From: Silvibacterium bohemicum
GTDB lineage: Bacteria > Acidobacteriota > Terriglobia > Terriglobales > Acidobacteriaceae
Assembly: GCF_001006305.1 (NCBI RefSeq)
Contig: NZ_LBHJ01000012.1
Span: forward strand, 594,231 to 658,230
Reading direction: 5' to 3'
DNA length: 64,000 bases
The notes beneath the pieces are model-generated. The model was not told the DNA's origin and did not search any database. It saw nothing but the letters and a program-made list of their open reading frames with translations. Positions 1-64,000 of the stretch are shown here, piece after piece. A program made the translations under genes and the position numbers. Numbering within the stretch: the stretch's first letter is position 1; each line of letters opens with the position of its first letter.

Positions 1-716
1 GATGACATCTGCGCATGCTTCGTGCCGGAGTTGAAGAGGGTTGGCGATGAAGGCATATAGTCGAGCGAGGCGATCAGCCGATAAAACTCGATTGCCTCAT
101 GCGGTGTGCCAGCAAGTCCACAGGCGACCCGCAGAAAAAACTGCTGAGGCGTCTCGATCACGCTCCTTGAGATTGGGTCACGAAGCAGATAGCGATCGTA
201 AACAGTCCGCAGACCGAAGTACTCGAAGCGGTCGGAGTAGCTGTCATCAATCGCGTGATTGAGCTTGCGAGCATGGGTTTGGACGAACTCCGCGGTGGCT
301 TTCGCGACCACGCCTTCCTGATGGCCATGGGCGACAGACTGGGAAAACGAATAGAGATTGAGGGCGGAAACTTCCTTGACGATGGTGGCCAGCAGCAGGC
401 GTGCCGCAAGCCGGGAATATTGCGGCTCCTCGGCGATAAGCGAGGCCGCAGTGTCGATCGAAATCGTATCCAACTCGCGGGTGGTGGCGCCGTCATAGAG
501 ACCGCCGATGGTCTTCGACGCGACACGAATGGCATCTACGTGAGTGAGTCCATACGACGAACGTTGGACCGCGCGGACGATCTTGTTGACATCCACGGGC
601 TCTAGAACGCCATTGCGCTTTTTGACGTGCATCACCGGCATCTCTTCCCGCACCGGAAAGCCGGGGTTGATATCGGCGAGCGTGGTCTGTACGTTGGTAT
701 TTATGGTAGCGGCCAT
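1..716 (-). CDS. nrdA: Class I ribonucleoside-diphosphate reductase large subunit, 5' part (runs off window)
   Basis: Partial gene; the visible 238 residues start at an ATG (716-714) preceded by AAGGAG with good spacing. The large subunit reduces ribonucleotides to deoxyribonucleotides in the cytosol. Residues about 30-120 form an ATP-cone allosteric domain (VKKRNGVLEPVDVNKIVRAV). The segment FEYFGLRTVYDRYLL followed by ETPQQFFLRVACGLA and then MPSSPTLFNSGT is typical of the N-terminal barrel of class I enzymes. The catalytic cysteines lie beyond the edge. A cobalamin riboswitch sits in its 5' leader (about 834-990). That suggests a B12-independent enzyme shut off when B12 is available, with a B12-dependent class II enzyme elsewhere. 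Class II identity is less likely but cannot be excluded from this fragment. nrdB would be expected to the left. Confidence 0.88.
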   Translation of the reverse strand, partial: MAATINTNVQTTLADINPGFPVREEMPVMHVKKRNGVLEPVDVNKIVRAVQRSSYGLTHVDAIRVASKTIGGLYDGATTRELDTISIDTAASLIAEEPQYSRLAARLLLATIVKEVSALNLYSFSQSVAHGHQEGVVAKATAEFVQTHARKLNHAIDDSYSDRFEYFGLRTVYDRYLLRDPISRSVIETPQQFFLRVACGLAGTPHEAIEFYRLIASLDYMPSSPTLFNSGTKHAQMS

Positions 717-833
717 GGATGAATCTCCTTGGCCTCGGAAGCGTTGCGAAGAAACAACAGTATGCCTTCGCTGATGGCGAAGAGCGACACGTTGCCACCT
801 CGCCTCCCCTCGGAGGCGCGTGCGAATTTTCCT
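717..833 (-). promoter_or_regulatory. nrdA leader between riboswitch and start codon
   Basis: On the minus strand this 117-nt leader holds two small hairpins: one at 818-801 (7-bp stem of CGCCTCC with GGAGGCG) and one at 782-766 (CTTCGC with GCGAAG). The nrdA ribosome binding site AAGGAG follows at about 730-725. No U-tract follows the first hairpin, so control of translation or of an antiterminator is as likely as intrinsic termination. The role as expression platform is inference. Confidence 0.45.
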
Positions 834-990
834 GGGCAGGTCTTCGGACTCTGCAGGCTCAACCCTACTCGCCGGACTTCCCAAAGCGTTGTCGCTTCAG
901 TGTCATCGTGTGCTTTCGTACCTGCTTACCGCTGCGGGGCAGTTCCGGAGTTTCACCGGATTCCCTATTGATTCTCCTTTGGAGAAAACC
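834..990 (-). promoter_or_regulatory. Cobalamin (B12) riboswitch, leader of nrdA
   Basis: Read on the minus strand, the sequence shows the conserved cobalamin aptamer landmarks in order: AATAGGGAA near 970, CCGGTGAAACTCCGG, CTGCCCCGCAGCGGTAAG (B12-box region, 940-925), GGGAAG near 880, and the closing GTCCGAAGACCTGCCC near 850-834. The GCAGCGGTAA variant of the box is common in cobalamin riboswitches of the AdoCbl-binding class. It lies upstream of the class I nrdA, so ligand binding is expected to switch the gene off, as known for a B12-regulated class I RNR in Streptomyces. Boundaries are approximate. Confidence 0.9.
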
Positions 991-1407
991 ATGGAATAAG
1001 GCCACCATATCTTGCGCCGATCGATAGCGCAAGCCCATTGCTTGTGGATTTCGGGTGAAAGTCAGCACTCCCGGCTAGAGATCGAGAGTGGGCGCGGCGT
1101 GCCATATACGTTCGCATGATGAGACATCTTCGTTTCCTCGAACGCCATCGCAAACTCGATCTCGGATCTTATCCACGAGGAGCATCGCGAGCGCGAGTGC
1201 AGGCGAACATCGTGAGAACGCTTCTCGAGTTATTTGCTACGAATCTTGGTTCGAGCATGAACGGACCCTCTCTTCCGCTCACGCCGGATCGCGCTGTTTA
1301 TGCCTCGCAAAATCGAACGCAATTTGCCCAACAGAAAAAAATCGAAATGACATCGTCGAGACACTTCGAAGTTGGCGATGTGGTAATTTGCGTTAGAGTA
1401 ATAGCAT
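991..1407. other. Divergent intergenic region between the two riboswitches
   Basis: About 415 bases with no supported gene. Open frames here lack a ribosome binding site and any recognisable protein signature. The region must carry the two divergent promoters that transcribe the riboswitch leaders, but I cannot assign convincing -35/-10 boxes by eye. Confidence 0.6.
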
Positions 1408-1577
1408 CTTGGGTGCCCGCGAGGGCATAAAAGGGAAGCCGGTGTGAGTCCGGCATGGTCCCGCCACTGTGATCAGGAAAATGACTTTCCAGTAGCCACT
1501 CGGTCTTCGATCGGGGAAGGCGGAAAGTCAGGAGTCTGGCAACGCCGACTCCGCCTGTAAATCAGGAGACCTACCTA
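1408..1577 (+). promoter_or_regulatory. Cobalamin (B12) riboswitch, leader of the TonB-dependent receptor
   Basis: Canonical aptamer order: GGTGCCC with GGGCATAAAAGGGAA (1412-1437), CCGGTGTGAGTCCGG, the near-consensus B12 box GTCCCGCCACTGTGA (1458-1472), the GTAGCCACT element, GGGGAAGGCGG, then GTCAGGAGTCTGGC and the closing CAGGAGACCTACC ending near 1575. The GTG start of the receptor lies 12 nt further on, and the only ribosome binding site (AAGG, 1577-1580) touches the aptamer's 3' end. B12 binding therefore probably blocks translation start directly. This is an inference from spacing. Confidence 0.95.
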
Positions 1578-1587
1578 AGGCGAATTT

Positions 1588-4500
1588 GTGACACTTCTCC
1601 GCGTGGAAACGGAAAGCGATCGCTCATCAGCCTTTGAGCTTTTGTGCCCCTTCCCGCCATTTCAGGATTGTGAGGCGCACTTGTTCCGACCGACTTCGAT
1701 TTCCCCCGTTGCCGCCACTCGACCAGGCCTCCTTTGGCTCGCGATCGGATTTTTTCTTTTGATGTCAGCGCCCTTGTGGGCCGCAACTGGAGGCAGTATC
1801 TCCGGCGTGGTTGCGGATCAAAGCGGCGCTCTGGTTCCGGGAGCGACGCTGAAGCTGGTCAACACTGCGCAGCAAACGACCTATCAGGCGCTCTCTGACA
1901 AGCAAGGCCTCTACTCTTTCCCCAATCTTCCGGTCGGCCACTACGATCTCACTATTGAAGCCAATGGCTTCACGCCGCAGCGCAAAACAAATCTGACAGT
2001 AGACGCGGCCTCGGCGATTCGAGTGGACGTCGGCCTTGCAATTGGCTCGCGCACCGATTCTGTAACAGTCACGAGCGAGAACACCGTGCAGGTCGAGACC
2101 GCGGCGACGAATCTGGGTGAGGTTGTCTCGGGAGACCAGATGACTGCGCTTCCGTTGAACGGACGCAGCTATACGGATCTCCTTGCGATTCAACCAGGAG
2201 TAGCTCCCGTCTCGACCCTGTTGCCCACCTCGGTCATCATGGCAGGCGTGACCGGCAGCATCGATCCCTCGGGAGACCTGAACCCCGGCAATCTTTCCAT
2301 CAACGGCCAACGCGAATCGGCGAATGGCTTTCTTGTGGATGGGATCGATGTGCAGGAGCACATGAATGGCGGTACTTCGATCATTCCCGACCTTGATTCC
2401 ATCGAGCAGTTTCGAGTTTTAACGACGAATTTCGATCCGGAGTACGGCAACTACAACGGCGGCATCGTGACCGTCGTCAGCAAATCGGGAACCAATCAAC
2501 TTCATGGCAGAGCATTCGAGTTCTTCCGCAACACGAATCTGGATGCGCGGGGCTACTTCGATCCCACCCGCTCCGCCTTCAAGCAGAATCAGTTCGGCGG
2601 AGCGATCGGCGGTCCCATCAAGCGGGACAAAATCTTCTTCTTCGGCGACTACCAGGGAACGCGAACGACCCAAGGCGTCTCGACAGGGAACATCTCAGTA
2701 CCCACTCTCGCGCAGCGCAGTGGCAATTTTCTCGATCCCAGCACGGGGGCAAACATGCTTGCGGGCAACGTAAGCGGTCCCTACATTGCCTCCTTGCTGA
2801 CGCAGGAGCTGGGCTACGCCGTTACTTCGGGAGAAGCATATTCTTCTGTTTTTCCGAATGGCGTTATCCCGCAGGGCGCATGGTCCGCGCCCGCGAAGAA
2901 CCTGCTGCAATACATTCCTGCTCCCAATGTGAGCGCAAGCCAGTTCTCCACTTCCGCCTTCTCGCAGACGGTGCGTGACGATAAGGGATCGGGGCGCGTC
3001 GATTACAACAGTTGGCTAGGTCAGTTATCCGGTTATTACTTCTTAGACGACTACCTGCTGGACAATCCCTATCCGGGATCGGTTGCCGGCGCGAGCGTTC
3101 CCGGCTTCGACGCACTGACGATCGGACGAGCCCAGCTCTTCTCCTTGGGAGATACAAAGATTCTTGGCGCAAATACCGTGAATGAATTTCATCTCGGCTT
3201 TCTCCGCAATGCAAACATCATCGGTCAGCCGAAGGGTGGGCTCGGAGTGAGCCTGGCGTCACAAGGGTTTGCCTCGCCATCCAATGATGGAATCTTCGTG
3301 CAGGCGCCGCAATTTGAAGGTGTGGAGAACATCACCTTCCCGACATTTACCATGGGCGTGCCGATCACAAACCTGACGCAGGTAAACAATACCTGGTACG
3401 TGAGTGACGGCGTCTCCCGATCAATGGGCTCCCATACGCTGAAGTTCGGTGGCCAATACCACGCGGATCAGGTGAACAATCATCCGAACGCCACCTTCAA
3501 CGGGACCTTCAACATCGACAGCAGCACTGAAACAGGCAACTCGTATGCCAACTTTCTGTTGGGCACTCCGAGCAACTTCACCCAGTCTTCCGGCCAGCCG
3601 TTCTATCTAAGAAATCGATACTTCGGCCTGTATGGGCAGGACAGTTGGCGCGCGCGAAACGATCTGACAATCAATGCGGGTCTGCGCTGGGATGTCATCG
3701 CACCCTGGTGGGAAAAATTCAACCAGCTGCAAACCTATATTCCGGGAGCACAGTCAACTCTCTATCCGGGAGCTCCTCCGGGACTGGTCGTTGCCGGTGA
3801 CCCAGGCGTGCCAAAGACGCTCGCTCCTATCGACTACAGGAACTTCGCGCCGAGGGTCGGCGTTGCTTATTCGCCCCGGTTTGAACAGGGATTCTGGAGC
3901 AGGATTTTCGGAAGCAATGGACAAAGCAGTATTCGGGCCAGCTACGGCCTTTTCTACACTGCATTTCAGGGCCTTTCGGCGGGCATCATGTACGCTGTTC
4001 CTCCCTTCGGTTTTAACTACCTCAGCCCGGGACCGCCGTTGTTGGCCCAACCGTTCATTACAGCAGCTAGCGGAGTGAACAACGGACAGCGTTTTCCGTT
4101 CCCCTTTCCCTCACACCGCGTCTCCGCGTCCAAACCGGATACTGCAGTCAATTGGGCCAACTTCGTTCCCTTGGCTGCCGACCCGTTTTTCGATCACAAC
4201 AACCGTCCGACCTATACCAGCAACTACATGCTTTCGATTCAGCGGCAGATTACGCGAGAGACCTTGTTGACCGTAAGCTATGTGGGCAATCAAGGACATC
4301 GCATTCTCGCTTTGGTCTCAGCCAATCCTGGTAATCCTGCACTATGTCTGAGTCTCCCGGGCTGTGCTCCCTTCGGTGAAGACGCTAACTACATAAACAG
4401 CAGCGGACAGACCGTTTTTGGAACGCGAACAGGCCAGAACATAGGCACTCAGATCACCTCGACCAGCGAAAACTACGGAGAGAACACCTCCGATAGCTCC

Positions 4501-5226
4501 ATCGCCAACTCCAGCTACAACGCTCTCGAAACGACTCTTCGCTACCAGCACCACAGATCGCAGTTTCTGTTGAGCTATACCTACGCGAAGTCGATCGACC
4601 AGGGATCGAATCTCGGAGAACAGCTTAATCCCATCGATCCGCGCCAGAGCCGCGCTATCTCGGCTTGGGATATGAAACATGCCTTCGTCGGGAGCTATAC
4701 GCTGGCGCTTCCCTTTGCCGAGCTTCTGCATAAGAGCAATCGCCTGACAGAAGAATGGAGTCTCTCCGGCACGACCCGATTCACTACGGGCTTTCCTGTA
4801 ACGCTCTTCGATAATTCGGATAACTCGCTGCTCGGCACGCTCGGAAACGGCGCGAATAACTTTCTGCTCGATACTCCCCCGCACCTGCCGGGGGCACTCA
4901 AGATCAACACGAACGGCCGCAATGGCCGTCCGGCCTTCAATACTGCCTTGTTTCCCGAGGAAAATCTCGGTCAGCTTGGAAATGCGAAGCGCCGGGTTTT
5001 CTATGGTCCGGGGATTGAGAACTTCGACATGACGCTCCAAAAAGGCTTCCGCCTGCCCGACGCAAAATCACTGGAATTCCGTATGGAGGCATTCAACGTA
5101 TTCAATCATGCTCAGTTCTACGGCCCCTCCGCAGTGGATGGACAGACTGAAGATCCCAGCTTCGGCCAGATTGAAAGCGCCGCCGCTCCGCGCCTCGTAC
5201 AGCTTGCAGCGAAGTTCTCTTTCTAG
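1588..5226 (+). CDS. Oar-type TonB-dependent receptor under a B12 riboswitch
   Basis: 1212 residues from a GTG start. A hydrophobic signal segment (LLWLAIGFFLLMSAPLWA, residues 49-66) is followed by a carboxypeptidase-regulatory-like Ig domain (GGSISGVVADQSGALVPGA, about 68-150). Next come a plug domain (about 160-330, with LPLNGRSYTDLLAIQPGV and NGGIVTVVSKSGTNQLHG) and a long beta barrel ending in a C-terminal Phe, as expected for an outer-membrane protein. The N-terminus is long for a signal peptide; TTG at 1681 (residue 32) would give a normal one, so the start is uncertain. The cobalamin riboswitch directly upstream suggests uptake of cobalamin or a precursor, in place of a classical BtuB. 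Oar-type receptors are usually linked to glycans or unknown ligands, so substrate is inferred from regulation only. Confidence 0.9.
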   Translation: MTLLRVETESDRSSAFELLCPFPPFQDCEAHLFRPTSISPVAATRPGLLWLAIGFFLLMSAPLWAATGGSISGVVADQSGALVPGATLKLVNTAQQTTYQALSDKQGLYSFPNLPVGHYDLTIEANGFTPQRKTNLTVDAASAIRVDVGLAIGSRTDSVTVTSENTVQVETAATNLGEVVSGDQMTALPLNGRSYTDLLAIQPGVAPVSTLLPTSVIMAGVTGSIDPSGDLNPGNLSINGQRESANGFLVDGIDVQEHMNGGTSIIPDLDSIEQFRVLTTNFDPEYGNYNGGIVTVVSKSGTNQLHGRAFEFFRNTNLDARGYFDPTRSAFKQNQFGGAIGGPIKRDKIFFFGDYQGTRTTQGVSTGNISVPTLAQRSGNFLDPSTGANMLAGNVSGPYIASLLTQELGYAVTSGEAYSSVFPNGVIPQGAWSAPAKNLLQYIPAPNVSASQFSTSAFSQTVRDDKGSGRVDYNSWLGQLSGYYFLDDYLLDNPYPGSVAGASVPGFDALTIGRAQLFSLGDTKILGANTVNEFHLGFLRNANIIGQPKGGLGVSLASQGFASPSNDGIFVQAPQFEGVENITFPTFTMGVPITNLTQVNNTWYVSDGVSRSMGSHTLKFGGQYHADQVNNHPNATFNGTFNIDSSTETGNSYANFLLGTPSNFTQSSGQPFYLRNRYFGLYGQDSWRARNDLTINAGLRWDVIAPWWEKFNQLQTYIPGAQSTLYPGAPPGLVVAGDPGVPKTLAPIDYRNFAPRVGVAYSPRFEQGFWSRIFGSNGQSSIRASYGLFYTAFQGLSAGIMYAVPPFGFNYLSPGPPLLAQPFITAASGVNNGQRFPFPFPSHRVSASKPDTAVNWANFVPLAADPFFDHNNRPTYTSNYMLSIQRQITRETLLTVSYVGNQGHRILALVSANPGNPALCLSLPGCAPFGEDANYINSSGQTVFGTRTGQNIGTQITSTSENYGENTSDSSIANSSYNALETTLRYQHHRSQFLLSYTYAKSIDQGSNLGEQLNPIDPRQSRAISAWDMKHAFVGSYTLALPFAELLHKSNRLTEEWSLSGTTRFTTGFPVTLFDNSDNSLLGTLGNGANNFLLDTPPHLPGALKINTNGRNGRPAFNTALFPEENLGQLGNAKRRVFYGPGIENFDMTLQKGFRLPDAKSLEFRMEAFNVFNHAQFYGPSAVDGQTEDPSFGQIESAAAPRLVQLAAKFSF

Positions 5227-5227
5227 A

Positions 5228-5260
5228 TGATCGGGCTGCCCATGCGCGGCGGCCCAATCA
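5228..5260 (+). terminator. Hairpin after the receptor gene
   Basis: Two 13-nt arms (5228-5240 and 5248-5260) pair with two wobble positions around a 7-nt loop, directly after the receptor stop codon. There is no clear T-run after it, so it may slow or attenuate transcription rather than end it. The next gene starts 19 nt further on. Confidence 0.5.
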
Positions 5261-5278
5261 TTGCGAAAATAAGAGTCA

Positions 5279-6592
5279 GTGGAGACTCCGTCAGAAAACA
5301 TCATCGGCATTGACTTCGGTACCACGAACAGCTCGGTCGCATTGGCTCACAAAGGCCGCGTGCGCATGGTGCCGTTTTTGCGGGCGGGCGGAGAAACCTT
5401 CTCCTCCCGCTCGTTGCTCTATCTCCAGAGGCAGATGCATCTTGCGCGCAAGCCGGTCTCGGTCTGGACAGGCGCGGAAGGCATTGAGAGATATCTCGAC
5501 CACGACAGTTTCAGCGATGAAGTGCAGGGGCGGTTGATCCAATCCCTGAAAAGCTATCTGTCCGCCCGCAACCTCGCCGGCACCGAGATCTTCGGCAGGC
5601 AATATCGTTTTCAGGACCTGGTCGCGCGCATCCTGGGCGATCTTCGTTTGCGCGCAAGCGAGTGGCTTGGCTTTGAAGTAAAGCAGGCTGTCGTCGGACG
5701 TCCGGTGATGTTCGTCGGAGCCGATTCGGAAGACGACAATGCGTTCGCTGTGGATCGTCTGCGGCAGGCTTTTCTGCAAGCGGGTTTCACGCATGTGACT
5801 TTCGCCATGGAGCCGGTCGCCGCGGCCTATGCCTACGAATCCACGGTCACTCAGGACGAGCTGGTTCTAATCGGCGACTTCGGTGGAGGAACGACGGATT
5901 TTTCTCTTCTTCGCGTCGGACCTACTGCGCGAACTTCCCAAGGGTTGCAGGTCCTTGGAAACAGCGGCATGGGGATTGCCGGTGATGCATTCGACGCAAG
6001 GATCGTGCGCAGGCTCATCTCTCCCGCATTGGGCTCGGAATCGATCACGCGTTCTTCGGGAAAGATTATGCCGGTATTGCCTGCATGGGTTTACACCAAT
6101 CTTGAGCGCTGGCACACCCTGTCGTTCCTGCGGACACGCGCAACCATGGATATGCTTCGCTCTGCGGAAAAGCGTGCTCCGGAGCCGGAGAAGATTGCCG
6201 CGCTGATCACGATTGTCGAGCATGATTTGGGCTATCGGCTGCATCAGGCAGTCCAGCATGTGAAGGTGGATCTGTCTCACCAGGAAGAGGCGGAGTTCGT
6301 TCTCGATACCGATATGCTCCATCTTCGTGCGCATGTGACTCGCACCCAATTTGAACAATGGATTGCACCTGAACTTGCGCGCATGGAAGGAAGTCTGGAG
6401 GATCTCCTGCAAAAAACGGAGATTTCTCCCGCGCAGGTCGACCGCGTCTTCCTGACTGGGGGGACTTCGCTTGTTCCGGCGGTGCGAAGCCTTTTCACTC
6501 AGCGATTTGGAGAAGATCGGGTGCAAAGCGGAGAAGCCTTCACCTCGGTGGCCTATGGACTGGCTTTGATGGCCGCTGGCTCGCAAAGCTGA
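5279..6592 (+). CDS. YegD-like Hsp70-family ATPase
   Basis: 437 residues from a GTG start. The actin-like ATPase fold is visible: phosphate-1 motif GIDFGTTNSSVA (residues 10-21), phosphate-2 motif GDFGGGTTDFSLL (about 199-211) and adenosine motif FLTGGTSLVPAV (about 391-402). Only the nucleotide-binding part is present; the DnaK peptide-binding domain is absent and the length matches the YegD group (about 450). VVGRPVMFVG and LPAWVYTNLERWHTLSFL resemble YegD signatures. It lies 52 nt after the receptor on the same strand and could share its transcript and hence B12 control, but a hairpin lies between. Cytosolic; client unknown. Confidence 0.87.
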   Translation: METPSENIIGIDFGTTNSSVALAHKGRVRMVPFLRAGGETFSSRSLLYLQRQMHLARKPVSVWTGAEGIERYLDHDSFSDEVQGRLIQSLKSYLSARNLAGTEIFGRQYRFQDLVARILGDLRLRASEWLGFEVKQAVVGRPVMFVGADSEDDNAFAVDRLRQAFLQAGFTHVTFAMEPVAAAYAYESTVTQDELVLIGDFGGGTTDFSLLRVGPTARTSQGLQVLGNSGMGIAGDAFDARIVRRLISPALGSESITRSSGKIMPVLPAWVYTNLERWHTLSFLRTRATMDMLRSAEKRAPEPEKIAALITIVEHDLGYRLHQAVQHVKVDLSHQEEAEFVLDTDMLHLRAHVTRTQFEQWIAPELARMEGSLEDLLQKTEISPAQVDRVFLTGGTSLVPAVRSLFTQRFGEDRVQSGEAFTSVAYGLALMAAGSQS

Positions 6593-6782
6593 GCTCCTGA
6601 TGGTTCCCTTCAGGGCTGCTTCCGTGAATTAAAAAACATGGAAAAGATGGCTCTCGGTTGGAGGAAACAAGTCCCATAGCCTCAGGCATTGAGGCATACT
6701 TCTGTGTTGTGGGCAAACGGAGTGAATTCGTCATGCTCATGGCGACGATCTGGTTCTGAGGCATTTGAGGGAGGAGCGGGTG

Positions 6783-7694
6783 ATGCGTGTATTTGTGGCT
6801 GGAGCGAGCGGAGCGATTGGCGAACCGCTGATCGCAGAGTTGCAGAAGCAGGGACACTTGGTGGTGGGGATGACAACCAGCGTGGAGCGGGCGAAGACTC
6901 TGGAGCGCCGGGGAGCCGAGGCCGTAATCGTCGATGCGTTCGATGCCGCAGCAGTTGAGGCGGCACTTCGCCGGTCGAAGGCAGAGGTGGTCATCGACGA
7001 GCTGACATCGCTGCCCAAGGAACTAAGCGATATGCCGAAGTATGCGGCAGGCGACAGGAAGCTAAGAATCGAAGGCGGAGGAAATCTGTTTCGTGCCGCG
7101 ATCGCGTGCGGCGTGCGGCGATATTTACAACAGTCGAGCGGATTCTTTTTGAAGGCGGCGGAAGGAACGCTTGCGGATGAGTCGTCTTCGCTGGATGTCA
7201 ATGCAAGCCCGGGTGTAGCGGCCAGTGCCCGGACTTATGCGGAACTGGAAGCACGCCTTTTCAGCTCGAATGCAATTGAGGGCGTAGGGCTGCGCTATGG
7301 ATTTTTTTATGGTCCAAAAACGTGGTATCACCCCGGTGCGGCAGCGGCGAATATGGTGATGAAGCAGCAGAATCCCGTGGTTGGCAAAGGGCAGGGAGTG
7401 TCGTCGTTTGTCCATATTGACGACGCTGCAGTTGGAACAGTGGCCGCACTCACGGCGGAGCCCGGCGTGTACAACCTGGTGGATGACGACCCATCTCCGC
7501 AGGCTGTGTGGCTGCCGGCGTTCGCGAAGTTTGTAGGAGCTCCTGAGCCCGCGCATATGAGCGAAGCGGAAGCGACGGCGATTGCGGGAGAAGATGTGGT
7601 GTATTACGCGACCAAATTGAGCGGAGCTTCGAATGCGAAGACAAAGCAGGTTCTTGGATGGAAGCCGCGGCGTTTGGAGTGGCTGGAGGTCTAA
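6783..7694 (+). CDS. NAD(P)-dependent epimerase/dehydratase-like SDR protein
   Basis: 303 residues from the ATG at 6783, with GAGGGAGGAG six bases upstream. The Rossmann motif VAGASGAIGEPL is at residues 4-15. The fold is that of an extended short-chain dehydrogenase (NAD-dependent epimerase family). The usual YxxxK pair is not clear: the matching stretch reads RTYAELEARL, with Glu where Lys is expected, so it may be an atypical member or a binding protein rather than a normal oxidoreductase. It stands alone and converges with the next receptor gene. Substrate unknown. Confidence 0.8.
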   Translation: MRVFVAGASGAIGEPLIAELQKQGHLVVGMTTSVERAKTLERRGAEAVIVDAFDAAAVEAALRRSKAEVVIDELTSLPKELSDMPKYAAGDRKLRIEGGGNLFRAAIACGVRRYLQQSSGFFLKAAEGTLADESSSLDVNASPGVAASARTYAELEARLFSSNAIEGVGLRYGFFYGPKTWYHPGAAAANMVMKQQNPVVGKGQGVSSFVHIDDAAVGTVAALTAEPGVYNLVDDDPSPQAVWLPAFAKFVGAPEPAHMSEAEATAIAGEDVVYYATKLSGASNAKTKQVLGWKPRRLEWLEV

Positions 7695-7765
7695 ACAATC
7701 GTTGCGTGGAACAGCTTCGAAGCGGCCTCATCACTGCGATTAGAGCGAAAGGCGTGAAAATGTCA

Positions 7766-7806
7766 GAAAAAGGCTGCGGCGATCTCATCGATCCACGCAG
7801 CCCTTT
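7766..7806 (+). terminator. Intrinsic terminator, bidirectional
   Basis: Stem AAAGGCTGCG pairing with CGCAGCCCTTT around a 17-nt loop, A-rich on the left and T-rich on the right. It lies between the convergent SDR gene and receptor gene and can serve both strands. Confidence 0.6.
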
Positions 7807-7864
7807 ATGAGAATTCGAGCGGTCTACTAATTTTTGTAATGTCCCGTCAGTCTCACGACCGGGC

Positions 7865-7932
7865 GAAGGAAGAATCTCAACGACGGTGATCAACGAACAT
7901 CGCCGAGATTCTTCGCTTCGCTCAGAATGACG
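7865..7932. repeat. Imperfect inverted repeat containing an intergenic repeat motif
   Basis: GAAGAATCTC near 7868-7877 is the inverse of GAGATTCTTC near 7905-7914. It is followed by GCTTCGCTCAGAATGAC. From general knowledge this core (GAGATTCTTCGCTTCGCTCAGAATGAC-type) recurs between genes in many acidobacterial genomes as a REP-like element. Only one copy is in this window, so repeat status is not shown by the window alone. Confidence 0.5.
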
Positions 7933-7948
7933 AGCACGCGACGCGAGA

Positions 7949-10900
7949 TTAGAACTCCAGCCGAGCTCCGAACTGGAGGGTTCGCATATATGGCAAACCA
8001 GCGCCCGATACTGCGCTGTCGACTCCGGTGATTAGGCCCGAATCGCCAGTGCTGCAGTCGATGCAGCGGGCATTGGAAGCGCTTGGAACTCCAAGCGGCA
8101 CATGGTTGAAGACGTTGAACGCCTGGAACTGAATCTGCGCCCTCACCTGCTCTCGGATGGGAATGTCCTTGAAGACCGAAGCATCCGCAAAGAAGTCAGA
8201 AGGACCGCGAAGCCAATTGCGTCCTACATTGCCAATGGTCCCGAAAGCGGGCCGGGCAAACGCACCTGAGGATGATCCGGCCGTGGCAAGCGGCGCCACA
8301 GGAGAGAAATACCGGATCGCATGCGTCACAGGGTCGAGGCTGCCGACGTTCAGAGGCAGCGTTCCACCCGTCTTGTCAGGCCGGCAATCGCTGGAAGTGC
8401 CGGGGCTGGCGAAGTTGCTGTCGATGTCCTGATCGCTGCCGCACTCGCCATACGTGGGTGTAAAGGGAAGTCCGCCCTCCCATGTAGAATTCGCCGCAAG
8501 CTGCCAGCCGCCCAGCAGTTCGTTGACTGTGCGGTTCGCATCGCCCAGCAGCATCTTTCCTTTTCCTACCGGCAACTGCCACAGCCCAGTGATGGTGAAG
8601 AGTTGATTGCGATTCGTGTCGTTCGGTCCGTACTCCACGCGAGGATTTTGCGCGAAGTAAGTGGAGTTATAGTTGAGCGCGCGCGACCACGTGTAATTGG
8701 CGAGAATGCTGAAGCCGTGCGCGAAGCGCTGCTGAACGGTTGCCTGCAGTGCACTGTAGTTGGCACGCGCTGCGGGGAACAAGGAAGTAATGTCCTGGCT
8801 GCAGCAGTTGACAACTGCTCCGTTGTATAAGCTGGTGAAGCGATCGAAATAAGGTCTGCGTTGATCGCGGCTGCATCCGCTCGGGGAGCCAGGCGTGCAA
8901 GGTGTCGGGATGTTGGGATCGACCGCAGTCAGATCTGCAGGAGTCGACGGGAGCCGCGGTTCGTTCGCGCTGAACCCGTAAGTCTCGCCCGGATAGATGC
9001 GTTCGGCGACATTCCCTACATATGCAATGGTGAAGGTCATGTCCCCGGTGATCTGCTGTTGGAGGCTCAAATTCCACTGGTCGACTTTGGGAAGAAGCAG
9101 CGTGTTAGGCCGCCACGGCGCGTTAAAGCCATTCTGGATGGGAATGATTCCGTTGGCTGGGATAAAGGGTGCGGCGGGACTGGCCGGCAGCGTTCCGAAG
9201 GAATACTGATACTGTCCATTCGCGTTGCCTTTGGTCGCATCCTCGTCGATGTAAACCGGTAGATTGTGAGTCATCGCGCTGCCGAAGATGGTTCCGAAAA
9301 ACCCTTCGTCGTCGAAGACCTGTGCCGCTGCTCCGCGGAAGATCGTTCCCGGTCGCGCCTGCCAGGCAAAGCCCAGGTGTCCACCGAGGTTGGTGAGGTC
9401 CACGTTGGCGCCGCCATTGGTGCCGAAACCACCGACACCAGCTACACGAATTATGCCCGCCGGAAGATCGGTAAATCCACCTTGCCCGGGACTATTAACC
9501 GTCTCGGGAAAGACAATATCCCAGCGAACGCCATAATTCAGGGTGAAAGTCGGGGTCACCCTCCAGCGATCTTCTGCATAAAACGCACCGCGCTTCTGAC
9601 GATTGCCGGCAGTCTGGCTATAAACGTCATAGCGCTGGAAGGTATCGACAAAGCCCAGCAATACAGACGCCAGGCCCGAACCCGTCGGTGCAGCCGACCC
9701 CGGAACGGTCGTGCTGCCGTATCCGAAGCTGAGCTCGCCGGCGCGATCGAAGTCGCTAGCGTTGCGGAGGTTCAAGGCATAGCGAAGGTCTGCACCGAAA
9801 CGGACGGAATGATTGCCATGAATCATCGTCCAGTTATCAGCGACTTGAAAGACCTGTTCGCTCTCCAGCAGGGGGCAGTTGCAACCCTGTGTGCCGAAGT
9901 TGCTGATGCTGCCATCCTCGAGGTTGTATGTAGGTGAGCCTGAGGTGCTGAGCGTTCCCTGATTCAGATTGGGTAGTCCAATCGCCGCTGCCGGCGCGGC
10001 GCCATAGTCGAGCTTGTTTTCGTCGACGTGGTAATCCAGGAAACCGAAGCGGAAATCGGTTAGCAAGTTAGGACGCACAGCCCAATCGAAGCCAACGGAT
10101 GCGCTCTGGTTCTGGACCTGATCATTGCCGGTGGTGTTTCCCACTCCGAAGCCGCTCCCTCCGGCAGCGCCGAAGACCGCAGCGCCAAAGAGCCGATAGT
10201 TCGCGTAATCGTAACGGCCGAAGGCGTGAATGTTGGGCGTAGCCTGCGCGTCAAAGCGCGCATCGGCCTGGTCTCCGTCGTTGTTGCCGTTTCCGGAGGC
10301 GACGTAATTGTTAACCGTCGAGCCGGCCGCACCTGAATTCGGCGCGGGCAGCGCGTTCAGCAGAGCAATGCCCTGCGCGGTGAGAACCGAAGCTGGAACG
10401 GCCGCTGCCGGATAAGTGGTTCCGGTGGCCGGATCGAATACTGTTGTAGCGTACTGGCTCAGATTGCAGGGACCGGCTCCGCTCAGGCATGTACTGCGCA
10501 CCAACGCGGTGGGAACATTCTGCTGAAGCGTCTGGCCGACACGCTGCCGCGTGCCTTGATAGTCGAGAAAGAAGAAGGCCCGGTCTTTCTTGATGGGGCC
10601 GCCGAACGATCCGCCGAACTGGTTATACAGCTGGCCGGGAAAAGGAACTCCGGGATATTGCGTGAATGGATCGCGGGCCTCGAATTCGCCGCTGCGGCGG
10701 AAGTCGAAGAGGTCGCCATGAAACTGATTTCCTCCCGACTTCGTTTCAGCCACCACGAATCCACCTACGGCGCCACCGAACTCTGCCGGATAATCCTGCG
10801 TAATGGTCGTGATCTGGCTAACGGAATCGAGCGTTGGGTTTACGACGATGATGCCGTCAACCGGTTCGCGGTTATCGGTGCCATCCAGCTCCCAGCCCAG

Positions 10901-11521
10901 AGTTCCATAGTTGCTTCCATTCGCTTCTACGGCCACCGTTCCCTGGGGATTCTCTGTGGGATTGATGCTGAAGCTCGATCGTTGAATACCAGGGCTAAGC
11001 AGGGTGAGCTGGCTGGCATTCCGGTTGATATTGGGAATGGTGCTCACCTGCTGTGAGTCCAATGTCTGCGATACATCGGCGCTATCGGTTTTGAGGGGCG
11101 GCGCTGCGTCGGTGACGGTTACCGTCTGCGCAGCAGATCCCGGCGTCAGGCGCAGATTGATCTGTTGCGTCTGGCTCGCCAGAATGCTCACGTTCGGCGA
11201 CTGTGCGGGAGCGAATCCCGAAGCCTCGGCTTTGACGACATACGTATCGGGAATGAGCCGCGTGGCTTCGAAATTTCCACTGGCATTGCTGGTCACGGTC
11301 TGCGAAACGTCTTTGGTTGTGTCTGTCACCGTGACCGTTGCATTTGGAATGACCGCGCCGGTCGGGTCATTCACCGTACCGATAATCGATCCGAAGACCG
11401 CCTGCGCATTCGCGGGAAGAGAAAACAGAAGAGAGATGGAAAAGAGGACGACGACTGAAGAAAGAAAGGCGATTCCTCTCCGGCTACGCGGAGAAGATGG
11501 GGGATACATCCGGAACTTCAT
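7949..11521 (-). CDS. Oar-type TonB-dependent receptor (second)
   Basis: 1190 residues from the ATG at 11521, chosen because GGAGG lies 7 nt upstream; a longer frame begins 36 nt earlier without a site. A signal peptide (about residues 1-40, ending LPANA) is followed by a carboxypeptidase-regulatory-like domain (FGSIIGTVNDPTGAVIPNA, about 43-130). A plug domain (about 140-290) and a long barrel ending LQFGARLEF with terminal Phe follow. It is an outer-membrane importer energised by TonB. No riboswitch or co-transcribed enzyme shows its ligand; in Terriglobia such receptors are numerous and often linked to polysaccharide or peptide uptake. It shares architecture, not close sequence, with the receptor at 1588. 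Confidence 0.9.
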   Translation of the reverse strand: MKFRMYPPSSPRSRRGIAFLSSVVVLFSISLLFSLPANAQAVFGSIIGTVNDPTGAVIPNATVTVTDTTKDVSQTVTSNASGNFEATRLIPDTYVVKAEASGFAPAQSPNVSILASQTQQINLRLTPGSAAQTVTVTDAAPPLKTDSADVSQTLDSQQVSTIPNINRNASQLTLLSPGIQRSSFSINPTENPQGTVAVEANGSNYGTLGWELDGTDNREPVDGIIVVNPTLDSVSQITTITQDYPAEFGGAVGGFVVAETKSGGNQFHGDLFDFRRSGEFEARDPFTQYPGVPFPGQLYNQFGGSFGGPIKKDRAFFFLDYQGTRQRVGQTLQQNVPTALVRSTCLSGAGPCNLSQYATTVFDPATGTTYPAAAVPASVLTAQGIALLNALPAPNSGAAGSTVNNYVASGNGNNDGDQADARFDAQATPNIHAFGRYDYANYRLFGAAVFGAAGGSGFGVGNTTGNDQVQNQSASVGFDWAVRPNLLTDFRFGFLDYHVDENKLDYGAAPAAAIGLPNLNQGTLSTSGSPTYNLEDGSISNFGTQGCNCPLLESEQVFQVADNWTMIHGNHSVRFGADLRYALNLRNASDFDRAGELSFGYGSTTVPGSAAPTGSGLASVLLGFVDTFQRYDVYSQTAGNRQKRGAFYAEDRWRVTPTFTLNYGVRWDIVFPETVNSPGQGGFTDLPAGIIRVAGVGGFGTNGGANVDLTNLGGHLGFAWQARPGTIFRGAAAQVFDDEGFFGTIFGSAMTHNLPVYIDEDATKGNANGQYQYSFGTLPASPAAPFIPANGIIPIQNGFNAPWRPNTLLLPKVDQWNLSLQQQITGDMTFTIAYVGNVAERIYPGETYGFSANEPRLPSTPADLTAVDPNIPTPCTPGSPSGCSRDQRRPYFDRFTSLYNGAVVNCCSQDITSLFPAARANYSALQATVQQRFAHGFSILANYTWSRALNYNSTYFAQNPRVEYGPNDTNRNQLFTITGLWQLPVGKGKMLLGDANRTVNELLGGWQLAANSTWEGGLPFTPTYGECGSDQDIDSNFASPGTSSDCRPDKTGGTLPLNVGSLDPVTHAIRYFSPVAPLATAGSSSGAFARPAFGTIGNVGRNWLRGPSDFFADASVFKDIPIREQVRAQIQFQAFNVFNHVPLGVPSASNARCIDCSTGDSGLITGVDSAVSGAGLPYMRTLQFGARLEF

Positions 11522-12034
11522 AAGACTGCCTCCAAAAAGGATGCGGGGGCCAATCACATTGGATTGCCCTGTATATGTACTGAAAAGCTATGTACTACAC
11601 GGTCATCATTGTGAACGCACAAATCCGCTCACCGACAGCTTCCGCATGTGGGCTTAGATGCTGTCGTTCGAAGAGGAGATTGCTGGATATTTTTCGCGGC
11701 TCTAAAAGAGCTCACAGAATAATCGTCGTGACGCGAAGTATTCGGCGAAGGGTATTTACTGAATTGCCGCGATTCGTTTGAGTCTAGTCCGTAGATGGAG
11801 GGTCTTCTTGCGAAGATAACGGCGACCGGTGACGGCAGCTGCGATCGTCCGAGTATTAGCGCTCGTCGCTAGGAGTGGTTTTGACGAGAATACGGCCGGC
11901 CCTGGGTGAGCGTTGAACTCCTGCGCGAAACGATAACCGGAGGGCATTCAACTTTTGGCAAATCGGCAGAATGAGACTTCCTGGAATTGAGGGACGGGAA
12001 GAGCGCGCCAGGGACCGTCCCTCAAAAGCCCTTG
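11522..12034. other. Intergenic region upstream of second receptor
   Basis: About 510 bases without a supported gene. It holds the receptor's ribosome binding site, two direct TATGTACT copies at 11574-11581 and 11589-11596 (15-bp spacing, possible operator, weak) and a hairpin at 11989-12023. Otherwise I see nothing I can name. Confidence 0.5.
11989..12023 (-). terminator. Hairpin downstream of the small secreted protein gene
   Basis: Perfect 9-bp inverted repeat GAGGGACGG (11989-11997) and CCGTCCCTC (12015-12023), starting 12 nt past the stop of the minus-strand gene at 12035. There is no strong U-tract on the minus strand, so terminator strength is uncertain. Confidence 0.5.
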
Positions 12035-12454
12035 TCAATTACCTGCAATTAGAACCGTCTCCTGCTCTAGCGCTGCCTGTTGCGTCTGCGCTTTTACCTG
12101 CTTCTCCAGCTTCGAACGGGGTATTTGTCCGTTCATGGCGATCGAGGGGGAACGAATTTCGCTTAAAAAATAGTATTCACCGTACTTGTGGAAGACCAGC
12201 CGCGATGGCCCATCGAATTGGTGGCCATTACCGATGCCGAGCTTGACCAAAACCCCGAGCGGCCGGTCACGATCTTGAATAACAATGACGTCGTCTGGTT
12301 CGGGAGTGAGCCGATAGTTGCCGGGGGGAAGTTGTTTGCTGCCGACGACAAAATTGAATGGGACTGCGACGCGCAATTCACGGGTTTGCGCCTGCAGGCC
12401 CGCGGTACAAAAGCTTGCCGCCAAGATAAAAGCGCTTGCTAAAAATCGTTTCAT
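12035..12454 (-). CDS. Small secreted protein of unknown function
   Basis: 139 residues from the ATG at 12454, with GAGGTG about 7 nt upstream. Sec signal peptide MKRFLASAFILAASFCTAGLQAQ, then a compact domain (LRVAVPFNFVVGSKQLPPGNYRL) rich in beta-strand character and a charged Gln/Glu-rich C-terminal tail (residues about 110-139). Short secreted proteins with the pattern VPFxFxVGxxxLPAGxYxV are frequent in Acidobacteria; I know of no assigned role. The open frame continues upstream to 12985, but that extension overlaps the divergent TPR gene and lacks a ribosome binding site. Monocistronic. Confidence 0.75.
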   Translation of the reverse strand: MKRFLASAFILAASFCTAGLQAQTRELRVAVPFNFVVGSKQLPPGNYRLTPEPDDVIVIQDRDRPLGVLVKLGIGNGHQFDGPSRLVFHKYGEYYFLSEIRSPSIAMNGQIPRSKLEKQVKAQTQQAALEQETVLIAGN

Positions 12455-12610
12455 GGAAATCACCTCATTGGGGAAAAGCTTAGTTGGGCGCTCAAGGTTT
12501 GTCGTTAAACCCTCATCCAATAAGCGCGTAATTCGTTGAGTAGCATTTTTGACGAGTATCGCGTCGCGATCGCATTGGCTCCAGTTCTCCGGCTGCCATA
12601 AAATAAACAG

Positions 12611-13993
12611 ATGCCGGACCCATTTATTCCTTCGTCCGCAGTTGTTCAGGCAATGGTGTCCCAGGCACTTCAGCATCATCAGGCGGGCTTGCTGGCTGAA
12701 GCCGGTCAAATGTATCGGCAGGTTCTCGCTATCGATCCGCATCATGCCGACGCGTTGCATCTTTTGGGCATGGCCGGCTATCAATCGGGACAACACGACG
12801 AAGCCGTCGACCTCATCCGCAAGGCGATCGCGATTCACCCCGCAGCCGTCTCTTACCACTCCAATCTCGGCAATGTCCTGCAGGCGCAGGACAAGTTGGG
12901 GGAAGCATCTGAGAGTTACCGGCGCGCACTGGCGCTTAATCCTGACTTGGCCGAGGTCTATGTCAATCTCGGCAATGTATTGCAAGCCCAGGGTGATGTA
13001 GAGAGAAGCCTGGCGTGTTATCGCCGTGCGCTGTCTCTGAACCCCGGCCTGGCCGAAGCCAGCGTCGCCGAGTCGATGGCACTTTTACTGCAAGGAAATT
13101 TGGCAGCCGGCTGGCGTAACTTCGAAAAGCGTTGGCGAACCGCCGACTATGAAACTCCGATGCGATCCTATCCGCTGCCGCTCTGGAAGGGCGAGCGGCT
13201 TCCATCTGGCCGTCTCCTGTTATGGGGTGAGCAGGGCATAGGTGACGAGATCATGTTTGCGGGACTTGTTCCCGATGTTGTCCGCACCGGCAATCACATC
13301 GTTCTCGACTGCGACCCGCGCCTCAAGCCGCTCTTTGCGCGGTCATTTCCCGAGGTCAAAGTGATATCCGGCTACGATCCTGTGACTGATACCGATCTCG
13401 ACATTGCTGCTCATCTGCCCAGCGGCAGCCTGCCGGGAATTTTGCGCACCACTCACTCTGCCTTTGCAGCGACTAAGTCGCCCTACTTAGTCGCGGATCC
13501 CGCGGAGCGCCAGCGATTTCACACTAGCTACGCTGATGGCCGTCCGCTAGTTGGCTTGGCATGGCACACCAGAAATAAACAGACAGGCCAAAAGCGTTCT
13601 ATCGGCCTATCCTCGCTGGCTCCGCTGCTGGAGCTGCCCGATCTCCGCTGGATAAGTCTGCAATATGGGGACCACGATTCGCTTGAGCAGCAAGCCGCCG
13701 GCGCACCTCTTCACATCGACCGAACCGTCGATCAACTTGCTGACATGGATTTTTTTGCCGCACAGGTTGCGGCCATGGATCTAGTTATCACCATCGATAA
13801 CTCCACCGCGCATCTTGCCGCAGCCTTGGGTGTTCCTACTTGGCTGCTCTTGCCTTTCGCGCCCGATTGGCGATGGCAGCTTCAGTGCAGCGACAGCCCG
13901 TGGTATCCCACCGTGCGTATCTTTCGGCAGCCGCAGCGCAATGACTGGTCCTTCGTAATCCAACAGGTAGGAGTAGAGCTTACTCTGCTGTGA
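12611..13993 (+). CDS. TPR protein fused to a GT-B-like glycosyltransferase domain
   Basis: 460 residues. The first 150 hold four tetratricopeptide repeats (for example YHSNLGNVLQAQDKLGEASE and YVNLGNVLQAQGDVERSLA). The C-terminal part (about 160-460) has LLLWGEQGIGDEIMFA and VITIDNSTAHLAAALGVPTW, motifs shared with GT9/GT41-like nucleotide-sugar transferases (heptosyltransferase-like GT-B fold). Proteins of this layout are common in environmental bacteria and often sit with cell-surface or flagellin glycosylation genes; here no such neighbours exist. No signal peptide, so cytosolic. Acceptor and donor unknown. It overlaps the convergent gene at 13980 by 14 bp. Confidence 0.8.
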   Translation: MPDPFIPSSAVVQAMVSQALQHHQAGLLAEAGQMYRQVLAIDPHHADALHLLGMAGYQSGQHDEAVDLIRKAIAIHPAAVSYHSNLGNVLQAQDKLGEASESYRRALALNPDLAEVYVNLGNVLQAQGDVERSLACYRRALSLNPGLAEASVAESMALLLQGNLAAGWRNFEKRWRTADYETPMRSYPLPLWKGERLPSGRLLLWGEQGIGDEIMFAGLVPDVVRTGNHIVLDCDPRLKPLFARSFPEVKVISGYDPVTDTDLDIAAHLPSGSLPGILRTTHSAFAATKSPYLVADPAERQRFHTSYADGRPLVGLAWHTRNKQTGQKRSIGLSSLAPLLELPDLRWISLQYGDHDSLEQQAAGAPLHIDRTVDQLADMDFFAAQVAAMDLVITIDNSTAHLAAALGVPTWLLLPFAPDWRWQLQCSDSPWYPTVRIFRQPQRNDWSFVIQQVGVELTLL

Positions 13994-14702
13994 CGTTCGT
14001 TGCCTTATCTTTCTCGAAGGCCACCGCCCACTTCTTGCCTCCGGCGTCGTAATGAACGGTGCGATTGCCAATGTCCGAAGAGTCGGACTGCTGAATCATG
14101 CCCAGCGACATCGCCGCCTGCAATTCGCTCATGCCCGCCTTGGCCTGATGCTGATCGATGCTCTGCCACACATCTGCCGCCCAGTGCTTATACATCTGGT
14201 GCGGATCATCGTAGTAGAAGATGTCGTCGCAGTAGTACTTCGAGTCATCGCCCTGGATAGAGCCGATGGCAGTCGCGAATTCCTTGTTGTCATCGCGCTT
14301 CTTAAAGATCGCGAATACCTGCTTGTCGCCGAGAGGAACGCGCGTAGCCAGATTGGCCGGAGCCTTCTCCGTGAGGATGTCTTCGATTTGAAGAGGTTCG
14401 ACGCTGGGCAGTACGCCGGCCGGATGCGCGAACTCCACGTGATGGGCAACGTAAGGATAGTAGTCGAGCGTAAATCCGGACTGCACCCATACCGTCTTGC
14501 CGATCAGCGCCTTCGCCGACTTGAGATCGTCGATATAAAGCTTGCGCGGCAGCACTACATCGTCCGCGGTCAACTGACGCTCCACACGCTGCGGCTTCTG
14601 CGCCACAGGCGCATTGCGCTCCCGCCAGATGAAGTAGATGCGAAGTCCAAAGACCACCAGCAAAAGCAGGGTGACCAGTCCGATTATCTTCAGGTTCTTC
14701 AT
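13980..14702 (-). CDS. Membrane-anchored protein of unknown function
   Basis: 240 residues from an ATG with AAAGGA upstream. One N-terminal membrane helix (IIGLVTLLLLVVFGLRIYFI, residues 6-25) followed by a soluble domain of about 210 residues. This domain contains RKLYIDDLKSAKALIGKTVW, a phrase like that of nucleic-acid-binding or OB-like beta barrels, and a stretch YYCDDIFYYDDPHQMYKHW. The inside/outside orientation (short Lys start, Arg after helix) is ambiguous. I do not recognise the family. Its 3' end overlaps the convergent glycosyltransferase gene by 14 bp. Confidence 0.7.
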   Translation of the reverse strand: MKNLKIIGLVTLLLLVVFGLRIYFIWRERNAPVAQKPQRVERQLTADDVVLPRKLYIDDLKSAKALIGKTVWVQSGFTLDYYPYVAHHVEFAHPAGVLPSVEPLQIEDILTEKAPANLATRVPLGDKQVFAIFKKRDDNKEFATAIGSIQGDDSKYYCDDIFYYDDPHQMYKHWAADVWQSIDQHQAKAGMSELQAAMSLGMIQQSDSSDIGNRTVHYDAGGKKWAVAFEKDKATNVTAE

Positions 14703-14794
14703 CGCAGAAATCCTTTCTTCATCCGCGCTGAGGTTCGTTCCGCGCGCTGTTCGTTCGCGAATCGCTTATTCGGCGCTTCATATTCTGATGCGTC

Positions 14795-16108
14795 TCAGCG
14801 GTGTCCCACTTCCTGTGCCGACTGTCCAATCTCGACATTCAGCAGGGCCTCAGCCGTAAGCTCGTTTGCCTGGCGCAGCGAAGGAAAGAGCACGCTCCAT
14901 AATCCGGTGACTGCCATCGATCCGATACCGCCGATAACTACCGCGCGCACCGCTCCCCACCATTGTGCGGTGAGGCCGCTCTCGAACTCGCCCAGTTCGT
15001 TGGATGCGCCCAGGAACAGCGAATTCACCGCGCTCACCCGGCCGCGCATCTCCGGCGGCGTGCCCAGTTGCAGCAGGGAAGAGCGAATCACCACGCTGAC
15101 CATGTCTGACGCGCCCACCATGAACAGCGCGAACAGAGAGAGCGGCAGGCTCTTTGAAACGCCGAAGAGAACGGTAAATGCGCCGAAGATGCCGACGCAG
15201 CACAGCATCAGCGCGCCGGCCCGGCGTCGTATCGGCCACCATGTCAACGAAACCGAAACTACCAGCGCTCCGATGGCCGGAGCCCCGCGTAGCAGCCCCA
15301 GACCACGCGGCCCCGCATGCAAAATGTCTTGCGCAAAAATCGGCATCAGCGACACTGCTCCACCCAGCAGCACGGCAAAAAGATCCAGCGAGATGGAGCC
15401 GAGCAGGATGGGCGTCCGCGCTACGTAGTGAAAGCCGGCGAGAATCACCTCCATCGATGCGGCGCGATGTTCCATGCGTCCGGGACGCACAGAGAGCGAA
15501 CTCATCAGCGCGATGAACCACAGCAGGCAAAGCAGCGTGAAGATATAAACCAGCGGCGCTCCCGCAAAGCGATGGGCGAAGCCGTGCAGTAACGGCAGAG
15601 TGAAGAGCAGACCGCCGATTGCAGGCCCGCTGACATTGGCAATCTGGAAGAAGGTTGCGCCCCATGTCACCGCGTTGACGAAGTGCTCTTTGGGCACCAG
15701 GTGCGGAATGAGCGCAGAGCTGGCTGGTCCGCTGAAAGATCGGCCCGTGCCTATAAGAAAAAGCACCGCGTAGATAGGGACCACGCTGCGTAGCCCGTGC
15801 CAGGCGAAGAAAAACAACGCCAGCGTGCAGAAGACCTGCAGGCCATAACAAATCAGAATCACTAGCCGCCGGTCGAAGCGATCAGCAACGTGCCCTGAAG
15901 GCAGGATGAAAAGCAGTCCGGGCAGAAACAGTGCCAAGCCGGTGTAGCCAAGATCGATGGCCTTGTGCGTGATCTGGTAAACCTGCCAGGCCACGGCCAG
16001 CGCCTGCGCTTCCGATCCAATAATGACCATGACTCTGGCCGCCTGGTAGCGGCGAAAATCGCGAGAGAGAAATGCAGCTGCGGCCTTACTCGGGGGCTGG
16101 TCGGGCAT
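14795..16108 (-). CDS. MFS transporter (MFS_3/EntS-like)
   Basis: 437 residues with about 11-12 hydrophobic helices. The loop 2-3 signature of major facilitator proteins is present as GHVADRFDRRLVIL. The N-terminus SRDFRRYQAARVMVIIGSEAQALAVAWQVY matches the MFS_3 group that includes the enterobactin exporter EntS and many uncharacterised exporters. Inner-membrane proton-driven export is the likely activity; substrate unknown. It follows the SurA-like lipoprotein gene on the same strand after a 129-bp gap, so they may or may not be one operon. Confidence 0.85.
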   Translation of the reverse strand: MPDQPPSKAAAAFLSRDFRRYQAARVMVIIGSEAQALAVAWQVYQITHKAIDLGYTGLALFLPGLLFILPSGHVADRFDRRLVILICYGLQVFCTLALFFFAWHGLRSVVPIYAVLFLIGTGRSFSGPASSALIPHLVPKEHFVNAVTWGATFFQIANVSGPAIGGLLFTLPLLHGFAHRFAGAPLVYIFTLLCLLWFIALMSSLSVRPGRMEHRAASMEVILAGFHYVARTPILLGSISLDLFAVLLGGAVSLMPIFAQDILHAGPRGLGLLRGAPAIGALVVSVSLTWWPIRRRAGALMLCCVGIFGAFTVLFGVSKSLPLSLFALFMVGASDMVSVVIRSSLLQLGTPPEMRGRVSAVNSLFLGASNELGEFESGLTAQWWGAVRAVVIGGIGSMAVTGLWSVLFPSLRQANELTAEALLNVEIGQSAQEVGHR

Positions 16109-16237
16109 TCGTCGCTTCTATACCGTTCGCAATAGTGAAGGTCGGATCGTTCAATCGGCCGGCGGGAGAGCCGTCGAGTTTGACTACGTTGGAAAAAACT
16201 GAAGTCGGGGAGCTAGTACTGCTCTCCTATTGTACGG

Positions 16238-17317
16238 TTAGCGCAGCAAGCCTTCGGCGTAGTAGTTTTCGATGTTCGATTGATAGCGCAGCATATCCAC
16301 ATAGGCTGTCTTCAGCAGTTCTGCCCGTTGCGCGCGCAGCTTTTCGCGGATGAACTGCTGCACCCGTGGGTCGCCGAAGCTATAGATGCCTGCAGGTTCG
16401 CGGAACAGCAACTTATAGATTGCAAACTGGTTTCCATCCGGACTCTGCAGGACATCGGTCGATTGCCCGGCCAGCAACTTGGAGACACTATCCCGCAGCA
16501 GAGGGTCGGAATCAAGCTGAGACTGCGTGAAATCGACATCGGCGTCGCCATCGATCGCGGCCGTCTTGATCTTCGCCAGGCTGTTCGCCAATGAGCTGAA
16601 GTCCTCACCCTCTTGCAGGCGAAGGTGAACCATCTGAATGGTCCGCAGTGCGTTTTCCCGGCTTGCCTGCTGGCCTGCCGTTGCCATGCTCGGCGAGGAG
16701 CCTGGTAGCGCGCTCACTACGATGCGTGCCAGATGATAGCGCGTCTCGGAGAGGTTGAACTCCTCCTGATGGCTTGTGTAGTAGGTGGAAAGATCGGCGT
16801 CGGTGATGTTGATCCGCGAAAAGACGTCCTTGTTCAGCAGCCGGTCGATCGTCAGCTCCCGCCGCACCTGTGCTCGCATGTCGGCGAGCGTGAGATTCGC
16901 GGCCCGCAGCTGCTGGTCGAACTCCTCCTGCGTGTAGGAGGCTTTCATCTCGGTCAGCTTTTCCGAGGCATCTTCATCGGTGGCTTCGAGGTTGAATCGT
17001 CTCGCCCGCTGCTCCAGAATCTCGTCGTTGATCACCTGTCCGAGCACGTCCAGGCGGCGCTGTTCTCCCGTCTCTCCGGAAAAAGCCTGCGGATGCAGCC
17101 GGTCGTATTCATCTACCTGCGCCGCGCTGATTGCCGCGCCATTGACCATCGCCAGTGATCCGGCCGGAGCAGCTCGATGGCAGCCGATGACCCCGAAGAT
17201 CAGGCCGGTAACCGCAACTGCGGGAAGGCGGTACCGCCCGAGCGTATGCGAAGTGGCGGACCTATTCCTGACAGATCCATTCCCGGGAACGTTTGTAGCG
17301 AAGGACATCCTCGACAT
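16238..17317 (-). CDS. SurA-like lipoprotein with degenerate parvulin domain
   Basis: About 359 residues from the ATG at 17317; a TTG at 17365 and an ATG at 17308 are alternatives, none with a strong ribosome binding site. A hydrophobic segment ending in lipobox GVIGC marks a lipoprotein. Then comes a SurA-N-like helical chaperone domain (VNGAAISAAQVDEYDRLHPQ to RRELTIDRLLNKDVF). After it lies a parvulin-like region starting RYHLARIVVSALPG, where the usual HARHIL and GGDLG motifs are not kept. It probably helps fold outer-membrane or secreted proteins as a periplasmic holdase; isomerase activity is doubtful. It diverges from the decarboxylase gene. Confidence 0.78.
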   Translation of the reverse strand: MSRMSFATNVPGNGSVRNRSATSHTLGRYRLPAVAVTGLIFGVIGCHRAAPAGSLAMVNGAAISAAQVDEYDRLHPQAFSGETGEQRRLDVLGQVINDEILEQRARRFNLEATDEDASEKLTEMKASYTQEEFDQQLRAANLTLADMRAQVRRELTIDRLLNKDVFSRINITDADLSTYYTSHQEEFNLSETRYHLARIVVSALPGSSPSMATAGQQASRENALRTIQMVHLRLQEGEDFSSLANSLAKIKTAAIDGDADVDFTQSQLDSDPLLRDSVSKLLAGQSTDVLQSPDGNQFAIYKLLFREPAGIYSFGDPRVQQFIREKLRAQRAELLKTAYVDMLRYQSNIENYYAEGLLR

Positions 17318-17512
17318 TGAGTGTAAACAATCGGACGCAGAGGGTGGAATCGTCGCCGCACTCAACGCCCCGGAGTGCGCGAGGTCAAACGCGGACCGGA
17401 GAAAAATAGACCCTCCGGACTTACGGGATATTCACCAATTGCCTGTAGTATTTTGAAGGGATTTTGCTCAAAACCAGCAAAGAATAGATCCACGGGAGAA
17501 GTGAGGTTGGGA

Positions 17513-19891
17513 ATGCATCAGGGCCGCTGGGTCTTGCTTATCGCCAGCGAAGTAGGTGGAACGGACTCTGTCGCCGATCGTGCGATGGAGCGGCTCGTCG
17601 TCGCCATTCAGGAAGAAGGCTACCGCGTCGTGCGTACGGTCACGCCGGAAGACGGACTGTCTTTGGTGAAATCCGATCCGTCGCAGAGCGCAGTTCTGCT
17701 CGATTGGGATCTGGCTGAAAACAATCAGTTCGACGAGCGCGCCGCGTTGCGCATCATCCGCGCCGTCAGGCGCCGCAATAAAAAGCTGCCCATCTTCCTC
17801 ATTGCCGACCGCACGCTGGTAAGCGAGCTACCTCTTGAAGTGGTCAAGCAGGTGCATGAATACATCCACCTCTTCGGCGATACGCCGGCCTTCATTGCCA
17901 ACCGCGTCGATTTCGCCGTCGAGCGCTATCACGAGCAGCTACTGCCGCCATACTTCCGCGAGCTGGTAAAGTACACCGACCAGGGCGCCTACTCCTGGGA
18001 CGCGCCGGGACACATGGGCGGCGTCGCATTCCTGAAGCATCCGGTAGGCATGGCCTTCCACAACTACTTCGGCGAAAACCTGATGCGTTCGGATCTTGGC
18101 ATCTCCACCGCCGAGCTGGGCTCATGGCTCGATCACGTTGGACCGCCAGCTGAGTCGGAGCGGAACGCCGCTCGCATCTTTGGCGCCGATTGGACCTTCT
18201 ACGTCCTCGGCGGCTCGTCGACATCGAACCAGATTGTCGGACACGGTGTCATCGGGCAGGACGAGATGGTGGTGGCCGATCTAAACTGTCACAAGTCCAT
18301 CTGTCACTCGCTCACCGTCACCGGCGCGCGGCCCGTGTACTTCAAGCCCACGCGTAACGGCTACGGCATGATCGGCCTGGTGCCGCTCGACCGCTTCAAA
18401 CCCGAGCACATCAAGGCGCTGATCGAGAAGAGTCCGTTCGCAGCCCGAGCCGTGTCGAAAGAGCCCAGCTATGCGGTCGTGACCAATTCCACCTACGACG
18501 GCTTCTGCTACAACGTGGATTCAGTCGTAGAAGAACTAGCCAAAACTGTGCCCCGCGTGCACTTCGACGAAGCCTGGTACGCCTACGCCAAGTTCCATCC
18601 CCTCTATCGCGGCCGCTTCGCCATGGACGTACCCGAGGAGATGCCGAACCGCCCGCTCATCTTCGCTACGCAGTCCACGCATAAGATGCTGGCCGCCTTC
18701 TCCATGGCGTCGATGATCCATGTGAAGCTGAGCCAGCGCGCTCCTCTGGAATTCGACCAGTTCAACGAGTCGTTCATGATGCACGGCACCACCTCGCCGT
18801 TCTATCCCATGATCGCGTCGATCGACGTGGCGACGGCGATGATGGACGAGCCTGCCGGTTCGACGCTGATGACCGAGACCATTCAGGACGCCATCACCTT
18901 CCGCAAGACAATGGCTTCGGTGGCTCACCGACTCAAGTCGGAAGAAGGCGACTGGTGGTTCTTCGGCATGTTCCAGCCCGATAACGTGCAGGATGCCGCT
19001 AGCGGCGAAACTTTCCGCTTTGAAGACGCACCCGATACCCTTCTGTCGCAGTCCGCGCAATGCTGGACGCTGAAGCCGGGAGAAGAATGGCACGGCTTCG
19101 CAGCCGAAGATGTCACCGACGACTACGTGCTGCTGGATCCGACCAAAGTCACCATCCTGATGCCCGGCATGAAGCCTGGCGGCCAGACGGAGGATTGGGG
19201 CATCCCGGCATCGATCCTCACCGCCTTTCTCGATGCTCGCCGCGTCGAGATCGCGCGCACCGGCGACTACACCATCCTTACCTTGTTCTCTGTCGGCACC
19301 AGTAAAGGCAAGTGGGGCAGCCTGCTCGAAACATTGTTCGAGTTCAAGCGCCTTTACGATCAGGAAGCGATGTTGACCGAAGCCCTGCCGGCTCTGGCCG
19401 CAAAGTATCCCGACCGCTACGGCAGCCTGACGCTGAAACAGTTGAGCGACGAGATGCATGCCAGCATGAAGGACTTGAACCTGCCCGGTCTGCTGCACGC
19501 CGCATGCGACACCGAGCCGAATCCAGTGCTGACGCCCGCGCAGACATACCAGAAGCTGATTCGCAACGGTACCGAAAAGGTGAAGATCACGGAGATGGCG
19601 GGCAGAATTCCGGCAGTAATGCTGGTGCCTTATCCTCCGGGCATTCCGATTCGTATGCCCGGCGAGCGGCTGGGTGATGCGGAGAGCCCGACCATTAAGC
19701 TGCTGCTGGCGCTCGAAGAGTTCGGCAAGCGCTTTCCTGGATTCGAGCGCGAAGTGCACGGCATCGAAGTCGACGCGCAAGGCCAGTTCTGGACGCGCGG
19801 AGTGATCGAGACCACCAACGGCTCATCGCAATCGAAGTCTGCAAAGCCGCGCACCCGTCCGGCAACACGCGCAGTGAAGAAGACCCTGTAG
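17513..19891 (+). CDS. Orn/Lys/Arg decarboxylase (biodegradative type) with receiver-like N-terminal domain
   Basis: 792 residues from the ATG at 17513; the frame stays open upstream to 17375 but that part is not conserved-looking. Residues 1-130 form the wing or receiver-like domain of bacterial inducible decarboxylases (AVLLDWDL). Residues 150-600 form the PLP fold type I core, with YSWDAPGHMGG, GGSSTSNQ, VDxAWYAYAKFHP-like HFDEAWYAYAKFHP and the PLP lysine Lys391 in QSTHKMLAAFS. Substrate (arginine, lysine or ornithine) cannot be read safely from sequence. It makes a polyamine precursor and may consume protons in acid resistance. The last 20 residues are Lys/Arg-rich, unlike the family. 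A terminator follows. Confidence 0.88.
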   Translation: MHQGRWVLLIASEVGGTDSVADRAMERLVVAIQEEGYRVVRTVTPEDGLSLVKSDPSQSAVLLDWDLAENNQFDERAALRIIRAVRRRNKKLPIFLIADRTLVSELPLEVVKQVHEYIHLFGDTPAFIANRVDFAVERYHEQLLPPYFRELVKYTDQGAYSWDAPGHMGGVAFLKHPVGMAFHNYFGENLMRSDLGISTAELGSWLDHVGPPAESERNAARIFGADWTFYVLGGSSTSNQIVGHGVIGQDEMVVADLNCHKSICHSLTVTGARPVYFKPTRNGYGMIGLVPLDRFKPEHIKALIEKSPFAARAVSKEPSYAVVTNSTYDGFCYNVDSVVEELAKTVPRVHFDEAWYAYAKFHPLYRGRFAMDVPEEMPNRPLIFATQSTHKMLAAFSMASMIHVKLSQRAPLEFDQFNESFMMHGTTSPFYPMIASIDVATAMMDEPAGSTLMTETIQDAITFRKTMASVAHRLKSEEGDWWFFGMFQPDNVQDAASGETFRFEDAPDTLLSQSAQCWTLKPGEEWHGFAAEDVTDDYVLLDPTKVTILMPGMKPGGQTEDWGIPASILTAFLDARRVEIARTGDYTILTLFSVGTSKGKWGSLLETLFEFKRLYDQEAMLTEALPALAAKYPDRYGSLTLKQLSDEMHASMKDLNLPGLLHAACDTEPNPVLTPAQTYQKLIRNGTEKVKITEMAGRIPAVMLVPYPPGIPIRMPGERLGDAESPTIKLLLALEEFGKRFPGFEREVHGIEVDAQGQFWTRGVIETTNGSSQSKSAKPRTRPATRAVKKTL

Positions 19892-19903
19892 GTTGAGACT
19901 TCC

Positions 19904-19928
19904 AGGCCTGGTCTTTAAGACCGGGCCT
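19904..19928 (+). terminator. Bidirectional terminator between convergent genes
   Basis: Near-perfect inverted repeat of AGGCCTGGTCTT with AAGACCGGGCCT, 12 pairs with one wobble and a tight loop, 13 nt past the decarboxylase stop and 22 nt from the tolC-family stop. Confidence 0.6.
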
Positions 19929-19949
19929 GATGGGGCCCGGAAGCGTGGC

Positions 19950-21422
19950 CTACTTGCCGCCCTGAGGCTGCGGAGCCGGAGAATTGCCGGGGATGTAGTT
20001 CTTGTACTGCGTGTCGATAATTCCCAGGTTGCGCGCCAATCCCAACTTAGCCTGATTGAATTGGAAGACAGTATTGACGTACTGCGTCTGAGCCTGCGCC
20101 AGTGTGGATTGCGCTTGTACTACGGGCAGGTTGTCGTCTACGCCAGCCTGGAAGCGGTCGGTCGTCTGTCCCAGCGCGGTCGTTGCTAGGTCCACATTGC
20201 TCCGCGCCACGCGCACCAGCTCCGCCGCGGTCTGCAAGTCGAGCAGACTGTCGCGCAGCTGCTGGTCGATTTTGTTGGTCAGGTCGTTGAGCTGCGAGCG
20301 TATCTCGTCTACCTGCGCGACCGCGACATCTTTGTCTCCGCGAAACTTCGCTTCATCGAAGATCGGAATGCTGATCGTTCCTTCAGCAGTGAAGAGGCCG
20401 TGATAGATCTGGCCGGTCACGCCGGTTACACCATAGTTTCCGTCGAAGTTGATGCTGGGAAAGCGCTCGTGCTTCACCGCCTGCCGCTCCAGCTGCGCCG
20501 ACCGGATCTGCTGCTTCAGGCTCTGGAAGTCCTGGCGGCTTCCGTAAGCTTCCTTGCGCGCGTCTTCGATAGTCAGGGAGGCAAGATCGGCGTAAGGAGT
20601 CGCATCGGTTAGCTGAATCTTTTGCTCGGGTGCGATCCCGATCTGCCGAAGGAGCGCGATCTTGGACTTCTCGAAGCTGTTTTCAGCCGAGATGAGTGTC
20701 TGCTGCTGTGTCTGATACTGGACTCGCGCGCGCAACTCATCGAGGTTGGCCGCTGTACCCGCCACATGCTCCTCGTGCGCCTGATATAGCAGCGTCTCGT
20801 CCGTTTTCAGCAGAGCCTGGGCATAATCCACCTGCGAAGATGCCGCCAGCGCTTTCAGGTAGGCTGTTCCCACGTTCAGAACCACCAGCCCGCGGGACGA
20901 TTGGGTGTTGTAATAGGCGGCTTTTTCATTTGCCTTGGCTGCCTTCCACACATCGATACCCGACCAGGTGAAGATCGCTTGCGACATATTCACCTGGGCG
21001 TCGGTCGAGTTCACCGTAACAATTGTGGGGAAGGCTGCCACTTGCGCTGGCGTTATTCCGAAAGAGGGCAGAATCCCCGGGCTGAAGCCGTAACTGGACA
21101 GGTCGATCTGGTGAACGCCGTGATCCGCATGCAGGGACAGATTGGGCAGAAGAGCATTTGCCAGCTGCAGCTTCTGGGCCTCGGCAATCTTCTGGTTCTG
21201 CTTGGCGAGGGTGAGCGCCAGATTGTTCTCGATGCCCAGCCGAATGGCGTCGTCCAGAGAAAGCTGTTTGACTTCGGGGGTGGCGGCTACTGCCTGCACG
21301 CTGCCGGCGTACGAGTTCTGCGCCGAATTATCCGGGTTGGCCTGGGCTAGAGCACTGCGGCACCATCCCGCCAGCAACAACAGGGTAGCCGTTCCAAACG
21401 TTAGAGCTTTAGGGAGATTCAT
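19950..21422 (-). CDS. TolC-family outer-membrane efflux protein
   Basis: 490 residues. Signal peptide of about 26 residues (ending SALA), then two copies of the OEP helical-hairpin repeat. The first begins LSLDDAIRLGIENNLALTLA and has the usual LPNLSLHA; the second ends near VDDNLPVVQAQSTLAQAQTQYV. It would form the trimeric outer-membrane duct of a tripartite exporter. No RND, ABC or membrane-fusion gene lies next to it, so the inner-membrane partner is elsewhere. The Pro/Gln-rich end (PQPQGGK) is normal for the group. It diverges from the histidine kinase gene. Confidence 0.88.
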   Translation of the reverse strand: MNLPKALTFGTATLLLLAGWCRSALAQANPDNSAQNSYAGSVQAVAATPEVKQLSLDDAIRLGIENNLALTLAKQNQKIAEAQKLQLANALLPNLSLHADHGVHQIDLSSYGFSPGILPSFGITPAQVAAFPTIVTVNSTDAQVNMSQAIFTWSGIDVWKAAKANEKAAYYNTQSSRGLVVLNVGTAYLKALAASSQVDYAQALLKTDETLLYQAHEEHVAGTAANLDELRARVQYQTQQQTLISAENSFEKSKIALLRQIGIAPEQKIQLTDATPYADLASLTIEDARKEAYGSRQDFQSLKQQIRSAQLERQAVKHERFPSINFDGNYGVTGVTGQIYHGLFTAEGTISIPIFDEAKFRGDKDVAVAQVDEIRSQLNDLTNKIDQQLRDSLLDLQTAAELVRVARSNVDLATTALGQTTDRFQAGVDDNLPVVQAQSTLAQAQTQYVNTVFQFNQAKLGLARNLGIIDTQYKNYIPGNSPAPQPQGGK

Positions 21423-21804
21423 CGTTGCGGAGTGCCTTCTCGAATACTACGAGTTTTAGATTTTGATCGGCTCAAAGGGATGCCAAATAATTACGAATAA
21501 AGCAGATGCGCCCCGCTCTCGAGAAGCGGCAACGCTGTACGTGACAATCGGCACTCTCAAGCGGCTGATTTTAAAGGCCGAATACTATCGCGGTCAGGAT
21601 TGGCAGCACCATCGTGCATTACCAGCCTTCGATAGTGCATTAATAAGCAACGGCCTAGGGGTGGCCGACATCGTAACTGGTACGATCCGGACGCGCAAGA
21701 GCTCCGGCGAGATGACCGTGTGAAGCGGTACGCACACTTGTTTGTCCCATGCCTCGGTTTAGTTGGAAGCGGAGATACTAAGCCGTTGCGCATTGAGGTT
21801 TTAA
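21423..21804. promoter_or_regulatory. Divergent regulatory region with a paired direct repeat
   Basis: About 380 bases between tolC-family and kinase genes without a supported gene. It contains two near-identical 11-mers, ATCGTGCATTA at 21611-21621 and ATAGTGCATTA at 21632-21642. Their starts are 21 bp apart, two helical turns, as expected for a dimeric activator or repressor site. The kinase start codon at 21805 has GAGG 8 nt upstream. Confidence 0.4.
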
Positions 21805-23097
21805 ATGATCAACCAACTGTCCATATCGAGAATCGTGTTGTTGATGAACGACTTGGCGTCGACACACGCAGTGAGGCAGGCGGTCCGCAGGGGCGGCCTA
21901 ACCGTCATTCTGGACCCCGTTTCCAGCCGCGAAGAGTTTCTTTCCCGCTTCCGCAACGGCAGTGTCGATATGATTTTGGCTCCCGCCAGCGGCTACAACG
22001 GCATGGAAGTCTCGGAGATCATCGACCAGACTCGCAGCGGCCCGCATGAAATTCCTCTTATTCTTCTCGGAAGCGATGGCGACGCAAGCGGTGCCTTGCA
22101 AGCTTGGCGTGGCGCGGCAACCGATATCGTCAAGGTATCGGAGTTCGACCGCTTGCCCTCGATCCTCGCGCGGGCGCTTCGCGATAGCAGAACCCACCGG
22201 GTGAATGCCAGCGTGCAGGGAGAATTGGACCGCGCGGCCGAGATCCTGCGCGAAAACCAGAAGCTCATCACCATCGGGCGGCTTACCGCCTCCATCGCTC
22301 ATGAGATCAACAATCCGCTGGAGTCGATCACCAACCTTTTGTACCTGATGGAGGCCGAGCGGAATGATCCAAACAAGTGGAAGCAGTATTTGACCTTGGC
22401 GCAGCGAGAGTTGAGCAGGGTTGTTCAAATCAGCAAACAGACTCTGACCTTTTCGCGGGAGACCACCGTCCCAGTACGGGTGCAGCTCTCCGAATTGATC
22501 GAGGAGGTTGTGGCCCTCTACCACCGGAAAATATCCGAAAAGAATCTACGCATCCTGCGGCAGTACGAATCTGCGGAGCAGGTGTCGGTCTTTCCTGGCG
22601 AGATGCGGCAAGTTCTGTCGAACCTGATCGCCAATGCTATCGAAGCCACCAGCGCAGGCGGCTTGTTGAAATTTCGGATTCGCTCTGCGCGCAACTGGTC
22701 AGATCAGGGCGTCCAGGGGATACGCGTCTCCGTAGCGGACGACGGCTCGGGCATGTCGGCTGAAGTCCGTCATCGCCTCGGGCAACCCTTCTTTACCACC
22801 AAGGGACAGCACGGAACTGGCCTCGGATTGTGGGTCACGCGCGCAATTCTCAGCCGGTATGGCGGGAACTTGCAGCTTCGTTCGTCGACGTCCCCCGAGC
22901 GCCACGGAACTGTGTTTAGCATGTTCCTTCCCACCAATATGCGGCCGCTGGCAGTGATTCCGCGTGGCGGAGCTTCCCCGTCTCCGGTTGGGGAATCCAC
23001 CCGCCAAGGCTCGGCAATCAAGTTTTCACGGACGGAAGGCGAGCGAAATGACTCCCAGCGAAATGACTCCCAACTTCGCGTCAGCGGCGGTCATTAG
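21805..23097 (+). CDS. Histidine kinase with degenerate N-terminal receiver domain
   Basis: 430 residues, no membrane segment. Residues 1-130 look like a receiver domain, but the phospho-acceptor site reads MILAPASGYNGMEV with no Asp at the expected place. Residues 155-220 are the dimerisation/phosphotransfer domain with H-box SIAHEINNPLESI (His about 166). Residues 260-375 are the ATPase domain with N-box NLIANAIEA, G1 DDGSGMS and G2 GTGLGLW. A cytosolic input of unknown kind probably acts through the receiver-like domain. No partner response regulator is nearby. The extreme C-terminus contains a 15-bp tandem duplication (23043-23072) giving RNDSQ twice. Confidence 0.85.
   Translation: MINQLSISRIVLLMNDLASTHAVRQAVRRGGLTVILDPVSSREEFLSRFRNGSVDMILAPASGYNGMEVSEIIDQTRSGPHEIPLILLGSDGDASGALQAWRGAATDIVKVSEFDRLPSILARALRDSRTHRVNASVQGELDRAAEILRENQKLITIGRLTASIAHEINNPLESITNLLYLMEAERNDPNKWKQYLTLAQRELSRVVQISKQTLTFSRETTVPVRVQLSELIEEVVALYHRKISEKNLRILRQYESAEQVSVFPGEMRQVLSNLIANAIEATSAGGLLKFRIRSARNWSDQGVQGIRVSVADDGSGMSAEVRHRLGQPFFTTKGQHGTGLGLWVTRAILSRYGGNLQLRSSTSPERHGTVFSMFLPTNMRPLAVIPRGGASPSPVGESTRQGSAIKFSRTEGERNDSQRNDSQLRVSGGH
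23043..23072 (+). repeat. 15-bp perfect tandem duplication in the kinase tail
   Basis: GCGAAATGACTCCCA occurs twice head to tail, adding five codons in frame near the end of the kinase gene. Confidence 0.9.
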
Positions 23098-23172
23098 GCG
23101 CTAGCTTTGCCCTGCGCAATTTCGGGCGGCATGCTGACATGCTGAGTGACGATAGCCCCGGCCGCATCTCCA

Positions 23173-25335
23173 TTACTCCTCATCCTCATCGGCTCCTCGG
23201 CGGCCAGCTGTCGCTAGAATCTTCTCTGCAATAGGCGGCGGCACCACATCGTAATGATCCATCTCCATGTGAAAGCTCCCGCGGCCCTGGGTCATTGCGG
23301 TCAATGCCTGACCGTAACTCAGCATCTCGGACATCGGAGCTTCGGCGCGAATGAGCGTGGATGTCCCACGCCCTTCCATGCCCTGCACCCGTCCGCGCCG
23401 CTGATTGAGGTCGCCCATCAGTGCACCGGCAAACTCGTCGGGCGCTTCGATCTCTACCTTCATGACTGGCTCGAGCAGCGCAGGCCGGGCCTGCTCCATG
23501 CACTTGCGGAAGGCGATGCGCCCCGCCATCTTGAAGGAGAGTTCATTCGAGTCGACCTCGTGATAGCTGCCGTCATAGACGGTGACCTTGAAGTCGACCA
23601 CCGGATATCCCGCCAGGTAGCCGCGCGCCGCTGACTCCTGAATCCCTTTCTCGACCGCAGGCACGTACTGCCGCGGAATGGAGCCGCCGAAGATGTCGTT
23701 CACGAACTCGAAGCCCGATCCGCGCGGCAGCGGCTCGATGCGGATCTTGCAGTCGCCGAACTGTCCGTGGCCTCCAGTCTGTTTCTTGTGACGTCCTTGC
23801 GCCTCGGCGCGGCCGCGAATCGTCTCGCGATACGGCACCTTTGGAGCCTTCAGAGTGACCTCGGTATGGTAGCGCCGGCGCAGCTTGGAGACGATGGCCT
23901 CGATATGCGGCTGTCCCGCTCCGGCAATCAGAAACTCGTTCGTCTGCGGGTCGCGGAAGAAGCGCACAAGGAGATCCTCCTCCATGATCTTGTGAACGGC
24001 GGGAGCAAGCTTGTCCTCGTCCGCTCGCGTCTTCGGCTCGATGGCATAGGTCATGGCCGCCTCGGGCGTGCATACCGGCTCGAAGAAGATCTCATGGCCT
24101 TTTTCGCCCAACGTGTCGCAGGTGAATGTGTCCTTGAGCTTGGCCACGGCTCCCAAATCGCCGGCATGTAGTTCCATAACGGGAACGGCGCTATGTCCCT
24201 GCATGATGGAAAGATGGGAAAACCTCTCCGTGCCGCGCCGGGAGTAGTTCTCCACCGCCGCGTCATTCTTCAATACGCCTGAAAAAACCTTGAAAAAGGT
24301 GATGCGGCCGGCAAAGGGGTCGGTCATGGTTTTATAGGCGAAGAGTGAGACCGGCTCCTGGTCCTCGACCTTGCGCATCACGAATTCATGTTGCTCCGGG
24401 TTCGGCGATGTCGCGTTCACGTTCAGCGCGTGGCCGTTCGCAGCAACTGATTGCAGCACGGCACGCGCCGCAATGGGAGAGCGCTCGGCCGGCGCCGGAA
24501 CGTACACTTTCAGGAAATCAAGCAGGTGATCGGTGGCGATGTTGGCTCCTCCGCTGGCAAAAAGCACCGGGAAGATTCGGTCCTCGCGGATGGCTTCATG
24601 CAAAGCCGTGATGAGGTGTTGCTCGGGGATCGTTCCTTCCGCAAAGAACTCCTCCATCAGCTCGTCTTTCCCCTCGGCAACCAGCTCGACCAGCACTTCG
24701 TGAGCGGCTTTGACGGTATCCTTCATGCCCTCCGGGATCTCGCCGATTTTGCCTGAGCCGTCTCCGCCGGGCGTGTAATAGAAAGCCTCCATGGTGACGA
24801 GATCGACGATCCCTTCAAAGCCGTTGCCGTTGGCGATCGGCAGCTGGACCGGTATCAAATTCCGTCCGAAGCGCGAACGCAGGGCCGCGATGGTGGAGTG
24901 CACCGATTCCGATGCGCGAGGATGGTCCATCTGGTTGAGCACCACAACGCGCGGCAGGTTGAACTCCTCGGCATACTTCCAAACGCGCTCGGTCATCGCC
25001 TCCACGCCGTTGGGCGTATTCACCACCAGTAGCGCGGACTCCACCGGCATCATCGCCGACTTCGCCTCATGCACGAACATATGGAAGCCGGGCGTGTCCA
25101 CCAGGTTCACTTTCACGCCATTCCACTCCGCAAACGCCACCGCGTTCTGCATGGTGGTGCGCCGCGATATCTCCTCTTCGTCGTAAGCCGTGATGGCGCT
25201 GCCATCTTCGACCCGGCCGAGCCTCGGTGTCATCTTGGCCGCATGAAGCAGTGCGGAGACCAGCGTTGTCTTGCCGCTGTGCGCATGTCCGACCACGGCT
25301 ACATTGCGGATCTCATTCCCGGGATAAGACTTCAT
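23173..25335 (-). CDS. EF-G-like translational GTPase paralogue
   Basis: 720 residues from an ATG with AGGAG 7 nt upstream. Five EF-G-like domains: GTPase (G1 GHAHSGKTTL, G3 DTPGFHMF, G4 NQMDHPRA), domain II, and domains III-V ending in an acidic DEDEE tail. The switch I motif that reads RGITI in true EF-G is replaced by SRRTTMQNAVAF, and G1 has AHS in place of the usual ADAG/IDHG. This matches the EF-G-like subgroup found beside a canonical fusA in many bacteria, whose role (recycling, stress, back-translocation) is unsettled. No rpsL/rpsG/tuf neighbours, which also argues against the main fusA. Confidence 0.85.
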   Translation of the reverse strand: MKSYPGNEIRNVAVVGHAHSGKTTLVSALLHAAKMTPRLGRVEDGSAITAYDEEEISRRTTMQNAVAFAEWNGVKVNLVDTPGFHMFVHEAKSAMMPVESALLVVNTPNGVEAMTERVWKYAEEFNLPRVVVLNQMDHPRASESVHSTIAALRSRFGRNLIPVQLPIANGNGFEGIVDLVTMEAFYYTPGGDGSGKIGEIPEGMKDTVKAAHEVLVELVAEGKDELMEEFFAEGTIPEQHLITALHEAIREDRIFPVLFASGGANIATDHLLDFLKVYVPAPAERSPIAARAVLQSVAANGHALNVNATSPNPEQHEFVMRKVEDQEPVSLFAYKTMTDPFAGRITFFKVFSGVLKNDAAVENYSRRGTERFSHLSIMQGHSAVPVMELHAGDLGAVAKLKDTFTCDTLGEKGHEIFFEPVCTPEAAMTYAIEPKTRADEDKLAPAVHKIMEEDLLVRFFRDPQTNEFLIAGAGQPHIEAIVSKLRRRYHTEVTLKAPKVPYRETIRGRAEAQGRHKKQTGGHGQFGDCKIRIEPLPRGSGFEFVNDIFGGSIPRQYVPAVEKGIQESAARGYLAGYPVVDFKVTVYDGSYHEVDSNELSFKMAGRIAFRKCMEQARPALLEPVMKVEIEAPDEFAGALMGDLNQRRGRVQGMEGRGTSTLIRAEAPMSEMLSYGQALTAMTQGRGSFHMEMDHYDVVPPPIAEKILATAGRRGADEDEE

Positions 25336-25649
25336 GGAGTGCTCCTGAAAGATAGATTCGCCCCGAATCCGAGCGGCGGCGGCAAATTTTAGAGAGGGTT
25401 GGAGCGAGATTTATTCCGGCCTTGGGAGTGGCGGCATCCGGCGCGCAGGGAATTCGCGCGCGCGTCACTCGGGACGCCCTGATTGCGCGTAAACCGAAGC
25501 TGCCGTCCTCATCCTTCATACGAGGCCGATACAGGAGGAGTGGCGTTTCGTAACGGCGAAGAGACCGCCCCTCCAAGAGCCTTGCATGCTAGCATGGCTT
25601 TCCCGCGGCCATCAAATCCCGAAGTAACCAGCCTAAAATGACATCAAGG
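25336..25649. other. Intergenic region upstream of the EF-G-like gene
   Basis: About 310 bases without a supported gene. It includes the EF-G-like ribosome binding site and a 12-bp perfect palindrome CATGCTAGCATG at 25585-25596 that could be a protein-binding site. Nothing else stands out. Confidence 0.4.
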
Positions 25650-25745
25650 ATGATGTTCAAACTCATTGCCGGCGTCATACTCTTGGCGGGAATTGTCTAT
25701 CTTCGCTACCGGAGCGGGTCAGTCTCAAGGCGAGAGCGGAAATAG
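25650..25745 (+). CDS. Possible 31-residue single-pass membrane peptide
   Basis: Short frame starting MMFKLIAGVILLAGIVYLRY, then a Ser/Arg/Lys-rich end. One clean hydrophobic helix followed by positive charges (predicted N-out or inner-membrane anchor). An AAGG precedes the start very closely, and an upstream in-frame ATG exists at 25638. Too short to be secure; it could be chance. If real it is a small inner-membrane protein just before tyrS. Confidence 0.3.
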   Translation: MMFKLIAGVILLAGIVYLRYRSGSVSRRERK

Positions 25746-25851
25746 CAGCCAAGGCCCGTTGTCAAAAGCGGTAAGAGCCAACTCCGGGCCCCGTCGATAG
25801 AAGCGCCATGCTCCCGCACCGGCGATGCCGTTCCCTATACTAATGAGAGCA

Positions 25852-27111
25852 ATGGCAAACTCTCTTCCTGTCGTCAATTTTCCTCCCGTCGATGAGCAGA
25901 TGGATCTGCTCGAAAAAGGTGCGGCCGAAATCATCCGCGCCTCCGATCTGCGCGAGCGCCTCGAGAAGTCGCGGCAGACCGGTATCCCGCTGCGCGTCAA
26001 AGCCGGCTTCGATCCCACCGCGCCCGATCTACACCTCGGACACACCGTGCTGATGCGCAAGCTCAAGCACTTCCAGGATCTCGGCCATCAGGTGATCTTT
26101 CTGATCGGCGATTTCACCTCTCTGATCGGCGACCCCACCGGGCGGTCCGTCACCCGCAAGGCCCTGACCCGGGAAGAGATCAACGAGAATGCAAAGACCT
26201 ACACCAATCAGGTCTTCCGTATCCTCAATCGGGAGAAGACCGAGGTCCGCTTCAACTCCGAATGGCTCGATAAGCTGGGCTTCGAGGGCATGATCCGCCT
26301 GGCTGCGAAGTTCACCGTCTCGCAGATGCTGGAGCGGGATGAATTCCACAAGCGCTTCCAGGAAGAGAAGCCCATCTCGCTGCACGAAATGCTCTACCCG
26401 CTCGCACAGGCTTACGACTCGGTCGCGCTCAAGGCCGATGTGGAGTTGGGCGGCACCGACCAGAAGTTCAATCTGCTGGCCGGACGCGAGTTGCAGCGCG
26501 ACTACGGCGAGCAGCCGCAGATTGTGCTGATGACCCCGATCATCGAGGGACTCGACGGCGTGCAGAAGATGTCGAAGTCGCTCAACAACGCCATCGGCAT
26601 TCACGAGCCCGCGCCCGAGATGTACGGCAAGCTCATGTCCATTAACGACGAGCTGATGTGGCGCTACTGGACCCTGCTCACCGACCTCCGTCAGTCCGAG
26701 ATCGACGCCATGCGCGCGGAAGTTGTCGCCGGCGGCCTGCATCCCATGGAAGCCAAGAAGCGCCTGGCCCGCACCATCGTCGGAGGATTTCACTCGCAGG
26801 AAGCAGCACAGGCCGCGGATGAAAACTGGGCAAAGCAGTTTCAGCAGAAGAGCGATGAGGTGGAGGGACTGGAAGAGATTCGCATTGCGGCATCCGAGCT
26901 GGGGCGCGATGCCGACGGCCGCATCCGCGTTGCGAAGCTCCTCACCGCCTCCGGGCTTGCAGCATCGTCTACCGAAGCGGATCGCAAGATGAAAGAGGGA
27001 GCCGTACGCCTCGACGGCGAGGTTTGCAAGCAGTCGCACATCTCCTTGCAAGGGAATTCGCGACTGACGGTCCGCGTCGGCAAACGCGCGAAAATCGCGG
27101 TCATCGAATAG
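25852..27111 (+). CDS. tyrS: Tyrosyl-tRNA synthetase
   Basis: About 419 residues from the ATG at 25852 (ATGs at 25825 and 25843 are possible; no strong ribosome binding site picks one). Class I aminoacyl-tRNA synthetase: HIGH-type motif [15 protein letters not shown] context, KMSKS loop in [13 protein letters not shown], and a C-terminal S4 RNA-binding domain (about 350-419, [19 protein letters not shown]). The [13 protein letters not shown] form marks the TyrZ-like bacterial subgroup rather than the E. coli type. It attaches tyrosine to tRNA-Tyr in the cytosol. No T-box or leader structure was seen. Confidence 0.93.
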
Positions 27112-27148
27112 GGCAGGCGCGCAATAAAATAACTATGGAATAGGACTG

Positions 27149-27200
27149 GTGCGGAATACGGTAGGCGCGGGCTTCAACCCTGAGGACCGGACCGCCAGCG
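27149..27200. repeat. Possible dispersed intergenic repeat fragment
   Basis: GGTAGGCGCGGGCTTCAACCC lies between tyrS and the PNPOx gene. Sequences of this kind (read inversely they encode GLKPAPT in spurious frames) recur between genes in many bacterial genomes. Only one copy is here, so this is recognition, not proof. Confidence 0.3.
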
Positions 27201-27205
27201 AACCA

Positions 27206-27619
27206 TCAAAAAAATATTTCCTCAATGCGCCCGGCAGCGAAGTCGCTGTACCGCAGCCAGCGGGGACGCACCCGAAAATACGCAATGCCCGGCCACAGTT
27301 GCCGTTCCTTCCCATCGGGCCATGCGCCGAAGTAGATTTCCTTGGCGCGAACCAGATCCTCTCCATCCGGCTCCATAGCCAGGCCCTCATACTGCAAGGT
27401 CTGCTCCTCTTCCCAGCCGATCACCGCGGAAATTCTGGGATCGGCCTTGAGGTTGGGATATTTGCGCGACGTCTTCACCGTATCGAAGACGATCTCGAGA
27501 TCCGGCGACACGGCGATGCCGACCAGCGCTGACTGCGGTTCGCCTTGCGGTCCGAGGCTCGAGACCACGGCCAGCTTGCGGCTGCGGATGAAGTTGTAAA
27601 CTTCGGCGCGATCCAGCAC
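27206..27619 (-). CDS. PNPOx-like FMN-binding split-barrel protein
   Basis: 137 residues from a GTG start placed directly after the TGA of the permease gene. GGAGG within that gene's tail lies 5 nt before the GTG, so translation is coupled. The sequence has the pyridoxamine-phosphate-oxidase fold pattern: VVSSLGPQGEPQSALVGIAVSPDLEIVFDT and KYPNLKADPRISAVIGW. Such proteins bind FMN or F420 and reduce small substrates; the ligand is unknown here. The family is not usually tied to ADOP permeases. Confidence 0.85.
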   Translation of the reverse strand: MLDRAEVYNFIRSRKLAVVSSLGPQGEPQSALVGIAVSPDLEIVFDTVKTSRKYPNLKADPRISAVIGWEEEQTLQYEGLAMEPDGEDLVRAKEIYFGAWPDGKERQLWPGIAYFRVRPRWLRYSDFAAGRIEEIFF

Positions 27620-30103
27620 TCAATCCTCCCGGAGCGCCTCCATCGGTTCGATCGTCGAGGCGCTATGCGCAGGAATCAGCGAGGCGATCGAGCCGATCAC
27701 CAGCAGCAGAATCGTCACTCCTACATATGTTCCGAGATCGATGGGTTTCACCTGGTAAAGGAAGCTCTTGACCAACTGGCCGGCGAAGACGGCGATGACC
27801 AATCCCGCGCCCAGCCCGATGCCGATTAATATGCCGCCCTGGCGCAGGATCATCTTCGCAATCCCTTCGCGAGTCGCGCCCAGCGCCATGCGCACGCCGA
27901 TCTCTCGGCGGCGATAGCTGACCAGCTGCGCCAGCACGCCGTAGAGTCCGGCGACCACCATCACGATCGCCAGGCCGGCAAACGAAGCGGTCAGATACAG
28001 CCCCAGCCGCTGGCTGAAGGTAGCTGAGTCGATGGTCTCCTGCATGGTCTGGAAATTGTCGAGTGCATAATCCGGCGCGGTCTGCTTGAAGAGGTCGCGC
28101 GCTGTCGCTGCCACCGGCATGTCGCCGCGCGTCTTCACGATGAAGGTGACAAAGGTCTTCAGCAGCGCCTGATAGAAGAGTGAGATGGTCGGCACCTGCT
28201 GGTAAGGAATGAGAATCAGCGGCTGCACCTCTCCGCCCACTTTATGGTCGATCTGATCGCCGAGCACGCCCACAATCGTCCAGGGCTTGAGCATGCCGGT
28301 ATCTTTGCCGCCGAGATCGATCTGATGTTGCAGAGGATCGGTATTGGGAAAATATTTCTTCACCAGAGCTTCGTTCACCACGACCACGGGAGAGGCGGCC
28401 GCAGTGTCGTCGGCGGAGATCATGCGCCCGTGCACCAAGGGTGTTCCCAGTGCTGCCGCGTAGTCTTCGCTCGCCGCAGTGATGCGAGCTTCAGGGTGAT
28501 GGGCGTGAGTCGTCGGATGACCAACAATGTCGAAGCTGGAATGCATATCCACGCCGGAGAGCGGTGGCGCAGTTGCCAGGGCAGCGTAGCGCACGCCCGG
28601 CGTCTGTCTGAGCCGCGCCAGCGATGGTGAATAGATCGTCGAGGCAATCGAGAGCGGAGCATGCTCGGCATCCGCAGAGACGGCCATTGCGGAGAATCCG
28701 GCCGAATCCGCGGGCATGGCCGTGAAGGTGGTGATGCGGTCAACATCGAAGCCCAGCCGCGTGTGGGCAAGGTTCCAGAGCGTGTGGAAGAGCAGGCCGG
28801 TTCCTACCAACAACAATGTCGAGAGCGCGACCTCGCCCGCAACCAGGCCGCCGCTCAACTTGCCGCTCACCGAGCGCGACCCAATGCCGCGCGACGACGC
28901 CTGCAGCGCCGGCTGAGGATCGGTGCGCGCCACCAGCAGCGCGGGCAGCAGCGACGAAAGCACGGTGGTGAGGGTCGCAATCACGGCCAGCGTCACGAGC
29001 ACGCTCCAATGCATGGTGATCGAGTCGGCCTGCGGCACAGTTCCATTGGGCAGCTTGTGAATACCCGCCAGAGCGAACTGGGCCAGCATTGCTCCAAGGG
29101 CGCAGCCGAGCAGGCTCAGCACCGCGCCTTCGGCGATCAGCTGGCCCACCAGGCGTCCGCGGCTGGCGCCGAGCGCAGCGCGTACGGCAAACTCCTGCCG
29201 GCGTCCCAGGCAGCGGGCGATGAGCAGATTTGCTACGTTGGCACATGCAATCAGCAGCACCAGTCCCAGCGCCGCCATCAATGCAAGAAACACAGGGCGA
29301 ACGTTGCCGGTCAGCATCTCCTGGTAGGAGGTCATATCCAGAGCCAGCCCCTCAGCATGATCCGGCTCGGCCCTTACGATGCGCTGCACAATCGCATTCA
29401 AATCCTGCTGCGCCTGCGCCACCGAAACTCCCGGCCGCATTCTGCCGACGATGCCGATGAAGTTGTAGCCGCGATCCTTGAGCATCTCGGCGCTGGGCTG
29501 CAGCGGCAGCCACACGCCCTTGGCCATGTCTGGACCGACGGTCTCCGGGAAGCGGAAGCTGGCCGGCATCACTCCGACCACGGTGCGTTCGATCCCGCCG
29601 ATCTTTACGGTGCGTCCCAGAATGTTTGGATCGCTGTCGTAGCTCTGCCGCCATAGTCCTTCCGACAGAATCGTAACCTGCGGGCCTCCAGCGTGGCCTT
29701 CCGTCTCAGTGAACGTGCGTCCCAGCAACGGCTGCGCACCGACCATGGTCAGTGCATTCGGAGTAACGCGGGGAGCCGTGACGCTGATCGATCCGTTTTT
29801 GCCCTCGACCACGCTTACGTCTTCCGAGTAGCTCGCGACCGCTTCAAGCTTCTGCGATTGATCGCGGATATCGCGATAGTTGAGATAGGAGGCGTTGCCC
29901 GATCCCGCCGTCCCGGCAGGAGCCACAATGACCAGCCGATTCGAGTGTGGATAAGGCAGGGGCCGCAGCAGAACGCTCTCGACCACTGTGAACATCGCGG
30001 TGTTCGCTCCGATGCCCAGCGCCAGGGTGACGACGGCAAGCGTCGCGAATCCCCATCCTGAGCGCAGCTGACGCACGGCGTACTTCAAATCCTGCAAGAT
30101 CAT
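27620..30103 (-). CDS. ADOP-type MacB/FtsX permease
   Basis: 827 residues from the ATG at 30103, with AAGGAG 7 nt upstream. N-terminal MILQDLKYAVRQLR then a first membrane helix (FATLAVVTLALGIGANTAMF), a periplasmic MacB-PCD domain, a first FtsX block (about 285-400), a second periplasmic region and a final FtsX block (about 700-827, YRRREIGVRMALGATREG). This duplicated layout is the acidobacterial-type permease (ADOP), normally 800-900 residues. It has no ATPase domain; the MacB-type ATPase must be elsewhere. Likely a mechanotransmitting exporter or lipoprotein/peptide handling permease in the inner membrane; substrate unknown. The downstream PNPOx gene is translationally coupled. Confidence 0.9.
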   Translation of the reverse strand: MILQDLKYAVRQLRSGWGFATLAVVTLALGIGANTAMFTVVESVLLRPLPYPHSNRLVIVAPAGTAGSGNASYLNYRDIRDQSQKLEAVASYSEDVSVVEGKNGSISVTAPRVTPNALTMVGAQPLLGRTFTETEGHAGGPQVTILSEGLWRQSYDSDPNILGRTVKIGGIERTVVGVMPASFRFPETVGPDMAKGVWLPLQPSAEMLKDRGYNFIGIVGRMRPGVSVAQAQQDLNAIVQRIVRAEPDHAEGLALDMTSYQEMLTGNVRPVFLALMAALGLVLLIACANVANLLIARCLGRRQEFAVRAALGASRGRLVGQLIAEGAVLSLLGCALGAMLAQFALAGIHKLPNGTVPQADSITMHWSVLVTLAVIATLTTVLSSLLPALLVARTDPQPALQASSRGIGSRSVSGKLSGGLVAGEVALSTLLLVGTGLLFHTLWNLAHTRLGFDVDRITTFTAMPADSAGFSAMAVSADAEHAPLSIASTIYSPSLARLRQTPGVRYAALATAPPLSGVDMHSSFDIVGHPTTHAHHPEARITAASEDYAAALGTPLVHGRMISADDTAAASPVVVVNEALVKKYFPNTDPLQHQIDLGGKDTGMLKPWTIVGVLGDQIDHKVGGEVQPLILIPYQQVPTISLFYQALLKTFVTFIVKTRGDMPVAATARDLFKQTAPDYALDNFQTMQETIDSATFSQRLGLYLTASFAGLAIVMVVAGLYGVLAQLVSYRRREIGVRMALGATREGIAKMILRQGGILIGIGLGAGLVIAVFAGQLVKSFLYQVKPIDLGTYVGVTILLLVIGSIASLIPAHSASTIEPMEALRED

Positions 30104-30500
30104 CCACGGTCTCCTTGAAACATGTAGCAAGGTACGAATCTATATCGAATGAAGTTTCGAATACCCAGCGCCAGCGGCAGAATCTCGGTGAGGGCAAAAG
30201 CGGCGTCTCGCCCTCTGCGCATTACGTAGGGAATATCGCGGAGCCATCCAGTCACGGCAAGCACCTCAAAACGAGGAAAAGCGACGTAGATGCACGCGCA
30301 CGGCCACTATAAAAACTAACCAAGTCATTGAAGGCAGGCGTCACAGCGTCGGATCTCTCTCCGCAAATTGTTCGTATTCCGCTGCCGGCTGTGCGGAAAT
30401 GGACAGTTGGTTCCCGGTGATTCGGGGGGCCGGCGGCGTTGCTCCCTTGGGAGCCACTGCTTCATCCAAAGAGAATATTAAAAAAAGGCAGGTCGTTGGA
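30104..30500. other. Divergent intergenic region
   Basis: About 400 bases between the permease and reductase genes. The reading frame of the reductase is open back to 30399 but this extension has no ribosome binding site. No PadR-type regulator, often next to ADOP genes, is present. No structured RNA was recognised. Confidence 0.5.
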
Positions 30501-31562
30501 ATGAGTCAGAGAAAAGCTTTGGTGGTCGGCGCCACGGGCATTGCCGGAATCAATCTTGCGCAGCATCTTGTCAGTAAAAACTGGGAGGTCTACGGCCTGG
30601 CGCGAAATCCGCAGCCGGGAACGGGGATTCAGCCTGTCGCCGCCGATTTAACCGACAAGAATTCGGTGAAGCAGGCGCTGGCCGGGCTGGATATCACCGA
30701 TGTGTTCATCTGCGCGTGGCTGCGTCAGCCAACGGAGCATGAGAATGTGCTGGTGAATGGCGGGATGGTCGAGCATCTGTTCGCTGCGCTCGAAGGCGCA
30801 AAGAATCTTTCGCACGCCGCGCTGGTGACCGGCACCAAGCACTATCTCGGGCCGTTTGAGTCCTACGGGAAGACCAGGGCCGAGACTCCCTTCCGCGAAG
30901 ACCAGCCGCGCCTGCCCGGTGAAAATTTCTACTACACGCAGGAAGACATCCTGTTCGCCGCTGCGAAGCGGAGGGGCTTCACCTGGAGCGTCCACCGTGC
31001 GCACACCGTGATCGGCTACGCGCTCGGCAATGCGATGAACATGGGTGTGACGCTGGCTGTTTACGCGACCCTCTGCCGCGAGACCGGACGGCCCTTTGTC
31101 TTTCCCGGATCGCAGGAGCAGTGGGGATTTCTGACCGACGTCTGCGATGCCCGCGTGCTGGCCCGGCAACTGGAATGGGCTGCGACCACTCCGCAGGCGC
31201 ACAACCAGGCATTCAACACGGTGAATGGCGACATCTTTCGCTGGCGCTGGCTGTGGCCGCAACTGGCTGCCTATTTTGGAGTGGAAGCAGCTCCTCCACC
31301 GAAGCCAAGCGCTCCCCTCGAAGAACAGATGCGCGACGCCGCACCTTTGTGGGAGAAGATCGCGGCGAAACACGGTCTCACCGAGAGCCGCATCGATAAG
31401 CTGGTCTCCTGGTGGCACACCGACGCCGATCTCGGGCGGCAGATCGAATGCGTGAATGACATGACCAAGAGCCGGCAGCTCGGCTTCATGGAATATCAGG
31501 AAACTCCGGCTTCATTCTTCCAGCTCTTCGATCGTTTAAAAGCGGAACGGATCATCCCCTAA
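30501..31562 (+). CDS. PRISE-like SDR reductase (progesterone 5-beta-reductase/iridoid synthase-like)
   Basis: 353 residues from the ATG at 30501. Rossmann motif VVGATGIAGINLAQHL near the start, VYGLARNPQPG as cofactor-side segment, and the family signature NFYYTQEDILF with a Tyr at the catalytic place. It reduces activated C=C bonds of enones in plants; many bacteria carry homologues with unknown natural substrates. Cytosolic, NAD(P)H-dependent. Its 3' end lies 8 nt from the convergent mutase gene. Confidence 0.82.
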   Translation: MSQRKALVVGATGIAGINLAQHLVSKNWEVYGLARNPQPGTGIQPVAADLTDKNSVKQALAGLDITDVFICAWLRQPTEHENVLVNGGMVEHLFAALEGAKNLSHAALVTGTKHYLGPFESYGKTRAETPFREDQPRLPGENFYYTQEDILFAAAKRRGFTWSVHRAHTVIGYALGNAMNMGVTLAVYATLCRETGRPFVFPGSQEQWGFLTDVCDARVLARQLEWAATTPQAHNQAFNTVNGDIFRWRWLWPQLAAYFGVEAAPPPKPSAPLEEQMRDAAPLWEKIAAKHGLTESRIDKLVSWWHTDADLGRQIECVNDMTKSRQLGFMEYQETPASFFQLFDRLKAERIIP

Positions 31563-31570
31563 CCCGCAAC

Positions 31571-33163
31571 TCAGATAACCACCGACTCCCGATACTCACC
31601 GAAGACCTCGCGCATGGCTGTCGCGATTTCGCCAACTGTGGCATAGCTCTCGACGGCTTCGAGGATCGCGGGCATCAGGTTTTGTCCTGACCGCGCATGT
31701 TCTTTCACACGATCGATGGCCGCTTGCCAGCAATTAGGATCGCGGCGGGTGCGCAGCGCGCGCACCCGTTCCACCTGCTGCCGCTCCAGGTTCTCGTCGA
31801 TGCGCTGAATCGGAATTCCCGGCTCCTCTTCGCGGGTGAAGCGGTTGACGCCCACCACGACCGCGTCGCCGGAATCGACGGCGCGCTGGTATTCATAAGC
31901 CGCGGTTTGGATCTCCTGCTGCACCCAGCCGCGCTCGATGGCGCGCAGCATGCCGCCTCCGTTTTTTGGGCTCATGGCATCGATGCGCTCGAAGTAGGCG
32001 CGGGCCTGCTTCTCAAGATCGTTGGTGAGCGACTCGACATAATATGACCCGGCGAAGGGATCGATGGTCTGCGCTACCCCCGATTCGCTGGCGATGATCT
32101 GCTGGGTGCGCAGCGCGGTGCGCGCAGCCTCTTCGGTAGGCAGCGCCAGGGCCTCGTCGAATCCATTGGTGTGGAGCGATTGCGTGCCGCCCATCACCGC
32201 GGAGAGCGCCTGGATCGCGGTGCGGACGATGTTGTTCTCGGGCTGCTGCGCGGTCAGCGTGGAGCCGGCCGTCTGGGTGTGGAAGCGCAGCATCCATGAG
32301 CGCGGATTTTTTGCGCCGAACCTGTCGCGCATGAGGTGCGCCCAGAGCCGGCGCGCACAGCGAAACTTGGCGACTTCTTCAAAGAAATTGTTGTGCGCAT
32401 TGAAAAAGAACGATAGTCGCGGCGCGAAGCGATCGATATCGAGACCCGCATCGATGGCCGCCTGAACGTAGGTCATGCCGTTGGCCAGGGTGAAGGCAAT
32501 CTCCTGCGCCGCCGTCGATCCTGCCTCGCGCATATGGTATCCGGAAATGGAAATGGTGTTCCACTCGGGCGCCTCATCGTTGGCCCAGGCAAACATGTCG
32601 GTGATGATGCGCATGGCGTCGCCGATGGGATAGATATACGTTCCCCGCGCGATGTATTCCTTCAGGATGTCGTTCTGCACCGTGCCGGAGAGCTTCTTCA
32701 CGTCGGCGCCGGTCCGCCGGGCCACGCCCACATACAAAGCGAGCAGGATGCTGGCTGTCGCGTTAATGGTCATCGACGTCGAAATTTTGTCGAGCGGGAT
32801 GCCCTCGAAGAGCCGCTCCATGTCTTCGATGGAATCGATGGCCACGCCCACCTTGCCGACTTCGCCCAGAGCCATGGGGTCGTCGGAGTCGTAGCCGATC
32901 TGCGTAGGGAGATCGAAGGCTACCGATAACCCCGCAGTGCCGTTGGCGAGCAGGAATTTGTAGCGACGATTGCTCTCCTCGGCATCGCCCATGCCCGCAT
33001 ATTGCCGCATGGTCCAGAGCCGCCCGCGATACATGGTCGGCTGGATGCCGCGCGTGAACGGGAATTCGCCCGGATAGCCGAGATCGCGCTCGGCATCGAA
33101 CGCATTCGCTTCGAGGTCGGAGGCGCTGTAGACATATTTTGGGTTCGAATCTGGCTTCGGCAT
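31571..33163 (-). CDS. Methylmalonyl-CoA mutase large (catalytic) subunit without B12-binding domain
   Basis: 530 residues; TIM-barrel substrate domain only. The enzyme interconverts methylmalonyl-CoA and succinyl-CoA using adenosylcobalamin. Two residues that separate mutase types are of the methylmalonyl kind: Tyr55 in WTMRQYAG (Tyr89 of the Propionibacterium enzyme; Phe in isobutyryl-CoA and Ile in 2-hydroxyisobutyryl-CoA mutases) and Arg173 in [10 protein letters not shown] (Arg207; Gln in the others). [10 protein letters not shown] and [17 protein letters not shown] are standard. The roughly 130-residue B12-binding domain is absent and not nearby, so a separate small subunit is needed. 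No meaB or epimerase gene adjoins. This shows the cell needs cobalamin. Confidence 0.92.
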
Positions 33164-33235
33164 GAACTCGGTATTGTAGCGAGTCCGGGCATGATTCGGT
33201 TCATCGGGATGCTATGCCCTCGTCGAGGGTGAAAG

Positions 33236-33649
33236 CTAACGCGCGCGTTCGCGCTTCAGCTTTTCCTTCCGTCTCGCATTATGGAACGAGCTGAAGGTGA
33301 AATAGAGAAAGACCAGGGTGATGGCGCAATAGACGATAAATTTCGTATGCTCCGGTCCGGCGTGCCATTCCTGGCGCAGCTTATAGGCGTTCTGGGCGAA
33401 GTAAACGCCGAAAAGACCGAAGAACAGCCCCGTAACCTCCAGCCAGAGAACGCTTCCGGCATGGGCGAACGGTCCCCAAATGGACTGGCCGAATCTCTTC
33501 CCTTCGCGCTTGGCGACGCGGGCGCGCTCGGCGTAAGCCGGGGCCTGTTGTTGCATGGATTGAGTGGTTTGCGAGGCCCGGTCGCGCAGCATTCCCGAGG
33601 CGACACGGAAGCCGACCCCGATTTTTCGGCCTACGCGGTCCGGCTCCAT
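33236..33649 (-). CDS. Small membrane protein of unknown function
   Basis: 137 residues from the ATG at 33649 (MEPDRVGRKIGVGFRVASG); longer in-frame extension overlaps the divergent gene. A helical, charged N-terminal half (AERARVAKREGKRFGQS) precedes two hydrophobic helices (LEVTGLFFGLFGVYFA and FIVYCAITLVFLYFTFSSF) and a very basic end (RRKEKLKRERAR). Inner-membrane protein; family not recognised, although such two-helix proteins are frequent in Terriglobia. Follows the mutase start region but transcribed toward it, with a gap of about 70 bp. Confidence 0.7.
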   Translation of the reverse strand: MEPDRVGRKIGVGFRVASGMLRDRASQTTQSMQQQAPAYAERARVAKREGKRFGQSIWGPFAHAGSVLWLEVTGLFFGLFGVYFAQNAYKLRQEWHAGPEHTKFIVYCAITLVFLYFTFSSFHNARRKEKLKRERAR

Positions 33650-33770
33650 GAATAAAAGTGTAGCAGCCGGATTTTGATTCGGATTGCAGCCTTGCGTCAT
33701 CAGAAGTAAGGTAAGAGAAATCCTGTCGAAGCGCCTTCGCATCGTGCGAGGGCGGAAATGGAGCCGATCC

Positions 33771-34064
33771 TTGAACCAAAAACTGCGGAAGCTGGTCCAA
33801 AAGCTGGGCGAGGCCATTCACGAGAGCGTTTCCGAATCCGAACATATTGCCGGCGTCGTACACGATATTCGCAAACAGGGATTCGATGTACTCCTGATGC
33901 TGGAAGCGACAATCGGGCTAAATGAAGTGGAACAGCAACCTGCGGCTGCGTTGGAACCATCGAACGCACAGAGTCAGGAAGGGAACGAGACCTTTACCGC
34001 GCAGGATTTGAATTTTCTGAAGTCTCTTCGCATCGCAATTGAGGGCGAGAAAACTCCGGATTAG
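33771..34064 (+). CDS. Small helical protein of unknown function
   Basis: 97 residues from a TTG at 33771 with GGAG 5 nt before it; the frame is open upstream to 33684 with no site. The sequence starts MNQKLRKLVQKLGEAIHESV and is mostly amphipathic helix, ending in an acidic, Gln/Glu-rich part (QDLNFLKSLRIAIEGE). No signal peptide, no cysteine. No family recognised. It lies just before glgC and may be co-transcribed (113-bp gap). Confidence 0.6.
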   Translation: MNQKLRKLVQKLGEAIHESVSESEHIAGVVHDIRKQGFDVLLMLEATIGLNEVEQQPAAALEPSNAQSQEGNETFTAQDLNFLKSLRIAIEGEKTPD

Positions 34065-34177
34065 CGCCACCTACATGCGTCATGATCCTGTGGTAGTATC
34101 CGCTCGTCCATGATTGGTAATTTTTATCTTTGATCCACAGTTGAAGACAACGGGATGAAGAGGGTGCGACCAGAGCA

Positions 34178-35431
34178 ATGAGAGATACACTTGGCGTGTT
34201 GTTAGCAGGTGGCGCGGGCGAACGTTTATTTCCCCTTACCCGCGACCGGGCAAAGCCCGCGGTTCCATTCGGTGGAAATTACCGCATTATCGATATCACC
34301 CTTTCCAATTGCATCAATTCGGATCTGCGCCGGGTCTACATCCTCACGCAATACAAGGCGCTTTCCCTCAATCGCCACATCCGCGAGGGCTGGACCAGCG
34401 TCGTTGCTCAGGAGCTGGGCGAGTTTATCGAGATCCTGCCTCCCATGCAGCGCGTCAGCGCGAATTGGTACATGGGCACAGCGGACGCCGTTTACCAGAA
34501 CATCTACTCCATCGGCTCCGAACAGCCGAAGCATGTTCTGATCCTCTCCGGCGATCACATCTACAAAATGAACTACGGCAAGATGCTCGAGCACCACAAC
34601 GAGATGGGCGCCGATGTGACCCTGGCCACGCTCCCCATCGATCCGTCTGAGGTCTCGCGTTTTGGTGTAGTCGAAGTGGAGCGCAACGGCGAGGTGATCG
34701 GCTTCCAGGAGAAGCCCAAGACGACGAACCTGCGCTCGCCCTTCAATCCCAACATGGTCGATGCGTCGATGGGGATTTATCTCTTCAACACCGACGTCTT
34801 GCTGCCGGCGCTGATGCAGGATGCCGAAGATCCCAACTCCAAGCACGACTTCGGGCACAACATCCTTCCCAGCATCCTGGGCAAGTACAAGATCGTCGCC
34901 TACAACTTCGTCGATGAGAACCGGCAACACGCCCTCTACTGGCGCGATGTTGGCACACTCGAGGCCTACTACGACGCGAATATGGACATCGCCTCGGTGT
35001 CGCCGACCTTCAACTTATATGACAGCGCGTGGCCCATGCGTACCCGCGTGCGCCAATATCCGCCGGCCAAGTTTGTCTTCGGCGAGCCAGGCCGCACCGG
35101 CATGGCCATCAATTCCATCGTCTCGGCGGGCTGCATCGTTTCGGGAGCGGTGGTGCGCAACAGCGTGCTGTCGCAGGATGTGCGTGTGAATTCGTACTCC
35201 GAGGTCGACTCCAGCATCGTCTTCTCGCACGTGAACATCGGCCGTCATTGCCGCATCCGGCGGGCGATTATCGATCGCGACGTGCATCTGCCCGAGGGCA
35301 CGGTCATCGGCTACGACCAGAATGAGGACAAGCGAAACTACTTCGTCACGCCCAGCGGTCTAACCGTGGTCACCCGCGACTACTCGTTGTACGAGAATCC
35401 CGTAGCTCCGGATTTCATGCAAGAGGGCTAG
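34178..35431 (+). CDS. glgC: Glucose-1-phosphate adenylyltransferase
   Basis: 417 residues, full family length. Makes ADP-glucose from glucose-1-phosphate and ATP, the committed step of glycogen synthesis. N-terminal nucleotidyltransferase motif LLAGGAGERLFPLTRDRAKP and the substrate-binding YRIIDITLSNCINS are clear; C-terminal left-handed beta helix (about 300-417) with GAVVRNSVLSQDVRVNS. Adenylyl catalytic Asp in HYWRDVGTL-like YWRDVGTLEAYYDAN. No glgA/glgB neighbours. Strong inverted repeat follows the gene. Confidence 0.95.
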   Translation: MRDTLGVLLAGGAGERLFPLTRDRAKPAVPFGGNYRIIDITLSNCINSDLRRVYILTQYKALSLNRHIREGWTSVVAQELGEFIEILPPMQRVSANWYMGTADAVYQNIYSIGSEQPKHVLILSGDHIYKMNYGKMLEHHNEMGADVTLATLPIDPSEVSRFGVVEVERNGEVIGFQEKPKTTNLRSPFNPNMVDASMGIYLFNTDVLLPALMQDAEDPNSKHDFGHNILPSILGKYKIVAYNFVDENRQHALYWRDVGTLEAYYDANMDIASVSPTFNLYDSAWPMRTRVRQYPPAKFVFGEPGRTGMAINSIVSAGCIVSGAVVRNSVLSQDVRVNSYSEVDSSIVFSHVNIGRHCRIRRAIIDRDVHLPEGTVIGYDQNEDKRNYFVTPSGLTVVTRDYSLYENPVAPDFMQEG

Positions 35432-35744
35432 GGCCGCTGAAAAGCGGGTCGCTGAAGGCCGGTTGGCTTAAGTGCGGATAGCTAAGAAGCGGTTAGCGGG
35501 TTTTACTTCCTGCTAACCGCTTCTTATTTGCTGTCTCGCTGGACGTTTCATTGCTGCGGCTTTCGCATTTCTTTATCAATTCGGCTCTTAGCTAGCCGGT
35601 CCATCGCTGACCGCTTCTTAGCCACCCGCAATTTAGCTGGCCGCGTTTTATTCCCTTTCCTGTATCCTTGCGGTTTCACCAGATGAAAGCTGCGGCGGAT
35701 TGACCCCACGGAACCGCCGCGGCATTAGTTGCGTATGGATCTCC
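35432..35744. other. glgC-sigma factor intergenic region with repeated motif
   Basis: About 310 bases without a gene. Several copies of a motif like GCTAACCGCTTCTTAGC in either direction: 35480-35497, 35512-35526, 35606-35622, plus weaker forms such as TTAGCTAGCCGG near 35590 and TTTAGCTGGCCGC near 35632. The upstream part may be a terminator; the downstream part must include the promoter of the sigma-factor operon. Confidence 0.5.
35483..35526 (+). terminator. Perfect 15-bp inverted repeat after glgC
   Basis: TAAGAAGCGGTTAGC (35483-35497) and GCTAACCGCTTCTTA (35512-35526) around a 14-nt loop. A strong hairpin 52 nt after glgC, likely the terminator, although only a short T-stretch follows. 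A related copy is at 35606-35622. Confidence 0.6.
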
Positions 35745-36545
35745 ATGAGCGCGGCAGGGACAATGACGTGGGAGATGGATGGGTTCCGGGTGATCCGGAC
35801 GAGTCCCCGCATTCACCCGCGTCCTGTCGTCAAGCCGGCGGCACTCCAGGGCTCGGAGTTTCAACCAGTGCCGGGTCAGACGGGCAGTCGTCACACGGAC
35901 AGTCATGGACGGGCTCCGCAGGGAGTTACCCGGCCTCGGGGAGCGGAACGAGCGTTGGAAGCCGATTGGCAGATAGTGGTGCAGCGTTGCCTGGACGGCG
36001 ATTCCGGGGCATGGTCGGAGCTGGTGAAGTTCCACCACCGCCGCATCTACGCGCTTTGCTATCGCTTCACCGGCTCCTCGCACGATGCTGAGGATCTTAC
36101 CCAGGACGTTTTCATCAAAGTGTATGGAAATCTGGCCAGCTTTGACTTAACGCGGGGAAGCTTTCAGACTTGGATTACAACCCTGGCGCGTAATCTGCTG
36201 GTCGATCACTTCCGCCGCAGCAAACAACAGCGAGTCACCGACTCCATGGACGCAGGCTGGGAAGAGACCGAAGAGCTGCCGCTCTCCGATCGCCTGGCTG
36301 CGTCAGGACCCAGCCAGCACGACCGGGCGGCGCAAAAAGAGATTGCGCGCATGGTGCAGGAGGCTTTGACGAAGATATCGCCGGAGCTGCGTGAAGCGGT
36401 GATTCTTCGCGATCTGCAGGATATGGATTACAAGGAGATCGCGCAGGTTTTGCGCATCCCCGAAGGGACCGTAAAGTCCCGCATCAGCCGCGGCCGGGCG
36501 GAACTGGCTCGACTGCTGGAACGTAATAAAGGACAGGTGGTTTAG
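35745..36545 (+). CDS. ECF-type RNA polymerase sigma factor
   Basis: About 266 residues if started at the ATG at 35745; TTG 35700, ATG 35775 and GTG 35868 are alternatives. The first 65-80 residues are Arg/Pro/Ser-rich and not part of the conserved fold, so the later starts deserve weight. Sigma region 2: RIYALCYRFTGSSHDAEDLT and QDVFIKVYGNLASFD; region 4: ELREAVILRDLQDMDYKEIA with IPEGTVKSRISRGRAEL. RpoE-like group. The TAG stop is directly followed by the ATG of the next gene, a putative anti-sigma factor, so this is the head of a five-gene operon. Probably autoregulated, target regulon unknown. Confidence 0.88.
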   Translation: MSAAGTMTWEMDGFRVIRTSPRIHPRPVVKPAALQGSEFQPVPGQTGSRHTDSHGRAPQGVTRPRGAERALEADWQIVVQRCLDGDSGAWSELVKFHHRRIYALCYRFTGSSHDAEDLTQDVFIKVYGNLASFDLTRGSFQTWITTLARNLLVDHFRRSKQQRVTDSMDAGWEETEELPLSDRLAASGPSQHDRAAQKEIARMVQEALTKISPELREAVILRDLQDMDYKEIAQVLRIPEGTVKSRISRGRAELARLLERNKGQVV

Positions 36546-37436
36546 ATGGCGGAGCGCAATCCATTTGATCAGCGGAAGGAGGCTGCCTCCTCGCAACACA
36601 TCTCCGGCGAAGGTCTCCGGCGTGTGCTTCGCTGCGAGGACTGGGAAGCTCTGTTGGCCGATGCGCTCGATGGGCTGCTGGCGGTGGACGACCGCGCCGT
36701 CTTCGACGGACACAGCGCGGAGTGTGCCGTCTGCGCGCTGCTGCTGGCCGAAGCCAAACAGGGGCAGGAGTGGATGGTCTTCCTGCAGGAAGAGCCGGAG
36801 ATGCCGGTCGACCTGGTCGAGCGGATTCTGGGTAAGACTAGCGGCGCAGTGGCCGATCATCCCCTGGCCGTTTATGGCGCACCGATCCCTGCGGGCGGCC
36901 CGGTGGTTCTGGGCATGCCGATGCGGCGGATGGTCTGGGATACGCGTCTGATGATGACTGCGGCCATGGCCTTCTTCTCGATCGCCCTTACTTTGAATTT
37001 GGCCGGTGTACGGCTCACAGGTTTTCGGCTCGCGGCTCTCACTCCCGCGAGTCTTGAAGGCAACCTGACCCGCCAGTTCTACGGGGCCAAGAGCCAGGCG
37101 GTGCGCTATTACGATAATCTGCGCTTCGTCCTGGAGGTTGAGTCCAAATTGCGCGATATGCGCCGCGATGAAGACACCGCTCCGCCGGCGGCTCAGCCGA
37201 AAGAAGACGAAAAGCCGGTAAATCCTCCTGCGGGAAGCCACAAGACAGGCGGAAAGCTGGAGCCGATTCCGAGCGCGCCGAAACGGGATGTGATGTGGGG
37301 GCATCCAGTGCTGGCCAGTGCCCCGTATTCTGAATCGGACAAAGGCTGCGCGAGCGGGCGAATCTGCGGAAATCGAGATGAGGTAGAGACTTTGGTCCTT
37401 TTGACACAAGACCAGGCGGAGAGGAGCTTGGCATGA
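36546..37436 (+). CDS. Zinc-finger membrane protein, putative anti-sigma factor
   Basis: 296 residues, ATG directly after the sigma factor stop. Residues about 25-75 carry a short helix pair with HSAECAVC (His-x3-Cys-x2-Cys), the core of the zinc-binding anti-sigma (ZAS) fold. One membrane helix about 137-157 (MMTAAMAFFSIALTLNLAGV). The periplasmic part (about 160-296) contains a coiled-coil-like stretch and a Pro/Lys/Glu-rich low-complexity linker. Likely inhibits the sigma factor at the membrane and releases it by proteolysis or conformational change; this is inferred from position and the zinc motif. Stop overlaps the next start (ATGA). Confidence 0.75.
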   Translation: MAERNPFDQRKEAASSQHISGEGLRRVLRCEDWEALLADALDGLLAVDDRAVFDGHSAECAVCALLLAEAKQGQEWMVFLQEEPEMPVDLVERILGKTSGAVADHPLAVYGAPIPAGGPVVLGMPMRRMVWDTRLMMTAAMAFFSIALTLNLAGVRLTGFRLAALTPASLEGNLTRQFYGAKSQAVRYYDNLRFVLEVESKLRDMRRDEDTAPPAAQPKEDEKPVNPPAGSHKTGGKLEPIPSAPKRDVMWGHPVLASAPYSESDKGCASGRICGNRDEVETLVLLTQDQAERSLA

Positions 37437-38515
37437 ACTGCGCGAATCATCCTGATGCTGCGGTTGCAGCATATTGCCAGAATTGCGGAAAGGCCTTGTG
37501 CGCGGCATGCGTACGGTCCGTTTCCGGTGTGATCTATTGCGAACAGTGCCTTGCTGCGAAACTCGGAATCGGGGGTGCTCCGGCGCCCGGCAGCTATACC
37601 GTCTCCGGATCGCCGGCCAGCGGTTTTCAATACACGGTGAACCAGGGCGGCTACACCGCGACGGGCTCAACTGCGGGAGACGTGAACTTCGTCGCCAACG
37701 GCGTCATTCCGCCCTCCGGCGCGCCGAATCCCGGCACCGCCACTCTTCTCGGATTCATTCCCGGCGTCGGCGCCATGTACAACGGGCAGTTCGTCAAGGC
37801 GCTGGTGCATGTCCTGGTCTTCGTCATACTGATCGGCATCACCGACAATCACGGCATTTTCGGCATCTTTATCGCCGCCTGGGTTGCCTATCAGGTCTTC
37901 GATGCCCACCAGACGGCCAAGGCCCGCCGCGACGGCCTGCCGCTGCCCGATCCCTTCGGCCTGAACGAGCTGGGGACCAAGCTGGGCATCTCGAATTCGC
38001 CGGTCACGCCGCCCTTTACGCAGACGTACACCACGACGGCCGTGCCCCCCGTACCGCCGGCGGTTCCCGCCGCGGGCTTCAACGATCCCTATCAGCCTTA
38101 CAACGCGCCGTATACGAATGTGCCTCCGGTTCCGGGAAGCATGCCGCCGTATGCAGGAAGCGTGCCGCCGGCTGGGATACCTCAGTACGGAACCCAACCT
38201 CCGGGAAATATCCCGCCTTATGGGACGGTGCCTCCCGTTGGCGCCATGCCGCCTGATGGCGATCCCTCAATGCCGCTGCGACGTCGCGAGCCGGTGGGAG
38301 CGATTGTGCTGATCGGCCTGGGAATGGTGTTTCTCTTCAATACCCTCGGCTTCTTCCGCTTCAACTGGATCGGGCACTTCTGGCCTATCTTCGTCATCGG
38401 CCTGGGTGCGTGGCTGCTGATTCGCCGAACGGGCGCAGATCTTCGTTTCGGCGCAAGAATGGGAAAGACGCATGACAACCCGCCGCCACCCCCACCGGCA
38501 GGAGGCGGACTATGA
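37433..38515 (+). CDS. B-box zinc-finger membrane protein with LiaF-like C-terminal module
   Basis: 360 residues, start overlapping the previous stop by 4 bp. Residues 1-40 are a B-box-type zinc finger (Cys3, His6, Cys15, Cys18, Cys23, Cys26, Cys36, Cys39). Residues about 100-165 hold a membrane domain with LGFIPGVGAMYNGQFVKAL. A Pro/Tyr/Gly-rich linker (about 190-280, with repeats such as PPYGTVPP) follows. The end has a two-helix module, GAIVLIGLGMVFLFNTLGFF then WPIFVIGLGAWLLIRR, like LiaF/DUF5668 membrane modules. Such proteins are common in Acidobacteria; role unknown. The same end module recurs in the next two proteins. Confidence 0.8.
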   Translation: MNCANHPDAAVAAYCQNCGKALCAACVRSVSGVIYCEQCLAAKLGIGGAPAPGSYTVSGSPASGFQYTVNQGGYTATGSTAGDVNFVANGVIPPSGAPNPGTATLLGFIPGVGAMYNGQFVKALVHVLVFVILIGITDNHGIFGIFIAAWVAYQVFDAHQTAKARRDGLPLPDPFGLNELGTKLGISNSPVTPPFTQTYTTTAVPPVPPAVPAAGFNDPYQPYNAPYTNVPPVPGSMPPYAGSVPPAGIPQYGTQPPGNIPPYGTVPPVGAMPPDGDPSMPLRRREPVGAIVLIGLGMVFLFNTLGFFRFNWIGHFWPIFVIGLGAWLLIRRTGADLRFGARMGKTHDNPPPPPPAGGGL

Positions 38516-38829
38516 ACTCCTATCTTTGGATTCATCGCATCAAGGGTCCTGCAATGCTGGTGGTCTTCGGCATCACCGCCTTGCTGGACGAATGGGACAT
38601 CATCTCCTACGGCAAGAGCTGGCCGTTGTATCTGATCACATTCGGCATTCTGCAGCTCGCCGAACGCGCGGCGTGGTCCCAGGCGCAGCAGGAGCAATAT
38701 GCGCAGTATTACGCCCAGGGGCAGAACCCGCCCTACGGCGCAGTTCCCGGCCAGCCGCCCGTGCCAACTCCGCCCGCCGCGCCCTCCAGCTCGCTATCGA
38801 TCACCCCGTACGACAGTGAGGGGAGGTAA
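38512..38829 (+). CDS. Small membrane protein consisting of a LiaF-like two-helix module
   Basis: 105 residues, ATGA overlap with the previous gene. Residues 12-54 are the module itself: GPAMLVVFGITALLDEWD, then WPLYLITFGILQLAERAAW. The rest is a Gln/Tyr/Pro-rich low-complexity tail. It is essentially a stand-alone copy of the membrane module seen in both flanking proteins. Inner-membrane; no other family signature. Confidence 0.72.
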   Translation: MNSYLWIHRIKGPAMLVVFGITALLDEWDIISYGKSWPLYLITFGILQLAERAAWSQAQQEQYAQYYAQGQNPPYGAVPGQPPVPTPPAAPSSSLSITPYDSEGR

Positions 38830-38832
38830 GCC

Positions 38833-40398
38833 ATGGGCGCCGCGCCTCCGCCGCCGTATTCGCCTCGCGATGCCCGCCGCCAGGCCCGTGATTATGCGCG
38901 AGCCATGCGCGACCAGGCTCGTGCTCAGCGTCACTATTGGCGCTCCTGGAACGGCTACCGCCGGTCCTCCATCACCGGCCCGGTCATTCTGCTCACCGTC
39001 GGGATCATCGCTTTGCTTGTCGAGACCGGCCGCGTCAGCGGCTACGCCGTCTGGATGTGGTACGCGCGCTGGTGGCCGCTCATTCTCATCGGCGTCGGCC
39101 TGATTTCGCTGGCCGAGTACTTCTTCGACCGCAATAATCCCTACGCCGGCCGTCGCTCGGCAGGCGGCATCGTCTTTCTCATCCTCTTCTTCGCTTTCCT
39201 GGGATGGGGATCGCACTCTGCCCGCTACTGGGGTCCGTTCAGCGAGCAGTTCGGCGAGAACGGCGACGACTTTTTTTCGATGCTCGGCGAAGAGCATGAC
39301 AACGACGTTCAGCTAGACCAGGCGATCCCCGCTGCGGGAACCGTGAACATCGACAATCCACGCGGCGACGTCACCGTTACGACCTCGACCGATGGCCAGA
39401 TGCACGTTCGGGCGCACCAGGTGGTTCACACCAGCTCAGACGACAACGCGCGCAAGTTCTTCGATCAGGTGAAGCCTAAGATCGAGCCCTCCAGCTCCGG
39501 CGCTGTAATCTCGGTGCCGAGCAAAAACGGCGCCCGGGTCGATCTCATCATCGAGATTCCCGAGAAGTCTTTTGCGACCATCAATGCCGGTCATGGCGAC
39601 GTAACGGTGGAAGGACTCAAGAACAATGTCGATGTCACCAATCATCATGGCGATGTGAAGTTCGACAACATCGGCGGTGACGTCCACGCCCGCATGGATC
39701 ATGGCGATGTCTCGGCTCATCAGGTGGACGGCCACGCCTTTGTCGATGGCCACGCCGATGACGTCACCCTTTCCGAGGTCAAAGGGCAGGTCGTTCTCGA
39801 TGGAGAGTTCTTCGGCGATACCCATCTCGAACAGGTAGGATCGAACGTCCACTTCCACACCAGCCGCACCGATCTCGATATGCCGAGGATGAGCGGCGAC
39901 CTGACCATGGATTCAAGCGACCTGACCGCCAGCCAGATTCAGGGGCCGGTGCGCATCGTCACCCGCTCGAAGAATATTGATCTGACTCAGGTGGCGGGCG
40001 ATGTGCACATCGATAACAGCGATGGCGATGTAAGCGTCGCATCGTTAGCGCCTCTGGGCAACGTGCAGATCTCCAACCGCTCCGGCAGTCTAGCGCTGAC
40101 CGTTCCGGAGAGTGCGAATTTCGCGATCACCGCCAGCACCACCGAGGACGATGACCTCGAAACCGATTTTCCGCTGCAGACCTCGAACTCGGGCGACCGC
40201 AGGACGCTGCAAGGCACAGTCGGCCACGGCGGGGTGAAGCTGGAACTCACCACCTCGCACGGCAATCTGGAGCTGAAGAAGGGATCGAACGCAGTGCTGC
40301 CTTCGGCTCCCCCTGCACCTCCGTTGCCGCCAGGGTCACCGGCGCCGAAGCACCTTAAAGCGCCGAAGGGAGCGGCTCCGCAGCCGACCGCGCAGTAG
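38833..40398 (+). CDS. DUF4097-type beta-solenoid membrane protein with LiaF-like module
   Basis: 521 residues, starts 3 nt after the previous stop. Residues about 49-98 hold the same two-helix module (GPVILLTVGIIALLVETGRV, WWPLILIGVGLISLAEYFF), then a further helix (about 112-125). From about 160 to 475 a DUF4097-like putative beta-helix with repeats of the kind NAGHGDVTVEGL, TNHHGDVKFDNI, MDHGDVSAHQVDG, IDNSDGDVSVASL. A Pro/Ala-rich tail ends the protein. It is probably exposed on the outside of the inner membrane and may sense or bind envelope components. Its last 44 bp overlap the convergent cmk gene. Confidence 0.85.
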   Translation: MGAAPPPPYSPRDARRQARDYARAMRDQARAQRHYWRSWNGYRRSSITGPVILLTVGIIALLVETGRVSGYAVWMWYARWWPLILIGVGLISLAEYFFDRNNPYAGRRSAGGIVFLILFFAFLGWGSHSARYWGPFSEQFGENGDDFFSMLGEEHDNDVQLDQAIPAAGTVNIDNPRGDVTVTTSTDGQMHVRAHQVVHTSSDDNARKFFDQVKPKIEPSSSGAVISVPSKNGARVDLIIEIPEKSFATINAGHGDVTVEGLKNNVDVTNHHGDVKFDNIGGDVHARMDHGDVSAHQVDGHAFVDGHADDVTLSEVKGQVVLDGEFFGDTHLEQVGSNVHFHTSRTDLDMPRMSGDLTMDSSDLTASQIQGPVRIVTRSKNIDLTQVAGDVHIDNSDGDVSVASLAPLGNVQISNRSGSLALTVPESANFAITASTTEDDDLETDFPLQTSNSGDRRTLQGTVGHGGVKLELTTSHGNLELKKGSNAVLPSAPPAPPLPPGSPAPKHLKAPKGAAPQPTAQ

Positions 40399-41080
40399 CC
40401 AATCGCTGGGAGACGATGTCTTCGATCCTGGCTAGAACCTCATCCAGCGTGAGGCCGGTGGAGTCGATTACCACCGCATCCGGAGCGGCGCGCAGAGGCG
40501 ACTCGGCGCGATTCCTGTCCCGCTCGTCCCGCTCGCGCAGTTCCCTCGAAATGGCCTCCGGAGTGACCACCGCCGCGCTTCCCGCTTGCTCGTAGCGGCG
40601 CTGGCTGCGTGCCTCGGGCGAGGCATCGAGGAAGAACTTCAGGTCGGCGTCGGGAAAGACCACGGTGCCGATGTCGCGCCCTTCCATCACCACGCCGCCC
40701 TTGCGCCCCATCTCCCGCTGCAGATCTACCATCCAGGCGCGGATCGCCGGGTGCACGCTGACGCGCGAGGCGGCCTGGGTCACCTCCGCGTTGCGAATCT
40801 CGCCGGTGACGTCGATTCCGTCGAGCAGAACACGATTGCCTGCCGGTGTCGGTTCCAGCGTGATCGAAGTCGTGGCTGCCAGCGCCTGCAGCGCGGCGGC
40901 ATCGTCCTGGCCGATGCCGTTGCGCTGCGCTTTCAAGGCGAAGGCGCGATACATCGCGCCGGTCTCGAGATTCAGCAGGCCGAAATGAGCGGCAAGATGC
41001 TTGGCGACTGTGCTCTTGCCGGCGCCCGCAGGCCCGTCGATCGCAATAATGGGGGCAATGGTCGGACGCCGTTCACTCAT
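40355..41080 (-). CDS. cmk: Cytidylate kinase
   Basis: 241 residues. Phosphorylates CMP/dCMP. P-loop IDGPAGAGKSTVAKHLA (residues 14-30), NMP-binding LNLETGAMYRAFALKA and the signature VVMEGRDIGTVVFPDADLKFFLDA; LID region RYEQAGSAAVVTPEAI. The ATG overlaps the stop of the AlkZ-like gene by 4 bp, so it is co-translated with it. Last 44 bp overlap the convergent gene. Confidence 0.95.
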   Translation of the reverse strand: MSERRPTIAPIIAIDGPAGAGKSTVAKHLAAHFGLLNLETGAMYRAFALKAQRNGIGQDDAAALQALAATTSITLEPTPAGNRVLLDGIDVTGEIRNAEVTQAASRVSVHPAIRAWMVDLQREMGRKGGVVMEGRDIGTVVFPDADLKFFLDASPEARSQRRYEQAGSAAVVTPEAISRELRERDERDRNRAESPLRAAPDAVVIDSTGLTLDEVLARIEDIVSQRLATARSAAEPLPSAL

Positions 41081-43422
41081 TCCGCGCTCTTGCTACCTTC
41101 GTCCTTTCGCTTTCTGAAGGGCGGTTTCGCACCGCCGGGCTTCCGTGCTCCAAAGCCGCCGAACTTTTTCGCAGCCCCAAACTTCTTGGGTGCCCCGAAC
41201 TTCTTGGCTCCCCCGAAGCTCTTCCCGCCGGCCGCTGGTCTGCCGCCGAACTTCTTTCCCGCGCCAAACGATCCACCGCCGGCCGGCTTGCTCTTGCCGA
41301 ATGCCGAACGCGGCGACCTCGGCCGTTCAGATGCGTCACCCGCCGGCTTGAAGCTTCTTGCGCCGGCTGGTTTGTCTTTCCACGCTCCACCGCTACGGGC
41401 CCCACCTGCTTGTGGGCGTCCAGCGCTGGGTCGCGATGATCCAAAAGACGGACGCGCAGAAGAGCGAGGGCGAGATTCGCCACCCGAGCCTTCCTCTGGC
41501 CGCTTGCGGAAGAAGGGCCGTTTGCCGCCTTCAGCGTCTCTGCCCTTTGCGCCTGCGCCAAACTTACTTCCGCCGAACTTGGGCCTGTCGGTTCTCGGTC
41601 TATCGGTCCGGGGTCTATCAGTCCGGGGTCGGTCTGTTCCGGGTCTGTCTGTTCCGGCTCCGCCAGATCTGGGCCTATCGGTGCGAGGCCTGTCAGAACT
41701 GGGTCTGTCAGTGCGGGGTCTGTCGCTACGGGCTCCGCCGAAGGTGCGGCCGGCCGGCTTCGAGCCGCCAAACTTTGCAGCGCCGGATTTCGGCCTGCCC
41801 GGCCCGTCAAACTTTCTTGGTCCGTCGAACTTCTTGGATCCGGCGAATTTGCTCTTGCCAGCAAACCCACTTGATGGCCGGCTAGCGCCTGCCTCACGGG
41901 GACGGAAGCTGGATGGACGGTCGTCCGAGTCCTCGCGGCGCGGACGGGTTGGCAGTTCGAAATCTTCTACGGGCCGGCGCTCCCCATCTCCTGCCGGTCG
42001 CGGCGTCCAGGGGCGATCTTCGCGGCCGCCGAACTTGCCGCCTGCCGGCTTCCCGCCAAACTTCTTGGGCGGAAACTTTCCGCCGCTGCTGCGGCCTGCG
42101 CCGCCTGCTCCCGCACCCGCACGAAAGCTGGGACGCCCGGTGCCTGAAGTACGGCCGGTGCGTGGGGCGCGATCCGATCCCGGACCACGGCTGAGACCAC
42201 GGCTGGTGCCGAGTCCGCGCTCTGTCCGTGCCGGACGCTCGCCGTCCGAAGGTCTCGCATCGCGAGAAGCGGCATCCCGGGGTCTTGCCGTTTTATCGAA
42301 CGGCTTCTTGCCAAAGCCGGTGCTCCTTCCGAAGGACTTACCATCCCCCTCGGATTTGCGCTGCCAAGGCTTCCGCTCGCCATCGGGCTTGCGGGGGCCG
42401 CGCGCGGCGGGACGATCTGAAGTCTTTCGCTCGCCTGTCGTTCGTTCGCCGGTTTTTCGTTCGTAGGGCTTGCGCTCAAAAGGCTTGCGCTCGAAGGTGC
42501 GCGGAGCTCGATCCGCCTGGCGGGGCCTGAAGGCGGGCTTGGAGTCGTCGGCTGCTCCTTCGGCAGGTGCTTTCTCGGCTGCTTCAGGTTCGGCAAACTC
42601 CGGCAGCGTGCCGGCGATGTGGAACATCGGCTGAGCTCCGACGGACACCATGGAAAGCTGCCGCGTAGCGGCCAATCCGTTCACCGTCTCGCGAACCCGC
42701 GAGCGGGAGGTGAGCGGCGAGAGGAAGGTTTCGATGTCTTCGCTGCTGGCTGCTACGACCGACTCGAGATAAAGCGAGACCAGGGCCGAGAGAGCGGTCG
42801 TCTGCGACATCTTGCCGCCGGCGTTGAGCTGATCCTTGAACCGCAGCTGGGTGAGGCTCCAGCGGGTAGGTGTATCGCCTGCAAATTCGGGCATCACGCG
42901 CAGATTGCTCCACAACTCCATGAGGCCGCGCAGCGCTGCGGCTTCGGTCAGCTCGCGTCCCAGCGTGGATTGAATCTCGACGGCGGTGAGAGTGCCCTCT
43001 TTTTCGAGGAGATTCCAGATTCCGAGAACCAGCGGCGAGGTCTTGCCGCCCGGCTCGGTCTTCCAGTCGCGGGTTCCGCGCAGGCTGAAAATATAAGGAA
43101 ACGCTTCGGTGGTGGCCAGGAAATCAGGCGTCTCTGAAGGAGTTCCAAAAAGATTGAGTGGGATGATCGCCGCTTCGGAAACCAGCCGCCGCATCAGGTC
43201 CCCGGCGTTGTCAATGGCTTCGCGCGAAGGCGCTTCGGCTGGCGCGCCGGAGCAGGCCTCAACGAACGATGGCGCGGGGGCCAGCAGCTGCTGGCGGCGC
43301 GGAAGAAAGAGGCAGAGTCCTGCGGCATCGAGCCACGCTCGTGCGTCGTCTGCGGTCAAAAGTGGATTGGCGATCTGGCGCCAGCGCTCGGCGCGCGTCG
43401 CTTGTAGCTGCTCGGATGTCAA
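41077..43422 (-). CDS. AlkZ-related winged-helix protein with a long Arg/Gly/Ser/Lys/Pro-rich tail
   Basis: 781 residues from a TTG at 43422. GAAGGG lies 5-6 nt before it, the start matches the family beginning (LTSEQLQATRAERWRQ), and mutL ends only 32 bp upstream; a longer frame would overlap mutL. Residues 1-300 resemble the AlkZ/YcaQ-related winged-helix group: AWLDAAGLCLFLPRRQ, two to three wHTH units (TAVEIQSTLGRELTEAAALR, SRVRETVNGLAATRQLSMV). Residues about 310-781 are one low-complexity block with RTDRP, KKFGG, KFGGSK and FERKPFERKPYERK repeats, strongly basic and predicted disordered. Probably DNA- or RNA-binding; repair activity is not shown. Family members usually stop near 300 residues. 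Confidence 0.8.
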   Translation of the reverse strand: MTSEQLQATRAERWRQIANPLLTADDARAWLDAAGLCLFLPRRQQLLAPAPSFVEACSGAPAEAPSREAIDNAGDLMRRLVSEAAIIPLNLFGTPSETPDFLATTEAFPYIFSLRGTRDWKTEPGGKTSPLVLGIWNLLEKEGTLTAVEIQSTLGRELTEAAALRGLMELWSNLRVMPEFAGDTPTRWSLTQLRFKDQLNAGGKMSQTTALSALVSLYLESVVAASSEDIETFLSPLTSRSRVRETVNGLAATRQLSMVSVGAQPMFHIAGTLPEFAEPEAAEKAPAEGAADDSKPAFRPRQADRAPRTFERKPFERKPYERKTGERTTGERKTSDRPAARGPRKPDGERKPWQRKSEGDGKSFGRSTGFGKKPFDKTARPRDAASRDARPSDGERPARTERGLGTSRGLSRGPGSDRAPRTGRTSGTGRPSFRAGAGAGGAGRSSGGKFPPKKFGGKPAGGKFGGREDRPWTPRPAGDGERRPVEDFELPTRPRREDSDDRPSSFRPREAGASRPSSGFAGKSKFAGSKKFDGPRKFDGPGRPKSGAAKFGGSKPAGRTFGGARSDRPRTDRPSSDRPRTDRPRSGGAGTDRPGTDRPRTDRPRTDRPRTDRPKFGGSKFGAGAKGRDAEGGKRPFFRKRPEEGSGGESRPRSSARPSFGSSRPSAGRPQAGGARSGGAWKDKPAGARSFKPAGDASERPRSPRSAFGKSKPAGGGSFGAGKKFGGRPAAGGKSFGGAKKFGAPKKFGAAKKFGGFGARKPGGAKPPFRKRKDEGSKSAE
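41583..41745 (-). repeat. Imperfect tandem 15-bp repeats coding for RTDRP-like units
   Basis: Units like GGTCTGTCGGTCCGG and GGTCTGTCAGTGCGG occur about 10 times (minus strand: RTDRP, SSDRP, GTDRP). The repeats are inside the tail of the AlkZ-like gene and are expected to vary in number between strains. Confidence 0.75.
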
Positions 43423-43454
43423 AGAGACCCTTCTGTGATCGAACGGGAACAAAG

Positions 43455-45395
43455 TTAAATACGGTGAAACGCCCGCTGGATGTCTCTCCAAGAATACCGT
43501 AACGCGATGGGCCGGCCGTGCGGACAGCTGGTGGGATGCTCGGTTTGGGCCAGTTCGGCCAGCAGCCACTCCATGCGCTGGGTATCGAGCGGCATGTTGA
43601 CTTTGATCGCGGAGTGGCAGGCGATGGAGGCGGCAATGCGCGTGCGCAGGGTGCCCATATTCTCCGATTGCACCGGATTTCCAGCCTGCTCCAGCACCTC
43701 CGTTAACATTCTTTCGAGCCGCTTGCCCTCGAGACCCACCGGCGCGGCCTTGACCGCAATAGTGTGCGGCCCGAAGGGTTCAACCTCGAAGCCGTTGCGC
43801 TCCAGCTCCGCTGAAATAGTGGCGAAGAGCACCATCTGGTGCGGCTGCAGGTCGATCAGCAGCGGCATCAGCAGCCGCTGACGCTCCACACGTTCGACCT
43901 CCCGCTCACGCAGGATCTTTTCGAAGAGCACCCGCTCGTGCGCGACATGCTGATCGATGATCCACAATCCTTCGTCGTTCATGGCCAGAATGAACGACTC
44001 GCGCAGCTGCCCCAGCGGTTTGAGGGACGCCAGCGAATTGAGGTTGGAGACTGGCTCCCCGTCCTCGGGAAAATCCACAACTTCGCAATCGTGCGCAGGA
44101 GGCTTCGCTGCGAAAGCTGTTCCATTGACCTGCGGCGGAGCAATCGAAAACGGCAGCTTGACCTCTTCTGGAGGAAGCGAGGGCTGCACGAGTTCAAACG
44201 ACGCGGTCTCGGCTCGCGCCTCGTCGATTGCCGTCGGAAGCGGCGAGCTTCCCGGAATCGGAGAGACAGACGGCAGCAGCGAGGGCGACGCGTGCGGGTT
44301 CGCCGTAATTGCAGCCAGAAAGCCGGCAGCCGGGCGGCTTTTGATCAACGTGTTGCGAATGCTGTCACGGACAAAGTCGTGTACCGCGGATTGCTGACGG
44401 AAGCGGACTTCTGTCTTCGCCGGATGCACGTTGACGTCGACCTCGTGCGGCGGCATCTCCAGAAAGATGAGGACAACCGGAAAAGATGTCGGCGGAATCA
44501 CGTTGCGGTAGGCCTCGCTCACCGCATGCAGGATCAGGCGGTCGCGGATCAGCCGCTGGTTGACGAAGACGTAGATCGAATTGCGATTCAGCTTTTGCAG
44601 CTCAGGCTTAGAGATGAAGCCACTCATGCGCAGAAATCCCGGATCGGGCGGGCTGTAGTCCTCGTCGCGCTTCCACGGCGGCGGCTCGGGCAATCCGGCG
44701 CGGTCGAAGGGCCGCTCAGCGGCCATGGGAATGAGCTGATCGAGCGTGTCCTGGCCGAAGATCTGAAAGATGCGCTCGGCGGGCCTTTGCACCGGCGGAG
44801 CGATCAGCAGTGCGTGAGTCGCGGAGTGTAGCTCGAAGTGCTTCTCCGGGTGTGCCAGCGCATAATGCGTAACCAGCGCAGTTACATGAGACAATTCGGT
44901 GGTTTCGGCCTTGAGAAACTTGCGCCGGGCCGGTGTATTGAAGAACAGATCGCGCACGGCGAGGGTGGTTCCAGCCGGCAGGCCGGCGTCTTCTACGCGA
45001 TAGATCTTTCCGCCAACAATTTCGATGCGTGTGCCGCTCTCTTCTCCAGCGGCGCGCGTCTCCAGTTCCACGCGGGCGATGGAAGCGATCGACGGTAAAG
45101 CCTCGCCGCGGAAGCCCAGGGTCGCAATCGAGAGCAGATCGTCGCTTGAGCGGATCTTCGAAGTGGCGTGCCGCTCGAAGGCCAGCAGTGCGTCGTCGCG
45201 CACCATGCCGATACCGTTATCAATAATGCGGATCAGCTTGCGGCCGCCTGCCTCAACTTCCACGCGGATGCGGGTTGCGCCCGCGTCGAGCGCGTTCTCC
45301 AGCAGCTCCTTCACCACCGACGCAGGGCGGTCGACCACCTCGCCGGCAGCAATCTGATTCGCTACCTGGTCTGTGAGAATGCGTATGCGACCCAT
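43455..45395 (-). CDS. mutL: DNA mismatch repair protein MutL, endonuclease type
   Basis: 646 residues, ATG with AGGA upstream. GHKL ATPase N-terminus: ELLENALDAGATRI, DNGIGM, RHATSKI, GFRGEALPSIASI. The C-terminal domain keeps the endonuclease motif as DQHVAHERVLFE (consensus DQHA-x2-E-x4-E, with Val for Ala), ACHSAIK and SCPHGRPIAL, all absent from the non-nicking E. coli MutL. The linker (about 350-450) is Pro/Ser/Glu-rich. It should make nicks for mismatch repair without MutH. First gene of the mutL, alkZ-like, cmk run. Confidence 0.94.
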   Translation of the reverse strand: MGRIRILTDQVANQIAAGEVVDRPASVVKELLENALDAGATRIRVEVEAGGRKLIRIIDNGIGMVRDDALLAFERHATSKIRSSDDLLSIATLGFRGEALPSIASIARVELETRAAGEESGTRIEIVGGKIYRVEDAGLPAGTTLAVRDLFFNTPARRKFLKAETTELSHVTALVTHYALAHPEKHFELHSATHALLIAPPVQRPAERIFQIFGQDTLDQLIPMAAERPFDRAGLPEPPPWKRDEDYSPPDPGFLRMSGFISKPELQKLNRNSIYVFVNQRLIRDRLILHAVSEAYRNVIPPTSFPVVLIFLEMPPHEVDVNVHPAKTEVRFRQQSAVHDFVRDSIRNTLIKSRPAAGFLAAITANPHASPSLLPSVSPIPGSSPLPTAIDEARAETASFELVQPSLPPEEVKLPFSIAPPQVNGTAFAAKPPAHDCEVVDFPEDGEPVSNLNSLASLKPLGQLRESFILAMNDEGLWIIDQHVAHERVLFEKILREREVERVERQRLLMPLLIDLQPHQMVLFATISAELERNGFEVEPFGPHTIAVKAAPVGLEGKRLERMLTEVLEQAGNPVQSENMGTLRTRIAASIACHSAIKVNMPLDTQRMEWLLAELAQTEHPTSCPHGRPIALRYSWRDIQRAFHRI

Positions 45396-45495
45396 AAATT
45401 CCTATCGTCGGTCTTGACCAGTGTTTTACAGCACTCGCCCGCCGATCCTGGGGCGAGAGCGCCATGTCTTGAACAAACTGAAGAAGGCTGGAGTC

Positions 45496-45957
45496 TTATT
45501 TCACCACCACCGATAACTTGTTCGAGCTAATAGGTGGCCCTCCGGGAATATCGAACTTTAATTGCACGATATAAGTGCCCGGGATATTCATCTCATAGAG
45601 CTCACCGACATCGATCGATTCCTTTACGGACTGACCCGGTTCCATGGTGTCCGAAATGCATATCGTTGAGTGCGATGGGGACGTGCTTTGAGCTGTTTTA
45701 CGGGCTGCCCCCTTTGCGGTGTCTCTCGCAACTGTGCCGTCAGGCCCGTATACGCTGACCTTGAGCATCGAAACACCTGAACATGGAAAATGCACGATCT
45801 GCGTCGAAGTCAGAGTAGCTTCAATCTTCTTCTCGTTATTATTTTCGCTGTGAACTGCGCGAAGCGTAATCGCGAGCGGACTTGTCTGCGCATATAAACC
45901 GGACGCCAAGAGCGAAAGCGATATTGCAGCCAGCATCTTCAGCGTCCGATCAGGCAT
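45496..45957 (-). CDS. Secreted protein of unknown function
   Basis: 153 residues. Sec signal peptide (LKMLAAISLSLLASGLYAQ, residues 6-24), then an Ig-like beta-sandwich pattern (SPLAITLRAVHSE, PGTYIVQLKFDIP) with two Cys residues (in FPCSGVS and TICISDT) that could form a disulphide. Periplasmic or outer-surface. Not recognised. Upstream of it lies pyk, on the same strand, after 47 bp; they may be one transcript. Confidence 0.65.
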   Translation of the reverse strand: MPDRTLKMLAAISLSLLASGLYAQTSPLAITLRAVHSENNNEKKIEATLTSTQIVHFPCSGVSMLKVSVYGPDGTVARDTAKGAARKTAQSTSPSHSTICISDTMEPGQSVKESIDVGELYEMNIPGTYIVQLKFDIPGGPPISSNKLSVVVK

Positions 45958-46004
45958 TCAGGTCTTACACCCTTCCCCGGAAACATACCCGCAAGAAATC
46001 CGCA

Positions 46005-47477
46005 CTACTTGCTGACGACTTCTTCCACCACCGCAGCTTCAGCAGTCTCATTCAGGCGGTCGCCGAGCACATGCAGGCGGAGGAAGTTTGTCGACCCGGA
46101 TTTGGTGCGGGTGCCGGCGACAATTCCGATGATGTCCTGCGCGTGGGCGTGTCCGCCCTCTTCGAGCAGGCGCTCGGCCATGTCCACCATCTCTTCGGCG
46201 GTGTTGGCCTTGGTGCAGCGCACCGGCTGCACTCCCCACAGGAGGTTCAACCGGTGGATGACCGCGTCGACGCTGGATAGCGCGTAGATGGGCGGGTTTG
46301 GGCGATACTTCGAAAGCTGGCGCGCCGTCGTGCCGGTTTCTGTGAAGACGGCGATGGCCTTGATGTCCAGATCCTGCGCCGCGTGAGCCATCGATTCGCA
46401 GATGGTTTCCGCGACCGAGAGATGCATCCGGCTCGGCCGACCATTATGGGCCGGCGAGGCATCGTGAATATTCGATTCGGTTTCGACGACGATCTTGGCC
46501 ATCATCTTGACCGCCTCGATGGGATATTTTCCGGCTGCGCTCTCTGCGGAGAGCATAACCGCGTCGGTGCCGTCATAAATGGCGTTGGCGACGTCGCTGG
46601 CTTCGGCGCGCGTCGGCCGTGGATTTTCGATCATCGATTCCAGCATTTGCGTGGCCGTGATGACTGGCTTGCGGTACTCTGCGGCGCGGCGAATCATCAA
46701 TTTCTGAATGGCGGGAACCTTCTCGGGAGGCATCTCCACGCCGAGATCGCCACGGGCAACCATGATACCGTCGGTGATTTCCAGAATCGCATCCAGATGC
46801 TCGATGGCCTGCGGCTTTTCGAGCTTCGCGATCACCCAGGTATCCGATCCCAGAGAGGCGATCCGCTCTTTCACCAGCCGCACATCGTCGGCGGTGCGCA
46901 CGAAGGAGACGGCGATAGCATCGACGCCATTCTTGATGGCGAATTCCAGGTCTTCTTCATCTTTTTCAGTGAGCGAAGGCACGCGAACCGGGATGCCGGG
47001 AAGATTGATGCCCTTGTTTTCTCCCAAGATGCCGCCATTTACGACCTGGCACTCCACGTCGTCGCCGGTAACGGCAATCACACTCAGCTCGATAAGGCCA
47101 TCGGAGAGGAGAATGCGGGCCCCGGCTTCCAGATTTTCCGCCAGCGTGCGAAAGGTTGTGGAAATAACCGAGCTGTTGCCGGGAACATCGCGGGGAGTGA
47201 TGGTGAGGTTCTGGCCTGCTTCCAACTGCACCGGCTTACGGTTTTCCAGGCGGCCTGTCCGGATCTTGGGACCCTGCAAGTCACCCAAAATACAGATGTA
47301 ACGGTTCTCTTCGCGTGCCACTTTGCGAACCATCTGGATCAGCGCAAGCTTCTCGGGATGGGTGCCGTGCGAGAAGTTAAGGCGCGCAACGTCCAGTCCC
47401 GCGCGGACGAGTCCGCGGAAAGTAGCCTCGGTGTTCGAGGCCGGACCTAAAGTTCCAACGATTTTGGCGCGGCGCAT
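46005..47477 (-). CDS. pyk: Pyruvate kinase
   Basis: 490 residues from the ATG at 47477 (AGGAG upstream; the frame is open further but has no site). Converts phosphoenolpyruvate and ADP to pyruvate and ATP. Motifs: MRRAKIVGTLGPAS, RLNFSHGTHPEK, GDLQGPKIRTGRL, IAKLEKPQAIEHLDAI, MVARGDLGVEMP, KPVITATQMLESMI and the C-terminal allosteric domain (about 360-490, VFTETGTTARQLSKYRP). Full length. Confidence 0.95.
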   Translation of the reverse strand: MRRAKIVGTLGPASNTEATFRGLVRAGLDVARLNFSHGTHPEKLALIQMVRKVAREENRYICILGDLQGPKIRTGRLENRKPVQLEAGQNLTITPRDVPGNSSVISTTFRTLAENLEAGARILLSDGLIELSVIAVTGDDVECQVVNGGILGENKGINLPGIPVRVPSLTEKDEEDLEFAIKNGVDAIAVSFVRTADDVRLVKERIASLGSDTWVIAKLEKPQAIEHLDAILEITDGIMVARGDLGVEMPPEKVPAIQKLMIRRAAEYRKPVITATQMLESMIENPRPTRAEASDVANAIYDGTDAVMLSAESAAGKYPIEAVKMMAKIVVETESNIHDASPAHNGRPSRMHLSVAETICESMAHAAQDLDIKAIAVFTETGTTARQLSKYRPNPPIYALSSVDAVIHRLNLLWGVQPVRCTKANTAEEMVDMAERLLEEGGHAHAQDIIGIVAGTRTKSGSTNFLRLHVLGDRLNETAEAAVVEEVVSK

Positions 47478-47615
47478 TCTTTCTCCTGACACAAAATTCA
47501 AACCAGCAAGCGTAGCGTTCATCCATCCCCCGACAGCTATTTCCAGATGTTTTCCTGGCACTGAAAACTCTTACATTCTACCTCTGGCAATCGTTTTCGG
47601 GAGAATCGGCCCGCC

Positions 47616-48494
47616 TCAGGAGCCGACTGAAATGGTATGTTCATCTGGCGCAAGCTGCGGCCGCGGAACGATGGGGAAAATCTGCGCATTGAATTCCGCG
47701 CCGATCAGGATGCTGAAGCAGACCATATAGAGCCACACCAGCGTGGCGACACCGGCCCCCAGCGAGCCATAGACGACGCTGTAATCCGCGTAGCGGGTCA
47801 GGTACCAGCCGTAAATTAATGTGGCCAGGAACCAGGTCGCGGTAGCCAGGGTTGCCCCGGGCACGACCTGCCTCCAGGGGCGTTTGCGCGGCGTCCCAAA
47901 GTGATAGATGACGCCCAGAACCACGACGCTGGTGAGCATGGCAATGCCCCAGCGGAGGATTCGTCCGGCAAGCACCACGTAAAAGCGCAACTCGTGATCG
48001 GTATTGTCGATCATCCACCCTTCGATCACATGACCGAACGCCACCAGACCGGTGGCGAAAATCATGGGCACCAGGGTGCCAGGCACCAGCGCCAGGGCTA
48101 CCACGCGCTCCCGCCAGAAGCCCCACTCGCCGCGCGGCAGCAGGTAGGCCCTGCGGAAGCCTTCCATCAGGGACAACATGACCCCCATGGACGCGCCGAT
48201 GGTAATCAGGGACGAGGTCCAGATGAGGTGCACCGAGCGGGCGTGATTGCTCTGAAAATAGGCCTGCACCAGGGACATGGTGTCGGGCGGCAGAAGCTCC
48301 GAGAAGCCGGCCCGCAGCTCGCCGCGAAAAGTGTCCGTCTCCGGGCTTAAAGCGAGCAGCGTCGTAACCACCAGGAGCGCGGGGAACAGGCTGAGGATGG
48401 CGGAGTAGGCGGCCGCCTTGGCATTCGTGAACGTGCTGTGCGAGAAGGCGCTCCAGGTGGCTCGGCGAATGTTTAGGATGAGGCTTTTCAGCAT
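47616..48494 (-). CDS. YihY/BrkB-family inner-membrane protein
   Basis: 292 residues with six membrane helices. The family core is visible: AAAYSAILSLFPALLVVTTL near the start, YHFGTPRKRPWRQVVPGATLATATWFLATLIYGWYL and YGSLGAGVATLVWLYMVCFSILIGAEFNAQ in the second half. The RNase BN name attached to this family is incorrect; the true function is unknown (putative virulence factor BrkB group). Follows a thioredoxin-like gene on the same strand after 31 bp. Confidence 0.88.
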   Translation of the reverse strand: MLKSLILNIRRATWSAFSHSTFTNAKAAAYSAILSLFPALLVVTTLLALSPETDTFRGELRAGFSELLPPDTMSLVQAYFQSNHARSVHLIWTSSLITIGASMGVMLSLMEGFRRAYLLPRGEWGFWRERVVALALVPGTLVPMIFATGLVAFGHVIEGWMIDNTDHELRFYVVLAGRILRWGIAMLTSVVVLGVIYHFGTPRKRPWRQVVPGATLATATWFLATLIYGWYLTRYADYSVVYGSLGAGVATLVWLYMVCFSILIGAEFNAQIFPIVPRPQLAPDEHTISVGS

Positions 48495-48525
48495 GCCGTG
48501 AACACCACAGATGACAGGCTTCCGA

Positions 48526-48999
48526 TCAACGCTTGGGCTTCCACTGGTTAAGAAACGCGTTGACCACGCCCGGAGTAACCAACCCCATCTTCTCGAACTC
48601 CCTGTTCCTCTGAACCATGAGAACCTTGCCGCGGGCGTCGAGAACCATCAACAGCGGCACGCCGTGCTTCCACGGGATGTCATATTTGGCGATGATGTCG
48701 GCGTTCTTGTCATAGTGGCCGATATCGACATGGACCATGACGAAGTTGCTTTCCAGGAGAGATAGATTGGGTTGCTGGTGAAAATAGATATCCAGCACAT
48801 GGCAATCGCCGCACCAGTTGCCGCCGAAGTCGACGATGACGCGTTTGTGCTCACGCGCGGCGGTGCGCAGCGCCTGGGTGATATCGGCATGCGCATCGGC
48901 CGTATCCGAGTAGATGTTGGGGATCTGGGAGAACGCAGAGGCGCCCGTCAGAATGAGAACCGCAGCAAGGGACATCAGACAGTTTTTCAGCAGGCGCAC
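48526..48999 (-). CDS. Secreted thioredoxin-fold protein
   Basis: 157 residues from a GTG with GGAGAG 5 nt upstream. Signal peptide (about residues 1-24, LMSLAAVLILTGASAFS), then a thioredoxin domain with active site GGNWCGDCHVLD (CGDC) and the cis-Pro region HGVPLLMVLD. Periplasmic, likely reduces or oxidises disulphides; a DsbD-like partner is not seen. Same strand as the YihY gene, possibly co-transcribed. Confidence 0.82.
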   Translation of the reverse strand: MRLLKNCLMSLAAVLILTGASAFSQIPNIYSDTADAHADITQALRTAAREHKRVIVDFGGNWCGDCHVLDIYFHQQPNLSLLESNFVMVHVDIGHYDKNADIIAKYDIPWKHGVPLLMVLDARGKVLMVQRNREFEKMGLVTPGVVNAFLNQWKPKR

Positions 49000-49143
49000 T
49001 CAAGCTCTCCAGTACTGCACGTCAATATTAAGCCTTAAGGATGCCATAGCCGTTAGCGGCAACCGGCTGTGGGTTCATCGAGATCGAAGAACGGCTCAAG
49101 TTTGTAATGAGCTGCGGAAAAAGCAGCTTCGAGGGTATATCGA

Positions 49144-50076
49144 TTACTCCACCGGAGTGGGGTTGGGCGCGGTGAAGGACGAACAGCACGGTTTCTCCAC
49201 CGGCGCGTATTCCATCAGCTCCAGCCGTGTCTCATCCGGATCGAAGAGGTTGTACTGCCACTTGCCGTCCTTGCCGAGTTGCGGGCCGACATGCTCGTTG
49301 CTCAACCGGCCTTCGGAATCGAGCGTGGTGACAGCCTTCTCCATATTGACCACGCCGATGGAGAGATGATTCAGCACGCCGAGCTGCTTCTGCGAAACGT
49401 CTCGAATTCCGCCTCCGGATGGACCGCTCGTGAGCATGTATTCTAGCCAATCGTGGCCATTCGGAACCTGCTGCGAGACCCAATCGACCTTGTCCGGCTG
49501 CATGCCGCCGAACCAATAGGGTTTGAAACCGAGCAGGCCGCGGTAAAACGGGTCTTCGACGGCGCGGCTGCGCACCAGCATGCCCACATGAATAATGTGC
49601 TTTCCGACGGGATTGGCACCGGTCATGGCAATTTTGTGCGCCGCAGGTTGAGTGAACTCGACCTTGTTTCCCTCCGGATCTTTTACAACGAACCATCGGC
49701 TGCCGTCGGAGGCTTTTTCCACCTTTTCAGGGACCGTAGTTCCTTTGGCGCCGAGATAGGCGCGAAGCGCTTCCGCATCTGTCGTCGTGTAGGCCAGATG
49801 ATCGAGGCGGGAATTACCTGCGTTCGCAGGCAGCGGCAAAACTTCTACGAATTGATCGGGGTTTACGTAGTAGCGAACGCCGTTGGAATTTTCAGGATCG
49901 GGACCTTTCTTCAGGCCGATGTCATGCACATAATAATGCTCCGCCGCCGAGGAATTGCCGGTGTAAACGGAGATGTGGGAGATGCCGGTAATCGGCGGTT
50001 GCGACGAAGAAGAGCTTTGGGCCGGGCAAAGTACGGCGAGCGATGGCAACAGCAGGAGAGCGAAAAAGCGCTTCAT
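49144..50076 (-). CDS. Secreted two-domain VOC/glyoxalase-fold protein
   Basis: 310 residues. Signal peptide (residues 1-19, ending CPAQ), so it is exported, unusual for a glyoxalase-like protein. Two VOC modules: about 28-150 (ITGISHISVYTGNSSAAEHYYV, HLAYTTTDAEALRAYL) and 165-290 (VGKHIIHVGMLVRSRAVEDPFY, RGLLGFKPYWFGG, LELMEYAP). Candidate metal ligands: His at HISVYT and His at HLAYTT, HVGMLV and a Glu at LELMEYA. The C-terminus has paired Cys (KPCCSS). Substrate unknown. Diverges from the phosphatase gene. Confidence 0.8.
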   Translation of the reverse strand: MKRFFALLLLPSLAVLCPAQSSSSSQPPITGISHISVYTGNSSAAEHYYVHDIGLKKGPDPENSNGVRYYVNPDQFVEVLPLPANAGNSRLDHLAYTTTDAEALRAYLGAKGTTVPEKVEKASDGSRWFVVKDPEGNKVEFTQPAAHKIAMTGANPVGKHIIHVGMLVRSRAVEDPFYRGLLGFKPYWFGGMQPDKVDWVSQQVPNGHDWLEYMLTSGPSGGGIRDVSQKQLGVLNHLSIGVVNMEKAVTTLDSEGRLSNEHVGPQLGKDGKWQYNLFDPDETRLELMEYAPVEKPCCSSFTAPNPTPVE

Positions 50077-50218
50077 AGAAAACCCTCAGGATAGCGTTAC
50101 CAAGATAGCGCCGCCGGCGCGGACTCACAAGCAGCGCCGAAGCGGATCACAACGCTACGAGCGGAAGATCATCAGCTTTTGTAGAAAGCATGAAGGCCGA
50201 TCGTCCAGCCAAGATACT

Positions 50219-52861
50219 ATGGTGGCCAGACCAATGAAGAAGCGACCCCGGCGTCCAAAAACGGCATCTCCCAATCTGCTGCGTGCCCTGGTCGGGCTGT
50301 TCATCCTGGCCGGTGTGAGCTACTGGATTGGTGGAGCGATCGACGTGTGGGAAGTCGACCTTCACTGGGACCGTCATGTTCAGAGTCCATTCTCCTATGA
50401 CAGTGACACCCTGTTGGTGACGGATGTCCAGCCAGAAGCAAAGGCTGTGGGAGTAGCGGTTGGCGACAAGATCACCGGGCTGAACGGAGCCCCTTATGCC
50501 GGCATCGCGCAGTGGACCGAGATTCTGGTTACAGCCCATTCCACCGATATGCTCGATGTCGAGTTCCAGCGTCCGAACGGCTCGCAAGGTGTGGCCACCT
50601 TCGCGCTCACGCAGCGGAAGCGCGCGCATCCAGGGATATCGGACTGGACGGTTCTCATCCGCGATGGCTTTATAGACCTGCTGCTGCCTCTCGTCTGCCT
50701 CTTCATCGGCTACTGGGTGGTGCTGGCGAAGCCCCTGGATCGAAATGCCTGGCTGTTGCTGATCCTGCTGACCTTTCCCAGCGTGCTCACCATCGACAAG
50801 GGGATGTCGACCGGGGTAGCGTTTGCGGCGCGAGGCATGTGGTTCGAAACCATGCAGCTGCTGGCCTCGCCGGCTCTGTTGCTCTTCGGTGTCTACTTTC
50901 CGGAGCGCTCGCGTATCGACCAGAAAGTTCCCTGGCTCAAATGGCTGGTGGTTGGGCCGATTTTGGCCTTCACCATTGTGCTTTTTCCCTACCTTGTCCG
51001 CAGTTATTTCATGGGCGGAGTCGCTCCGGTCTGGACGCATACCATTGATATCGCCGACCGAGTTGTCAATGCTCTGAACCTCGTCTGCATTGTCCTCTAT
51101 TTGATTCTCACTCTCGATAAACTGCGCTCCGCCTCGACGGCTGACGCGCGCCGCCGCCTGCGGGTGCTCACCGTGGGCATGGCAGTTGGTGTCGGATCTC
51201 TGCTCTTTGTCTTCGTTTTGCTGCCGCACTTCGGCATCGCCAGCATGAGGGGCGATACGCCCGCGGCTTTTTGGATCGGCTCCGCCGGCGCCGCGCTCTT
51301 TATGGTTGCACCCTTCACGCTGGGCTACGTAGTGCTGGTGCAGCGCGCGATGGACGTGCGCATGATCGCGCGGATGGGGACGCGCTACCTCCTGGCGAAG
51401 GCATTTCTATTTGTACTGCAGATGGCGCTTATCGCCATTGCCACATGGAGACTGCTGCTGCCGGCGCTGCATAAGAAACAGCCCGAAGCCTCCGACATGG
51501 CCGGCATTCTGGTCTTCTTTGCGCTGGTCCTGGCTCTGCGCCTGGGGATACGCAAGCGCGCGCAGGCGTGGCTGGACCGTAAATTTTTTCGCGAGGCCTA
51601 CAACGCAGAAGTGGTTCTCAATGAACTTTCCGACGAAGTCCGGCGCTTTACCGAGACCGGACCGCTGCTGGAAACCGTTGCGCGGCGGGTGGCCGATACA
51701 CTGCACGTCAGCCAGGTGGCGATGCTGCTCCGCCGGGGCGAATTCTTCCAGCTGCAGCAATCGATCGGCATCGCCACTTCGGGAACGTTATCGCTTCCTT
51801 CGCAGGCCTCGGCGGTGCGCTATCTCTCCTCGACGAATGAGCCGGCGCGTCTCTATCGCGACGATCCCGACGCCTGGTACCTGATGGCTGGGACCGCAGA
51901 ACGCAACGTGCTCGACCTGGTGAACGCCGAGTTGTTGCTGCCCATGCCCGGACGCAACCGGCTGATGGGGGTAATGGCTCTCGGCCCCAAGCGGTCAGAG
52001 GCCGCCTATACCAAGGCCGACCTCCATCTGCTGCAGACAGTGGCCACGCAGACCGGCCTGGCCATCGAAGTGGCCGAGCTGGCGCATTCGCTGGCCACCG
52101 AAGCTGCGCAGCGCGAGCGCGTGAACCGCGAGATCGAGATCGCCCGCGAAGTGCAAGAGCGGCTCTTTCCGCAGGCCATGCCCGACCTCGAGGGTGCGAC
52201 CGTCGCCGGCCACTGCCGCCCGGCGCTCGGCGTGGGCGGCGACTACTACGACGTCTTCGAGCTGAGCGACGGACGAACCGGCCTTGCCATTGGCGACGTG
52301 AGCGGCAAAGGCATTGCCGCGGCGTTGCTGATGGCGAGCCTTCGCGCCAGCCTGCGCGGCGTCACGCTCGATAATCCGCGCGACTTCGCCAAACTCATGG
52401 ATAAGGTGAATCGACTGGTCTACGAAGCTTCTGCCTCGAATCGCTACGCGACCTTCTTCTTCGCCGCTTACGATCCGAAGACGCGCCAGCTCGATTGTGT
52501 CAATGCCGGCCACAATGCGCCTCTCGTCTTGCGTTGCAGCGCGAACGGCTCGACGGAAGTGCTTCGCATCGAGGCTGACGGCCCAGTCGTCGGGCTGCTG
52601 CAGTTTGCACCCTACGGCGAGCAGACCCTGACGCTGGAACCCGGCGATCTGGTGCTGATGTATACCGATGGCATCAGCGAAGCCATGACTCATGACGACG
52701 AGGAATGGGGCGAAGAACGCCTGGTCGCCGCAGCCGACTCATGCAAGCACCTGACAGCCGATGAGATCCTGAAAAAGCTCTTCGCCGACGCCGATGCATT
52801 TACCGCCGGCGCTCCGCAGCATGACGACATGACATTGCTGATCCTGAAGCTGGAAGCATGA
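50219..52861 (+). CDS. PDZ-membrane-GAF-PP2C (RsbU-like) phosphatase
   Basis: 880 residues from the ATG at 50219 (ATG at 50234 also possible). First membrane helix (LLRALVGLFILAGVSYWI), then an extracytoplasmic PDZ-like domain (about 50-130, LVTDVQPEAKAVGVAVGDKI), seven more helices (about 145-440), a GAF domain (about 470-620) and a PP2C/SpoIIE phosphatase (about 640-880). The latter has Mg-binding motifs GVGGDYYDVFEL, IGDVSGKGIAAALLMA and YTDGISEAM...DDMTLLIL. It probably dephosphorylates an anti-anti-sigma factor (RsbV-like) when the PDZ or GAF part senses a signal; no such partner is nearby. Confidence 0.88.
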   Translation: MVARPMKKRPRRPKTASPNLLRALVGLFILAGVSYWIGGAIDVWEVDLHWDRHVQSPFSYDSDTLLVTDVQPEAKAVGVAVGDKITGLNGAPYAGIAQWTEILVTAHSTDMLDVEFQRPNGSQGVATFALTQRKRAHPGISDWTVLIRDGFIDLLLPLVCLFIGYWVVLAKPLDRNAWLLLILLTFPSVLTIDKGMSTGVAFAARGMWFETMQLLASPALLLFGVYFPERSRIDQKVPWLKWLVVGPILAFTIVLFPYLVRSYFMGGVAPVWTHTIDIADRVVNALNLVCIVLYLILTLDKLRSASTADARRRLRVLTVGMAVGVGSLLFVFVLLPHFGIASMRGDTPAAFWIGSAGAALFMVAPFTLGYVVLVQRAMDVRMIARMGTRYLLAKAFLFVLQMALIAIATWRLLLPALHKKQPEASDMAGILVFFALVLALRLGIRKRAQAWLDRKFFREAYNAEVVLNELSDEVRRFTETGPLLETVARRVADTLHVSQVAMLLRRGEFFQLQQSIGIATSGTLSLPSQASAVRYLSSTNEPARLYRDDPDAWYLMAGTAERNVLDLVNAELLLPMPGRNRLMGVMALGPKRSEAAYTKADLHLLQTVATQTGLAIEVAELAHSLATEAAQRERVNREIEIAREVQERLFPQAMPDLEGATVAGHCRPALGVGGDYYDVFELSDGRTGLAIGDVSGKGIAAALLMASLRASLRGVTLDNPRDFAKLMDKVNRLVYEASASNRYATFFFAAYDPKTRQLDCVNAGHNAPLVLRCSANGSTEVLRIEADGPVVGLLQFAPYGEQTLTLEPGDLVLMYTDGISEAMTHDDEEWGEERLVAAADSCKHLTADEILKKLFADADAFTAGAPQHDDMTLLILKLEA

Positions 52862-52962
52862 CGCGCCGAAATGCGTGGCGCGAATCTCCGCTGAGGCTGC
52901 TTTCCGCCCAGCTTTTTCCTCGTTCGATCGATTAGCGGTCCCGCTGCTAAACTGAAAAGAGA

Positions 52963-55900
52963 ATGATCCTCCCTTTCGTCCGGGAACTTCTCGCGGACCT
53001 GGAGAACTCACCTTCTTTTGAACAGGCACGAAGGCATCTCGCCCTTGCCCGTGGGCGTCGTCGTGTCTCTGGGCTGACTTCGACCGCTCGTTCACTCTAT
53101 ATCCCGCTCTTTGCGCGTGCTGCGAATGCCCCAATCGTCATCGTCGTTCCCGATAACAAGGCTGCCGATGCGCTGCAGGTTGCGCTTCGCGCCGGCTGCG
53201 ACCTGACCGGAGCGATTCCGCCGAATCGCGTCCTCAAGCTGCCGGCGCACGATGTGCTTCCCTTCGAAAACCTCTCGCCGCATCCAGAGATTCAGGAGAC
53301 TCGCGCCGCCACACTCTGGAAGATGGCGACCGGCGGTGCATCCATCGTGATCGCACCGGTAGAAGCGGCGGCGATGAAGCTTTTTCCCGCGCCGTTTTAT
53401 GCGGGTCTGGCGCAGGTGCTGCGCCGCGGCGAGGAAGTGGACGTCGAGACCCTGCTCGCTCACCTGGCCAGCGTGGGATACACACCCATGGACATCGTCG
53501 AGATGCCCGGCCAGTACACGCGGCGCGGAGGCATCCTCGACATCTACTCGCCTGAGGCCGACCGTCCGGTGCGCTTCGAATTTTTCGGTGACGAGATCGA
53601 GACCATCAAGAAATTCGATCCCGAAACGCAGCGCTCGGCCGCCCCGCTCGACGAAGCCCTGCTGCTTCCACTCACCGAGACGCCGGTGACCGAGCGGCTG
53701 CTGGCCGCGGTCCACACGCGCCTGAGTGGAGCACGCGTGGAATCGGGCGGCGATCCGGAACTCGTCGAGCAGGCGGTTGCAGCCGGCGGCGTTTCGGTCT
53801 TTCCGGGATGGGAGTTCTTCGCCGGCGTCTCCGGCGCATCGAGCTCGCTGATGGATCTGCTGCCGAAGAGCCTGCTGTTCGTAGATGAGCCGTCGATGGT
53901 CAAAAACCAGCTCGACCGCTGGTGGAACAAGATCGAGCAGCGCCATGAGCGCGCCAGCATCGGCTCGCTGATTCTTCCGCAGGATATTTATGTGAGGCCC
54001 GAGGTGCTTGCAACGCAGATGGCCTCGCATCCGGGACTCGAGCTCGATCAGCTGGGCGCTATCGACGTGCTGGACGAGGACAATACGCTGGGAGAAGTCG
54101 CGTTCCACTCTCGTCCGACTCTGCGCTTCCACGGATCGATCCCGGCATTCATCGAGCAGGTGCGGCAACTCGTGCAGCAGGAGACCCGTACGCTGCTCGT
54201 TGCGCCCAACCAGGGCGAGGTCGAGCGCCTGGCCAATCTGCTGCGCGAGTACGAGCTGCCCTACCGGCTGGGCAGCCGCAACCAGCACGCGGGCAGCGAG
54301 AACGTCTACGACGAGTCCAGCTATCTGGCCGGCAACTACCGCACGCCGATCATCGTGCGCAGCAGCCTCGCCTATGGCGTGAGCATGCCCGATGCGAACA
54401 TCATGATCTTCGGCGCCAACGATTTTTCGGACGATGCGGACGTTACTGCGCGCGTCGCGCCCAGGAAATCGAAGACCGCGGCGTTCGTCTCCGATTTTCG
54501 CGATCTTACTGTCGGCGATTATGTGGTTCACGTCGAGCACGGCATTTCGCAATATCAGGGGCTGCGTGAGATCGTGCAGGACGGCGTCGCGATCGAGTTC
54601 ATGATCCTCGAATTCGCCGAGGGAGCACGGCTTTATGTGCCCCTCACGCGGCTCGATCTCATCCAGAAGTATCGATCGACCGATGCCGGACCGGCGCCGA
54701 TTCTCAATCGCCTCGGATCGCAGCAGTGGGCCAAGACCAAGGCCCGCGTGCGCAAGGCCATGGCCGACATGGCCGACGAGCTGCTCAAGCTCTACGCGCA
54801 GCGCAAGGCCGCGCAGGGCAACGCCTTCTCGCCCGACAACGAATTCCAGCGCGAATTCGAAGACGCCTTCGACTACAACGAGACCGATGATCAGCTCTCC
54901 GCCATCAACGACATCAAGCGCGACATGGAATCGACCATGCCTATGGACCGCCTGCTGTGTGGCGATGTGGGCTACGGCAAGACGGAAGTAGCCATGCGCG
55001 CGGCGTTCAAAGCCGTGCAGGACGGCAAGCAGGTCGCGGTGCTCACGCCAACGACGGTGCTCTGCTTCCAGCACTTCGAGACATTTAAGAGGCGCTTCAA
55101 AATGTTCCCCATCAACGTCGAGATGATCTCGCGCTTCCGCTCCGCGAAGGAACAGAAGGCCATTCTCGAGCAGGTGGAAGCAGGCAAGGTCGACATCCTT
55201 ATCGGTACGCATCGTGTGCTTTCGAAGGACATCAAGTTTCAGGATCTCGGCTTGCTGATCGTCGACGAGGAGCAGCGCTTCGGCGTGCGCCACAAAGAGC
55301 GCCTGAAGCAGATGCGCAGCGCGATCGATGTGTTGGCCATGAGTGCCACGCCTATTCCGCGGACGCTGCACATGTCTCTGGTGGGCCTGCGCGACATGAG
55401 CGTGATCGAGACGCCGCCCAAGGACCGCATGGCCATCCAGACCATCGTGGCCAAGTTCGACGAGAAGCTGATCCGTTCGGCGGTCGAGGTCGAGCTGGAG
55501 CGCGGCGGGCAGATCTACTTCGTCCACAATCGCGTGGAGACGATCTATGAACTCGCGGCAAAGATTCACGAGCTGGTTCCGGCTGCGCGCGTGATCGTGG
55601 GACACGGGCAGATGGGCGAGACCGAACTCGAGAGGGTCATGCTGGCCTTCATGAACGGGGAGTACGACGTTCTCGTAGCCACCACCATCATCGAGAACGG
55701 ACTCGACATTCCACTCGCCAACACTATCATCATCAACCGCGCCGATCGCCATGGACTCAGTGAGCTCTACCAGCTGCGCGGCCGCGTGGGACGCTCGAAT
55801 CGACGCGCCTATGCTTATCTGCTGATTCCACCGAAGCAGGAGCTTACCGAAATCGCGCGCCGCCGCCTCGCTGCGCTCAAAGAGTTTTCCGATCTCGGCG

Positions 55901-56517
55901 CAGGCTTCAAAATCGCAGCTCTCGATCTCGAACTGCGCGGCGCCGGCAACATGCTGGGCGGCGAGCAGAGCGGACACATCGAGGCCGTGGGCTTCGAGCT
56001 TTACACCTCCATGCTGGAAGAGGCGGTCGGCAAGCTGAAAGGCGAAGAGCGCGCCGAGCATGCGACGACACAACTCAGCCTCGGCATCGGACTGCGCATC
56101 GACGAAAGCTACATCGCCGAAGAGAACCAGCGGCTGCGCATGTACAAGCTGATTGCCGGCGTCCAGACCGAGGGCGCGCTCGCCGATGTGCGCGCCGAGC
56201 TCGAAGATCGTTACGGACCGATTCCCGACAGCGTGCGCCATCTGCTCGACGCTTCGCAGCTGCGTATCGATTGCGAGAAGATCGGCGTGGCGCAGATCGA
56301 CCGCAAGAAGGACCAGCTTCACATCAAATTCACCGAGAATGCCAGCATCGACCCCGGCCGCCTGATGAAGCTGGTTGCCAAGGCCGCCAAGCGCGGCGCA
56401 CAGTTTACTCCGCAGGGAGTGCTCAAATATCCGCTCGCCGGGATGAAGCCCGACGATGTGCTCATCGAGATTCGAATACTGCTCGAGCAGCTCGCTCTCA
56501 CCGCCGTTCCTGCATAG
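52963..56517 (+). CDS. mfd: Transcription-repair coupling factor
   Basis: 1184 residues, full length. UvrB-homology N-terminal part (about 1-330), RNA-polymerase-interacting (CarD-like) domain (about 500-580, VGDYVVHVEHGISQYQG), translocase with Walker A LCGDVGYGKTEVAMRAAF (about residue 665), Walker B IVDEEQRFGVRHKERLK, TATTIIENGLDIP-like VATTIIENGLDIP, TRG region GAGNMLGGEQSGHI, and the C-terminal UvrA-masking domain. It removes RNA polymerase stalled at lesions and recruits UvrA. Monocistronic, DUF885 gene follows after 38 bp. Confidence 0.96.
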   Translation: MILPFVRELLADLENSPSFEQARRHLALARGRRRVSGLTSTARSLYIPLFARAANAPIVIVVPDNKAADALQVALRAGCDLTGAIPPNRVLKLPAHDVLPFENLSPHPEIQETRAATLWKMATGGASIVIAPVEAAAMKLFPAPFYAGLAQVLRRGEEVDVETLLAHLASVGYTPMDIVEMPGQYTRRGGILDIYSPEADRPVRFEFFGDEIETIKKFDPETQRSAAPLDEALLLPLTETPVTERLLAAVHTRLSGARVESGGDPELVEQAVAAGGVSVFPGWEFFAGVSGASSSLMDLLPKSLLFVDEPSMVKNQLDRWWNKIEQRHERASIGSLILPQDIYVRPEVLATQMASHPGLELDQLGAIDVLDEDNTLGEVAFHSRPTLRFHGSIPAFIEQVRQLVQQETRTLLVAPNQGEVERLANLLREYELPYRLGSRNQHAGSENVYDESSYLAGNYRTPIIVRSSLAYGVSMPDANIMIFGANDFSDDADVTARVAPRKSKTAAFVSDFRDLTVGDYVVHVEHGISQYQGLREIVQDGVAIEFMILEFAEGARLYVPLTRLDLIQKYRSTDAGPAPILNRLGSQQWAKTKARVRKAMADMADELLKLYAQRKAAQGNAFSPDNEFQREFEDAFDYNETDDQLSAINDIKRDMESTMPMDRLLCGDVGYGKTEVAMRAAFKAVQDGKQVAVLTPTTVLCFQHFETFKRRFKMFPINVEMISRFRSAKEQKAILEQVEAGKVDILIGTHRVLSKDIKFQDLGLLIVDEEQRFGVRHKERLKQMRSAIDVLAMSATPIPRTLHMSLVGLRDMSVIETPPKDRMAIQTIVAKFDEKLIRSAVEVELERGGQIYFVHNRVETIYELAAKIHELVPAARVIVGHGQMGETELERVMLAFMNGEYDVLVATTIIENGLDIPLANTIIINRADRHGLSELYQLRGRVGRSNRRAYAYLLIPPKQELTEIARRRLAALKEFSDLGAGFKIAALDLELRGAGNMLGGEQSGHIEAVGFELYTSMLEEAVGKLKGEERAEHATTQLSLGIGLRIDESYIAEENQRLRMYKLIAGVQTEGALADVRAELEDRYGPIPDSVRHLLDASQLRIDCEKIGVAQIDRKKDQLHIKFTENASIDPGRLMKLVAKAAKRGAQFTPQGVLKYPLAGMKPDDVLIEIRILLEQLALTAVPA

Positions 56518-56555
56518 TTGTCACCGCATCTGTTACAGATTTTCTGCGAGGCGCG

Positions 56556-58310
56556 ATGAACCTTCGATTAATTACTCCTCTTCTTCTTGGAGGCATGATG
56601 ACTGCCACTCCCCTGCTGCACGCGCAAGATGCTGCCGTCAGTTTCCGCAGCCTCGCCGACCAGTATTTTGAGCAGGTGACCTTCAAGTTTGCGCCCACCT
56701 TCGGAACCATGGCGGGACTGCACCAGTACGACAGCCAGCTGGAGAATTACAGCCGGGCCAGCATTGAACAGGAGGCCTCGGCGCTGCACAGCTTCGAGGC
56801 GAAGTTCGACGCTGTACCCGCAGGGCAGCTGGATCTGAGCACGCAGGGCGATCTGGCGATGGTGCGCAACAACATCCGCGGCAATCTGCTTGCGCTTGAA
56901 ACCATTCGCGCATGGGAGAAGAATCCCGACAACTATTCGAGCGGCATCACGAACAGCGCCTTCGTCCTGATGGAACGAAAGTTCGCCTCGCCTGACGAGC
57001 GGCTGCGCTCGTTAATCGCGCGCGAGAAGCTGATGCCGGCGGTGTTTGACGAGGCGCGGAAGAATCTGAAGAATCCGCCAAAGATCTATACGGAGATTGC
57101 GCTGGAGCAATTGCCGGGCCTGATCAGCTTCTTCCAGCATGACGTGCCTGAGGCCTTTGCGGATGCCAAGGATCAGGCCACGATCACGGAGTTCCACAAG
57201 ACGAACGCCGCAGTGATTGCCGCTCTGCAGAGCTACGAGCAGTGGATCAAGACGGATCTGCTTCCGCGTTCGAATGGAGATTTCAGGATCGGCGCGGAGA
57301 CGTTCTCGAAGAAGCTGCAATACGACGAAATGGTGGACACCCCGCTCGACAAGCTATTGATCATCGCTTACGCCGATCTGCACAAGAACCAAGCGGAATT
57401 CCAGCGCATTGCGCACGAGGTCGATGCAGCGAAGACGCCGAAGGAGGTTCTGGCCGAACTGGCGACGATTCATCCCGCCCCCGACAAACTGCTGCAGGCC
57501 TTTCATGACCGCTTCGACGGCGAGATTGGTTTCATCCGGTCGCATCACATCATCACCATCCCCTCCGAGGTGCAGCCGACGCTTGAGGAGACGCCGCCTT
57601 TCATGCGGGCGACGACCCAGGCGTCGATGGATCCTCCGGGACCGTTCGAGACGCACTCGACGACGGCTTATTTCAACGTCACGCTGCCGGAGAAGGACTG
57701 GTCGCCGCAGCATGTCGCCGAGCACATGGCAGCATTTAACGTCGGCACCATTGTAAGCACGTCTGTGCACGAGGCCTATCCAGGCCATTACGTGCAGTTC
57801 CTGTGGGTCAATCACACCGACCTGAGCAAGGTGCGCAAGCTGGTCACATCGAACACGAACGTGGAGGGCTGGGCCCACTACTGCGAGCAGATGATGCTGG
57901 ACGAAGGCTATGCGCAGCCGGGGACAGGCGCGACGGATGAGCGCGAGTCAAACCTCATTCGGCTGGGGCAGCTGCAGGACGCGCTGCTGCGCGACGCGCG
58001 GTTCATCGTCGGCATCAAGATGCACACCGGGCAGATGTCGCTGGACCAGGCGATCGAATTTTTCGTCTCCGATGGCTATCAGTCCCGCTCGATCGGCGAT
58101 GTCGAGACCAAGCGTGGAACCTCGGACCCGACGTATCTGTACTACACGCTGGGCAAGCTGCAGATCATGAAGTTACGCGCCGATATGCAGGAAAAAGAGG
58201 GTGCGGCGTTCTCGCTGCAGAAATTTCACGACGACTTCATGCGCCAGGGCGGGGCTCCGATCAAAATCGTTCGTAGGGCAATGCTCGGCGACGATTCGCC
58301 CACCTTGTAA
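56556..58310 (+). CDS. Secreted DUF885 zinc metallohydrolase
   Basis: 584 residues from the ATG at 56556 (GAGG nearby); an in-frame extension runs into mfd. Signal peptide (LRLITPLLLGGMMTATPLLHAQ), then the DUF885 fold. Zinc-binding signature HEAYPGHYVQFLW (about residue 404) and NVEGWAHYCEQMMLDEGY. Family members are annotated as carboxypeptidase-like; specificity is unknown. Periplasmic or extracellular. Gene spacing to mfd (38 bp) allows readthrough. Confidence 0.88.
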   Translation: MNLRLITPLLLGGMMTATPLLHAQDAAVSFRSLADQYFEQVTFKFAPTFGTMAGLHQYDSQLENYSRASIEQEASALHSFEAKFDAVPAGQLDLSTQGDLAMVRNNIRGNLLALETIRAWEKNPDNYSSGITNSAFVLMERKFASPDERLRSLIAREKLMPAVFDEARKNLKNPPKIYTEIALEQLPGLISFFQHDVPEAFADAKDQATITEFHKTNAAVIAALQSYEQWIKTDLLPRSNGDFRIGAETFSKKLQYDEMVDTPLDKLLIIAYADLHKNQAEFQRIAHEVDAAKTPKEVLAELATIHPAPDKLLQAFHDRFDGEIGFIRSHHIITIPSEVQPTLEETPPFMRATTQASMDPPGPFETHSTTAYFNVTLPEKDWSPQHVAEHMAAFNVGTIVSTSVHEAYPGHYVQFLWVNHTDLSKVRKLVTSNTNVEGWAHYCEQMMLDEGYAQPGTGATDERESNLIRLGQLQDALLRDARFIVGIKMHTGQMSLDQAIEFFVSDGYQSRSIGDVETKRGTSDPTYLYYTLGKLQIMKLRADMQEKEGAAFSLQKFHDDFMRQGGAPIKIVRRAMLGDDSPTL

Positions 58311-58427
58311 ACTGCATCTCAAGGCCGGCGGGCGATTGCATTTCCCGTCTTTGCCTGAAGCGAATCGTCTGTCAAACTTGATCCGGATGGTTGTTTTCTG
58401 CCGATCCTAACCCCCTAAAGGACCTTG

Positions 58428-59303
58428 ATGAAAACGAAAGTACGCAAAGCAGTCTTTCCCGCAGCAGGTTTCGGCACGCGTTTTTTGCCCGCGACCAAGG
58501 TGATCCCCAAGGAAATGCTGGCTGTCGTCGACAAGCCCATCATTCAGTACGGCGTTGAAGAAGCGCTGGCCGCTGGCTGCGATCACATCATCATCATCAT
58601 CGCGCGTGGCAAAACGTCGATCGAGGATCACTTCGATGTCAGCTTCGAGCTGGAAGCATCGCTCGAGAAGCGCGGCAAGAAAGAGCTGCTCGAAATCTCG
58701 CGCGGCGTCTCGAACATGGCGCAGATCTCGTATGTGCGCCAGAAGGAAGCAAAAGGTCTCGGCCACGCGGTCCTCATGGCCAAGGACCTGGTAGGCGACG
58801 AGCCCTTCGCCGTGATCCTGCCCGACGACGTGATCGATGGACCTACGCCTTGCCTGAAGCAGATGATCGACGTCTTCGACAAGATGCAGAGCTCAATCCT
58901 CGCCACCATGGAAGTGGACGGCCCCGGCATTTCGGCCTACGGAGTGATGGACGGCAAAGCGCTGCCCGACAATCCGCGCATCATCGAAGCAAAGGGCATG
59001 GTTGAAAAGCCAAAGCTTGAAGACGCACCGTCGAAGAACGCCATCATCGGCCGCTACGTTCTTACCCCTGCGATTTTTGAATTGCTGGAGAAGATCGAGC
59101 CCGGCGCCGGCGGTGAGCTGCAGCTGACAGACGGGATCAAGGGGCTGCTCAAAACAGAGAAAGTCTACGGTTACAATTTCGAGGGAACTCGTCACGATGC
59201 TGGTGACAAATTAGGAATGCTGATGGCGACGGTTGATTTCGCTCTGAAGCGCAAGGACCTTGGCCCGGCCTTTCGCGAATACCTGAAGTCACTTTCTCTC
59301 TAG
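58428..59303 (+). CDS. galU: UTP-glucose-1-phosphate uridylyltransferase
   Basis: 291 residues from the ATG at 58428 with AAAGGA upstream. Makes UDP-glucose. Motifs: KAVFPAAGFGTRFLPATKVI, PKEMLAVVDKPIIQYGVEEA, FAVILPDDVI, MVEKPKLEDAPSKNAIIGRY, GGELQLTDGI and GTRHDAGDKLGML. Complete. Serves cell-surface polysaccharide and osmolyte synthesis. Followed by a bidirectional hairpin. Confidence 0.96.
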   Translation: MKTKVRKAVFPAAGFGTRFLPATKVIPKEMLAVVDKPIIQYGVEEALAAGCDHIIIIIARGKTSIEDHFDVSFELEASLEKRGKKELLEISRGVSNMAQISYVRQKEAKGLGHAVLMAKDLVGDEPFAVILPDDVIDGPTPCLKQMIDVFDKMQSSILATMEVDGPGISAYGVMDGKALPDNPRIIEAKGMVEKPKLEDAPSKNAIIGRYVLTPAIFELLEKIEPGAGGELQLTDGIKGLLKTEKVYGYNFEGTRHDAGDKLGMLMATVDFALKRKDLGPAFREYLKSLSL

Positions 59304-59311
59304 TTCACAAA

Positions 59312-59340
59312 GCCCCGCGTCTGAGATCCGGATGTGGGGC
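59312..59340 (+). terminator. Bidirectional terminator hairpin after galU
   Basis: 12 consecutive pairs (three wobbles) between GCCCCGCGTCTG and CCGGATGTGGGGC with a short loop, lying between two convergent genes. Confidence 0.6.
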
Positions 59341-59355
59341 GTCCATTCGTTTCCA

Positions 59356-59910
59356 TCACTTCCATTTGATATTGCAGCCCAGGCTCGGCTTCTGCTCTGC
59401 ATCGATCGGCTGTCCTGCGATCAATGCATCGAGAGCCGCACGCAGGTCTTTCCCTGTCACCGGAATTCCGTTTCCCGGCCGGCTGTCGTCGAACTGCCCG
59501 CGATAAACCAGCTTGAGTGCCGGGTCGAAGAGAAAGAAGTCGGGTGTGCAGACCGCATGGAAAGCGCGCGCCACATCCTGCGTCTCATCGTAGAGATAAC
59601 TGAAGGTCAGTCCCAACTCTTTGGCCTGGAGCGCAAGTTTTTCGGGCGAATCCTCGGGATAGGCTGCAGCGTCGTTGCTGCTGATCGCAGCAAATCCCAC
59701 GCCCTTGCCGGCGTAATCGTTGCCGAGCTGCGCTAGCCCCTTCTCCAGATGCTTCACGAAAGGGCAGTGGCGGCAGAGAAACATCACCAGCAGGCCCTTG
59801 GTGCCCGCAACATCCAGGGTGATCGTCTCTTTTCCCGTCGCAACATCGGGCAATGCAAAAATCGGCGCCGCCGTGCCCAGTTTCAACATCGATGATTCGG
59901 TGCGAGCCAT
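59356..59910 (-). CDS. Thioredoxin-fold peroxiredoxin-like protein
   Basis: 184 residues, ATG with AAAGGA 7 nt upstream. No signal peptide. AhpC/TSA-Redoxin type fold: APIFALPDVATGKETITLD, then active-site LLVMFLCRHCPFVKHLEKG (CRHC) and HAVCTPDFFLFDP with the cis-Pro. Cytosolic reductase or peroxiredoxin-like protein. 33 bp after ruvB on the same strand. Confidence 0.83.
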   Translation of the reverse strand: MARTESSMLKLGTAAPIFALPDVATGKETITLDVAGTKGLLVMFLCRHCPFVKHLEKGLAQLGNDYAGKGVGFAAISSNDAAAYPEDSPEKLALQAKELGLTFSYLYDETQDVARAFHAVCTPDFFLFDPALKLVYRGQFDDSRPGNGIPVTGKDLRAALDALIAGQPIDAEQKPSLGCNIKWK

Positions 59911-59943
59911 GGAAAAATCCTTTCACGCGGTTGGATGCGGAAT

Positions 59944-60978
59944 TTAGAACAGAGGCGTCTGCTTGCGCGGAAGCGGCAGGCCGAAGTGTTCGTAGGCCAG
60001 CCTTGTTGCAACTCGGCCGCGCGGTGTGCGGTCCAAAAATCCATGCTGGATTAGAAACGGTTCATAGACCTCTTCAAGCGCGTCCTGCTCCTCGGCCAGC
60101 GTGGCCGCCAACGTGTTCAATCCCACCGGGCCGCCGTCGTATTTTTCGATGATGGTGAGCAGCAACCGCCGGTCAAGCTCGTCGAAGCCGTGCGCGTCCA
60201 CTTCAAGCATCTTCAATGCATACTCAGCTGTCTCGCGATCGATCTTCCCCGACCCGCGCACCTGGGCGTAGTCGCGCACCCGGCGCAGCAGCCGGTTGGC
60301 GATACGCGGTGTGCCCCGCGAGCGCATGGCAATCTCGGCCGCACCGTCCGTGTCGATGGGCACGCCCAATACCTCGGCCGAACGCTCGACCACGAAGCGC
60401 AGATCGTCGTCGGAGTAGAACTCCAGCCGCAGCAGAATGCCGAAGCGCGAGCGCAGGGGCGACGACAGCAGGCCTGGCCGCGTGGTGGCCGCGACGAAGG
60501 TGAAGGGCTTGATGTCCATCACGTGAGTGCGGGCCGCCGGTCCCTGCCCGATGATGATGTCCAGCTTGTAGTCCTCGAGCGCGGTGTAAAGCTTTTCTTC
60601 GAGGACCGGCTGCAGTCGATGTATTTCATCCAGAAAGAGCACCTGGCGATCGCGCAGGTTGGTGAGAATCGCCGTCAAATCGCCTTGAATCTGCAGCGCC
60701 GGGCCCGAGGTCTGCTGAAATCCCACATTCAGCTCGTTCGCAATGATCGTGGCCAGCGTGGTCTTGCCCAGTCCTGGAGGGCCGAAGAGCAGCACATGGT
60801 CCATGGCCTCGCCCCGCGAACGCGCGGCCTCGAGCGCGATGGACAGCTGCTCCTTCGCCTTCTCCTGTCCAATGAACTCGGCCAGACGCTTGGGGCGCAG
60901 CTTCAGCTCGAACGAGTTTTCATCCTCGGCGCGCGCGGCCGAAATCAGCCGCTCAGGATTGTCGCTATGCGATGGCAT
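59944..60978 (-). CDS. ruvB: Holliday junction branch-migration ATPase RuvB
   Basis: 344 residues. AAA+ motor: [18 protein letters not shown], Walker [19 protein letters not shown], Walker [12 protein letters not shown], sensor [20 protein letters not shown], arginine finger region [21 protein letters not shown]-terminal winged helix ([14 protein letters not shown]). No ruvA or ruvC here. Part of a minus-strand run fic-like, membrane protein, ruvB, thioredoxin-like. Confidence 0.96.
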
Positions 60979-61052
60979 TTCACTCGGAGTCTACCGGCTG
61001 CGGACGGGTGAAGCAATCGCGGCTCGCGTTCGATAGCGAGCGAGATGCGGCG

Positions 61053-62222
61053 TCACCGCGCAAGTATGGGCAGTCCGGCCACGCACAGTGCTGCCTGCGC
61101 CAGCAGCAGAGCGCCGGTGATCCACAAAAACCAGCGGCGATATTGCGACTCCAGCACATCGGCGAAGACGCCGCCCACAAAAGCCAGCAGGAAGGGCAGC
61201 GACCAGAGCCACATCTCGGTCTGGATGCCGGTGGTGATCATCAACAGGAGCAGTGCAGCCACGACGAGCGGCGCCGTGTTGCCGAAGTAGCGCGATCGCG
61301 GCATGGCGAGATAGAGCCCTAGCGCACCGGCCGAAGAGATGGCGATGCCGGCGTTCGTCAATGAGCCGAAGAAGGTCTTCGCCGGCTCCAGCGAGAAGCC
61401 GATTTTCGCCGCCTCGCTGCGGAAGACGTAGCTGAAGGCATCCGGGTGGAAGGCATACGAGGCAAACAGGATGAACATCGATCCCAGCACCCAGACGATC
61501 AGCAGCGTGGGAAGGTAGGCCCGCTTGCCCTCGGCGAGATAGGCCATGAAAATGACCGTCAGTGCGAGCGCCAGCGCAAATGCTGAGACATGGGCGGCGG
61601 CAGTGAATCCCAGCACTACCGTCAACAACACGATGCGCGGACGCCACTTCTTGCGCGGCCCCTGCATCGCATGCGACACGCCAATGGCTGTGTACACGGC
61701 GGCGAAGAGGCCGAAGGCTGCCCAGATCTCGTTGTTCGGATCGGTGGCCGCCGCAATGACCGGCGGCGCAAAGCAGTAGAGAGCGAGCGCGACGTAGCCT
61801 CCCGTATTGCCATAGAGCCGTCGAGTGACCCACCAAAGGCAAGCGCCGAGAGCCAGCGCCGCGAAAATAAATGGTATGCGCATCAGCACGCCGATAGAGC
61901 TGACCTCGTGCCGCATCTCCCAGGTCGAGGTGGATGCTGCCTGGCCGGCGAGAATGCGCTGCAGCGTCAGAGGCAATCCCGCTGCCCTGTAGGCCAGGGT
62001 GCCATCGTGGATGTTGCCGCAGCTGGTGAAGTACCCCGCCAGCGGCGAGGGCCTCTCCCACATCTCCCGGCCGCAGCGCGCGTACTGGTAATCGTCTTCG
62101 GAGAGCGTCCGATGCCATGCCACCCACAGGCATTGCGCTAGTAAAAGGCCGAGCAGGACGGCAGCGTACTGTTGCGGACGATTGAATCGAAATTTGCGGA
62201 TTCGGTGGGTCGAAGGAGGCAT
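61053..62222 (-). CDS. Polytopic membrane protein, GT-C-like
   Basis: 389 residues from the ATG at 62222. About 9-10 helices. First loop after helix 1 contains LSEDDYQYARCGREMW, an acidic EDD motif in the place where GT-C glycosyltransferases carry their catalytic acidic residues. Later loops include RRLYGNTGGYVALALYCFAP, as in the PMT/ArnT-like superfamily. It probably uses a lipid-linked sugar donor at the inner membrane, but family assignment is tentative. Stop lies 74 bp before ruvB. Confidence 0.65.
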   Translation of the reverse strand: MPPSTHRIRKFRFNRPQQYAAVLLGLLLAQCLWVAWHRTLSEDDYQYARCGREMWERPSPLAGYFTSCGNIHDGTLAYRAAGLPLTLQRILAGQAASTSTWEMRHEVSSIGVLMRIPFIFAALALGACLWWVTRRLYGNTGGYVALALYCFAPPVIAAATDPNNEIWAAFGLFAAVYTAIGVSHAMQGPRKKWRPRIVLLTVVLGFTAAAHVSAFALALALTVIFMAYLAEGKRAYLPTLLIVWVLGSMFILFASYAFHPDAFSYVFRSEAAKIGFSLEPAKTFFGSLTNAGIAISSAGALGLYLAMPRSRYFGNTAPLVVAALLLLMITTGIQTEMWLWSLPFLLAFVGGVFADVLESQYRRWFLWITGALLLAQAALCVAGLPILAR

Positions 62223-62243
62223 CGTTCTAGGCAAGTGTAACGT

Positions 62244-63419
62244 TTAAAGCTCGGTCCCTTCGTTCACGAGATTTACATATCTCGTGTACCGGTAGATACG
62301 CCCGCGCTCCCGGCCAGTGATCTCTTGTACGATGCCCATGGCACGCAATTCCTCTACGGCACGAAGCACGGTCGGCATGCTGAGCTGCGTTTGTTCGACA
62401 AGCATGGGAGGAACGGACACAGACCTTGCCTGCATGGCCCGCAAAACCGCCAGTGCCGAGGCTCCGCGCGCTCCTTTTCCACGGACTTTCTGCTCGTCTT
62501 CATCGAACAAGTCCAGAATTTTTCTGGCCATCTTAACCGCCGATTCTGCGGTAGTTGCAATCGCATCCAGAAAAAATTCAACCCAAAGCTCCCAGTCACC
62601 CTCCATACGTACCTGCTGCAACAGCCTGTAGTAAGTGTCCCGGTTCTGTTTGAGATAGAGGGAAGGATAAAGCAGAGGTTCAGCCAGGACGCCCCGCTCC
62701 ACCAGCAGCAGGGTCACAAGCAGACGGCCGAGCCTTCCATTGCCGTCAAGAAAAGGATGGATGGACTCAAATTGAACATGCAGCAACGCCGCCTGCACAA
62801 GAGGTGGGAAATCCTTGGCGCCGTCGTGTAGAAACTGCTCGAATCGGTTCAGGCATTCTTGCATTTCCGTGACCGGGGGTGGTATGTACGTGGCATTGCT
62901 CGGGCCGCTGCCTCCAATCCAGTTCTGAGATGTGCGAAATTCGCCCGGAGTCTTATCGCTCCCACGGCCAGTATGAAGAAGTTTTTGATGCATCTCGCGA
63001 ATGAGTCGCAGCGAGAGCGGAAACCCCCCGCCAAGGCGTTTCAGGCCATGGCGCATTGCTGCCAGATAGTTCGAAATCTCGAGAATATCCAGCCTATGTT
63101 CTGTGGATGACTGGTCAGCTTCGAACAGCAGCAGCTCGGATAAGGTCGATTGCGTTCCCTCGATCTGCGAGGAAAGGACTGCCTCCTTACGGCTATAAAT
63201 AGAAATGAACAGATTGGTATCCGGAAGGATTTGTCCTATTCCATCCAACCTGCCGATCATGCTGTCCGCTCTTGAAAGCGCATGGCGGATGCGCGCATTC
63301 CATTCCAGTGCAGGCGCCGGGGGCAGCGATGCTGGAACAAAAGCCAAATAGCTTTCTGGCTTGCCACGGAATTGAATGGAGTGTTTTCCTTGAAGGCCTC
63401 GCAGCATGAAGCTAAGCAT
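62244..63419 (-). CDS. Fic-family protein with N-terminal inhibitory helix and winged-helix end
   Basis: 391 residues. Fic core with canonical HPFLDGNGRLGRLL (HxFx(D/E)GNGRxxR), which supports AMP transfer from ATP to a protein hydroxyl. An upstream SSQIEGTQSTLSELL (about residues 83-97) matches the inhibitory helix of class II Fic proteins, so activity is self-restrained. N-terminal Fic/DOC-N domain (PPAPALEWNARIRHALSRAD). C-terminal ~75 residues form a winged helix (QTQLSMPTVLRAVEELRAMG), so it may bind DNA, perhaps its own promoter. No antitoxin gene adjoins. A/T-rich ribosome binding region. Confidence 0.9.
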   Translation of the reverse strand: MLSFMLRGLQGKHSIQFRGKPESYLAFVPASLPPAPALEWNARIRHALSRADSMIGRLDGIGQILPDTNLFISIYSRKEAVLSSQIEGTQSTLSELLLFEADQSSTEHRLDILEISNYLAAMRHGLKRLGGGFPLSLRLIREMHQKLLHTGRGSDKTPGEFRTSQNWIGGSGPSNATYIPPPVTEMQECLNRFEQFLHDGAKDFPPLVQAALLHVQFESIHPFLDGNGRLGRLLVTLLLVERGVLAEPLLYPSLYLKQNRDTYYRLLQQVRMEGDWELWVEFFLDAIATTAESAVKMARKILDLFDEDEQKVRGKGARGASALAVLRAMQARSVSVPPMLVEQTQLSMPTVLRAVEELRAMGIVQEITGRERGRIYRYTRYVNLVNEGTEL

Positions 63420-63687
63420 AATTTAAAAAAAAGAGAAATTCTTAAATAAGCTCACCCTTAAGTAACGATCTTTAATCAGGGGCTCTCAAGACCGCTTCGA
63501 ACAAAATTCGAGATGACACGATAGTGTGGGCGGCAAACTCCTGAATCCATTGGCCAAACCGCCATTGCTGCGGACTAACTAAAGCAGTATCATAGATTTA
63601 GGTCATTTTCCGCAGGCTCTCTTCGTAACTCATTCTTCCCAGCTCTTCATCGGATGAAAACAGTCTGCGCCCTGACCCCAATCAACT

Positions 63688-64000
63688 ATGGCAGACGATC
63701 AGAACCCTCAGCTTCCCCTCGGCGACGGCAACAATGGCGATGGCCCCAATGGTTCGACCGGTCCCACCGGCGCCGCCAATCTCATTCCGATCAATATCGA
63801 AGACGAGATGCGCCGGTCGTACCTCGACTATTCGATGTCGGTCATCATCGGCCGCGCCTTGCCCGACGCCCGCGATGGGCTCAAGCCCGTTCACCGCCGC
63901 GTGCTCTACACCATGCACGAGATGGGCCTGCAGCATAACAAGAAGTACACCAAGTGCGCCAAGGTCGTAGGACAGGCCATGGGTGTGTATCACCCGCACG
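63688..64000 (+). CDS. gyrA: DNA gyrase subunit A, 5' part (runs off window)
   Basis: First 104 residues visible. A Gly/Asn-rich head ([19 protein letters not shown]) of about 30 residues precedes the conserved start [20 protein letters not shown]. Then [21 protein letters not shown] and [12 protein letters not shown], the quinolone-resistance region with Gly-x3-Gly typical of GyrA. The catalytic Tyr lies beyond the edge. ParC is possible, but [17 protein letters not shown] with this N-terminus fits GyrA. Alone on the plus strand, divergent from the Fic gene. Confidence 0.9.

Follow-up and report, generated by a model that had tools for sequence, protein, structure and literature searches.

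A cobalamin riboswitch-linked Oar-type receptor of Silvibacterium bohemicum as a candidate corrinoid importer

Analysis of a 64,000-nucleotide stretch of the Silvibacterium bohemicum genome (contig NZ_LBHJ01000012.1, positions 594,231 to 658,230; hereafter the window) indicates that a gene encoding an Oar-type outer-membrane receptor belongs to the adenosylcobalamin regulon. This membership, marked by a riboswitch before the gene, is well supported by sequence comparison as a conserved trait of one clade. It is fairly probable that the receptor was recruited into the regulon in the Edaphobacter/Granulicella lineage, and that it captures and imports cobalamin or another corrinoid. The sequence evidence at hand concerns the identity of the riboswitch, how far it is conserved and covaries, the family of the receptor, the restriction of the riboswitch to a single clade within the sample, and the neighbouring genes. 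A literature search, with thin coverage of subscription journals, found no publication tying an Oar-type receptor to cobalamin or to a cobalamin riboswitch.

The riboswitch, its leader and the receptor gene

A complete cobalamin riboswitch aptamer was identified at positions 1394-1592 (+ strand) by a covariance-model match, pair covariation and comparison with orthologues. The RF00174 model scores 101 bits (E 4.3e-24) over its positions 1-189, the gathering score being 31.5 bits, which confirms the near-consensus riboswitch reported in the preliminary description. In an alignment of 13 sequences, 12 of the 46 predicted aptamer pairs show a compensatory change. One riboswitch-bearing orthologue (L200) was omitted from the leader and aptamer alignments (A2, A4) and from the start comparison described below, since its leader differs.

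A segment located 3′ of the aptamer (1596-1626, +) is strongly conserved in the 13 leaders and may constitute part of the expression platform. RNAalifold applied to these leaders yielded one small consensus hairpin of 6 pairs, with covariation in one of them. A stem hiding the GAGG motif of the likely ribosome-binding site was drawn by eye in several leaders but is no more than a conjecture: no single sequence fell below 0.05 in a shuffle test (0.056 to 0.90 of 500 shuffles were as good or better, sequence by sequence).

The longest open frame (1588-5226, +; 1212 aa) begins at a GTG codon that overlaps the last aptamer bases. Comparison of the leaders suggests that the receptor probably starts not there but at TTG 1681 (1681-5226, +; 1181 aa). 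The likely Shine-Dalgarno sequence, GAGG, is located at 1672-1675 (+), and the same arrangement is found in 13 of 13 leaders (the window and 12 orthologues): the motif lies 68-80 bases after the aptamer, with an in-frame start codon 3-6 bases further, which is ATG, GTG or TTG in 12 leaders and CTG in one. Since the GAGG of the window is placed 80 bases beyond the aptamer, the latter does not abut the ribosome-binding site, and the earlier statement that the 3′ end of the riboswitch does so is probably wrong.

The predicted receptor comprises, all on the + strand, (i) a probable signal peptide of 34 aa, recognized by eye from the translation (1681-1782), (ii) a carboxypeptidase-regulatory-like domain (1795-2037; PF13620, 71.8 bits, cut-off 32.3 bits; residues 70-150 of the 1212-aa frame), (iii) a plug-like region (2122-2454; PF07715, 21.5 bits, below the cut-off of 23.9 bits) and (iv) an outer-membrane beta-barrel (2476-5202; PF25183, 588 bits, cut-off 30 bits) of the OMP_b-brl_4 family, which we take to be the "Oar-type" barrel family. 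The giant receptor with a carboxypeptidase-regulatory-like N-terminus, as first described, was thus recovered. Both PF25183 and the N-terminal PF13620 (CarboxypepD_reg) domain also exceed their cut-offs in the four orthologues scanned, and orthologue comparison revealed conservation along the whole length of the receptor. About 65 PF25183 proteins are encoded in the S. bohemicum genome (split rows merged by eye).

The B12 receptor model TIGR01779 (TonB-B12) gave no match to the window receptor at E 0.001, and there was just a weak match to PqqU (21.6 bits). The predicted structure is of low confidence (mean pLDDT 58.9); the best 50 rows of a Foldseek search with this model were mostly TonB-dependent receptors, with TMq values of at most 0.35. 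A sequence search of solved structures found none matching the barrel, the 7 weak matches concerning mostly the N-terminal domain. The receptor is presumably TonB-dependent.

Distribution of the riboswitch and gene neighbourhood

The riboswitch is present upstream of the receptor gene in 14 of the 23 members of one Edaphobacter/Granulicella clade. Besides the window and an orthologue from the same genus (G060; 76% identical), 12 loci have RF00174 directly upstream, out of the 23 nearest ones scanned (L197-L219). All 14 loci fall into a single 23-row clade with an SH-aLRT value of 100 in a quick, midpoint-rooted tree; the nine members without a riboswitch include the 77% identical orthologue of G067. 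Outside the clade, none of 59 loci scanned (L218-L276; at least 500 bases upstream in 51 of them) carried the riboswitch, as judged with a pattern scan that recovers 77 of 96 known sites. The riboswitch of the window receptor has its nearest relative among those of the orthologues, and not in that of the adjacent nrdA. Thirteen of the receptor riboswitches are each nearest to another of the 13, and that of L200 is closest to the nrdA type, which points to a second origin.

We also surveyed the cobalamin riboswitches of the family, of which 96 of 97 sites were classified (G058:C97 lay in no examined stretch). The genes were named by similarity to a reference set, and the cited reference genes were later checked by family scan. 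The survey left out two weak sites below the cut-off (G086:C37:12702 and G088:C43:11307) and the region G098:C11:195197, whose receptor was counted in the genome search for BtuB-like receptors. The riboswitches precede BtuB-like receptors at 57 of the 96 sites, this name denoting the best score only (the five scanned give 75.8-204.1 bits vs. a TIGR01779 cut-off of 599.7); others precede nrdA and metE. At one of the 96 sites (G058:C176:79740), a 754-aa receptor had an Oar-type paralogue as its best reference; it gave no PF25183 match and was not counted. Across the phylum, 69 sites were selected among the matches listed, and an Oar-type receptor was the best reference at none of them; 29 of these loci extend only about 1500 bases downstream, and the sites of genus g33 were read in part, so that further cases may exist.

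The neighbouring genes vary among the 14 riboswitch-bearing orthologues, and inspection of the gene lists by eye revealed none, protease or other, that recurs beside them. Cobalamin genes adjoin the receptor at three loci: (i) G060, where a btuF-like gene, cbtA and a cluster of cob genes lie nearby, (ii) L204, where a divergent riboswitch precedes genes for a btuFCD-like ABC transporter and cobN, and (iii) L209, with cobL, cobM, cobK and cobF upstream. For the binding protein in G060 and L204, BtuF ranks first or second among the models, with scores below its cut-off. Cobalamin-regulon neighbours occur at only 4 of the 23 clade loci, some on short contigs, when the nrdAB genes divergent from the window receptor gene are counted. 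The S. bohemicum genome additionally contains three cob operons under riboswitches, and its cbtA is preceded by a weak one that scores 28.1 bits, which is below the cut-off. A paralogue beside cobN at C16 (54% identical) was dismissed as a coincidence, no cob gene being found beside its relatives among 80 loci.

A second cobalamin riboswitch, divergent from the first and outside the receptor gene, is located at 818-1008 (- strand; RF00174, 107.9 bits). Downstream of it are nrdA and nrdB, encoding a class I ribonucleotide reductase (seen in L018). This riboswitch is absent from the preliminary description.

BtuB-like receptors and the inner-membrane step

The receptor had originally been put forward as a candidate B12 importer in genomes that might lack btuB. 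Of this proposal, regulon membership is upheld by the clade distribution (14 of 23 members) and by the adjoining cobalamin genes in some species; the absence of btuB is contradicted by the presence of a BtuB-like receptor in all 18 genomes searched. In the 14 genomes with a riboswitch-linked Oar-type receptor, the BtuB-like receptor is under its own riboswitch in seven, and no riboswitch was found before it in the other seven. The Oar-type protein therefore need not fill a gap, and gap filling for a lost btuB was rejected.

A btuB gene under another riboswitch had been named as one half of the evidence that would refute the proposed role, the other half being a deletion without effect; the first half applies to 7 of the 14 genomes, whereas no riboswitch was found before the BtuB-like gene of S. 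bohemicum itself. RF00174 gave no match up to E 10 before this gene, or before the BtuB-like genes of G084, G086-G089, G092, G060 (C1:418440) and G093 (C157), and a degenerate riboswitch at these places was therefore rejected. In 6 of the 14 genomes, including S. bohemicum, the Oar-type receptor was the sole outer-membrane receptor observed behind a riboswitch; the same applies to the cultivable relatives Edaphobacter lichenicola X5P2 and M8US30 and Granulicella sp. S190 and L60. Of the 57 genomes in the family survey that carry riboswitches, 55 have one before a BtuB-like receptor, S. bohemicum being one of the two exceptions.

BtuB (TIGR01779) and the BtuB-like receptors of Acidobacteriaceae resemble the window receptor in being outer-membrane receptors behind a cobalamin riboswitch. 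The N-terminal carboxypeptidase-regulatory domain, previously regarded as a contrast to the BtuB type, is a shared trait as well, since all five BtuB-like receptors scanned possess it (above the Pfam cut-off in three). What is unusual about the window receptor is its PF25183 barrel and its length of 1181 aa, whereas the BtuB-like frames span approximately 720-890 aa, some running through the riboswitch.

A FecCD (BtuC-type) permease was found in 6 of the 18 genomes and not in the other 12; none was found in the S. bohemicum genome. DUF6580 proteins are present in 10 of the 18. In BtuM, a conserved cysteine ligates cobalt, according to the accessible part of PMC6072759. When the membrane part of the S. 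bohemicum DUF6580 protein (C4:111670-112167) was inspected by eye, no cysteine was seen, and BtuM was rejected as the inner-membrane step on this basis.

Proposed role and alternative explanations

We infer a corrinoid cargo, import of B12 or another corrinoid being the most economical reading. With coenzyme B12 plentiful, the leader aptamer would bind it and expression would fall, most likely at the level of translation initiation, for which the GAGG at 1672-1675 would serve. With coenzyme B12 scarce, the receptor would be made; at the cell surface it would capture cobalamin or a different corrinoid, to be transferred to the periplasm using TonB energy. It may act beside the BtuB-like receptor, or be whichever of the two responds to B12. 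Weighing against this reading are the BtuB-like receptors kept in all 18 genomes, the nine clade members without a riboswitch, the small number of cobalamin-regulon neighbours, and the searches of the S. bohemicum genome that found neither a FecCD permease nor the BtuM cysteine. We hypothesize that the Oar-type receptor constitutes a new transporter type. The chances appear even for a wider scheme, in which a second class of corrinoid transporter in the outer membrane, distinct from BtuB, would have arisen when an Oar-type (PF25183) receptor of the Edaphobacter/Granulicella lineage was converted into an importer regulated by B12, with riboswitches gained at least two times and with riboswitch control taken over, in several species, from a BtuB-like receptor that was kept without its switch.

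It is also conceivable, though unlikely, that the receptor imports an input of B12 synthesis, which could be chelated cobalt, a precursor of corrinoids or a base for the lower ligand, and not B12 itself. Cobalt transport genes belong to cobalamin riboswitch regulons, as stated in the available portion of PMC3766115, and cbtA, encoding a probable cobalt transporter subunit, is part of the G060 cluster. The three riboswitch-controlled cob operons of S. bohemicum, the 28.1-bit riboswitch before its cbtA and the result that no FecCD permease for intact B12 was found in its genome are also in line with this explanation. However, the neighbours in G060 and L204 include the BtuF-like binding protein (model below cut-off), and for the receptors that occupy the corresponding position in relatives the B12 receptor model gives the highest score, again below its cut-off. 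These neighbours, which together with those of L209 represent cobalamin transport and synthesis genes in three other species, also argue against a B12-independent bypass, as do the BtuB-like receptors following 57 of the 96 surveyed riboswitches. Such a bypass, in which the receptor would supply a nutrient required once B12 enzymes stall (e.g. methionine-containing peptides or deoxynucleosides) and be regulated like nrdA and metE, is rather improbable; in its favour are the control of both these genes by riboswitches of the family, the divergent orientation of the window gene to nrdAB, and the number of PF25183 proteins in the genome (about 65), many of which must carry other cargo.

The Oar protein of Myxococcus xanthus, which is required for PopC secretion, is of the Oar type and has an N-terminal extension like that of the window receptor, the two being likened by description; a riboswitch is unmentioned in the part of the source available (PMC6434023). 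A corresponding role here, in which the receptor would secrete or display a protein and B12 status would merely time this, seems very improbable: by eye, no neighbour was seen to recur beside the riboswitch-linked orthologues, and the features separating secreting from importing receptors are, according to the same part of PMC6434023, not known. Least credible, and disfavoured by the sequence comparisons, is a riboswitch present by chance or hitchhiking that does not serve the receptor. The back-to-back position of two riboswitches in the window would permit duplication from the nrdA leader, and 9 of the 23 clade members have no riboswitch; nevertheless, 14 orthologues keep it while their neighbours differ, the aptamer pairs covary, the leader and the GAGG with its in-frame start are conserved, and the window riboswitch is nearest to those of the orthologues.

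In comparison with the import of a corrinoid proposed here, the gut Bacteroidetes BtuB, BtuG and BtuH loci likewise include several riboswitch-linked cobamide transport loci per genome; their outer-membrane transporters are, unlike the window receptor, BtuB homologues, and surface lipoproteins accompany them (accessible sections of PMC8941943).

If the cargo is a corrinoid, the window receptor would be a receptor for B12 that does not belong to the BtuB family, with a bearing on vitamin sharing among soil bacteria. To our knowledge, the cargo of PF25183 receptors is largely unknown, and a riboswitch that names a metabolite offers a direct handle on one of the many encoded in this genome. Several of the species with the riboswitch-linked receptor are named isolates. 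A further gene for comparison is ppe2 of Mycobacterium tuberculosis, whose protein family is presumably unrelated to the window receptor. This gene, too, lies behind a B12 riboswitch and has an uncertain function, as described in the accessible part of PMC11260477.

The receptor and its riboswitch

The preliminary description placed a cobalamin riboswitch ahead of the Oar-type receptor, and this is confirmed by a complete RF00174 match (1394-1592, + strand) scoring 101 bits against a gathering score of 31.5. A second complete copy (818-1008, - strand; 107.9 bits, gathering score 31.5) lies back to back with it and, divergently from the receptor's switch, precedes nrdA and nrdB, encoding class I ribonucleotide reductase. 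The genome (6.46 Mb, 25 contigs) contains five RF00174 sites over the cut-off, located ahead of three cobalamin synthesis operons (cobG/cobIJ, cobN and cobU/cobB/cobT), nrdA and the receptor; a sixth, below the cut-off, precedes cbtA.

The longest frame following the (+) riboswitch (1588-5226) encodes 1212 aa and contains PF13620 (71.8 bits), PF25183 (OMP_b-brl_4; 588 bits) and a plug match slightly under the cut-off; there is no match to the B12-receptor model TIGR01779 at E 0.001. The earlier proposal that the aptamer abuts the ribosome binding site is probably wrong, since in 13 leaders (the window and 12 orthologues) a conserved GAGG is located 68-80 bases past the aptamer, and 3 to 6 bases beyond it comes a start codon in frame (ATG, GTG or TTG in 12 leaders, CTG in one). 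The window has GAGG at 1672-1675 and TTG at 1681 (+ strand). The aptamer is followed in these leaders by a strongly conserved segment (1596-1626 in the window). For several leaders a stem hiding GAGG could be drawn, but no sequence passed the shuffle test; the consensus fold comprises a single small hairpin. By analogy, control of the receptor may be at the level of translation, as a guess. An AlphaFold2 model of the receptor (49 rows) reached a mean pLDDT of 58.9 and a pTM of 0.54. The Foldseek rows listed for it are mostly TonB-dependent receptors of varied cargoes, with E. coli BtuB at rank 39, and the predicted structure gives no cargo.

Distribution and origin of the linked riboswitches

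Relatives were retrieved by scanning genome contigs with a six-sequence alignment, and the best 80 of 395 were retained. Of the 23 closest receptor loci (L197-L219), 12 have RF00174 immediately ahead of the gene; these 12 belong to Granulicella (dw_53, S190, L60 and S156), Edaphobacter (E. aggregans, E. lichenicola X5P2 and M8US30, E. modestus) and four metagenome bins. The riboswitch accompanies the orthologue of genome G060 (76% identical) and is missing from that of G067 (77%; locus L132, also L205); PF25183 was confirmed in all four orthologues scanned. The 14 riboswitch-linked receptors all fall within one 23-member clade (quick tree of 84 receptors, SH-aLRT 100, midpoint root). Nine members of the clade have no riboswitch; at least one of them, L208, is a second copy, its genome (G090) also encoding the linked L203. 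At 59 loci outside the clade (L218-L276; 51 with at least 500 bases upstream), no riboswitch was detected by a pattern scan that recovers 77 of 96 known sites and gave no match in 905,202 shuffled bases.

The 13 aptamers compared (all linked ones except L200) have 46 predicted pairs, 12 of which show compensatory changes. A quick tree built from 136 riboswitches gives each of these 13 another of the 13 as its nearest neighbour, and the nearest neighbour of the switch of L200 (Granulicella L60; 4673-4864, + strand) is of the nrdA type; a riboswitch was therefore probably acquired ahead of the Oar-type receptor at least twice. Membership of the receptor in the adenosylcobalamin regulon is well supported; as to its putative cargo, the favoured interpretation is that it would import cobalamin or another corrinoid.

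Locus L216 carries a riboswitch truncated by the contig end (1-96, - strand; 33.6 bits; target beyond the contig), which points away from the receptor's own switch and lies some 700 bases ahead of it, a divergent layout also present in the window.

BtuB-like receptors in the family and in the same genomes

In a sample of 60 family genomes, including that of the window, 57 contain a cobalamin riboswitch. BtuB-like receptors (named by best reference) lie downstream of 57 of the 96 classifiable sites (97 listed) and, counting three additional tblastn finds, under a riboswitch in 55 of the 57 genomes; the two without are that of the window and another whose single site precedes metE. Their frames are mostly 720-890 aa, some reading through the riboswitch. 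A family scan of five, of which four are riboswitch-linked, showed a plug and CarboxypepD_reg in every one (the latter above the cut-off in three), and their best NCBIfam model is TIGR01779 (75.8 to 204.1 bits, far under the 599.7 cut-off). The carboxypeptidase-regulatory N-terminus, cited earlier as setting the window receptor apart from BtuB, is thus nothing special here, being common to both, whereas the PF25183 barrel does distinguish it. Phylum-wide, no Oar-type protein (by best reference) follows any of 69 riboswitch sites picked among the matches listed. A 754-aa receptor of G058 (L060, 5252-7513, - strand), with CarboxypepD_reg and a weak plug under a weaker riboswitch (48.5 bits), is nearer to an Oar-type than to a BtuB-like reference, yet has no PF25183 and is not clearly BtuB-like.

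The suggestion that genomes with a linked Oar-type receptor might lack btuB is not supported, as a BtuB-like receptor was found in all 18 genomes searched. A btuB under another riboswitch, which had been named, together with no effect on deletion, as counting against the proposed importer, has a BtuB-like counterpart in seven of the 14 genomes with a linked Oar-type receptor (G060, G085, G090 and G093-G096); for the other seven, including the window's, a permissive search found no riboswitch ahead of a BtuB-like gene. In six (G086-G089, G092 and the window's own genome, G000) no riboswitch-linked outer-membrane receptor other than the Oar-type protein was seen, a count that excludes two below-cut-off sites, in G086 and G088, and includes some metagenome bins. 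A riboswitch-linked BtuB-like receptor in seven of 14 genomes, against 55 of 56 other family genomes, is a marked decrease (Fisher p 2e-5, an illustrative figure because the genomes are related). The BtuB-like receptor of the window's genome (L019 on contig C24, 9560-12025, + strand) has no riboswitch; the G067 orthologue, 75% identical, is riboswitch-linked. G084 has an additional riboswitch-linked TonB-dependent receptor of the siderophore type (L327, 434-2887; TIGR01783, 217 bits), accompanied by a PepSY_TM protein; a frame of 792 aa under a cobalamin riboswitch in G151 (L427) looks similar by eye.

Gene neighbourhoods and the inner-membrane step

The receptor of G060 is flanked by a btuF-like gene and cbtA on one side and on the other by a cob cluster, which includes a BtuB-like receptor with its own riboswitch. 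At L204 the receptor has no riboswitch of its own; one facing a btuFCD-like ABC transporter (under the Btu model cut-offs) and cobN is divergent from it. At L209, cobL, cobM, cobK and cobF lie upstream of the receptor in the same direction, and the window receptor has nrdAB as its neighbour. For the remaining loci of the best 80 of 395 relatives, the same search gave only a DUF6580 gene (L225, outside the clade).

Directly after the window receptor lies a gene for an Hsp70-like protein (5279-6592, + strand; best NCBIfam model PRK11678, under cut-off), with no such neighbour seen among 35 relative loci listed. A second PF25183 receptor (7949-11557, - strand), one of about 65 PF25183 proteins in the genome, has no riboswitch over the cut-off. 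A paralogue of the window receptor (54%) on contig C16 (L195, 5159-8704, - strand) is convergent with a cobN/chelatase operon, their ends adjoining; within the 80 loci, no relative of this paralogue showed a cobN-type neighbour.

The FecCD (BtuC-type) permease is absent from the window's genome and present in six of 18 genomes, one match being a fragment. The permease is likewise missing from G085, G090 and G094, all of which have a BtuB-like receptor under a riboswitch, and lack of it therefore does not set the Oar-type protein apart; according to PMC6072759, BtuB without BtuCDF is already known. DUF6580 proteins occur in 10 of the 18 genomes, that of the window's genome missing the BtuM cysteine (by eye). 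A FecCD fragment in G095 (L326; contig C23, 453041-453295), between a riboswitch and cobN, resembles a decayed btuC.
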